From Desulfobacca acetoxidans (GTDB lineage Bacteria; Desulfobacterota; Desulfobaccia; Desulfobaccales; 0-14-0-80-60-11), in assembly GCA_020722205.1 (NCBI GenBank), contig DYLF01000020.1, positions 1-34,655 on the forward strand: DNA of 34,655 bases. The letters are read 5' to 3'. This document shows, in pieces, positions 1 through 34,655 of the stretch. Within the stretch, counting starts at the first letter, position 1. The number at the start of each line of letters is the position of its first letter. The position numbers and the translations under genes were made by a program. Below the pieces are notes generated by a model that was given only the letters and a program-made list of their open reading frames with translations, was not told the DNA's origin and did not search any database.

Positions 1-593
1 CACACAGCACGGAACACAAGATATAGTAGCTACTGGAGTGAACTGAATACCCCTAAATCTTTTTTGTCACCCGGCAGAAGCGCAATGCCCGCTACCGGGT
101 GCTGGAGCGGCGCCCCGTCAACACCGCCCTGGGACTGGTGTCCGATGAGACCATCCAGCTTACCGGCGCCAAGGCCCGGGAATGCACCAATCGCTTGCGC
201 CGCATCGTTTACCGGGACCCCAAAACCGGCAAGGTTTACGTGTTCCTCACCAACCACTTCCGGCTGGCGGCCAAGACCATCGCCGATATCTAGAAAGAGC
301 GCTGGCAGATCGAAATATTTTTCCGCTTCAGCAAGCAGAACCTAAAGATCAAGGCCTTCATCGGTAACTCCGAAAACGCTGTGCTGAGCCAAATCTATGC
401 GGCCCTCATCGTCTATCTGTTGCTTTGCTACACCAAGTTCCTCTGTAACTTGAGCGTTACTTTGCAGAACTTGATGCGGGTCTTGCAGCTTAACCTGTTT
501 CGCACTTGCTCCTTGCAGGAACTTTTTGAGCCGCCAGGCCCGGTGCCGGATAATATGAATGCTAATAACCAGTTAACCCTGGCTTGGGCCTAG
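1..593 (+). pseudogene. IS4-family transposase remnant, inactivated
   Basis: This is the 3' half of an IS4-type DDE transposase. The reading frame from about 57 to 593 encodes a conserved strand beginning IFFVTRQKRNARYRV and the C-terminal region with KERWQIEIFF and KQNLKIKAF. In IS4 enzymes this region carries the Y-(2)-R-(3)-E-(6)-K signature with the catalytic glutamate. The codon expected to be that Tyr is an amber stop (TAG, 291-293); the Arg, Glu and Lys codons after it remain. Upstream of about 57 the matching frame appears to shift (residues reading YSSYWSELNTPK are in another frame), so at least one frameshift is also present. The 5' part and left end lie outside the window. The element is therefore dead. 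Family assignment is from recalled motifs and is fairly sure; the frameshift is less sure. Confidence 0.75.
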
Positions 594-610
594 CCGGACA
601 GAAATGGATC

Positions 611-991
611 ACGAAGAATTTTTGCCATTTAACCTCACGCCTGGGCTTTCATTTCTCCACGGTGGAAGCCTTGGCTGGTGAAGAGCCCCTTGAGAACTAC
701 CTCCACTTGACCCTCAAAGGAGGGGCCGCGAATGCCGCCGGCAAGGGCCTGCGGGGCCGGTTGATCGGCGAGCTCTTGGAACGCCACCATTTCAAAGTGG
801 ACATCAACAATGAGGCGCTGTTTGCCCATCTGGAAGGTGAAGCCAAGGACTACCTACTCTCCCGCCTCCGTATACTAGGTTACCTCACCATTCATACCCG
901 TCAACTGGACGTGATCATGCACGACGAGGCCAGAAAACAGGCCCACTTTGAGAAACTGAGGCGGGATGTCGACGGCCTCGTCCTGGCTTGA
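611..991 (+). pseudogene. 3' stump of a PEP synthase / pyruvate,water-dikinase-like gene
   Basis: An open frame of about 125 codons begins abruptly just after the transposase end (about 598-614) and stops at 991. The residues SRLGFHFSTVEA, a glycine-rich stretch near KGGAA, and the ending LGYLTIHTRQLD resemble the extreme C-terminus of PEP/pyruvate-binding dikinases found in Deltaproteobacteria. The N-terminal nucleotide-binding and phosphohistidine domains are missing. An open frame can be read from a TTG at 584, but it overlaps the transposase tail and has no ribosome binding site. I infer that insertion of the element cut the gene and left this stump. It has no catalytic domain of its own. 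A small expressed protein is possible but unsupported. Confidence 0.6.
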
Positions 992-1277
992 AGCCCCGCC
1001 AGCGGGTGACTGCCTGAGGATTCCTTCCCCCTTCGTCATTTCAGCCGGTTTTTGATCCTTCCTGAAATAATTTTAGTCGCCGTCGATATAGATTAGCTGT
1101 TCCTCTTGTGGTAACCTGGAGTGAGAGTTTTGCCTCAGTTGTGGGAGGAAGAGGGACCCCGCAGCACTGGCGGCGGGAGCCGATAAGGACAGGCTGCTTG
1201 GGTAATCGTTTCCCTGCGGGCTGTCCCGGTTTTCCCAATTTATTCGGCCGCGCGGCGCTAGAAAGGAGGAAGTGAGG
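992..1277. other. Intergenic region upstream of the acyl-CoA dehydrogenase
   Basis: There is no convincing gene here. A 7-bp inverted repeat (ATTTCAG at about 1038, CTGAAAT about 17 bases later) is followed by a short T-rich stretch and could be a weak terminator for the stump. A GGACAG/CTGTCC pair lies near 1186-1224. I compared it by eye with cobalamin, TPP, FMN and glycine riboswitch motifs and found no match. A strong Shine-Dalgarno (AAAGGAGGA, 1262-1270) ends the region and sets the start of the next gene. Confidence 0.4.
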
Positions 1278-2429
1278 ATGGACTTCAGGTTGACGGAAAG
1301 GGAGGAGTTGCTCCGGAAATCGACCAGAGAGTTTGCCGAGAGTGAGATTGCTCCCAGAATTGGGGCCATGGAAGAGACCGGGGACTATCCCGTGGACCTT
1401 TTGCAGCCCATGGCCAAATTGGGGATCACCGGGATCATTGCCCCCCCAGATTTGGAGGGCGTCGGTCTAGGCTATCTGGCCAGGACCATTGTGCTGGAGG
1501 AGTTGGCCCGGGTGTGCGCTGCGGTGCCCATGGGCATTCAGGTGCATCACATGGCCATTGCGGCGCTTAATGATTTCGGCACTGAGGAGCAAAAAAAGAA
1601 GTACATACCCCTGCTGGCCAAGGGGGAGACTATGGGCTGCGTGGCGGTGACCGAGCCCAGCGGCGGCTCGGACGTCTTGGGAATGCAGACTTCGGCGGTG
1701 CTCAAAGGCGACACGTGGGTCCTAAATGGGAGAAAGTGCTTCATCACCAATTCTCATACTTCCGATTTTTGGGTGGTAATTGCCCGCACCGGAGAAGGCC
1801 CCAAGGGGCTGTCGGCTTTTATCGTGGACAAAGATGCCCCTGGCGCCAAGACGGGACGGGTAGAGCACAAAGTCGGTCTCAGGGGGTCCAACACCGGGGA
1901 GTTGGTGTTTGATAACTGCGAAATACCGCGAGGCAATCTCTTGGGTCAAGAAGGCGGCGGTTTGGGAGTGGCGTTGAAGACAGTAAGTGAGAGCGGCCGC
2001 ACCGGGATGGCCGCGGTGGCCTTGGGTATCCTCCAGGCCTGTTATGAGGAAGCCGCCAAATTCGCCAGTGAACGGGTGCTTTACGGCAAGCCGATTGCCG
2101 CCTTGCAGGCCATCAATTTCTACGTGGCCGAAATTTATACGGACCTGGATATCTGCCGGCTGCTCTGTTACCGAGCCTCCTGGATGAAAGACCAAAATCT
2201 GAGGTTCGATACGGAAAGCGCCATGGCCAAATCATATACCTGCGAGGCCGCGGTGCGCAGCGCCAAAAAGGCCATCGAAATCCACGGCGGCTACGGCATC
2301 CTGCAAGAATACAAGGTGCAGCGGCTGTGGCGCGATGCCATGGTGACTATCTCCGCCGGCGGTACCGGGGAAATCGGCAAGGTGGTGGTGGGCCGGGCCG
2401 CCTTGGCGCCCTTCCAAAAAAGGGGCTAA
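1278..2429 (+). CDS. acyl-CoA dehydrogenase
   Basis: This is a 383-residue FAD-dependent acyl-CoA dehydrogenase of usual length. It has an N-terminal helical domain, a middle beta domain with the TEPSGGSD flavin/substrate signature (about 125-132) and a C-terminal four-helix domain with IHGGYGILQEY (335-344). The family oxidises acyl-CoA thioesters at C2-C3 and passes electrons to ETF, and the next gene encodes ETF beta. I chose ATG 1278 over the in-frame GTG at 1272 because AAAGGAGGA ends at 1270, giving 7-base spacing. The motif that normally carries the catalytic base (Y-E-G-T-x-E-I) reads S-A-G-G-T-G-E-I, so Gly361 sits at the Glu position. The alternative site before the helix-G Arg (Arg241) is Gly240, with Glu238 close by. 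Substrate cannot be assigned; the base may be unusual. Confidence 0.93.
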   Translation: MDFRLTEREELLRKSTREFAESEIAPRIGAMEETGDYPVDLLQPMAKLGITGIIAPPDLEGVGLGYLARTIVLEELARVCAAVPMGIQVHHMAIAALNDFGTEEQKKKYIPLLAKGETMGCVAVTEPSGGSDVLGMQTSAVLKGDTWVLNGRKCFITNSHTSDFWVVIARTGEGPKGLSAFIVDKDAPGAKTGRVEHKVGLRGSNTGELVFDNCEIPRGNLLGQEGGGLGVALKTVSESGRTGMAAVALGILQACYEEAAKFASERVLYGKPIAALQAINFYVAEIYTDLDICRLLCYRASWMKDQNLRFDTESAMAKSYTCEAAVRSAKKAIEIHGGYGILQEYKVQRLWRDAMVTISAGGTGEIGKVVVGRAALAPFQKRG

Positions 2430-2441
2430 GGGCCAGGGCCC

Positions 2442-3239
2442 ATGGAGAGAGTAATTGTCTGCCTTAAGCCGGTGCCGGACCCTCAAGCCTGGCACCGGCT
2501 GCGGCTGGATCCCCGGACCAAGACGCTGCTCCGGGAAGGAATCCCCAGCATTATCAATCCGCTGGATAAACACGCGCTGGAGGCCGCCTTGGCCATCAAA
2601 GATGTCTACGGCGCAGAGGTGGTGTTACTGTCCATGACTCCAGAGTCTGCCGAGCCGGTGTTGCGTCAAGCTCTGGCCATGGGGGCCGACCGGGCCGTGC
2701 TATTGTCGGACAAGGCTTTTGCCGGCTCGGATACCCTGGCGACCGCGCGGATTTTGGCCGCCGGCGTATGCCGTCTGGGCTCCTTTGACCTGATCTGCTG
2801 TGGGAACTTTACCCTGGACGGCTCCACCGCTCAGGTTCCTTCCCAACTCGCCGAGTTCCTGGGGATTCCCAATATCATGCATGTGACCGGGTTGGAGATC
2901 CCGGATTGGGGGCGGTGGGTGATTACCCAGAAGATTGAACAGGGATATGTAAAACTGACCGCCGAGCCGCCCCTGCTGCTTTCTTTCACCAAAGAGGCCA
3001 ACCGGCCGCGCTACACCAGTTTCCTGGAAATCCTGGCGGCGGAAAAAAGGGAGATCGTGGTATGGACTAACGCCGACCTGAAGCTGGACGAAGGACAGAT
3101 CGGCCTGAAGGGCTCCCCCACGCAAATGGCTGATTTCATCATTCGAAAGAAGACCCGCCAGGGTCTGCGGCTTAAGGGCAGTCCAGAAGAGATTGCCCAA
3201 CGCTTGGCGGAAATCATCCACCAACTGGGGGTGATCTGA
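2442..3239 (+). CDS. etfB: electron transfer flavoprotein beta subunit
   Basis: This 265-residue protein belongs to the ETF beta family. It starts with the typical VIVCLKPVPD strand, continues with NPLDKHALEAAL, and has the AMP/FAD-binding segment with DGSTAQVPSQLAEFLG near residues 127-142. ETF beta pairs with ETF alpha to carry electrons from acyl-CoA dehydrogenases to a membrane quinone reductase, or to take part in flavin-based bifurcation. It lies 12 bases after the dehydrogenase and is probably co-transcribed with it. The alpha subunit that normally follows etfB is missing: the next gene is apgM after 179 bases. An etfA partner must be encoded elsewhere, or this unit has lost it. Confidence 0.93.
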   Translation: MERVIVCLKPVPDPQAWHRLRLDPRTKTLLREGIPSIINPLDKHALEAALAIKDVYGAEVVLLSMTPESAEPVLRQALAMGADRAVLLSDKAFAGSDTLATARILAAGVCRLGSFDLICCGNFTLDGSTAQVPSQLAEFLGIPNIMHVTGLEIPDWGRWVITQKIEQGYVKLTAEPPLLLSFTKEANRPRYTSFLEILAAEKREIVVWTNADLKLDEGQIGLKGSPTQMADFIIRKKTRQGLRLKGSPEEIAQRLAEIIHQLGVI

Positions 3240-3360
3240 ACCGGGCGTCCTGAATTTACGGCGCTGAGGGAGAGGAAATTTAAGGAAGAGCCGGATTAAT
3301 AAAATTTTAGCTCTGCATAATAAAAGTTGCCGGGTTGGCCGTGTAGTTTGAAACGTTCGG

Positions 3361-3387
3361 TATAATGGTAAGGTGATGGCTTACCAT
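3361..3387 (+). promoter_or_regulatory. TATAAT box overlapping an inverted repeat in the apgM leader
   Basis: A perfect TATAAT (3361-3366) overlaps the left arm of a perfect 8-bp inverted repeat: ATGGTAAG at 3365-3372 and CTTACCAT at 3380-3387, with a 7-base loop. It lies 31 bases before the start of apgM. No good -35 hexamer stands 16-18 bases upstream. The layout suits an operator at a transcription start or a leader hairpin; which of these is inference. Confidence 0.45.
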
Positions 3388-3418
3388 AAGACGGTAAATA
3401 TCCCTTTAGGAGTATGTC

Positions 3419-4642
3419 ATGCCAAAAGTCATTCTCCTTATTTTGGACGGTCTGGGAGATCGTCCTGTGGCTGAGCTGAGCGGCCTGACTCCTCTGGAGG
3501 CGGCCGCCACCCCTAACCTGGATAAGCTGGCTACGCAGGGCATCTGCGGGCTGCAAAACGCCTTGGGGGTGGGGCAGCGGCCGGGCAGCGACACCAGTCA
3601 TCTGGCCATCCTGGGTTACGACCCGCACCTCTATTACACCGGTCGCGGCACCATCGAAGTGGCAGGTCTGGGCATGAGACTGGAGGCAGGGGATGTGGCC
3701 CTGCGAGGCAACTTGGGTACCGTGACCGACGACTTGCTGGTGGTTGACCGGCGGGCCGGGCGGATCAGCGACACCGGCCCTTTTGTCAAGGACCTGGACG
3801 GACTGAGCTTCGAGGGCGTTACCCTGCACATCAAGCCCGGCACTGGTCATCGTGCCGGGATCATCCTGCGGGGGCCATCCCTGAGCAGCCATATCAGTGA
3901 CAATGACCCCCATGAAGTGGGGGTGCGGATTCACGAAGTCAAACCCCTAGACGACAGTGCGGAAGCTGCTTTCACCGCCCGGGTGGCCAATCACTTGTTC
4001 ACCGAAGCCCACCGCATCCTCAAACACCACCCCTTGAACCAGGAAAGGGTGGCCCAGGGCAAACCGCCGGCCAACTATCTCTTGGCTCGTGGGGCCGGAT
4101 TCTATAAAAAAGTGGAGACCTTCCAGGAACGCTACCGCCTGAAGGCCTGTGCCATCGCCGGTGGGGGCCTTTATAAAGGCCTCGGCGCCTTCACCGGCAT
4201 GGACGTCCTTAAGGTGCCTGGGGCCACAGGCTTGGCCAACACCGACATCAGCGCCAAGTTCCAGGCCGCCCTGGAAGCGTTGGGCGGGGCTTATGATTTT
4301 GCATTTGTCCATGTCAAGGCTACCGACGCTTTCGGCGAAGACGGAGACTTTCTGGGGAAAAAGAGTTTTATTGAACGATTGGACCAATCTGCCCAAATAC
4401 TTCTCAATCGTCCCGACCTGCTGGTGGTGGTCACCGGCGACCACTCCACTCCCTGCGCCCTGAAGCGCCATTCCGGTGATCCGGTACCCATAATGATGGT
4501 GGGGGAAGGGGTGCGCACCGATCAGGTCACCGCTTTCGGGGAACGCAGTTGCACCCAAGGGGGGTTGGGTCGCCTTACCGGCCTCATGATTATGCCGGAG
4601 ATTATCAATCTCCTGGGTCTGTCGCCCCTGATTGGCAATTGA
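3419..4642 (+). CDS. apgM: 2,3-bisphosphoglycerate-independent phosphoglycerate mutase, archaeal type
   Basis: This 407-residue enzyme of the alkaline-phosphatase superfamily interconverts 3- and 2-phosphoglycerate in glycolysis and gluconeogenesis. The N-terminus [13 protein letters not shown] carries the first metal-binding Asp, followed by [26 protein letters not shown] contains the nucleophile-region Ser/Thr. The C-terminal [11 protein letters not shown] and KRHSGDPVP provide the Asp, His and His metal ligands. This is the ApgM (aPGAM) branch common in archaea and Deltaproteobacteria, rather than GpmI, which is about 510 residues. A Shine-Dalgarno AGGAG (3408-3412) precedes ATG 3419. The leader holds an inverted repeat. 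Distinguishing it from cofactor-independent homoserine-kinase-like relatives rests on overall motif fit; confidence is high. Confidence 0.92.
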
Positions 4643-4680
4643 GAAGGGGTGGGAGGGGTTGAAGGATAGGGTCAGGGGCG

Positions 4681-5577
4681 ATGGACTTTGTTACTTTGGT
4701 CCAACAGCTCATCAATGGACTCTCCCTGGGGAGTCTTTATGCTCTGATTGCCATCGGCTACACCATGGTCTATGGTATTCTGCGCCTCATCAACTTTGCC
4801 CACGGCGACCTGATCATGGTGTCGGCTTATGTGGCGGTCATGGGTATCGGTCTCTGGAGTTGGCCTTGGCCCTGGGCCTTCGCCTTAGCCCTGGGGCTCA
4901 CCGGGCTGTTGGGGGTGCTTCTGGAGCGGGGCGCTTATCGTCCCTTAAGGCGCGCCCCCCGCATTTCTCTGTTGATTTCGGCCATTGCCGCCTCCTTTTT
5001 GTTGGAGAACCTAGCCTTGGTGGTGGCCGGGGGTCGCCCCAAACCCTTCCCCACCCCGACTTGGTTCACCGGGGTCATCTGTGAGGGCGGCCTCTTTATC
5101 CCCCGCCTGTCTCTGGTAATCCCGACACTTACCCTCCTTCTCCTGTTGATGCTCTTTATCCTGGTCTACCGCACCCAGGTGGGCCGGGCCATGCGGGCCA
5201 TTGCATATAATCTCGAAACCACCAGTCTCATGGGGATCGATGTCAACCGCGTCATTGCCGTGACCTTTCTGCTGGGCTCGCTGCTGGCCGGAGCCGGCGG
5301 CCTACTCTGGGCCATGAAATACCCCCAGGTCAACCCCTTCATGGGCATCCTCCCCGGACTCAAGGCATTCATTGCCGCGGTGCTGGGAGGGATCGGCAAC
5401 CTGTTGGGCGCCGTTCTGGGCGGCTTGTTGCTCGGCCTCCTGGAAATCCTGCTGGTGGCCTTCTTCCCTGCCGCCGCCGGTTACCGGGACGCGCTGGCCT
5501 TTGTGCTCCTCATCCTTATCCTGCTAGCGCGCCCTACAGGTTTGTTGGGGGAGAGACTGGGGGAGGAAAAGCTATAA
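4681..5577 (+). CDS. livH: branched-chain amino acid ABC transporter permease LivH
   Basis: This 298-residue inner-membrane permease has about eight hydrophobic segments. The N-terminal INGLSLGSLYALIAIGYTMV and RLINFAHGDLIM are hallmarks of LivH, and the EAA-like loop (RAMRAIAYNLETTSLMGID) contacts the ATPase subunits. It would pair with LivM to form the membrane channel for leucine, isoleucine and valine, or for amide or urea ligands that use the same family. It starts 38 bases after apgM. The Shine-Dalgarno is weak (a G-rich run just before ATG). livM follows after 110 bases and livG lies about 3.7 kb downstream, beyond trkH and trkA. Confidence 0.92.
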   Translation: MDFVTLVQQLINGLSLGSLYALIAIGYTMVYGILRLINFAHGDLIMVSAYVAVMGIGLWSWPWPWAFALALGLTGLLGVLLERGAYRPLRRAPRISLLISAIAASFLLENLALVVAGGRPKPFPTPTWFTGVICEGGLFIPRLSLVIPTLTLLLLLMLFILVYRTQVGRAMRAIAYNLETTSLMGIDVNRVIAVTFLLGSLLAGAGGLLWAMKYPQVNPFMGILPGLKAFIAAVLGGIGNLLGAVLGGLLLGLLEILLVAFFPAAAGYRDALAFVLLILILLARPTGLLGERLGEEKL

Positions 5578-5687
5578 AATGTTCAGTGATCAGTATGGTA
5601 ACCGGTAATTAGTGGCAAGATAGTGCCGCCTAGCCTTTCAGGGCCGACAGACCATCAGCAGATCAGAAAAAGACCCTGCTTCCTTAC

Positions 5688-6782
5688 TTGAAACCAGGAC
5701 CTCGAAAACTTGAGACCTTGAATTTAAAAGTCAGATTATTATTAACTTTGGGCGCGCTGCTTATCCTGGCCTTGGGGCTGTGGGGGGCGGGGCGCTTCGC
5801 CAGCGAGTATCAGGTGCGGCTGCTCAACAACATGGCCGTGTTCATCACCTTGGCAGTAAGTTACAACCTTATTAACGGGGTCTGTGGTCAATTGCACCTG
5901 GGCCCCAATGCCTTCATTGCGGTGGGGGCCTATACGGCGGCCCTCCTGACCCTGAGTCCTGAGGGCAAGCAGGCCATTTTCCTCATTGATCCCCTTATCT
6001 GGCCCTTGAGTAAGCTTACTCTCCCCTTCCCGGTAGCACTTCTGGCCGGCGGCTTGACGGCGGCATTCGCCGGGCTGGTCACCGGATTCCCGGTCTTCCG
6101 CTTCCGTGGCGATTATCTGGCCATCGTCACCCTGGGTTTCGGCGAGGTGGTGCGGGTGCTGGCCAATACCCTGCAGGGAGTGACTAACGGCCCTTTAGGG
6201 CTGAAGGGCCTGCAACCCTATACCACCCTCACCTGGTCCTGGGGGGTGGCGGTGTTTACTGTGGCCGTCGTCATGTCCCTGGCCAAGTCCGGTTACGGTT
6301 GCGCCCTTAAGGCCATCCGGGAGGATGAAACCGCAGCCCGGGCCATGGGGGTGGACACCTTTCGCCATCTGATGCTGGCCTACGTGTTGAGCGCCTTCTT
6401 TATGGGCGTGGGTGGGGGGCTTTTGGCCCACCTGATTACTACCATCTCCCCCAGTCTGTTCACCTTTTTTTTGACCTTCAATCTGTTGATTATCATTGTG
6501 GTAGGGGGGTTGGGCTCCACCACCGGCGCCGTGGTTTCGGCCATCGTGTTCACTCTGGCGGGAGAATGGTTGCGGGTGATAGAGGAGCCGCATCAGATCC
6601 TGGGCCTCACTTTTCCCGGTATCCCAGGTCTGCGTATGGTCATATTTTCGGCTCTCCTCCTATTCACCATCCTCTTTTTCCGGCGGGGCCTTCTGGACCG
6701 GTCGGAATTCTCCTGGGAAGCAGTGGGAAATCTTTGCCGGCGGTGGCACAACTCAAAGAAGAACCAGCAAAATTCGCTCTAA
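5688..6782 (+). CDS. livM: branched-chain amino acid ABC transporter permease LivM
   Basis: This 364-residue polytopic membrane protein is the LivM partner of LivH. It has the LivM signature SYNLINGVCGQLHLGPNAF and the cytoplasmic loop GCALKAIREDETAARAMGVD that contacts the ATPases. Length is near the family norm. The start is uncertain. The frame has no ATG before the first membrane segment, so initiation must use TTG 5688 or TTG 5718. Neither has a clear ribosome binding site; the first in-frame ATG (near 5831) would remove a membrane helix. The 110 bases between livH and livM hold no recognisable signal. Confidence 0.9.
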   Translation: MKPGPRKLETLNLKVRLLLTLGALLILALGLWGAGRFASEYQVRLLNNMAVFITLAVSYNLINGVCGQLHLGPNAFIAVGAYTAALLTLSPEGKQAIFLIDPLIWPLSKLTLPFPVALLAGGLTAAFAGLVTGFPVFRFRGDYLAIVTLGFGEVVRVLANTLQGVTNGPLGLKGLQPYTTLTWSWGVAVFTVAVVMSLAKSGYGCALKAIREDETAARAMGVDTFRHLMLAYVLSAFFMGVGGGLLAHLITTISPSLFTFFLTFNLLIIIVVGGLGSTTGAVVSAIVFTLAGEWLRVIEEPHQILGLTFPGIPGLRMVIFSALLLFTILFFRRGLLDRSEFSWEAVGNLCRRWHNSKKNQQNSL

Positions 6783-6949
6783 TAGGCTGCCCCAAACTCT
6801 TCTGTTTTCCTTCGGGTGAGAGAATAAACCACTTTTTTTTACCCTCTGGCGCAGCTAATATCCCAAGTTGGGGTGGGGGAGGGAATAACCCAGGAATCAT
6901 GCCATGAAGCCAACAGACGGAAATCGACCCATGGACCGGCCACCCTCGG

Positions 6950-7009
6950 CTCTCCCACCAGGGGGAAAGGGGATGAAAAAGTAGTCGCTCTCCCGCCAGG
7001 GAGAGGGAA
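6950..7009. repeat. Two imperfect copies of a GCTCTCCC-CCAGGG repeat
   Basis: A unit reading GCTCTCCCaCCAGGGGGA (starting about 6950) is followed about 36 bases later by GCTCTCCCgCCAGGGAGAG (6987-7005). The second copy forms a perfect 7-bp hairpin (CTCTCCC 6988-6994, GGGAGAG 6999-7005) with a 4-base loop. This looks like a small dispersed palindromic intergenic repeat. No T-run follows, so it is unlikely to be an intrinsic terminator. A related but more degenerate run may be present near 13100-13146. Confidence 0.5.
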
Positions 7010-7094
7010 TTAAAGGAAGTCCCCAGAGTTAATCAATTTTTCGCCCCGAGTAATAATAAATGTGTTGATTATTGGAGAGAAGCCAACTAATTCC

Positions 7095-8480
7095 ATGTGG
7101 AAAGGAAAATTTAGCTTTAAGGGTCTGTTTTCCCCCGCCCGGATGCCCCAGGTTCTCCTGGTGGGCGGATTTGCCGGGGCAATCTTGGCCGGAGCGCTTC
7201 TGCTTATGCTGCCCTGGTGTCAGCGCCAGGGCCAGATAGGCTTTGTGGATGCTTTGTTCACCGCCACTTCGGCGGTGTGCGTCACCGGCCTCATCGTGGT
7301 GGACACCCCCACGGCCTTTACCGTCCTGGGACAAGCCGTTATTTTAATCTTGATCCAAATCGGCGGCTTGGGCATCATGGCCTTTGCCGCCTTGGCCTTT
7401 CTCATTTTGGGCCGCCGCCTGTCCCTGGCCTCCCAGGCGGCCTTGCATGATTCTTTCTTCCAACAGGACTTAGGTGTAGAATTTAAAAAAAGATTTATTC
7501 AAATAATCCTCATGACCGCCACCCTTGAATCACTGGGAGCCCTGTTGATCTTTCTGGCCCTATTAGGTTGTCAGCATATGCCCCTCAGGGCACTTTTTTC
7601 TTCAATCTTCCACGCCGTGTCCGCTTTTTGCAATGCCGGCTTTTCGGTGTACACCGAAAATCTTATGGGCCTCAGAGACAGCCCGGTGATCATGGCAGTA
7701 ATCATGCTGCTCATCATCATGGGAGGGCTGGGACACATGGTTTTACAAGAAATCTGGCAGCGGCTGAAAAACTGGAGAAGGTCGGCTGGCCTTGGCGACC
7801 CAGCTCCGCGGCTTTCGGTTCATTCCCGAGTGGTGTTGCTGGTCAGCGGCGCCTTGCTGGTCTGCGGCTGGTTGGGACTTCTCATTTTTGGACTCACTAA
7901 GGACGAAACCACCTGGGGACTGAAACTTTCCAGCGCCCTGTTTCAGTCAATCACAGCCCGCACAGCCGGCTTTAATACCGTGGACATCGGACGGTTGCCC
8001 TTGGGTTCCCTCTTGTTGTTGATGGTCTTGATGTTCGTAGGCGGTTCGCCGGGCTCCTGCGCCGGAGGGGTCAAAACCACAACCCTGGCTATTTCCATGG
8101 CCGAAGCCCGGGCGCAACTACAGGGCGACGACCAAGTCAGACTGTTTTCCCGCCGGGTATCGGCCGACACCCTGCGGCGCACCAGGCTCCTCATCCGGCT
8201 GGCCTTGCTCTGGAACCTCGTCGGCTTCCTGGTTTTACTGTTCACCGAGGGCGGCCAGCAGGGTATCGGCATGCATGATGTGGTCTTTGAACAGCTCTCC
8301 GCCTTCGGCACCGTGGGTCTGTCCACCGGCTTGACTTTCAAACTTTCCACCATGGGTAAACTTTGGATTACCATCACCATGTTTCTGGGCCGGCTGGGAC
8401 CTCTCACCCTGGCCCTGTGGATTTTGCCCACCAAACATGTCCATATCGGCTATCCAGAAACCAGGATTATGATCGGATGA
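7095..8480 (+). CDS. trkH: TrkH/KtrB-type potassium uptake channel subunit
   Basis: This integral membrane protein of about 461 residues belongs to the SKT (Trk/Ktr/HKT) family of K+ transporters. Four pore-loop repeats are visible, each with the selectivity-filter Gly: SAVCVTGL, SAFCNAGFS, TARTAGFNT and SAFGTVGLS. The third-domain intramembrane segment (GGSPGSCAGG) fits KtrB/TrkH. It imports K+ together with a cytoplasmic RCK regulator, encoded immediately downstream. The start is ambiguous. ATG 7095 has a purine-rich GGAGAGA about 14 bases upstream; an in-frame GTG at 7062 would add 11 residues but has no ribosome binding site. The stop overlaps the trkA start (ATGA). The pair sits inside a liv transporter cluster. 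Confidence 0.92.
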   Translation: MWKGKFSFKGLFSPARMPQVLLVGGFAGAILAGALLLMLPWCQRQGQIGFVDALFTATSAVCVTGLIVVDTPTAFTVLGQAVILILIQIGGLGIMAFAALAFLILGRRLSLASQAALHDSFFQQDLGVEFKKRFIQIILMTATLESLGALLIFLALLGCQHMPLRALFSSIFHAVSAFCNAGFSVYTENLMGLRDSPVIMAVIMLLIIMGGLGHMVLQEIWQRLKNWRRSAGLGDPAPRLSVHSRVVLLVSGALLVCGWLGLLIFGLTKDETTWGLKLSSALFQSITARTAGFNTVDIGRLPLGSLLLLMVLMFVGGSPGSCAGGVKTTTLAISMAEARAQLQGDDQVRLFSRRVSADTLRRTRLLIRLALLWNLVGFLVLLFTEGGQQGIGMHDVVFEQLSAFGTVGLSTGLTFKLSTMGKLWITITMFLGRLGPLTLALWILPTKHVHIGYPETRIMIG

Positions 8481-9151
8481 AAAACAAGAAACAAATTTGC
8501 GTCATCGGCTTAGGCGAATTCGGTGGGGAGCTGGCAAGAAAATTGGCCCAAGATTGCGAAGTCCTGGCCATCGACCAAAAAGAAACCCCGGTAGCCGCCA
8601 TCAGCGATAAGGTGCAGCGGGCCCTTATCCTGGATGTGCGCGATTTTGCCAGCTTCAGTGCAGTGGTGACGAGCGAATTCGACGAAGCCGTGGTCAGTAT
8701 GGGGGAGAGTCTGGAGTCCAGCATTATGGCGACCCTGCATCTGAAAAAAATCGGGGTCAAACGAATCTGGGCCAAGGCTACCTCCGAAGACCATGCCGCC
8801 ATTCTAAAGGCGGTGGGCGCCCATGAAATCATCTTTCCGGAACGGGAAACGGCCAGGCGCCTGGCGGCCCAGATAGTCAACCCCAATCTGTTGGACTTCA
8901 TTCCTCTGGAAGAAGACTATCAGGTCATGGACCTTGCTCCTCCGGACGCCTTTTACGGCCGCAGTCTGGAAGAGCTGGATTTGCGCAAAAAATACAGCGT
9001 CTTTGTCCTGGCTATCAAAGAGCTGGTTCCCATGCGTTTTGTCTTTCTCCCCAGCCCCAAGTTCATCATCAAACCCAGCGACATCCTGGTGATGATCGGC
9101 CGGGAGAAGGATCTGTTGAAGATTCGGGAACTGCAACCAGGCATTGTATAA
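8477..9151 (+). CDS. trkA: TrkA/KtrA-type K+ uptake regulator (RCK domains)
   Basis: This 224-residue cytoplasmic protein consists of one RCK_N Rossmann domain with the nucleotide-binding motif GLGEFG near the N-terminus (residues 11-16), and an RCK_C domain (about 140-220) ending in the DILVMIGREKDL strand. Such single-RCK proteins (KtrA type, about 220 residues) form an octameric ring that binds ATP/ADP or NAD(H) and gates the membrane subunit. Its ATG lies in the ATGA overlap with the trkH stop, so the two are translationally coupled. An upstream extension of the frame runs inside trkH and is not the true start. Full-length TrkA of Enterobacteria has two such units; this one has a single unit. 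Confidence 0.92.
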   Translation: MKNKKQICVIGLGEFGGELARKLAQDCEVLAIDQKETPVAAISDKVQRALILDVRDFASFSAVVTSEFDEAVVSMGESLESSIMATLHLKKIGVKRIWAKATSEDHAAILKAVGAHEIIFPERETARRLAAQIVNPNLLDFIPLEEDYQVMDLAPPDAFYGRSLEELDLRKKYSVFVLAIKELVPMRFVFLPSPKFIIKPSDILVMIGREKDLLKIRELQPGIV

Positions 9152-9153
9152 GT

Positions 9154-9185
9154 GGACCGTGGGCTGTAAGCCGTGAGCCGTATGG
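9154..9185 (+). repeat. Copy of a dispersed CCGTGGGCTGT / GTGAGCCGT repeat
   Basis: The 11-mer CCGTGGGCTGT and the nearby words AAGCCGTGAGCCGT occur just after trkA. The same 11-mer is present on the minus strand near 28341-28351, and related words lie at 31270-31290. The three copies are in intergenic or gene-edge DNA. Confidence 0.5.
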
Positions 9186-9245
9186 ACTGATTTGAGAGAA
9201 GTGAGAGGTGAGCAAACGAATTAATGAAGAATCAGTTGGGAATTA

Positions 9246-9274
9246 TTGACTATTGGCTAATTGTCTTATAATAT
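9246..9274 (+). promoter_or_regulatory. Sigma-70-like promoter for livG
   Basis: TTGACT (9246-9251) is followed by TATAAT (9267-9272) at 15-base spacing, or by an overlapping TAATAT (9269-9274) at 17-base spacing. This is the best -35/-10 pair in the window. It lies 22-24 bases before livG and suggests livG has its own transcript, separate from trkHA. Confidence 0.6.
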
Positions 9275-9295
9275 TAAGTTATTACAAAAGCTCTC

Positions 9296-10054
9296 ATGCC
9301 TCTGCTCCACATTTCCCACCTGGGCATGCGTTTTGGCGGGCTTCTGGCCTTGGAGGAATTCAATCTACTTGTTCCCCAGGGTGCCCTGTACGGCCTCATC
9401 GGCCCCAACGGTGCCGGCAAAACCACGGTGTTTAATATTATCAGCGGATTTCTCAAACCCGGCAGCGGAGCCATCGTTTTCGCCCGCCAGCAAATCCAAG
9501 GCTGGCCCCCCCATCGTTTGACGGCCCTCGGCATTGCCCGCACTTTTCAAAACATCCGCCTCTTTAAGGACTTATCGGTCATGGACAACGTCTTGGTGGG
9601 CTGCCACTGCCGCCGCCGGGCCGCCTGGTGGGAAGCAGTGTTGCGCCTGCCTCGATACCTCAAAGAAGAACGGCGAGATGTCCGGCAGGCCCACGCCCTG
9701 TTGGAAGAGCTGGAATTGTCTGAGCTAGCCCATGAGAAAGCCGGTCAACTCTCTTACGGTCACCAACGGCGATTGGAAATCGCCCGCGCCTTGGCCACTC
9801 GACCTCAACTCTTGCTCCTGGACGAACCCGCCGCCGGCCTCAACCCCCAGGAAACCCAGGAACTGATAGACTTCTTAAAAAATCTGCAGGCCCGCCACCG
9901 CTTGACTCTCCTGGTCATCGAACATAATATGCGGCTTGTAGCCAACCTTTGCCAGCACCTCACCGTACTCAACCACGGTCTCACCATCGCCGCCGGTCCC
10001 CCTTCTCAAGTCCTCAATAATCCAGAAGTCATCCACGCCTACCTGGGGTCATAA
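9296..10054 (+). CDS. livG: branched-chain amino acid ABC transporter ATP-binding protein LivG
   Basis: This 252-residue ABC ATPase shows Walker A GPNGAGKTT (36-44), Q-loop Gln85 in TFQNIRLF, signature LSYGHQ (152-157), Walker B LLLLDEP (172-178) and H-loop His210. ARTFQNIRLFKDLSVMDNVL and the C-terminal motif ending in VIHAYLG are typical of LivG rather than LivF. It would energise LivH/LivM together with LivF. livF normally follows livG, but here the next gene is glnA, and no periplasmic binding protein gene is seen. The signature's usual LSGGQ is LSYGHQ, which is common in LivG. ATG 9296 lacks a clear Shine-Dalgarno. Confidence 0.92.
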   Translation: MPLLHISHLGMRFGGLLALEEFNLLVPQGALYGLIGPNGAGKTTVFNIISGFLKPGSGAIVFARQQIQGWPPHRLTALGIARTFQNIRLFKDLSVMDNVLVGCHCRRRAAWWEAVLRLPRYLKEERRDVRQAHALLEELELSELAHEKAGQLSYGHQRRLEIARALATRPQLLLLDEPAAGLNPQETQELIDFLKNLQARHRLTLLVIEHNMRLVANLCQHLTVLNHGLTIAAGPPSQVLNNPEVIHAYLGS

Positions 10055-10378
10055 GGAGAATAAACGCCAGCAAGTGCCGCCTATCTTACCATTGACCCTT
10101 CGCAGCTTTGAGAAGCCACAAAATAATACATAAATGTAATATCTGCTTGATGGCAACGACATTTTTGTAAACTACATGACAATTGGGGGAGGGATTAAGT
10201 TCTTTGGGTAGTCTGTCGGCTGGGGGCTAAGTTATTAATCGTTATTTATAACTAGGTAGGATAAAAATATAATTCATAATCACCAATTTCCCCTCCAATT
10301 GTTTCATTGCCACCGACCAGAGAATGGCATATATGTTGCTCATAAGTTTATCGATAAACGCCGGCATAGGAGACCGCC
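10055..10378 (+). other. Long intergenic region upstream of glnA
   Basis: This 324-base, AT-rich stretch has no gene. Besides the sigma-54-type promoter at its right end, it contains an inverted pair AGTTAT/ATAACT (10230-10253). It also has two CAATTGG-headed G-rich words in opposite orientation (10180-10194 on plus, 10287-10301 on minus; 11 of 15 positions agree). An enhancer-binding activator site would be expected about 80-200 bases upstream of a sigma-54 promoter, and both pairs fall in that range. No consensus NtrC site was found. Confidence 0.4.
10325..10340 (+). promoter_or_regulatory. Sigma-54 (RpoN) promoter for glnA
   Basis: The sequence TGGCATATATGTTGCT matches the -24/-12 consensus TGGCAC-N5-TTGC with one mismatch. 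GG (10326-10327) and GC (10338-10339) are separated by exactly 10 bases. Transcription would start near 10350, leaving a leader of about 28 bases before ATG 10379. This fits nitrogen control of glnA. Confidence 0.65.
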
Positions 10379-11707
10379 ATGAATTGTCAGAACATTGATG
10401 ATGTTTTTAAGGCAGTGAAAGACTTGAATGTCAGTTTTATCCAACTGTGGTTCACCGACGTCTTGGGAATGTTGAAGAGCTTCTCCATTCGGCCGTCGGA
10501 GCTGGAAGAAGCTATGACGGAAGGCATGGGTTTTGACGGCTCCTCTATCGAGGGCTTTGCCCGCATCGAGGAGAGCGACATGATAGCCAAGCCCGATCCA
10601 TCCTCTTTCCAGCTGTTGCCCTGGCGCCCGGAAGAACAGCCGGTGGCCCGCATGTTTTGCGATATCTTGCAGCCGGACGGCTCTCCTTATCTCGGGGATC
10701 CGCGCTATATCCTGAAGCGCATATTGGCCAAGGCGGCGGAAAAGGGCTTCACTTATTATCTGGGTCCTGAGCTGGAGTTCTTTTATTTTGCCAACAACAA
10801 GACTCCCGAAGTCCTTGATAAGGGAGGGTATTTCGACGCCCCGCCGCTGGATGTGGGCAACGAACTGCGCCGCCAGACTATCTTTGCTTTGGAAAAGCAG
10901 GGCATTCGCATCGAATACAGCCACCACGAAGTGGCCGACTCCCAGCATGAAATAGATATGCGTTATGACGAGGGCTTGAAGATGGCCGACAAGTGCATGA
11001 CCATGCGGGTGACGGTGAAGGTGGTGGCCATGATGAACGGCGTTTATGCCACCTTCATGCCCAAGCCCATCTTCGGCATCAACGGCAGTGGCATGCACAC
11101 CCACCAGTCCCTGTTTAAAGACGGCAAGAACGCTTTTTATGACCCCAAAGACAGCTATCACCTCTCCGCCACCGGCAAGAGCTACATTGCCGGTCTCCTG
11201 CGGCACGCCCGGGAAATCACTGCCATTTGCAGCCAGTGGGTCAACTCTTACAAGCGGTTGGTGCCCGGCTATGAGGCGCCGGTCTATATCTCCTGGGCTC
11301 GGCGCAACCGCTCCGCCTTGGTGCGGGTGCCCATGTATAAGCCCGGCAAAGAGGTGGCGACCCGTTGCGAATACCGGGCCCCTGACCCGGCCTGCAACCC
11401 CTATCTGGCCTTTGCGGTCATGCTGGCGGCCGGCCTCAAAGGTGTGGAAAACAATTACCCCCTCCCGGAGCCGGTGGAGGAAGATATCTATCATATGTCC
11501 GAATCTGAGCGGGCGCGTCTGGGCATCCACTCCCTGCCCGGCAGTCTGCATGAGGCCGTCGAGGAGACCGCCAAGAGTAGCGTGGTGCGGGAAACCCTGG
11601 GAGAACACATTTTTACCAAATTCATTGACAACAAGCGCATCGAGTGGGACCGTTACCGCATGCAGGTCAGCAATTACGAGATCGAGCGCTATCTGCCGAT
11701 CCTTTAA
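10379..11707 (+). CDS. glnA: glutamine synthetase, type I (alpha subgroup)
   Basis: This 442-residue glutamine synthetase condenses glutamate, ammonia and ATP. Visible motifs are GFDGSSIEGF (N-terminal beta-grasp region), the Glu metal ligands in LGPELEFF, HHEVADSQHEID, the ATP-site NGSGMHTHQSLF, the glutamate loop LVPGYEAPVY and EYRAPDPACNPYLA. The length and the absence of the NLYDLPPEE-type adenylylation loop (here IYHMSESERARLG) place it in the GSI-alpha class, which is usually feedback-regulated and not adenylylated. Shine-Dalgarno AGGAG (10368-10372) gives 6-base spacing. It is preceded by a sigma-54-type promoter and followed by terminator-like hairpins, so it is probably transcribed alone. 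The glutamate synthase genes downstream form its metabolic partner. Confidence 0.96.
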   Translation: MNCQNIDDVFKAVKDLNVSFIQLWFTDVLGMLKSFSIRPSELEEAMTEGMGFDGSSIEGFARIEESDMIAKPDPSSFQLLPWRPEEQPVARMFCDILQPDGSPYLGDPRYILKRILAKAAEKGFTYYLGPELEFFYFANNKTPEVLDKGGYFDAPPLDVGNELRRQTIFALEKQGIRIEYSHHEVADSQHEIDMRYDEGLKMADKCMTMRVTVKVVAMMNGVYATFMPKPIFGINGSGMHTHQSLFKDGKNAFYDPKDSYHLSATGKSYIAGLLRHAREITAICSQWVNSYKRLVPGYEAPVYISWARRNRSALVRVPMYKPGKEVATRCEYRAPDPACNPYLAFAVMLAAGLKGVENNYPLPEPVEEDIYHMSESERARLGIHSLPGSLHEAVEETAKSSVVRETLGEHIFTKFIDNKRIEWDRYRMQVSNYEIERYLPIL

Positions 11708-11725
11708 AGGATATTGCCCACGGAA

Positions 11726-11760
11726 GTCCGGGTTCTTCGGAGGAGGCCCGGACGTTTATT
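11726..11760 (+). terminator. Probable rho-independent terminator after glnA
   Basis: GTCCGGG (11726-11732) pairs with CCCGGAC (11747-11753), with an inner CTTCGGAG that could form a stable UUCG-like cap, followed by GTTTATT. A run of eight T follows at 11777-11784. Confidence 0.6.
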
Positions 11761-11784
11761 CAGGCTCAGGTTGACGTTTTTTTT

Positions 11785-11823
11785 GCTCTCCCAGCCAATT
11801 GACAATGGCAAAGGGGGAGCTTT
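11785..11823 (+). terminator. Second terminator-like hairpin after glnA
   Basis: GCTCTCCC (11785-11792) pairs with GGGGGAGC (11813-11820) with one G-U pair. The loop contains GCCA/TGGC, which can extend the stem, and TTT follows. It could be a backup terminator or a leader structure for the next transcript. Confidence 0.4.
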
Positions 11824-11939
11824 CGCTATGGTATGGCCTAGACAATTAAATAGAAAGATCAGCCTTCCAGGACGTTATGACGCAATGTAGTTTTCCTGTC
11901 AAAGGAAGACCGAAATTACAAATTGACCATTAAAACCTT

Positions 11940-12365
11940 ATGGAGACGTTAATCAAAGTGGTGTTGTTGGCTTGTGAGCAGGCCTGTCCGCGGCCGCAGT
12001 TATGGATAAAGCCGTTGGCCGAAGCGGGCCTGAAGGTTCGGATGGTGCAGGAGCCATGCAGCAGTAAGGTGGAAGTATTCCAGCTTCTGCGCCTGCTGGC
12101 GAGAAGCGCTGACTTGGTCTGGGTAGTGGCCTGCCCGGAGGAGCTTTGCCGCCTTTGCGAGGGGAGCATCCGTATGGAGCGGCGGCTGGCCCATGCCCAG
12201 GATTATCTGGAAGAGATCGGCCTGGAGCGGGAGCGGTTGGGTTTGTCTCTCCTGGCCGCCGAAGATGAAGCGGGACGGGGGAAGGTGATCGACACCATCC
12301 GGGCTCAAGCCCAGTCTTTGGGCATCAATCCTGGCTGCCGCCAACCTTCGGCGGGGAAGGAGTAA
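11940..12365 (+). CDS. MvhD-like iron-sulfur protein (hydrogenase delta subunit family)
   Basis: This 141-residue protein matches the MvhD/HdrA-associated delta-subunit family, small [2Fe-2S] proteins that hand electrons from a hydrogenase or dehydrogenase to an Hdr-type flavoprotein. Cysteines at 12, 16, 40, 65, 70 and 73 follow the family layout: a Cys pair at the N-terminus, one Cys in VQEPCSS, and a C-x4-C in VVACPEELC. The family helix beginning MERRLAHAQDYLEEIG comes next. It lies 2 bases before the MetV-like gene with a shared Shine-Dalgarno, so the two are co-translated. No Hdr or hydrogenase subunit is encoded nearby; glutamate synthase parts are. ATG 11940 has no obvious ribosome binding site. 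Confidence 0.75.
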   Translation: METLIKVVLLACEQACPRPQLWIKPLAEAGLKVRMVQEPCSSKVEVFQLLRLLARSADLVWVVACPEELCRLCEGSIRMERRLAHAQDYLEEIGLERERLGLSLLAAEDEAGRGKVIDTIRAQAQSLGINPGCRQPSAGKE

Positions 12366-12367
12366 CT

Positions 12368-13054
12368 GTGATTGTTGGCACTAGAAAACCCTTAGTTGAA
12401 ATCCTGGAGATGGTGAAACCTTACCACCGTCTGCTGTTGGTGGGCTGTGATACCTGTGTGGCTGAGTCGGCAAGCGGCGGCCGCCGGGAAACTTCGGAGT
12501 TGGCTGCCGCCCTAGAGATGGCCTTTCGCGTGGCCGGGACGGACAAAGACATCCGCGAAACCTGCGTGGACCGACAGTGTATTCACGAATTCTTGCTGGC
12601 AGTGGTGGAAGCTGCGGCAGAAGCGGATGCCGTCCTGTCTCTGGCCTGCGGGGCCGGAGTGCAAGCTTTGGCCGCCCGTTTGCCTAAGACTCCGGTGTTT
12701 CCGGCCCTCAACACCCAATTCATCGGGGAGACCGCCGAACGTGGTCTGTGGTTGGAAAACTGCCGGGGATGCGGCAATTGTCTGTTGGGTCTCACCGGTG
12801 GCATCTGCCCGATCACCAGGTGCGCCAAAGGCCTTCTTAACGGCCCCTGTGGCGGAGCTCGCGACGGCTGGTGTGAAATCAACCTGGCCAGGGAGATTAC
12901 CCCACCGGTAACCTGTGCCTGGTTGGAGATTTACGACCGCCTCCATTCCCTGGGGCAGTTGAATCGGCTCCTGGAGCCGCTGCCTCCCAAGGACTGGTCC
13001 CAAGGGGACGCAGGTGGGCCGAGGCGGGTATTGCGCCCTGACCAACGACCCTGA
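12368..13054 (+). CDS. MetV-like protein (methylenetetrahydrofolate reductase C-terminal-type domain)
   Basis: This 228-residue protein resembles MetV, the iron-sulfur partner of MetF in acetogens. It is rich in cysteine: Cys27, 30, 66, 71 and 94 in the N-terminal half, then CRGCGNC (132-138), ICPITRCAKGLLNGPCGG (146-163) and Cys169. The block ending LLNGPCGG is the hallmark of the MTHFR C-terminal domain family (PF12225). The GTG start at 12368 is preceded by AAGGAG with 5-base spacing. There is no metF in the window. Gene order mvhD-metV is seen in MetFV-HdrABC-MvhD clusters, but here the pair precedes glutamate synthase genes. A role as an electron-transfer adaptor is inferred; folate reduction is unlikely without MetF. 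Confidence 0.75.
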   Translation: MIVGTRKPLVEILEMVKPYHRLLLVGCDTCVAESASGGRRETSELAAALEMAFRVAGTDKDIRETCVDRQCIHEFLLAVVEAAAEADAVLSLACGAGVQALAARLPKTPVFPALNTQFIGETAERGLWLENCRGCGNCLLGLTGGICPITRCAKGLLNGPCGGARDGWCEINLAREITPPVTCAWLEIYDRLHSLGQLNRLLEPLPPKDWSQGDAGGPRRVLRPDQRP

Positions 13055-13211
13055 TTTTCGGTTTCAGGTCTTTAGTTTCAATTCTGATGGTGACGGGAAA
13101 AGTCCCAAAACCCTCACCCTGCCTTTTCGCCCCACAGAGGGGAAGGTATAACGAGCTTAAATGATTAACGATATTCTATTAGATTCATATTAAATCTTCT
13201 TAGCGCCAGGA

Positions 13212-13233
13212 GATTGCCTTTTAAGAGGCAATC
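13212..13233 (+). promoter_or_regulatory. Perfect inverted repeat upstream of the glutamate synthase genes
   Basis: GATTGCCT (13212-13219) and AGGCAATC (13226-13233) form a perfect 8-bp dyad with a 6-base centre, 45 bases before the next start codon. No T-run follows. A second small dyad AGATT/AATCT lies about 40 bases upstream (near 13180-13197). This suits an operator or a leader hairpin; the regulator is unknown. Confidence 0.45.
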
Positions 13234-13277
13234 AGATTGAGACAGGAAGTAACCGAAAACTGAACACTGGTTTTATT

Positions 13278-14693
13278 ATGCCGGCAAAATATCACATTCA
13301 TGTCAAGCCGGTGCCGCCGCGGTTTACGACCCCAGGCAAGAGCACCATACTGGATTGGGGGGAGGGGTGTCTTCGCTGCACCACTTGCGTGAAGCAGAGC
13401 TGCCCTTATTTGGCCTTTAAACAGCGTTCTTTTGATGACATAAGCCTTACCGACACCATTGATGCTTTTTGCAAGAACTGCTACCGTTGCGTTCAGGGCT
13501 GTCCGCGGGAACTGGTGGTGAAAACCGCCAATCCTCAGTATGCTCATTTAGGCGACCAATACTGGACTCCGGAGGTCATTCAGGTCACCTGGTATCAAGC
13601 CGAAACAGGCAAGATTCCAGTATCCGGGGCCGGCTATGGCGGAGCCTTTGCCGGTAAAGGCTTTGACGGCATCTGGACCGACATGTCGGAGATCGTCCGC
13701 CCCACGCGGGACGGCATCCATGGCCGGGAATACATCAGCACCGTCATCGATTTAGGACGCAAGCCCTTATTTCTCCTCTTTGATGAAAACCGGAACCTGG
13801 TCTTTACTCCTCCACACCGGTTGGAGATTCCACTGCCGATAATTCTGGCGGAGCCCTCCCTAGGTGCGGGACCGAGGCCGGTGCGCCAGGCAGTGGTATC
13901 TGCGGCCCAACGCCTTGGCACTCTGGCCCTTCTTCCCCGGCCTCATATCAGCGCCGACCTGAAGAAGTTTGCGCCGGTGATGGTCCCGTCCTATACCGCT
14001 GACACTTTGACCTTGGAAGACCCTCTGCTCCCCAGAGTGCGCTTACTGGAGCTGCTGGATCACCCCAAAGTCCTGGAGCAGGTGGAGGAGGTGAAAAAAC
14101 GTTACCCCCGAATAATCATCTCCGTCAAGGTCCCGGCTAACGGGAAAGTGGTGAATCGGGTTAAAGAGCTCACCGAGGCTGGGGCTGAGGTCATTCACCT
14201 GGCTGCCTCAGATGAGGCCCAGGGTCTGGCGGACGCCGCCCACCTCCATCTCAAAGACCTCTTGCGGCAGTGCCACCAACGTCTGGTGGAGTTTCACCTA
14301 AGGGACACCGTCACTCTGCTGGTGAGCGGTGGCATCGCCTTAGCGGAGCATATCCCCAAGGCCATTATATGCGGTGCCGATGGGGTTATTGTTGACCTAC
14401 CTCTGCTCATTGCCCTGGAATGCCGTCTCTGCCGCAATTGTGTGTATGGAGAGTCCTGCCCGGTAGAGATGGAGCACCTCAACGTCAAGCGGGGGAGCCA
14501 ACGGCTGGTTAATCTTTTGGGGGCCTGGAACAACCAGCTCCTGGAGGTATTAGGTGCAATGGGCTTGCGGGAGGTCCGCCGTCTGCGAGGGGAAGTGGGT
14601 CGGGCCATGTTCGTCGAAGATCTGGAACGGGAAATTTTTGCCCCACTGTTTGCCCGCCCTGAAGGCGAGGCTTTGAAACGTGAACCAACCTGA
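13278..14693 (+). CDS. Divergent glutamate-synthase-like ferredoxin/FMN-domain protein
   Basis: This 471-residue protein has two N-terminal [4Fe-4S] motifs (Cys31, 34, 37, 42 and Cys65, 68, 71, 75, each closed by Pro). A TIM-barrel domain related to the central FMN domain of glutamate synthase follows. Near the C-terminus VSGGIALAEHIPKAIICGADG and CRLCRNCVYGESC (C-x2-C-x2-C-x5-C) mirror the FMN phosphate-binding loop and the Fe-S cysteines of GltB. The substrate and flavin loops found in its downstream paralogue (SAGMSFGSIS, GSYGGTGAAP) are not recognisable. It is best read as a divergent paralogue, possibly an electron-transfer or structural partner of the canonical subunit. Start ATG 13278 gives the expected N-terminus. 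It precedes the paralogue by 25 bases. Confidence 0.75.
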   Translation: MPAKYHIHVKPVPPRFTTPGKSTILDWGEGCLRCTTCVKQSCPYLAFKQRSFDDISLTDTIDAFCKNCYRCVQGCPRELVVKTANPQYAHLGDQYWTPEVIQVTWYQAETGKIPVSGAGYGGAFAGKGFDGIWTDMSEIVRPTRDGIHGREYISTVIDLGRKPLFLLFDENRNLVFTPPHRLEIPLPIILAEPSLGAGPRPVRQAVVSAAQRLGTLALLPRPHISADLKKFAPVMVPSYTADTLTLEDPLLPRVRLLELLDHPKVLEQVEEVKKRYPRIIISVKVPANGKVVNRVKELTEAGAEVIHLAASDEAQGLADAAHLHLKDLLRQCHQRLVEFHLRDTVTLLVSGGIALAEHIPKAIICGADGVIVDLPLLIALECRLCRNCVYGESCPVEMEHLNVKRGSQRLVNLLGAWNNQLLEVLGAMGLREVRRLRGEVGRAMFVEDLEREIFAPLFARPEGEALKREPT

Positions 14694-14718
14694 GATTTGA
14701 AACTGTAAACTAGAAGAT

Positions 14719-16272
14719 ATGAAACATCTTAGAAATCTTGCAGAAAAGGCCGAAGAAGCCCTTGGGCTGGGCTGGACCCCGGTGCGCACGCCTTGTCGCT
14801 TTCGCAATCCATTGTCCAAGTACCGAGTGTGGCGCAACGAAGCCAAATGCATCCAGTGTGGCAAGTGCGTGGAGGTGTGCCCCTATGGGGTGCATAGCAA
14901 AGTGGGCAAGTTCATCAAGCGCCCCAAGAGCTATTTATGTCTGGGGCCAGCCTGCGAAAAGAATTCCTTTTATTGTGTAGCGAACTGCCCCACCGGGGCT
15001 TTGCGCCTCCGTCTCAACCCGGTTTATCATACTCTGGGGGACAGCCGCTGGACCGCCGATCTCCTCTTAGCCACTTGGTGGATGGCGGAGTTCGGCACCT
15101 TGCCTTACATGGATTTAGAATACCGCATCGGTGCCTCCGGGGGTGGATTTGACAAGCTGCGCTTTATTTTTCCGCCCCAGATCCCGGACTCCAAACTCAG
15201 CCATGAAGACATTTCTCTTGAGCTCTCCCTCAACCAGAGAAACGACGGCCGCCCGCAGCTTACCTTGTCCGTCCCCTGGTACAGCGCCGGTATGTCATTC
15301 GGCTCCATCAGCCTGAACGCGATGCTTTCCCGGCTAAAATCGGCGGTCACTTATAACACTCTGATGAGTACTGGTGAGGGAGGCTATCCGGAGATTCTTT
15401 ACCCTTATGACCACTATGTAGTCACCCAGGTGGCCACCGGCCTTTTCGGTGTCCGGGAGGACACCATCCAGCGGGTGCGTATGGTCGAGTTCAAGTACGC
15501 CCAAGGGGCCAAGCCAGGCTTGGGTGGCCACCTATTAGGGGACAAGGTTACCGAAGCCGTGGCCCACATGCGGGAGTCGGTGCCCGGCATGGCCCTGTTT
15601 TCCCCCTTCCCCTTCCACAGCGTCTATTCCGTGGAAGACCACAAGAAACACCTGGATTGGATCAAGGAAGTCAACCCCCGGGCTTTGGTATCGGTGAAGG
15701 TCTCCACCCCCACGGATGTGGACATGGTGGCAGTGGGGAGCTTCTACGCCGGAGCCCACGTAGTGCAACTGGATGGCAGCTACGGCGGCACCGGGGCCGC
15801 ACCCGACATCGCCAAAAAGAACATTGCCATGCCCATTGAATACGCCATCCCCAAGGTACACCAGTTCCTCCTCCATGAAGGCATTCGGAGGCAGATTACC
15901 CTGATTGCTTCAGGGGGCATTCGCACAGCCTTTGATGTGGCCAAGGCCATTGCCCTGGGGGCCGACGGCGTTCAGATCGGCACCGCCGAATTGGTGGCTT
16001 TGGAGTGCCTGCGTTGCCACCAGTGCGAAAGCGGCCGGGGTTGCGTACGGGGCATCGCCACCACTGACCCTGAGCTCACTGACATGATGACCGTAGACTG
16101 GGGCGCCAATCGGGTCCGCAACATGTACCACGCCTGGGTCTGGCAGCTTAAAGAGATCCTGCGCCGTCTGGGCTTGCGCAGCATCCGGGAACTGGTGGGT
16201 CGCACCGATGTCTTGGTGCACCTGGATTATTATAAGTTGCCGGTGGATGATGACCTACGGCGGAGTGGCTAG
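14719..16272 (+). CDS. gltB2: Glutamate synthase central (FMN) domain protein with two [4Fe-4S] motifs, archaeal type
   Basis: This 517-residue protein is the stand-alone glutamate synthase (synthase) module seen in archaea and some anaerobes. Ferredoxin-like cysteines occur at 44, 47, 50, 54 and 74, 79, 86, 90. The FMN domain carries SAGMSFGSIS, STGEGGYPE, QLDGSYGGTGAAP, ASGGIRTAFDVAKA and GADGVQIGT. The [3Fe-4S]-type cysteine motif is ECLRCHQCESGRGC, near residues 430-446. It would reductively aminate 2-oxoglutarate using ammonia from the glutaminase encoded next door. Neighbours on both sides are other glutamate synthase parts, 20-25 bases apart. No GltD-like NAD(P)H subunit is present, so electrons probably enter through the ferredoxin domain. 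Confidence 0.9.
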   Translation: MKHLRNLAEKAEEALGLGWTPVRTPCRFRNPLSKYRVWRNEAKCIQCGKCVEVCPYGVHSKVGKFIKRPKSYLCLGPACEKNSFYCVANCPTGALRLRLNPVYHTLGDSRWTADLLLATWWMAEFGTLPYMDLEYRIGASGGGFDKLRFIFPPQIPDSKLSHEDISLELSLNQRNDGRPQLTLSVPWYSAGMSFGSISLNAMLSRLKSAVTYNTLMSTGEGGYPEILYPYDHYVVTQVATGLFGVREDTIQRVRMVEFKYAQGAKPGLGGHLLGDKVTEAVAHMRESVPGMALFSPFPFHSVYSVEDHKKHLDWIKEVNPRALVSVKVSTPTDVDMVAVGSFYAGAHVVQLDGSYGGTGAAPDIAKKNIAMPIEYAIPKVHQFLLHEGIRRQITLIASGGIRTAFDVAKAIALGADGVQIGTAELVALECLRCHQCESGRGCVRGIATTDPELTDMMTVDWGANRVRNMYHAWVWQLKEILRRLGLRSIRELVGRTDVLVHLDYYKLPVDDDLRRSG

Positions 16273-16292
16273 CCACTTCTAGGGAGTTTTAA

Positions 16293-18923
16293 ATGCAGGG
16301 CAAGAAAAAATTAGACTACCAGAACCTGCGGCTATTAAAAACCCGGCGTGATTTGCCTGCGCCGACTTATCCAGGTCTTCCTGTAAAGGCCGATGAAGAA
16401 GGCGGCTGCGGGGTCACCGGCTTTGCCGCCAGCGTGCCGGTGACCGGACGGCACATTTTTGCGCCTTCCATCCAGATGCACAACCGAGGCAACGGCAAAG
16501 GCGGCGGCATCGCCGCGGTGGGCTTGGACCCCGACACCCTGGGGGTCTCGCAAGAAATTCTGGATGAGGACTACCTCCTGCAGATCGCTTTTCTGGACGA
16601 AGAGGTGCGCCCGGCGGTGGAGGCCCAATTCATCACCCCCAATTTCCGGGTGGACCACGTCCAACGCTTGCCCCGCATGGACGACTGGCGAGAATTGCCG
16701 GGTCTGGTTGTTCAGCCTCCGGAGGTGTGGCGCTATTTTGTCCGGGTCAAGCCCGAAGTCCTGCAATACTTTATCCAAAACAACAGACTCTATGAAATAG
16801 CATGGCGCAAGGTGGAAGATGAGTTTGTGGCCCAGAACTGCTACCGGTTAAACCAGGCTTTCTACGCCTCCTTAGGTGAAAAGAAGGCCTTTGTCCTATC
16901 TTTCGGACGCAATCTGATAATCCTCAAGATAGTGGGGTATGCCGAAGAGGCCGCGCTCTATTACCAGCTTCTGGACTTCAAGGCTCACGTCTGGATCGCC
17001 CACCAACGCTATCCCACTCGGGGGCGGGTATGGCATCCCGGTGGAGCGCACCCTTTCGCCGCCATGAACGTGGCTTTGGTGCATAACGGCGACTTCGCCA
17101 ATTACTATGCGGTGGCCGAGTATTTGAGCCAGCGCCACTTCTATCCCCAGTTCCTCACGGACACAGAGGTGGCAGTGCTGTTGTTCGACCTCTGGCACCG
17201 CTGCTACGGCTATCCCCTCGAATATGTCATTGAGGCCCTGGCCCCGACCACGGAACGAGATTTTGATCTCTTACCAGTGGATAAGCAAAGGATATACCGG
17301 CAGATTCAGGCCGCCAACATTCATGGCTCCCCGGACGGCCCCTGGTTCTTCATCATCGCCCGCAACGAGCCGGAGCAGCAGCGCTTTGAGCTCATCGGCA
17401 TCACTGACACCAGTATGTTGCGGCCCCAGGTCTTTGCCTTGTCCGATGGCGAGGTGCAGATCGGGTTGGTATGTTCGGAGAAGCAGGCCATTGACGCCAC
17501 GCTGGCCTCCCTGGCCGCTGAGGATCCCCGTTTTTGCCCGGTGGCCGACCTCTACTGGAATGCCCGGGGCGGCAGCCATACCGACGGGGGGGCTTTTATC
17601 TTTGCGTTGGAAGAACAAAATGGCCGCCGCCTTACCTGCACGGACAAGTTCGGGAGATGCAAGACCGTGCCCTGGTATCAGAAACCCTGGGAAGGAACAG
17701 TGCTGGAGTTGACCGCTGAGAGGTGGGGCGAGCTGGGGGCGATGATTAAGGGGCTTCTTCAGGATAGCACCGGGTGTAGTTTTTACGACTGGGTCGTGAA
17801 AAACCTGGTCAAGTGGCCCTATTCCCGTTTTCATGAAGCATTGCAGGTGGTGACCCGGCTATCCCGGGAGGCCGATGAACTGAAAGCCGGGGCTATTGCC
17901 GCTCTCACTTTGCTGTTGGATTGGCACTATGACCCGGTGGACAAAAAACGCAGCCATCTTATTCGCTTGATCCTGGAGGCTCTGGAGGAGATCTGCGATC
18001 AAACCCCAATCATCGGCGCCGATCATCCCAGCCGTTACCGTCTGGTGACTTGGGAGACCAGGGGAACTCTCACCGGTGCTCATCACCCGGAAGGGGTGCT
18101 GATTCTGAAGGCCACGGATTTCCCCCCGGAGGGTGAGGACTGCGATGCGCGGTTTCTCTGCCGGGCCTATGAACTGGGCTGGAAACGGTTCCTCTGTTAT
18201 GGCTATCGCGGGCAACGTTTCCTGGGCTGCGGCTTCGGCCCGGCGAGCGACGGGGTCCGCATCGACGCCTATGGCAGTACTGGGGATTATCTGGCCTCCG
18301 GCCTGGACGGCCTGGAGATCTACGTCCACGGCAACGGCCAAGACCAGCTGGGCCAGATCATGAAGCGGGGGAAGCTGGTGGTTTACGGCGATGTGGGCCA
18401 GACCTTCATGTACGGCGCCAAGGGCGGGGAGGTATATATCATGGGCAACGCTGCCGGGCGCCCCCTGATCAACGCCGTGGGCTGTCCCCGGGTGGTCATC
18501 AACGGCACGGCCTTGGACTTCCTGGCGGAATCCTTCATGGCCGGCGACCCCTTAAAAGGCGGCGGCTTTGTCATCGTCAACGGATTGGAGTTCGACGAGC
18601 GGGGGCGGGTCAGACCCCAGGCCACCCCTTACCCAGGCTCTAACCTCTTCTCGCTGGCTTCCGGCGGGGCCCTCTATATTCGGGACCCCTATAACCAAGT
18701 GGTAGCTGAACAACTGAACGGCGGTGAATTGGTGCCGTTAAGCGCAGCCGACTGGCAGCTTATTCTGCCCTATCTGAAGGAAAACGAGCGTCTATTTAAC
18801 ATTTCGCTAGAGAAAGACCTGCTCACTGTGGACGGGGAGCGCCACCCCCCAGAGCAGGTCTATCGCAAGGTGCAGGCCGTAAAGCTGGCGGTGTTGACGA
18901 AGGTGTCCGACGATTGGGATTGA
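16293..18923 (+). CDS. Fused glutaminase (class II GATase) and GXGXG domains of glutamate synthase
   Basis: This 876-residue protein joins the glutaminase domain (GltB1) and the GXGXG beta-helix domain (GltB3) but lacks the synthase domain, which is encoded upstream. The nucleophile is Cys39 in GGCGVTGF. Other GATase II marks are MHNRGNGKGGG, the HQRYPTRG loop and LVHNGDFANY. The repeat domain lies at about 640-800 (GDYLASGLDG, GNGQDQLG, GNAAGRPL). The 38 residues before Cys39 match the size of the propeptide removed from classic GltB, suggesting maturation to an N-terminal Cys. An unrecognised helical segment of roughly 200 residues separates the two domains. It liberates ammonia from glutamine for the synthase. 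Start ATG 16293 is 20 bases after gltB2. Confidence 0.88.
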   Translation: MQGKKKLDYQNLRLLKTRRDLPAPTYPGLPVKADEEGGCGVTGFAASVPVTGRHIFAPSIQMHNRGNGKGGGIAAVGLDPDTLGVSQEILDEDYLLQIAFLDEEVRPAVEAQFITPNFRVDHVQRLPRMDDWRELPGLVVQPPEVWRYFVRVKPEVLQYFIQNNRLYEIAWRKVEDEFVAQNCYRLNQAFYASLGEKKAFVLSFGRNLIILKIVGYAEEAALYYQLLDFKAHVWIAHQRYPTRGRVWHPGGAHPFAAMNVALVHNGDFANYYAVAEYLSQRHFYPQFLTDTEVAVLLFDLWHRCYGYPLEYVIEALAPTTERDFDLLPVDKQRIYRQIQAANIHGSPDGPWFFIIARNEPEQQRFELIGITDTSMLRPQVFALSDGEVQIGLVCSEKQAIDATLASLAAEDPRFCPVADLYWNARGGSHTDGGAFIFALEEQNGRRLTCTDKFGRCKTVPWYQKPWEGTVLELTAERWGELGAMIKGLLQDSTGCSFYDWVVKNLVKWPYSRFHEALQVVTRLSREADELKAGAIAALTLLLDWHYDPVDKKRSHLIRLILEALEEICDQTPIIGADHPSRYRLVTWETRGTLTGAHHPEGVLILKATDFPPEGEDCDARFLCRAYELGWKRFLCYGYRGQRFLGCGFGPASDGVRIDAYGSTGDYLASGLDGLEIYVHGNGQDQLGQIMKRGKLVVYGDVGQTFMYGAKGGEVYIMGNAAGRPLINAVGCPRVVINGTALDFLAESFMAGDPLKGGGFVIVNGLEFDERGRVRPQATPYPGSNLFSLASGGALYIRDPYNQVVAEQLNGGELVPLSAADWQLILPYLKENERLFNISLEKDLLTVDGERHPPEQVYRKVQAVKLAVLTKVSDDWD

Positions 18924-19137
18924 GGAGGATGGCTTTTTCGGTATTATTCCTGGTTATCAGACCAAGCTATCAGGTTCCATGACTACACCATCACCCTGAG
19001 GAAATTTCCCTGGGCCAAAGCAGGATAACCTTTCCCTTACCTGCTCCCTATTTTATGCCGGGACCCGACTAATCAGCGGACAGGTCAGTAAACAAATATA
19101 TGGGGCGGGAATCTTTCAGCTTAAGACTGAACAGCTT

Positions 19138-21855
19138 CTAACTTGCTAACATCTCAACTAGTTTTTGTGACAAGACCTCCAGGCGGTAAGGTTTTTGAAT
19201 GAATTCCGGGATGCCCTCAGCAAAGATATTTCGTCCTTCTTTGTCCAGGGTGCTGCCGCTGGAGATCAAGATCCTTACCTCTGGATTAATCTGTTTGAGT
19301 TTCTTATAAGTTTCGCTGCCGCCGATACCCGGCATGATGAGATCCAGGATAACGAGGTCTATGTCGTCCTTTTGTTCTTCATAAATAGCCAGTGCCTGCT
19401 CGCCGCTGCTGGCCGCAATGATCTTGTATCCTAATTTTCTTAGGATTTCCGCCGCCAAATCTCTGATGGTTTCTTCGTCATCCACCAGAAGCAGGGTGCC
19501 CTGCCCTTTCGCATACCGCAATTCCTTAGTTTCTGCCGGCTCAGGAGACTTGCGCGATATCGGCAGATAGATATGGAAAACGGTGCCTTTGCCGGTTTCA
19601 CTATCCACCTCGATGATGCCCCGGTGTTTTCTCACAGTAGCATATGCAGATGACAGCCCCAATCCGGTACCCTCCCCCACTTCTTTGGTGGTGAAAAATG
19701 GCTCAAAAATTTTTGCCCGGATCTTCTCGTCCATACCGGGGCCGTTGTCGCTGACGGCAATCTGGACGTACCTGCCCGGCGTCAAATCATACGGCTGGCA
19801 AAATTCCTGTGACAGGAACACCTCCCGCGTGGCCACCTCGATATTTCCTTCGCCATCCAGGGCCTGCCAGGAATTGACAAGAATGTTCAAAAGCACCTGT
19901 TCCATCTGTACCTGATCTATTTCCACCGGCGGCAGTGGGGTCGTCAATCTGGTACAGATAGCGGCATCCCGCCGGGTAAGGGTGAAGAGCCTGACCGTTT
20001 GCTCAATCAAACCATTGATGTCCATGGCTCTGACCTCCACCTGTTGATCCCTGGCAAAGGAAAGCAGGTGTTTTGTCAGGTTTGCCCCCTTGTCCACTTC
20101 CTCTTCTATCTGCTTAAGGGTTTTATATGGTGCCTGGGAGGGGTCGGCGTCGCTGAGAAGCAGGCTGGTCAGGCCTGTAATGTTCATAAGGATGTTATTG
20201 AAGTTATGTGCGATGCCCCCGGCCAAGGTGCCAATGGCCTCCATCTTCTGCTGGTGGAGGATTTGCCTTTCCATTTTCTTCTTTTCACTGATATCGGTGA
20301 ACATCGCAAAGGCCCCGGTAAAAATGCCGTCTTCCAAAATCGGCACCGAACTCACGATGACCGCGGTGGGACCATGGTCTCTGGTAGTCAGGTCCAATTC
20401 CCGTTGGACAACCTTGCCGCATCGATTTTGGGCGATGATCTCGGCCAAGAGGTTTTTGGGTTCCGAGCCAAACAGTTCGGAGCTGTTTTTCCCTAGCAAG
20501 ACCTCGTGTCCGGTAATCTCCCTCATTCTGCGGTTGGCAAAAGTGATCACCCCTTTGTCATCAGTAATCCAAATGCCGTCATGGGCATTTTCCAGAAGCT
20601 CCCGGTACTTACGCTCGGATACTTCCAGTTTCCGATAGAGAATGGCATTTTCCAGAATGATGGCTATCTGGTTGGCAAAACTCACCACAAAATCCTTATC
20701 GGCGTCACTGATGGTGGCTCCCTCAAAGATGCGGTCCGCCATGATTACCCCAATGACGCGGCCGCGCACCGTCAAGGGCGCCAGCAGAAAGACTTTGGGT
20801 TTGAAGAGCTCCAAGAGGGGGTTGCTCTTTCGCAGTCGGCTTACCGCCACATCCGGCACCACCACCGGAATGCCATTCATCGCCACCCGGGCGATGATGT
20901 TGTCCACCTTGTTGACCGGAATCCTGTAACCCCTGACTTTTTCAAACAGATCAGATTTGACACCCGCCGCGTGGTGCAGCTCCAACACCTTTTGCTTGTC
21001 ATCCAAGAGAAATATGCCCGCTCGGTCCAGCTTGGCGAAGTTAAGCAACAGACGCAGGATGACCTGCATAAGCTCCTGCGGATTGAGAATGGCCAAGGCC
21101 GCCGCGCTGGCTTCCTGTAAGCAGACGAGCTGGTCCACTTTTTTCTTTAATTGCAGATTTAAACGGTGAACTTCATCAAATTTTTTCTTTAATAATTCTT
21201 TGTCGGACTCCATTTCCTCGATGGTGGAGGATAGCAGCCGCCAAGGTAAAAAGATCCTTAAAAAACTCTCTTTCCAGGGAGACTTCCGCCATCTGAACTG
21301 ATATTCACAATATTCATCGCCCCGGAAATAACATTTGGTCTCCTCCACCTGGCCAGGAGGCAGATTCCAGATCTTGGGAATGCCGGAGTAAACTCCTTTA
21401 TTGAACAAGCAAAAATCTGGGGAGGCGGGAATATGCGTGAACCAATGGAGTCGAACAGTGGCAGTGTTGCGGGTTTTGCTGATGATCTCGATTACTTTAT
21501 TTCTGTTGAATTTATCATTAATTTGTTGTATCTTTTTAAGGCCGCTCAGAGGATTCTGAAAGGTTATCATGAGTAACCTTTGAATATAACCGAGCTTTTT
21601 CTTCTGGGCCAGTTCAAACCCTATTTTAAACGCAACCTCCTCGTCTTGGGAGATAATCCGGGCATTCTCGAACATCTTCATGACGACTTCGCTGGAGACC
21701 CAGTTATTGGGCTCCATGAGGAAGTCTTGAGGATCGGCCAGGCCCTCGATTTCAGGGCCCAGCCCTTCATAAAGCTGGTCAACCTTGTCAGGAAAAAATT
21801 CCTGGAAATACTGAATAATGGCTCTGGTGTTGAGGCAGCTATGATGTTTTTGCAT
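19138..21855 (-). CDS. Hybrid sensor histidine kinase (V4R-like, GAF, PAS, HisKA, HATPase, REC)
   Basis: This cytoplasmic-looking kinase of about 905 residues has no clear membrane segment. Its order is: an N-terminal sensory domain (about 1-215) ending in CYFRGDEYCEYQF, resembling V4R/heme-NO-binding-associated domains; a coiled coil; GAF (about 245-400); PAS (about 415-530); HisKA with phospho-acceptor His in GIAHNFNNI; HATPase with N-box LLNILVNSWQA, G1 DNGPGMD and G2 GLGLSSAY; and a C-terminal receiver (LLVDDEE and acceptor Asp in VILDLIMPG). I chose ATG 21855 because GGAGGG lies 6 bases upstream; 21861 and a TTG at 21885 are alternatives. No response regulator or output gene is adjacent, so the pathway is unknown. 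Convergent with gltB. Confidence 0.88.
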   Translation of the reverse strand: MQKHHSCLNTRAIIQYFQEFFPDKVDQLYEGLGPEIEGLADPQDFLMEPNNWVSSEVVMKMFENARIISQDEEVAFKIGFELAQKKKLGYIQRLLMITFQNPLSGLKKIQQINDKFNRNKVIEIISKTRNTATVRLHWFTHIPASPDFCLFNKGVYSGIPKIWNLPPGQVEETKCYFRGDEYCEYQFRWRKSPWKESFLRIFLPWRLLSSTIEEMESDKELLKKKFDEVHRLNLQLKKKVDQLVCLQEASAAALAILNPQELMQVILRLLLNFAKLDRAGIFLLDDKQKVLELHHAAGVKSDLFEKVRGYRIPVNKVDNIIARVAMNGIPVVVPDVAVSRLRKSNPLLELFKPKVFLLAPLTVRGRVIGVIMADRIFEGATISDADKDFVVSFANQIAIILENAILYRKLEVSERKYRELLENAHDGIWITDDKGVITFANRRMREITGHEVLLGKNSSELFGSEPKNLLAEIIAQNRCGKVVQRELDLTTRDHGPTAVIVSSVPILEDGIFTGAFAMFTDISEKKKMERQILHQQKMEAIGTLAGGIAHNFNNILMNITGLTSLLLSDADPSQAPYKTLKQIEEEVDKGANLTKHLLSFARDQQVEVRAMDINGLIEQTVRLFTLTRRDAAICTRLTTPLPPVEIDQVQMEQVLLNILVNSWQALDGEGNIEVATREVFLSQEFCQPYDLTPGRYVQIAVSDNGPGMDEKIRAKIFEPFFTTKEVGEGTGLGLSSAYATVRKHRGIIEVDSETGKGTVFHIYLPISRKSPEPAETKELRYAKGQGTLLLVDDEETIRDLAAEILRKLGYKIIAASSGEQALAIYEEQKDDIDLVILDLIMPGIGGSETYKKLKQINPEVRILISSGSTLDKEGRNIFAEGIPEFIQKPYRLEVLSQKLVEMLAS

Positions 21856-22196
21856 GACCATCCCTCCTTCCTTGCAGGGGAACAAAGGTCTCTTTAACCG
21901 GCCCTCACATCGTCGACCTGCCTATGCCAAGAAGATATGGAGATCATCTTGAGCATAAGTGAATTGCTGAAAAAAAGCAAGCATTTCTATCCGCGCATCA
22001 CCCTCCGAGAGGTAGTAATTCCTTTCCCTGCCAATTCCGAAGAGGTGAAGGCCGCCTGGCGTTCTTGTTCCCGGCGCACTTAGTGGCGCCGGGTCTTAAA
22101 AGATGGTATGGTCGGCTTGCACGATAACTTATTAGTAAGACAGTATTTAGTACCAGTCTTGAATTCCCCCCCACATTTTTTACTAAGGAGGCGATC
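21856..22196. other. Divergent intergenic region with a GC-rich hairpin
   Basis: This 341-base stretch separates the minus-strand kinase from the plus-strand acyltransferase. Its clearest element is the perfect dyad CCCGGCGC (22070-22077) / GCGCCGGG (22086-22093) with an 8-base loop. No T-run follows, so it is more likely a leader structure, small-RNA element or extragenic palindrome than a terminator. A strong Shine-Dalgarno AAGGAGG (22185-22191) serves the downstream gene. Promoter hexamers are not convincing and no small gene is supported. Confidence 0.4.
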
Positions 22197-23195
22197 ATGT
22201 TGGCCAGATTGTTCACCCCCCCTAAATTCCTGCCCAATCTGAGTAAGTTTTTCCAGAAAAAATTTAATGCCTGGTTGATCCGCTACCTCCCCTTCAGCGT
22301 CTCCCGAAGCTATATCATCGCTCTCGGTTGGTTATTCTACTGGTTTAAGCCCCGGGAGAAGGCTCTGATCACCAGAGCAATTGTCCAAGTGACCCAGTGC
22401 AGGGCGAACGCCAAAGAGTTGAGAAGAACGATCAGGCAGACCTTCAAAGGCATTTTTGAACACTACCACGAAAAACTTTTTGTGGCTTATACCCGACTCC
22501 CGAGGACCGTACGCTTTCTGCTGAGAAAGGTGCAGACTTCAGGGGAGGCTTACCTGCAAGAGGCCTTCCAGGCCGGCCGTGGTGTCCTTTTGGTCACCGG
22601 GCATTTTGGGGCAGTGGAATTTTTGCCTGGAGTATTGGCGCTTAAAGGATACCCGGTAACCATGATCTGCCGTTTTCAGACCAGCGGCCTGCGTGAGGTC
22701 TTGCTGGAGAAGGCCAAAGCGATTAATCTGCATCTTATTGACACCGATGCCGGCAACACCCTCTTTGGCGCCTTAAGGGCCTTGAGAAACGGCCATATTG
22801 TCATCACCGAAGCCGAAGAATTTGACGAATGGCGGCCTTGTAAGGACAAGAAAATTTCTTTCCTCGGGGCCCGGCTAGGGTATGACCGCACCCTGGATCT
22901 CTTAGCCCAGCGCTCTCAAGCTCCGGTGGTCAATGTCCTGTGCTCCCGCCATGGCAAGCAACGTTACACCTTAGAGTTCACGCCGGTGACGACGGCGACC
23001 CCCGGGAATGGCTACCTGGGACTGCAAAACCTGAAGATTATCGAACAGGCCATCATTGCCGCCCCAACCCAATGGTATCAATGGAAGAAATTCGGCCAAC
23101 TGCTCGAACCGAGGTGGACGGAGACGGCGGTGACCGCTTGCCCGGCGAGGGGGTACCCGGCGGACGGCTACCTGACGCCTGTCGTAGCAGGTTAA
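22197..23195 (+). CDS. LpxL/HtrB-like lysophospholipid (lipid A) acyltransferase
   Basis: This 332-residue protein belongs to the LpxL/HtrB acyltransferase superfamily, which adds secondary acyl chains to lipid A or related lipids at the inner membrane. The catalytic H-x4-E is in TGHFGAVE (about residues 137-144). Family blocks around GRGVLLVTGHFG, LRNGHIVITEAEE and the C-terminal NLKIIEQAI...QWYQWKKF region, where members normally show NPEQWYWxHRRF, are visible. The N-terminal hydrophobic segment is short. The protein is slightly longer than typical because of a low-similarity tail after QLLEP. A strong Shine-Dalgarno AAGGAGG supports ATG 22197. No other lipid A gene is nearby; substrate is not certain. 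Confidence 0.8.
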   Translation: MLARLFTPPKFLPNLSKFFQKKFNAWLIRYLPFSVSRSYIIALGWLFYWFKPREKALITRAIVQVTQCRANAKELRRTIRQTFKGIFEHYHEKLFVAYTRLPRTVRFLLRKVQTSGEAYLQEAFQAGRGVLLVTGHFGAVEFLPGVLALKGYPVTMICRFQTSGLREVLLEKAKAINLHLIDTDAGNTLFGALRALRNGHIVITEAEEFDEWRPCKDKKISFLGARLGYDRTLDLLAQRSQAPVVNVLCSRHGKQRYTLEFTPVTTATPGNGYLGLQNLKIIEQAIIAAPTQWYQWKKFGQLLEPRWTETAVTACPARGYPADGYLTPVVAG

Positions 23196-23313
23196 TCAGG
23201 TATTGCTGTTTGGCGTCTCCTGATTCTCCCGTTTTTGGTGGTTGATATATTATCCCTCCAGAGGAAGGGAGGAATCTTAAGAGGTTAAATTGAGGGAACG
23301 GCAGGAAAACAAT

Positions 23314-23358
23314 CATGGTCACCAGCGGGTGTAGCCTTCCGCTTTGATAATGACCATG
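23314..23358. terminator. Long inverted repeat between convergent genes
   Basis: CATGGTCA (23314-23321) and TGACCATG (23351-23358) form a perfect 8-bp dyad, with a nested AGCGG/CCGCT stem inside. It lies between the convergent acyltransferase and aminotransferase genes, a place where a bidirectional terminator is expected, but flanking T-runs are absent. Confidence 0.4.
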
Positions 23359-23365
23359 GTGTGAG

Positions 23366-24538
23366 CTAGTCGTGACGCTGACTGATATACTTCTTAAGCC
23401 GTCTCAGGCCCTCCTCAAGGTTCCCCAGAGAGTTGGCATAGGACAAGCGCAAAAAGCCCTCACCACCGGCGCCGAAGTCGATTCCAGGGGTCACACCAAC
23501 CTTGGCCTTCTCGAGGATGTCAAAGGCCAAGGCAGAGGAATCCGGGGAGAGATGCCGGGCGTTGACAAAGACGTAGAAGGCTCCGGTGGGCGGCACCGGG
23601 ATGTGAAAACCCAACTCGCTCAAGCCTGCCAGTAAAAAGCGGCGCCGCTCGTCATAGACAGCCCTCATCCTGGCTATCTCCGGGCCGGCCTGGGTGAGCG
23701 CCGCAATCCCGGCCCGCTGAACGAAGGGGTTGGCCGAAATGAAGAAGTTTTGCATAAGTTTCTGCAGAGGGCGGATGAAGTCCCGAGGGGAAATGACATA
23801 GCCCAACCGCCAGCCCGTCATGGCATAAAGTTTGGAAAAGCCGTTGATGACAAAAGCCCGGTCGGTGAACTCCAGGATACAGTGTTCTTTGCCTTCATAA
23901 ACCAAGCCGTGGTAAATTTCGTCCGACACCACGTAAGGGCCAAGGTTCGCCAGCCCAGCTAACCGCTCGGGGCTAAGCAACGTCCCTGTTGGGTTCCCCG
24001 GCGAATTGATGATAATCGCCTTGGTCCTGGGGGTAAGATAGGCTCCCAACTCCTCGGGACGATATTGGAAGCCGTCGTCCTCGGTGACCGGCACATAGCG
24101 GGGAGTGGCGTCCACCAGACGCAAAAAATTAGGATAGCACGCATAGTGGGGGTCGGTAAGGAGCACCTCGTCCCCTGTATCCAGCAAACCTGCAAAAATC
24201 AATAGCATGGCCGGCGAGGTGCCGGAGGTGACGATGAACTGCTCAGGGGTCAGTCTGACACCGTAGTTCTTTAGATAATGAGCGCAAAGAGCTTCCCTGA
24301 GTTCCAAAAGCCCCTGGGAGTGAGTGTATTGGGTCTCCCCTGCGGCCATCGCCCGGTAAGCCGCCTCCTTGACCACCTGGGGGGTATCAAAGTCCGGCTC
24401 GCCGATCTCCAGGTGGATGATGTGCTCTCCCCGGCGTTCCAGCTCTTTGGCCCGCTCCAGAATGTCCATGACCAGAAAAGGAGTGATTTCCTGGGCCCGC
24501 TTGGAAACCGACGGGCTTGATTCTCTTGGCTCACTCAT
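23366..24538 (-). CDS. Class I/II pyridoxal-phosphate aminotransferase
   Basis: This 390-residue fold-type I PLP enzyme is of the AspC/AlaT-like group. Visible motifs are HLEIGEPDFDTP (N-terminal arm), YTHSQGLLELR, the cofactor-stacking region SGTSPAML, NSPGNPTGT (with the Asn contacting PLP), VVSDEIYHGL (with Asp and Tyr), the Schiff-base Lys in NGFSKLYAMTGWRLGY, and a substrate-carboxylate Arg in FLRLSYAN. It transfers an amino group between an amino acid and a 2-oxo acid, commonly with glutamate/2-oxoglutarate. The exact substrate cannot be read from sequence. ATG 24538 is preferred to the adjacent in-frame TTG at 24541; the ribosome binding site is weak (GGAG about 13 bases upstream). Confidence 0.9.
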   Translation of the reverse strand: MSEPRESSPSVSKRAQEITPFLVMDILERAKELERRGEHIIHLEIGEPDFDTPQVVKEAAYRAMAAGETQYTHSQGLLELREALCAHYLKNYGVRLTPEQFIVTSGTSPAMLLIFAGLLDTGDEVLLTDPHYACYPNFLRLVDATPRYVPVTEDDGFQYRPEELGAYLTPRTKAIIINSPGNPTGTLLSPERLAGLANLGPYVVSDEIYHGLVYEGKEHCILEFTDRAFVINGFSKLYAMTGWRLGYVISPRDFIRPLQKLMQNFFISANPFVQRAGIAALTQAGPEIARMRAVYDERRRFLLAGLSELGFHIPVPPTGAFYVFVNARHLSPDSSALAFDILEKAKVGVTPGIDFGAGGEGFLRLSYANSLGNLEEGLRRLKKYISQRHD

Positions 24539-24636
24539 CAATTAGCTTGTGCTCCGGATATTAAGAATTTATCATAACAGGAGAAGTCCACCAGGGCAAG
24601 GGATTTTAGCTTCACCTCCTACAGAGTCGTTTCTGC

Positions 24637-25608
24637 ATGGCAATGTCGTACCATTTCCAAGACATCTTGCTGCGGCACATAGATCTCCAAGATCATCCTT
24701 TTACGGGTTTTGTACCGGCGGAGTTCGATATCCTCAAAGCTTCACTGAGTGAGGTCGGTTTGCTGTCCCCGCCCTGGTTGCGCCGCCGAGCCGATGGGCT
24801 CTGGCAGGTAGTGGCGGGGCTTAAACGCCTCCAGGCGGCGTTGGCTCTTAACTGGCAAAAGGTGCTGGCCTTTACCCTAGCGGACAACTCCCCTGATTCC
24901 CTCTGCCTGCTCATTTCCCTGTACGACAATGCCTGCCGGCGAAGCCTTTCGCCCTTGGAACAGGCCCACTATGCCGCCCGCCTCCTGGCTCACTATGACC
25001 GGTCAACAGTAATTCAGAGATTCCTTCCCCTGCTGGGCCTGCCCGCGGCGGCGGTCTATCTGGACCGCCTGTTGGCCCTGGCAAGCTTGGAAGAGCCCCT
25101 GCAGCTCCTGGTCCAACAAGGACGACTGGCCCTGCCCGCGGCGGCACGTCTGGCCGCCTGGCAGCCCCAAGACCGGTTGGCCGCGGTGCCTTTTTTTCAG
25201 CTGCTGCCCTTGAGTCAGAGCAAACAGGAGGAGCTGCTGGCAGGTCTCGCACTCCTGGCCCGGCGGGAAGGCGGCAACCCCCGTGACTTTCTGATCAGGG
25301 AGGAATTTCAAAGACTTCTGGGAAATCCGGCCCTCAATCCCCAGGACAAAGCCCAGGCAGTGCGGCGACAATTGCGATTGTGGCTTCAGCCCCGGCTATC
25401 CGCCGCCGAGGCTTCTTTTACCTCTCTCCTCAAGCGCCTGGGGTTGAAACAACACCCTAGAAGGCGTCTTTACCCACCCCCAGCTTTTGAGGGCCCGGAC
25501 TTTTACCTGGAGCTGGCCTTCCGCGACGCCGCCGAGCTGGAGCAGCATCTGACCGAGCTTCTCTGCCTCATCAAAACTCAAGCTTTTAAAGACCTCATGT
25601 CGCTATAA
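24637..25608 (+). CDS. ParB-like N-terminal domain protein
   Basis: This 323-residue protein has an N-terminal ParB/sulfiredoxin-like domain (about 5-95). The block with PAEFDILKASLSEVGLL and WQVVAGLKRLQAAL corresponds to the ParB box in which GxRR contacts CTP; here it is GLKR. A helical central segment (SPLEQAHYAARLL) resembles the ParB/KorB helix-turn-helix neighbourhood, and the C-terminal 150 residues are Leu- and Gln-rich with no family I can name. No parA is adjacent, so classic chromosome segregation is unlikely. It may be an orphan regulator or nucleoid protein. The start has no Shine-Dalgarno; an in-frame ATG two codons later is possible. Confidence 0.6.
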   Translation: MAMSYHFQDILLRHIDLQDHPFTGFVPAEFDILKASLSEVGLLSPPWLRRRADGLWQVVAGLKRLQAALALNWQKVLAFTLADNSPDSLCLLISLYDNACRRSLSPLEQAHYAARLLAHYDRSTVIQRFLPLLGLPAAAVYLDRLLALASLEEPLQLLVQQGRLALPAAARLAAWQPQDRLAAVPFFQLLPLSQSKQEELLAGLALLARREGGNPRDFLIREEFQRLLGNPALNPQDKAQAVRRQLRLWLQPRLSAAEASFTSLLKRLGLKQHPRRRLYPPPAFEGPDFYLELAFRDAAELEQHLTELLCLIKTQAFKDLMSL

Positions 25609-25614
25609 TTCTCC

Positions 25615-25642
25615 TTGACACCCTCCAGCTTGGCCTTAACTT
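25615..25642 (+). promoter_or_regulatory. Possible sigma-70 promoter for the YyaL-like gene
   Basis: TTGACA (25615-25620) is followed after 16 bases by TAACTT (25637-25642). The -35 is perfect and the -10 is weak. A GAGGC/GCCTC hairpin follows (about 25645-25668), so the region may also terminate the preceding transcript. Confidence 0.35.
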
Positions 25643-25760
25643 TAGAGGCAGGGTAATCCTTGGCCTCTTAACCTGGATCAGGCCCTGAGATATCATTGAT
25701 CCATACAACAAATTTTTTTTGGAGCACGGAACGCCCCGCCATTTTTAAAAGGATTTCTAA

Positions 25761-27836
25761 ATGACCATTGCCAAAACCAATCGTTTGAGGCACGAACCCA
25801 GCCCTTATCTGCAACAGCACGCCCACCAACCCGTGGAATGGTATCCTTGGGGGACTGAGGCCCTGGAGCGGGCCCGCCGGGAGGATAAACCCATCTTCCT
25901 CAGCATCGGCTACTCCACCTGCCATTGGTGCCACGTGATGGCCCACGAATCTTTTGAAAACCCCGAGATCGCCGCCCTGATGAACCAGCACTTCATCAAC
26001 ATTAAAGTCGACCGGGAAGAGCGCCCCGACCTGGATGAGACCTACATGAACGCCGTGCACCTCCTGGCCGGGCGGGGCGGCTGGCCCATGAGCATTTTTC
26101 TCACGCCGGACCTGAAGCCTTATTATGCCGGCACCTACTTCCCACCAGAGGACCGGGCCGGCCTGCCGGGGTTCAGGCGCCTGCTACTGATCTTAAGTCA
26201 GACCTATAGGGAAAAGCGCCTTTTCCTCGCCCATTTCACCCAAAAGATTGCCGACCGCTTGCAAATCCTGGCCGAGACGCCGGGAGAACCCCAGGAACCC
26301 ACTTGGAGCGATATCAAGAACGCCGCCGCCCAACTCCTCAAAGACTTCGATAATCAGCACGGCGGTCTGGGAGGAGCTCCCAAATTCCCCCGCGCCCTGG
26401 AATTGAATTTCCTCCTCCATTATTACCATTGTCAAGGGGAGGTGGAGGTCTGGGAGGTGGTGGAAAAAAGTCTTGCGGCCATGGCTCAGGGGGGGATTTA
26501 CGACCAGGTAGGGGGCGGTTTCCATCGCTACACCGTGGACGCGGCTTGGGAAGTACCACATTTTGAAAAGATGCTCTACGACAACGCCCTGCTCGTTCCC
26601 CTGTATTTAGCCCTGTATCAGCTTACCGACAGCACTCTGGGAAGCCGTATTGCCAAAGAGACACTCGATTTTACCTTAAGGGAGCTCACCGCCCCCCAGG
26701 GGGGCTTTTATGCTGCCTGGGATGCGGACAGCGAAGGTCAGGAAGGCAAATTTTATGTGTGGAGCAAGGCAGAGGTGGAAGCCGCCCTCGGCCCCAAGGA
26801 TGCCCCCTTGGCCCTGACCGCCCTGGGGGTGACGGCCGGCGGCAATTTTGAGGGGAAAAATGTTCTTACCCGCCGCCTCTGCGACGCTGAGCTGGCAAGC
26901 CGCTTCTCCCTCAGCGAAGAGGAGGTGCAACACCAGCTTACCCAAGCCATCGCCAGACTTTACCAGGTGCGGGAAGATCGGCGGCGTCCCCATCGGGATG
27001 AGAAGGTTATCACTTCCTGGAACGGCCTGATGATCACAGCGATGGCGTTGGGCGCTCAGGTTTTGGGGAACCGGCGGTATTACGAGGCCGCGGCTCAGGC
27101 GGCCCGGTTTATCCTCGCCGCACTCTTCCGAGATGATCGGCTCCACCGCAGCTGGGCGGCTGGCCAAATAAGCGGGCCAGGCTTTTTGGAAGACTACGCC
27201 TTCTTCGCCAATGCCTGCCTGGACCTCTATGAGACCGATGCTGATCCCGAATGGCTGGGCGTCGCCCGACGCCTGGCGGGGCTGTTGGAGGACCTCTTTC
27301 TGGACCCTAAAGACGGCGCCTTTTTTTATGTCGCCAAAGGCCAGGAAACCCCCTTGGTCAGATCCAAGAATATCTACGATCAGGCCATCCCTTCCGGTAA
27401 CTCCATGGCGGCCCGGGTTTGCCTCCGGCTCTACCGGTTTACCGGAGAGGACCATTTTCTGGCGCGGGTGCGCGCCATCTTGCGTCGCTTTCAGACCCAG
27501 GCCAGAGAGAACCCATACGGTTTTGGCCACCTCTGGACTGTGGCGGCCCTCTTCCTCACCCCGCCCCTGGACCTGACCCTGGTGGGCAACCCTGTCAACC
27601 CTGAGCTTAAAGCCATGCTGGCGACTTGCCACCGGCTTTTCCTGCCAGCGCGGCGACTGGTGGTCAAAAACCCGGCTGATTGCCGCCTACTGGAAAAGCT
27701 GGCGCCTCCCGTCCAGGTTTACGCCCCGATGGGAGAGGCGGCCGCCTATATCTGCCATGCGTTTACCTGCCAGCCGTCCATCACCGCTGCTGAGGAATTG
27801 GCGGCTCAACTCCAAAAATTCCAGCAGCGGCCATAA
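25761..27836 (+). CDS. YyaL/SSP411-family thioredoxin-domain protein (DUF255)
   Basis: This 691-residue protein is of normal length for the YyaL/spermatogenesis-associated-20 family. The N-terminal thioredoxin-like domain (about 1-165) holds the family block [10 protein letters not shown], the redox-type motif CHWC (54-57) followed by HVMAHESFE, and [10 protein letters not shown]. The rest is an (alpha/alpha)6-barrel related to glycosidases and epimerases, with the motifs [33 protein letters not shown] and [10 protein letters not shown]. The biochemical role is not established; a redox or carbohydrate-linked function is usually guessed. Shine-Dalgarno AAAGGA lies 7 bases before ATG 25761. It stands alone. 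Confidence 0.9.
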
Positions 27837-27975
27837 TACTGCTACGTTAAGTTACATCAAAACCATAAAACGACACGCCTTTGGTTGCAGAGAAAAAGAA
27901 TTTTTGAACTCAGGATCTTAGCCAGCCACAAAATCAAGTACGCTTTAGTCGGATGAACCTTTCGGCTCCCAGTCG

Positions 27976-28248
27976 CTACCACTTTCCCAGCAGGATCAAA
28001 CCCCCAATAACCAAAAAAGCCAGCCCCGCCGCTTTTTTGATAAAGTCTTCCGATACATACAGGGTTAGTAGGTTCCCCCCCAGTACCCCCAACAGGGTGG
28101 CCAAGCACAGGGCCAGGCAGGCCCCGGCCAACACCGACAGCGGGGCTTTGGTATCAGCGGTCATGCTCAGGGCCGCCAGTTGCGTCTTATCCCCCATTTC
28201 CGCCAGAAACACCGTCCCCAAAGTGACCCAAAAAACTTTCCACTCCAT
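27976..28248 (-). CDS. Half-size GDT1/TMEM165 family cation transporter
   Basis: This 90-residue membrane protein carries one UPF0016 repeat: three predicted helices and the metal-binding motif E-M-G-D-K-T (Glu17-Thr22). Family members transport Mn2+ or Ca2+, and most have two such repeats in about 190-200 residues. This gene encodes only one, so a working transporter would need a homodimer or a partner. No second copy is in the window. The start ATG has only a G-rich run upstream. Confidence 0.85.
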   Translation of the reverse strand: MEWKVFWVTLGTVFLAEMGDKTQLAALSMTADTKAPLSVLAGACLALCLATLLGVLGGNLLTLYVSEDFIKKAAGLAFLVIGGLILLGKW

Positions 28249-28279
28249 ATTTCGCCCCGGTTTGGCTATTTTCCCCTCT

Positions 28280-28360
28280 AAAAATCATGAGCCGCGCCCC
28301 CGTGGGCTTTTAGCTCACGGGTCACGGCCCATAGGTCACAGCCCACGGCTGAGGCCTCAG
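28280..28360 (-). repeat. Copy of a dispersed CCGTGGGCTGT-type repeat
   Basis: On the minus strand the words CCGTGGGCTGT, GGGCCGTGACCCGTGAGC and AGCCCACGGG occur between the GDT1-like gene and the metallo-hydrolase gene. CCGTGGGCT and AGCCCACGG can pair, so the whole unit could fold into a long hairpin and act as a terminator for the metallo-hydrolase transcript. Confidence 0.5.
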
Positions 28361-29199
28361 GGTACCTTAAAAGTTCCTCCCTCCCAGGCCGCTTCGATAC
28401 TTATATGGTATTCCTGCTCTGCCGCCAGCCTTCTGGCTTTCTCAACAATGGCCTTGACTTCCACATCGCTGCGGCCAGGGTCATGATGGGTGAGGAGAAG
28501 GCGTTGAGCTTCGGCAGCCACGGCCAACTTCACCACCTCTTCATAGGTGGAGTGGCCCCAACCCCGGCGCTCCTTCAGCTCTGCGGGCAGATACTGGGCG
28601 TCATGCACAAGCAGGTCACAGCCTTGGCAAAATTTGACAAATTCCGGAAACCTCTGGCCCTGAGCCGCCCCCAGTTCGTTGTCCGTGATGAACACCAGCG
28701 CATGCCGCCCTTCCTGAAAACGAAATCCTAACCCTCCCTGGGGGTGATTCAAGTTGATAGCGGTGATTACGGTCTCGCCTAAAGTCAGAGGGCCGTAAGC
28801 CAAGCGGGGAACGAAATGAATCTGGGCCTTGAGTTGGTCAAAGGCCACCGGGAAAAAGCCATTGCCCAGATGGTTGTCGAAGATCCTGGTCATGGCCTGA
28901 AAGGCTCGCAGCCAGCCGTCCACTATGATCTCCGTCGCGGGGCGGTAAATCGGCTCGCAAAAGGGAATGCCCAGAAGATGGTCCCAATGCCCATGCGTGA
29001 GCAGCAGATGAAAACGCACCGGGTCCTCGACCTTGGTCAGGTCTTGCCCCCATAAGCGCATACCTGTGCCCCCATCGATGACGACCCGCTGGCCGGAGCT
29101 CAGCACCACCTCCACACAGGTGGTGTTGCCTCCGAATTCCAGCGTTAATGGCCCAGGAGCAGGAATAGACCCCCTGGTGCCCCAAAACCTTATTTCCAT
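28357..29199 (-). CDS. Metallo-beta-lactamase-fold hydrolase
   Basis: This 280-residue MBL-fold enzyme starts with the strand MEIRFWGTRGS. It has the metal motif H-x-H-x-D-H (His69, His71, Asp73, His74 in LTHGHWDHLLG), a later His-containing loop (NLNHPQGGLGF), Asp in FITDNE and a terminal LLTHHDPGRSD. These fit the cAMP-phosphodiesterase/RNase Z-like subgroup (PF12706-type). Substrate is unknown; cyclic nucleotide or phosphodiester hydrolysis is possible. The start is supported by family-typical N-terminal residues. Its probable Shine-Dalgarno (GGGAG) lies inside a short palindrome at 29205-29226. Confidence 0.85.
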   Translation of the reverse strand: MEIRFWGTRGSIPAPGPLTLEFGGNTTCVEVVLSSGQRVVIDGGTGMRLWGQDLTKVEDPVRFHLLLTHGHWDHLLGIPFCEPIYRPATEIIVDGWLRAFQAMTRIFDNHLGNGFFPVAFDQLKAQIHFVPRLAYGPLTLGETVITAINLNHPQGGLGFRFQEGRHALVFITDNELGAAQGQRFPEFVKFCQGCDLLVHDAQYLPAELKERRGWGHSTYEEVVKLAVAAEAQRLLLTHHDPGRSDVEVKAIVEKARRLAAEQEYHISIEAAWEGGTFKVP

Positions 29200-29204
29200 G
29201 GTCC

Positions 29205-29226
29205 ATGTTCTCCCGGAGAACCATGC
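29205..29226 (-). promoter_or_regulatory. Palindrome covering the metallo-hydrolase ribosome binding site
   Basis: TTCTCC-C-GGAGAA is a perfect 6-bp dyad, flanked by CATG on both sides, a few bases before the start at 29199. On the coding strand it contains the only Shine-Dalgarno-like GGGAG, so folding could hide it. A possible -10 (TATACT) lies just upstream. Confidence 0.35.
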
Positions 29227-29465
29227 TTTGAAAAGGAGTATAATTTAGGTTGCTAAGTGATAGTCGGGTTCACCCGGCACACCATTAAAGGTTTCTCGAA
29301 TTATTATTGCCTCGCAGGCCTTACATTTTCACTTTTTCGAAGTGGGCCACAGGCTTTTGAGACCCTGCCCCCGATTGTTACCCCATTACCACCAGCGCTT
29401 GGCTGGCAAATTAACCTTAACACAATTTTCTCTTGAAGAACCAAAACCCAAAACTGGAAACCCCT

Positions 29466-30533
29466 CTAAAGATCCTCTACGAGGTTTATCGACAACTGAC
29501 GCACTTTAATTAAGGCCTCCGCCAGCCCAAAGGCGCCGGTGAGCATCATGTCGCCAAAGGGGGCGGCTAAAACGCTGTTCGGCCAGCCTTTGGCCAGTCG
29601 CCGCTGCGGGCCGGTGATGACAGTGAAAGAAAAGGGCCTTCCTGTCGGTGGATACCCAGGGCTGATGGCGCAGCCATGGCCCTGGTCGGCAAAAACCTCT
29701 GCATGGCTCAGTGTCCCGGCCTGAAAACGCTGGAGGTGGTCAAATAATTTGGCGGGGCTCAACAATCCGGTATGGTGTTCGTATATTCCCCAGAGGCGGT
29801 CGCCCTGCACTAATGCCGCCAAGGTATGGGCGTTTCCTACATTAACCACCATTAGGCCGACCTCCTGATGCGCTCGGCCCCGAGAGTCCAACAATGCCCC
29901 GCGCACCGCCGCCGCGCCGGTGTCCATGAGCACCACCCCAGGCAGGCTCTCGGCCACCGCCTGCAGGCGCGTCAAGTACTGGGGAGGCGTCCGATAGGCC
30001 AACTCGTCCAACCGCCCCCCGTTATTTAAAAAATTTTGCCAGTGCTGAAAACGAAAGAGGCGGTTGCTGATATGAGGACTGAACCCGTGGTCCTGCACCG
30101 CCACGGCGAAGTAAGCAGGAAAAGGGACTTCCAGCAGGATGAACAGGCGGCGCCAGAACTCCAAATCCACATCCCCCAGCACCACCTCCACCGCCTCCGG
30201 GGGCGGCGTGGAGGACAGTTTGACGCCCATCTGCTTCACTACCTGCTGGTCATCATGAAAGGTGAGTGCTGCCGCCGGGGTGGCAAAAACCGGCAACCCT
30301 GCCTGCAAGTGGCGGCGCACCGCCTGACTGACCGCACCGCCCCCCATTACCCGCCCGCTCAAAAACACCGCCTGGCCAGCGGCGGTCAGGCGGCTAATCT
30401 TACGGGCCACCATGCGGGTAGGGGCCGGGAGCACCATCTTGACGGCGTTCTCCACAGTCTGGCCCGGCTCCCAGAGAAACAGGTCCTGGGTTCCGCCCCC
30501 TATATCCAAGGCGAAAAGCGTCCCCTCAGTCAT
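29466..30533 (-). CDS. DUF1786 family protein (ASKHA-like ATPase fold)
   Basis: This 355-residue protein resembles DUF1786 (PF08735), a family sometimes labelled 'putative pyruvate formate-lyase activating enzyme' although it lacks the radical-SAM CxxxCxxC motif. The N-terminus LFALDIGGGTQD (Asp10, Asp17) looks like the phosphate-1 loop of actin/Hsp70/sugar-kinase (ASKHA) proteins. VLMDTGAAAVRGALLD and MVVNVGNAHTLAAL could be the other nucleotide loops. That fold is my inference. It overlaps the nucleoside phosphorylase by 8 bases (30526-30533), implying translational coupling and a linked role. Function is unknown. Confidence 0.75.
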   Translation of the reverse strand: MTEGTLFALDIGGGTQDLFLWEPGQTVENAVKMVLPAPTRMVARKISRLTAAGQAVFLSGRVMGGGAVSQAVRRHLQAGLPVFATPAAALTFHDDQQVVKQMGVKLSSTPPPEAVEVVLGDVDLEFWRRLFILLEVPFPAYFAVAVQDHGFSPHISNRLFRFQHWQNFLNNGGRLDELAYRTPPQYLTRLQAVAESLPGVVLMDTGAAAVRGALLDSRGRAHQEVGLMVVNVGNAHTLAALVQGDRLWGIYEHHTGLLSPAKLFDHLQRFQAGTLSHAEVFADQGHGCAISPGYPPTGRPFSFTVITGPQRRLAKGWPNSVLAAPFGDMMLTGAFGLAEALIKVRQLSINLVEDL

Positions 30534-31257
30534 GGTTATCCTGCCATAGGCACGCCGCGTCCAAGACCACCCGAGCGGCCCGCTCCCGCCCGCGGCGAAA
30601 GGCCGAAGTATTAAAACCCGCCTGCCACTTTAAGGTAAACAGCTCGTCGGCAACTACCAGCAACCCCGCTACCGCCAAGCCCCGGAAGCGGCCCACGGAC
30701 AACAGCGCCGCCGTCTCCATGTCCACTGCCAGACAGCCCTGCCGGCCATAATGTTCCACCATCTCCGGCATCTGCCGGTAGAAGGCATCTATGCTTATCA
30801 CCACCCCGGAATGCCAGCTATTCACCTCCTTGGCCAGATACCCATCCAGCAGCCCGGCCAATATGGGGTCCGGACAAATCTTTGAACCTTTCCGGCAGTA
30901 ATGCGGTGAAGTACCGTCCAATCCTACGGCCGCGCTAGGCCTCACCAGGGAACCGATGCGCACCTCCGAATTAAGCGAGCCACACCATCCCAGGCTCAAG
31001 AGCATGCGGCCACCCAAGACAATGAGCTTTTCCATCACCATGGCGGCATATGGTGCCCCCATGGCCGGAGCCACCAGCGTCACCTCTTTACCGCCCCACA
31101 CCCCATCCCGATAAGCACAATCCCATAGATAAGCCGGACGCCCCCGGGCCTTGGTCATACGGCAGACAAGCTCATAGTCCGGCCAAGACAGCGTGAAAAT
31201 AACCCGGGACCGGACCCCGGTCTCGCCTTTCCCCCGTTCCGGATTAATCAGTGCCAT
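30526..31257 (-). CDS. Nucleoside phosphorylase family protein
   Basis: This 243-residue member of the PNP/UDP phosphorylase (NP-I) superfamily cleaves N-glycosidic bonds of nucleosides or related compounds. It shows the strand VTLVAPAMGAPYAAMV, the glycine-rich SLGWCGSL for phosphate/ribose, DAFYRQMP, and the conserved VDMETAALLSVGR with the ribose-binding Met-Glu. A longer frame starts at 31284, but its first codons lie in a dispersed repeat (31270-31290), so I prefer ATG 31257. Neither start has a good Shine-Dalgarno. It overlaps the DUF1786 gene downstream. Whether the substrate is a uridine, purine, 5'-methylthioadenosine or futalosine-type compound cannot be decided. Confidence 0.8.
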   Translation of the reverse strand: MALINPERGKGETGVRSRVIFTLSWPDYELVCRMTKARGRPAYLWDCAYRDGVWGGKEVTLVAPAMGAPYAAMVMEKLIVLGGRMLLSLGWCGSLNSEVRIGSLVRPSAAVGLDGTSPHYCRKGSKICPDPILAGLLDGYLAKEVNSWHSGVVISIDAFYRQMPEMVEHYGRQGCLAVDMETAALLSVGRFRGLAVAGLLVVADELFTLKWQAGFNTSAFRRGRERAARVVLDAACLWQDNHD

Positions 31258-31269
31258 CTGGAAGGTCCG

Positions 31270-31290
31270 GGAGCCGTGACCCATAAGCCG
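31270..31290 (+). repeat. Short copy of the dispersed GCCGTGACCCATAAGCCG repeat
   Basis: The words GGAGCCGTGACCCATAAGCCG match the style of the copies near 9154 and 28280. This copy lies at the 5' edge of the nucleoside phosphorylase gene and would encode an unlikely N-terminus if translated. Confidence 0.45.
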
Positions 31291-31429
31291 TTTGGGAAGC
31301 CGGCTGACATGCTAGTCGGTTTCGAAAGAGCTTCGGCAGTACTCTAAATCCCCAACTCAAAAATTAGATCGGACGCTGCCCAAGCTCAAAAAAGACCTCA
31401 GGATATTAATATTGCCGCCGGCAAACAGT

Positions 31430-32050
31430 TCATAGCTTACCATCTAATGCTCTCGCGGCCTTTACCTTCCACACCAAATAGACCAATCCCATCGCCAAAC
31501 AGGCGGCCACCAAATAATCCAGTAAGTGGGTGTACTGCTGAATCAGGCGCCAATTCTCCTTCAACCTCACCCCAAGGTAGGTCAAAAACATGTTCCACAT
31601 AGTAGCCCCCACTAGGGTGTATAGAAAAAACGGCACCATGGGCATACGCGCCAAGCCGGCCGGAATGGAGATCAGATGCCGCACCACCGGGATAAAGCGG
31701 GCAATAAAGATCGTTTTCCCCCCATGGCGGTTAAAAAAGCCCTTGGTCCATCCCAGATGATGAGGGTTGAGGAGTAGATAGCGGCCATAGCGCAACACCA
31801 CCGGCTCCCCTAAAACCCCCATGCCATAGGAGAAGAGCGAGCCCACTAGGGAGCCCAAACTGCTGGCCGCCAACACCCACCAGGGATCAAAGTGGCCGGT
31901 AAAGATAAGAAAGCCGGCAAAGGGCATCACCAGTTCACTGGGCACCGGTGCGACCATGCTCTCCAACGCCATAAGCACAAAAACCCCAAAATAGCTGCAG
32001 GTATGAATCAACTGTGTGTTGTAGTGGCACAAAAGCTCAGTAATTCCCAT
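31430..32050 (-). CDS. DedA family membrane protein
   Basis: This 206-residue polytopic inner-membrane protein of the DedA/VTT (SNARE-associated) family has family landmarks near the N-terminus: ALESMVAPVPSELVMPFAGF, with the re-entrant loop E and P residues. Further on, FNRHGGKTIFIARFIPVVRHLISIPAG carries the conserved Gly, Arg and Pro. Members act as phospholipid (undecaprenyl phosphate, PE) flippases or in membrane homeostasis. Shine-Dalgarno AAAGG lies 4 bases before ATG 32050. It is preceded by pncB with an 86-base gap and may share its transcript. Confidence 0.9.
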   Translation of the reverse strand: MGITELLCHYNTQLIHTCSYFGVFVLMALESMVAPVPSELVMPFAGFLIFTGHFDPWWVLAASSLGSLVGSLFSYGMGVLGEPVVLRYGRYLLLNPHHLGWTKGFFNRHGGKTIFIARFIPVVRHLISIPAGLARMPMVPFFLYTLVGATMWNMFLTYLGVRLKENWRLIQQYTHLLDYLVAACLAMGLVYLVWKVKAARALDGKL

Positions 32051-32135
32051 ATATTACCTTTTAATTGGCCTCATCCCCACTTGTTTTATTATCCAGTATT
32101 AAGGATAAATGATCGCTGAGCAGCGAAACCCTTCC

Positions 32136-33503
32136 TTATCCGACTTCCCGCTGCGCACACTCCTGCGCCACCCGTGCCTGAAGTGCTTTAAGACCGGGGC
32201 TCAGCCCCACCGGATAGAGCGGCGGGTCGTTGAGGGCCTTGTACCGCTCCGGCAAGCGGTCAAATTCCGACCGAAAATACTCCCGGCTCTCTTGCAGAGT
32301 AGAAAGGGGACGAACCACCCGGCCCCCCCGCATCACCTCCTGAAGCAAAGGTCGCCCGGCAGCAGATTCGCCCCGCAGCGCAATAACATCATGCTCCATC
32401 CGTCCTTCTGCATCATAATGCCGGTGGACCTGTTTTTTGTCCACCAGGGTCACCTTGCCGGTGGAGAGCTTCATCACCGGCCGCCCGCCATATCTGACCA
32501 ATTTGTAGGCAATGTCAAAGTAGGGGGCGTCGGCCGAGACCCCCATCTTGGTGCCCACCGCAAAGGAATCCACTTCGCCACCGGCGGCCAGCACCTGGGC
32601 GATCTTGAACTCGTCAAAACCGCCGCTGGCCAGAATGCCCACGGAAGCCAGATCATAATCCCGCAATACTTGGCGCACCTCCTGGCTGATGGCGGCAATG
32701 TCGCCGCTATCCAAGCGAACGCCCCGCAGGCGCTCACCCCTGGCCGCCATTTCTGCGGCCACTTGAGCGGCCTTCTTGGCCCCCGCCACATTGTCGTAAG
32801 TATCAATGAGCAAGGTGGTGGTGCGAGGAAAATTCTTGGCAAAGACCCGGAAAGCGTCAATCTCGTGCGCAAAGCTGGTGATATAGGAATGGGCCATGGT
32901 GCCGAAAATGGGAATACCGTACAGCTTCCCGGCCAAGACGTTGCTGGTGCCCATGAAGCCGGCCAGATAGCTGGCCCGAGCCACTTTCAGTCCGGCATCG
33001 CTTCCCTGGGTGCGGCGCAGGGAAAAGTCGATGACAGGCCGCCCTTGGGCCGCATGGACCGAGCGGGCCGCTTTGGTGGCGATCAGGGTCTGAAGGCTGA
33101 GAGCATTAATCAGGAAGGTCTCCACCAGTTGTGCCTCAATGACCGGGGCGCTTACTTCCAGGAGCGGCTCATCCTTGAAAAAGATGCTGCCCTCCGGCAA
33201 GGCGTACACTTCCCCGGTGAACCGCACTCCCTTCAGGAAATCCAGAAAACGCCCCTGAAAAAGACCAGTAGATTCAAGATAGGTCAGGTCATCTTCAGTA
33301 AATCCGAAGGTCTCCAGATACGACAGCGCCTCCGGCAGGCCCGCCGCCACGAAATACCCCCGGTTGGCTGGATACTTGCGGATGAACAGGCTGAAGGTGG
33401 CTTCCTCAGCCATGCCCTGGTCAAAATAGCAAGCCGCCATGGTCAGTTGATACAGGTCAGTCAGTAGGGCCAGCCTCTTGCCCAAGGGGTATTCTCTCAA
33501 CAT
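32136..33503 (-). CDS. pncB: Nicotinate phosphoribosyltransferase
   Basis: This 455-residue enzyme of the NAPRTase family makes nicotinate mononucleotide from nicotinate and PRPP in NAD salvage. It begins with the canonical LLTDLYQLTMAACYF and continues with FSLFIRKYPANRGYFVAAGL, FSLRRTQGSDAG, FGTMAHSYI, LLIDTYDN (PRPP-site Asp), VRLDSGDI, ILASGGFDE and FAVGTKMGVS. Length fits the family. The initiation site ATG 33503 has a weak GAGAG upstream. The 238-base region before it is AT-rich and separates it from tsaD. Confidence 0.95.
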   Translation of the reverse strand: MLREYPLGKRLALLTDLYQLTMAACYFDQGMAEEATFSLFIRKYPANRGYFVAAGLPEALSYLETFGFTEDDLTYLESTGLFQGRFLDFLKGVRFTGEVYALPEGSIFFKDEPLLEVSAPVIEAQLVETFLINALSLQTLIATKAARSVHAAQGRPVIDFSLRRTQGSDAGLKVARASYLAGFMGTSNVLAGKLYGIPIFGTMAHSYITSFAHEIDAFRVFAKNFPRTTTLLIDTYDNVAGAKKAAQVAAEMAARGERLRGVRLDSGDIAAISQEVRQVLRDYDLASVGILASGGFDEFKIAQVLAAGGEVDSFAVGTKMGVSADAPYFDIAYKLVRYGGRPVMKLSTGKVTLVDKKQVHRHYDAEGRMEHDVIALRGESAAGRPLLQEVMRGGRVVRPLSTLQESREYFRSEFDRLPERYKALNDPPLYPVGLSPGLKALQARVAQECAQREVG

Positions 33504-33606
33504 TTGCTCTCGCTTGCCTGCAAAAGTTAAATTTTAATTCTATCCCTTGCTGAAACTTAATTATATATGTTCCGCACCTCAAAAAACTTGTTTATCGAAA
33601 GAACCA

Positions 33607-33628
33607 GAAACAAATTTGTCTTTCTGAG
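33607..33628 (-). terminator. AT-rich inverted repeat downstream of tsaD
   Basis: CAGAAACAAA (33607-33616) and TTTGTCTTTCTG form a dyad with one small bulge. It lies about 115 bases beyond the tsaD stop and before pncB, in AT-rich DNA. It could be a terminator for tsaD or an operator for pncB. Confidence 0.3.
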
Positions 33629-33741
33629 GCCGAAAACAACTATTAAATAATTATTTAGATATGTTAGCCCATTCTGCAGTAACAATAAATACTTTTCCAA
33701 AACCCAGTCTTCAACCGTCCACGGTTTCTGGCTCACGCTCC

Positions 33742-34655
33742 TTAGTCGCGGGAAAAAACATCGGCACCCAATGCCAACCGGCGGCCAGCCCGCCAGTGCT
33801 GGAAACCCAACGCAGCCACCATGGCAGCGTTGTCGGTGCACAAAGAAGGCGGCGGCAGGAATAATTGCGTACCGTCCGCGGCCGCCTTTTCGGCCAGCAC
33901 TTGGCGGAGGCGGGTATTGGCCGCCACTCCGCCGCACACCACCAGACGTCGGTAACCGGTCATCGCCATCGCCAGCCAAGCCCGGCTCACCAGGCTCTCC
34001 ACCACCGCCTCCTGAAAACTGGCGGCGACATCGGCCCGACTGCCTTCCTCCTGCAAAATCTCCGGGTGTTTCTTTAAAAGATAGGCCACTGCGGTCTTGA
34101 GACCGCTGAAACTGAAAGTGAGGGGCTCCTCGGCGATTCGGGGCCGGGGCAGGGGGAAAGCCGTCCTACGGCCCTTAACCGCCAACCGCTCGATGGCCAC
34201 GCCCCCCGGATAGCCCAACCCCATGATCTTGGCCACCTTGTCAAAGGCCTCGCCGGCCGCGTCATCCCGGCTCCGGGAGAGCAGAGTCATGTTCTCAAAG
34301 CCCTCCACCCGGTAGAGATTGGTGTGGCCTCCCGACACCACCAAGGCCACAAAAGGAAACTTTGGCGGCCTCTCGGTCAAAAAGATGGCGGCGATGTGCG
34401 CTTCCAAGTGGTGCACTCCCACTAAGGGCACCTTTAAGACCAACGCCAGGGACTTGGCCACCGCCATGCCGATGACCAAAGCGCCGATGAGCCCTGGCCC
34501 CTGGGTGGCCGCCAGACCGTCCAGCTCCCTGAGGGAGAGACCGGCCTGGGCCAAGGCCGCCTGGGTGACCGGCAAAATATTCTCCAGGTGACGGCGGGCC
34601 GCCAGCTCCGGCACCACTCCGCCATATTGGGCGTGCAGTTCGAACTGGGTGGCCA
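33742..34655 (-). CDS. tsaD: tRNA N6-adenosine threonylcarbamoyltransferase, partial (5' end beyond the window)
   Basis: This is the C-terminal part, about 304 codons, of TsaD (Kae1/YgjD), which transfers threonylcarbamoyl to A37 of ANN-decoding tRNAs. Translation runs in frame to the window's right edge: residues QFELHAQYGGVVPELA precede the HxxxH metal-binding motif VGVHHLEAHIAAI. Then come VSGGHTNLY, GEAFDKVAKIMGLGYPGG, FSFSGLKTA, VVCGGVAANTRLR and the last active-site Asp in CTDNAAMVA. The stop is at 33742. The missing part should be about 40-50 N-terminal residues. An internal GTG at 34617 is not the start. Confidence 0.95.
   Translation of the reverse strand, partial: ATQFELHAQYGGVVPELAARRHLENILPVTQAALAQAGLSLRELDGLAATQGPGLIGALVIGMAVAKSLALVLKVPLVGVHHLEAHIAAIFLTERPPKFPFVALVVSGGHTNLYRVEGFENMTLLSRSRDDAAGEAFDKVAKIMGLGYPGGVAIERLAVKGRRTAFPLPRPRIAEEPLTFSFSGLKTAVAYLLKKHPEILQEEGSRADVAASFQEAVVESLVSRAWLAMAMTGYRRLVVCGGVAANTRLRQVLAEKAAADGTQLFLPPPSLCTDNAAMVAALGFQHWRAGRRLALGADVFSRD

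Follow-up and report, generated by a model that had tools for sequence, protein, structure and literature searches.

Glutamate synthase occupies a central place in nitrogen assimilation. A locus of Desulfobacca acetoxidans raises the question of what a glutamate-synthase-like protein with a seemingly empty active site contributes beside an intact FMN subunit. The window, by which we mean the whole 34,655-nucleotide stretch of DNA that was analyzed, is a contig of a 2.6-Mb genome of 99.97% completeness, and all features described here lie on its + strand. Among named organisms, those nearest to it are Desulfobacca-like bacteria and further "Deltaproteobacteria" MAGs. ORF1 (13278..14693; 471 aa) and ORF2 (14719..16272; 517 aa) stand in tandem with both frames intact and are followed by ORF3 (16293..18923; 876 aa). 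Upstream of ORF1 are genes for a type I glutamine synthetase (glnA; 10379..11707), which would supply glutamine, for an MvhD/FlpD-like small electron-transfer protein (11940..12365), and for a MetV-like protein (DUF5981; 12368..13054) with no adjacent MetF. In many relatives, MvhD, MetV, and MetF genes precede ORF1 (e.g., L083:4933-5916), and the sole match to PF02219 (MetF) in the genome of the window is on contig C169.

An intact FMN subunit and its paralogue without FMN loops

The sequence-only reading of this locus had described two paralogous Fe-S/FMN glutamate synthase proteins in tandem, and our comparisons agree. ORF1 and ORF2 are homologous end to end, aligning from the first Fe-S motif through the C terminus at 26% identity (BLASTP E=4e-33), and a profile-profile comparison matched them over 410 columns (E=9e-69). 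By these alignments, ORF1 and ORF2 are distant paralogues. Both proteins also contain the cluster motifs that had been noted in them, with eight N-terminal cysteines each (2x[4Fe-4S] motifs, C31-C75, at 13368..13502 in ORF1; C44-C90 at 14848..14988 in ORF2) and a C-terminal C-x2-C-x2-C-x5-C motif (C382/385/388/394 at 14421..14459 in ORF1; C430/433/436/442 at 16006..16044 in ORF2, where it aligns with the Cys region of solved GltS). All 12 ORF1 cysteines are invariant in 56/56 homologues (set A3), with the Pfam dicluster models scoring slightly below their curated cut-offs on the ORF1 N terminus.

ORF2 matches Pfam Glu_synthase (PF01645) with 308 bits over profile positions 55-368 of 369 and has the full FMN and 2-oxoglutarate (2-OG) barrel loops and the Cys cluster of that family. 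Its alignment with glutamate synthases of solved structure runs through every FMN loop, including SAGMSFGS (15283..15306), TGEGGYPE (15370..15393), QGAKPG (15502..15519), and GSYGGTGAAP (15775..15804), and the motifs GEGG, QGAK, GGTGA, and GMSxGS are all present in 48/48 ORF2 homologues. As judged from its sequence, ORF2 is an intact FMN glutamate synthase subunit. In contrast, ORF1 matches PF01645 with 60 bits at profile positions 184-368 only; this score, like that of ORF2, is above the cut-off of 20.4 bits, but ORF1 lacks the FMN and 2-OG binding loops of the family, with approximately 46 residues containing QGAKPG and the next loop deleted relative to ORF2. The four motifs occur in 0/56 ORF1 homologues, confirming the earlier proposal that only the second protein keeps the FMN/2-iminoglutarate loops, and none of these homologues retains all FMN ligands, as that proposal requires.

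The ORF1 barrel (residues 181-372; 13818..14393) keeps two elements: SGGI, whose G351-G352 is invariant (56/56), and GAD(G), of which GAD is retained in most homologues. This retention would suit an ORF1 that binds flavin at the kept phosphate site, as a second, noncatalytic flavin for electron bifurcation or storage, but we consider such a role quite improbable. None of the loops on the isoalloxazine side remains (0/56), and where ORF2 has a glycine behind the last barrel strand (G421), ORF1 has an invariant Asp373, which is expected to repel the phosphate.

ORF3 combines GATase_6 and GXGXG domains above the Pfam cut-off in a single chain, and a Pfam search found no central domain in it; the locus as a whole encodes a class II glutaminase and a GXGXG beta-helix with the FMN subunit. 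ORF3 begins with 38 residues followed by a conserved GGCGVTGF (16293-16409), and CG[VIA]xG is present in 61/63 ORF3s. Unlike a Met-Cys start, this N terminus resembles the canonical GltB propeptide, and we infer by analogy that propeptide removal exposes Cys39 (16407..16409) as a candidate N-terminal nucleophile. The canonical glutamate synthase central domain was found neither in the source genome nor in the searched genomes of its family and order, and because of its absence from the genome, the ORF1-ORF2-ORF3 operon appears to supply the glutamate synthase of this organism. Neither the three core genes nor those immediately 5' of them encode the GltD beta subunit expected of an NADPH-GltS operon; the one GltD-like gene that scores above the family cut-off lies on a different contig of the genome, C151. 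Glu_synthase also matches part of a third protein (41 bits; G000 contig C37:6971-7366, locus L003), which does not have the complete set of ORF2-type loops and to which we assign no role.

Conservation of ORF1 and its pairing with ORF2

Conservation in the ORF1 family is highest at residues 114-155, not in a cluster motif. These residues lie in a conserved pre-barrel loop, G111-T155 (GKIPVSGAGYGG...FDGIWTDMSEIVRPTRDGIHGREYIST; 13608..13742), and the most conserved stretch, new relative to ORF2, reads GKIPVSGAGYGG...FDxMWTDMSEIVRPTRDGIHGREYI (loop consensus, GFDxMWTDMSEIVRPTRDGIHGREYI), with DMSEIVRPTRDGI present in 56/56 ORF1 homologues. The C-terminal GAMGLREVRRLRGEVGR (14553..14603) is near-invariant. 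Between close relatives, dN/dS was 0.07-0.24 for ORF1 and 0.04-0.19 for ORF2, and the loci contain 61 complete unfused ORF1 frames. ORF1 is kept under purifying selection; decay is rejected because dN/dS is low, the frames are intact, and the cysteines are invariant. These results uphold the earlier view of a duplicate that was retained rather than decaying, and relaxed selection, which would speak against that view, was not seen in these comparisons.

ORF1 is also tied to ORF2 across genomes. Among 148 genomes of the phylum, at thresholds of at least 560 bits for ORF1 and at least 850 bits for ORF2, ORF1 was found in 44 and ORF2 in 42, and 42/42 genomes with ORF2 also had ORF1 (Fisher p 6e-35); the two ORF1-only genomes look like truncations at contig edges. 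ORF2 is directly after, or fused to, ORF1 in 65/65 scorable loci, and 12 natural single-chain ORF1-ORF2 fusions were observed. By record title, the loci span Thermodesulfobacteriota, Nitrospirota, Chloroflexota, Latescibacterota, Poribacteria, and Planctomycetota. ORF1 is an obligate partner of ORF2, and the partner role that had been suggested for it is supported by this co-occurrence, by adjacency, and by the fusions. Not every such enzyme needs a separate partner, because archaeal-type enzymes, whose FMN subunit is found without ORF1 in approximately 30 genomes, work without it.

ORF1 evolves approximately twice as fast as ORF2, and MetV(F) genes are often upstream of it, as might be expected if ORF1 were a decaying duplicate or belonged to the neighboring MvhD-MetV(-MetF) system rather than to a glutamate synthase. 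We give this reading almost no probability considering the dN/dS values well below 1, the complete frames, and the co-occurrence and natural fusions with ORF2. A role in a MetVF system only was likewise rejected, with MetV missing from approximately one-quarter of ORF1 loci and ORF2 missing from none.

A sequence search found no solved structures of close ORF1 relatives. We also found no description of the subunit in the open-access literature, to which our search was mostly confined. ORF1 represents a widespread and apparently undescribed subunit family.

Predicted structure and relation to the canonical central domain

An AlphaFold2 model of ORF1 alone (pLDDT 84.9) contains an eight-strand barrel, and with the FMN loops gone, the ORF1 barrel is, in this prediction, complete but empty. 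The sequence-only reading was therefore correct about the missing loops but not in reducing the barrel to its last strands. In a PDB comparison of ORF1 alone, the best match was a glutamate synthase, but many FMN barrels scored similarly, making this search uninformative by itself. We modeled the ORF1-ORF2 pair as one natural 974-aa fusion in a single chain (pLDDT 84.9, pTM 0.87). In a Foldseek search of the PDB, the seven best matches to this model were all full-length solved GltS (E 1.6e-28 to 1.5e-24) over 917-964 columns with TMq of 0.51-0.54, compared to TMq of 0.20-0.25 for single FMN barrels. This result is best explained by both halves of the predicted fusion superposing together, with ORF1 covering the central domain and ORF2 the FMN domain; alignment length and TM-score are the basis for this placement of ORF1, for which they give strong though indirect evidence. 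In the predicted fusion, ORF1 thereby neighbors the FMN domain in the manner of solved GltS. The conserved loop is predicted to be disordered in ORF1 alone, and the mean pLDDT of residues 121-130 rises from 36 alone to 72 in the fusion model, with that of residues 141-150 staying low.

Archaeal-type FMN subunits (~500 aa, 2x4Fe-4S plus FMN barrel; L043, L044, and L177-L185) link this loop to the central domain. They have the domain order common to ORF1 and ORF2, with an Fe-S dicluster, pre-barrel, barrel, and C-terminal Cys motif, but carry a pre-barrel GMG...VTNPSIDPLRE and the FMN loops in one protein, features that are divided here between ORF1 and ORF2. In comparisons with their pre-barrel, ORF1 aligned over 72 columns (E 4e-12) and ORF2 over only the first 23 columns (E 4e-4), whereas their barrel matches ORF2 best (E 9e-75, versus 5e-33 for ORF1). 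These matches indicate that ORF1 kept the pre-barrel and ORF2 the FMN loops, a complementary retention of segments of an archaeal-type ancestor. The replacement of the ORF1 loops that had been noted earlier is therefore real, but residues 114-155 are related to the archaeal-type pre-barrel and are not unrelated sequence.

A match to the canonical central domain was likewise obtained with the archaeal-type pre-barrel (E 2e-17), and archaeal-type intermediates set the ORF1 loop in register with the region of Met479 and VTN507-508 (T507, N508) of A. brasilense. The loop is a probable, diverged counterpart of the archaeal-type and central-domain GMG...VTNPxIDPxRE (GSMG...VTNPxIDPxRE, ahead of a degenerate barrel, in the central domain); the Met479 position is Ala, Ser, or Gly in ORF1. 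Direct profile matches of ORF1 to the central domain were modest, at E 6e-8 for the whole protein, mostly in the barrel, and E 0.0018 for the pre-barrel alone, and no match to PF04898 (GltS central domain) in ORF1 was above the curated Pfam cut-off. Direct orthology between ORF1 and the canonical central domain is not supported, with the ORF1 barrel profile matching ORF2 at E 2.5e-56 and the central domain at only E 1.2e-7. The canonical central-domain barrel is truncated by three beta/alpha units (PMC5011417), and ORF1 has all eight strands in the predicted model. Given that ORF1 lies much nearer to ORF2, it and the central domain are best regarded as having arisen in parallel.

The canonical enzyme shows the same division of pre-barrel and FMN loops as ORF1 and ORF2. 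Its central domain matches archaeal-type subunits from pre-barrel to C terminus (E about 1e-22, 259 columns; L043-L048 and L177-L185 compared with L144-L169), and the pre-barrel of its FMN domain gave no match to them. A 2021 review states the origin of the central domain, by duplication or independently, as open (PMC8097209). Because archaeal-type subunits match the central domain along this whole length, our profile comparisons support an origin of the textbook central domain by duplication. This match is evidence on the origin of the central domain that is independent of ORF1. The sequence-only reading missed both the analogy with the degenerate central domain, which is closer than those it drew, and the complementary retention by ORF1 and ORF2.

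Proposed mechanism, electron entry, and ancestry

Together, the sequence comparisons and predicted models make it fairly likely that ORF1, ORF2, and ORF3 form one heteromeric glutamate synthase, with ORF1 as an inactive, pseudo-symmetric partner of ORF2 in the place of the central domain. ORF3 would hydrolyze glutamine and release ammonia, which would travel by a route to which ORF1 and ORF2 contribute; ORF2 would hold FMN and reduce 2-iminoglutarate. ORF1 would have originated as a duplicate of the FMN subunit, have been stripped of its active site, and now serve as a free-standing Fe-S counterpart of the canonical central domain, with its ammonia channel and FMN gate. Its pre-barrel loop may reach the FMN side of ORF2 to close or gate the site and to contribute to the ammonia path, and up to three ORF1 Fe-S clusters may serve for electron entry, with the MvhD-like protein as a possible source. 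We infer the loop-FMN contact, the channel lining, the gate, the electron path, and the absence of bound FMN in ORF1.

ORF1 could instead be mainly an electron relay from MvhD or ferredoxin to ORF2, with its barrel only a scaffold. The 12 invariant cysteines, the absence of a GltD-like gene from the core and immediately upstream genes, and an MvhD/FlpD-like gene 5' of ORF1 in 55/57 scorable loci, often within ~60 bases where MetVF is absent, are consistent with this and make the relay suggested in the sequence-only reading plausible as one function of ORF1. As its main function, we find it unlikely: the pre-barrel loop rather than a cluster motif is the most conserved part of ORF1, ORF2 carries a full set of cluster motifs of its own, and the C-terminal cysteines are lost in L037, a divergent ORF1 member outside the 56-sequence set, and in giant fused enzymes. 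The relay is compatible with the heteromeric enzyme proposed above, in which ORF1 is probably an electron inlet. The MvhD-like protein, its gene upstream in nearly all scorable loci, is the best candidate electron donor.

Canonical GltS alpha (GltB/Fd-GltS; 1ea0, 2vdc, 6s6x, 1ofd, and 7mfm) shares the glutaminase, FMN synthase, and GXGXG modules, and in it an inactive relative of the FMN barrel precedes the FMN barrel, in the same region as in the predicted fusion. Unlike canonical GltS, the inactive barrel here is a separate gene, is not truncated in the predicted model, and comes with Fe-S motifs of its own, two at the N terminus and one at the C terminus, and no GltD beta subunit is among the core genes. 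In the stronger reading of the sequences and models, what is new would be a glutamate synthase with the central-domain counterpart as a separate Fe-S subunit. An inactive barrel is seen here as a separate, obligately paired gene in a widespread family, allowing the "central domain" to be removed or mutated without breaking the catalytic chain, so that roles in ammonia channeling, gating, and electron entry become directly testable.

In an unrooted tree of 42 barrels, in which degenerate barrels may attract each other, ORF1 groups with the degenerate barrels of giant fused glutamate-synthase-like proteins (100/99) and ORF2 with their FMN barrels (96/87). Because both pairings are supported, the duplication appears older than the split of the two-gene and giant forms. 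A tentative extension, possible but doubtful in our judgment, is that glutamate synthases arose from an FMN subunit that formed a dimer, the FMN site of each copy being served by its partner's pre-barrel loop, and that complementary degeneration then gave the canonical, ORF1/ORF2, and giant forms separately. If so, the ORF1/ORF2 pair would correspond, with less decay, to the step from which the textbook central domain arose.

The giant proteins (~2530 aa in G053, G071, G106, and G163; 1924 aa in G034; loci L038, L039, and L174-L176) place an ORF1-related degenerate barrel directly before an ORF2-related FMN barrel. Unlike the ORF1-ORF2 system, they combine all parts in a single chain that also carries an FAD-linked oxidase at its N terminus, and their degenerate barrel is without the C-terminal Cys motif of ORF1. 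The L039 protein is annotated with an FAD-linked oxidase, Fe-S domains, a degenerate barrel, an FMN barrel, a glutaminase, and GXGXG. The glutaminase Cys is internal, so that as a class II amidotransferase it would need proteolytic maturation.
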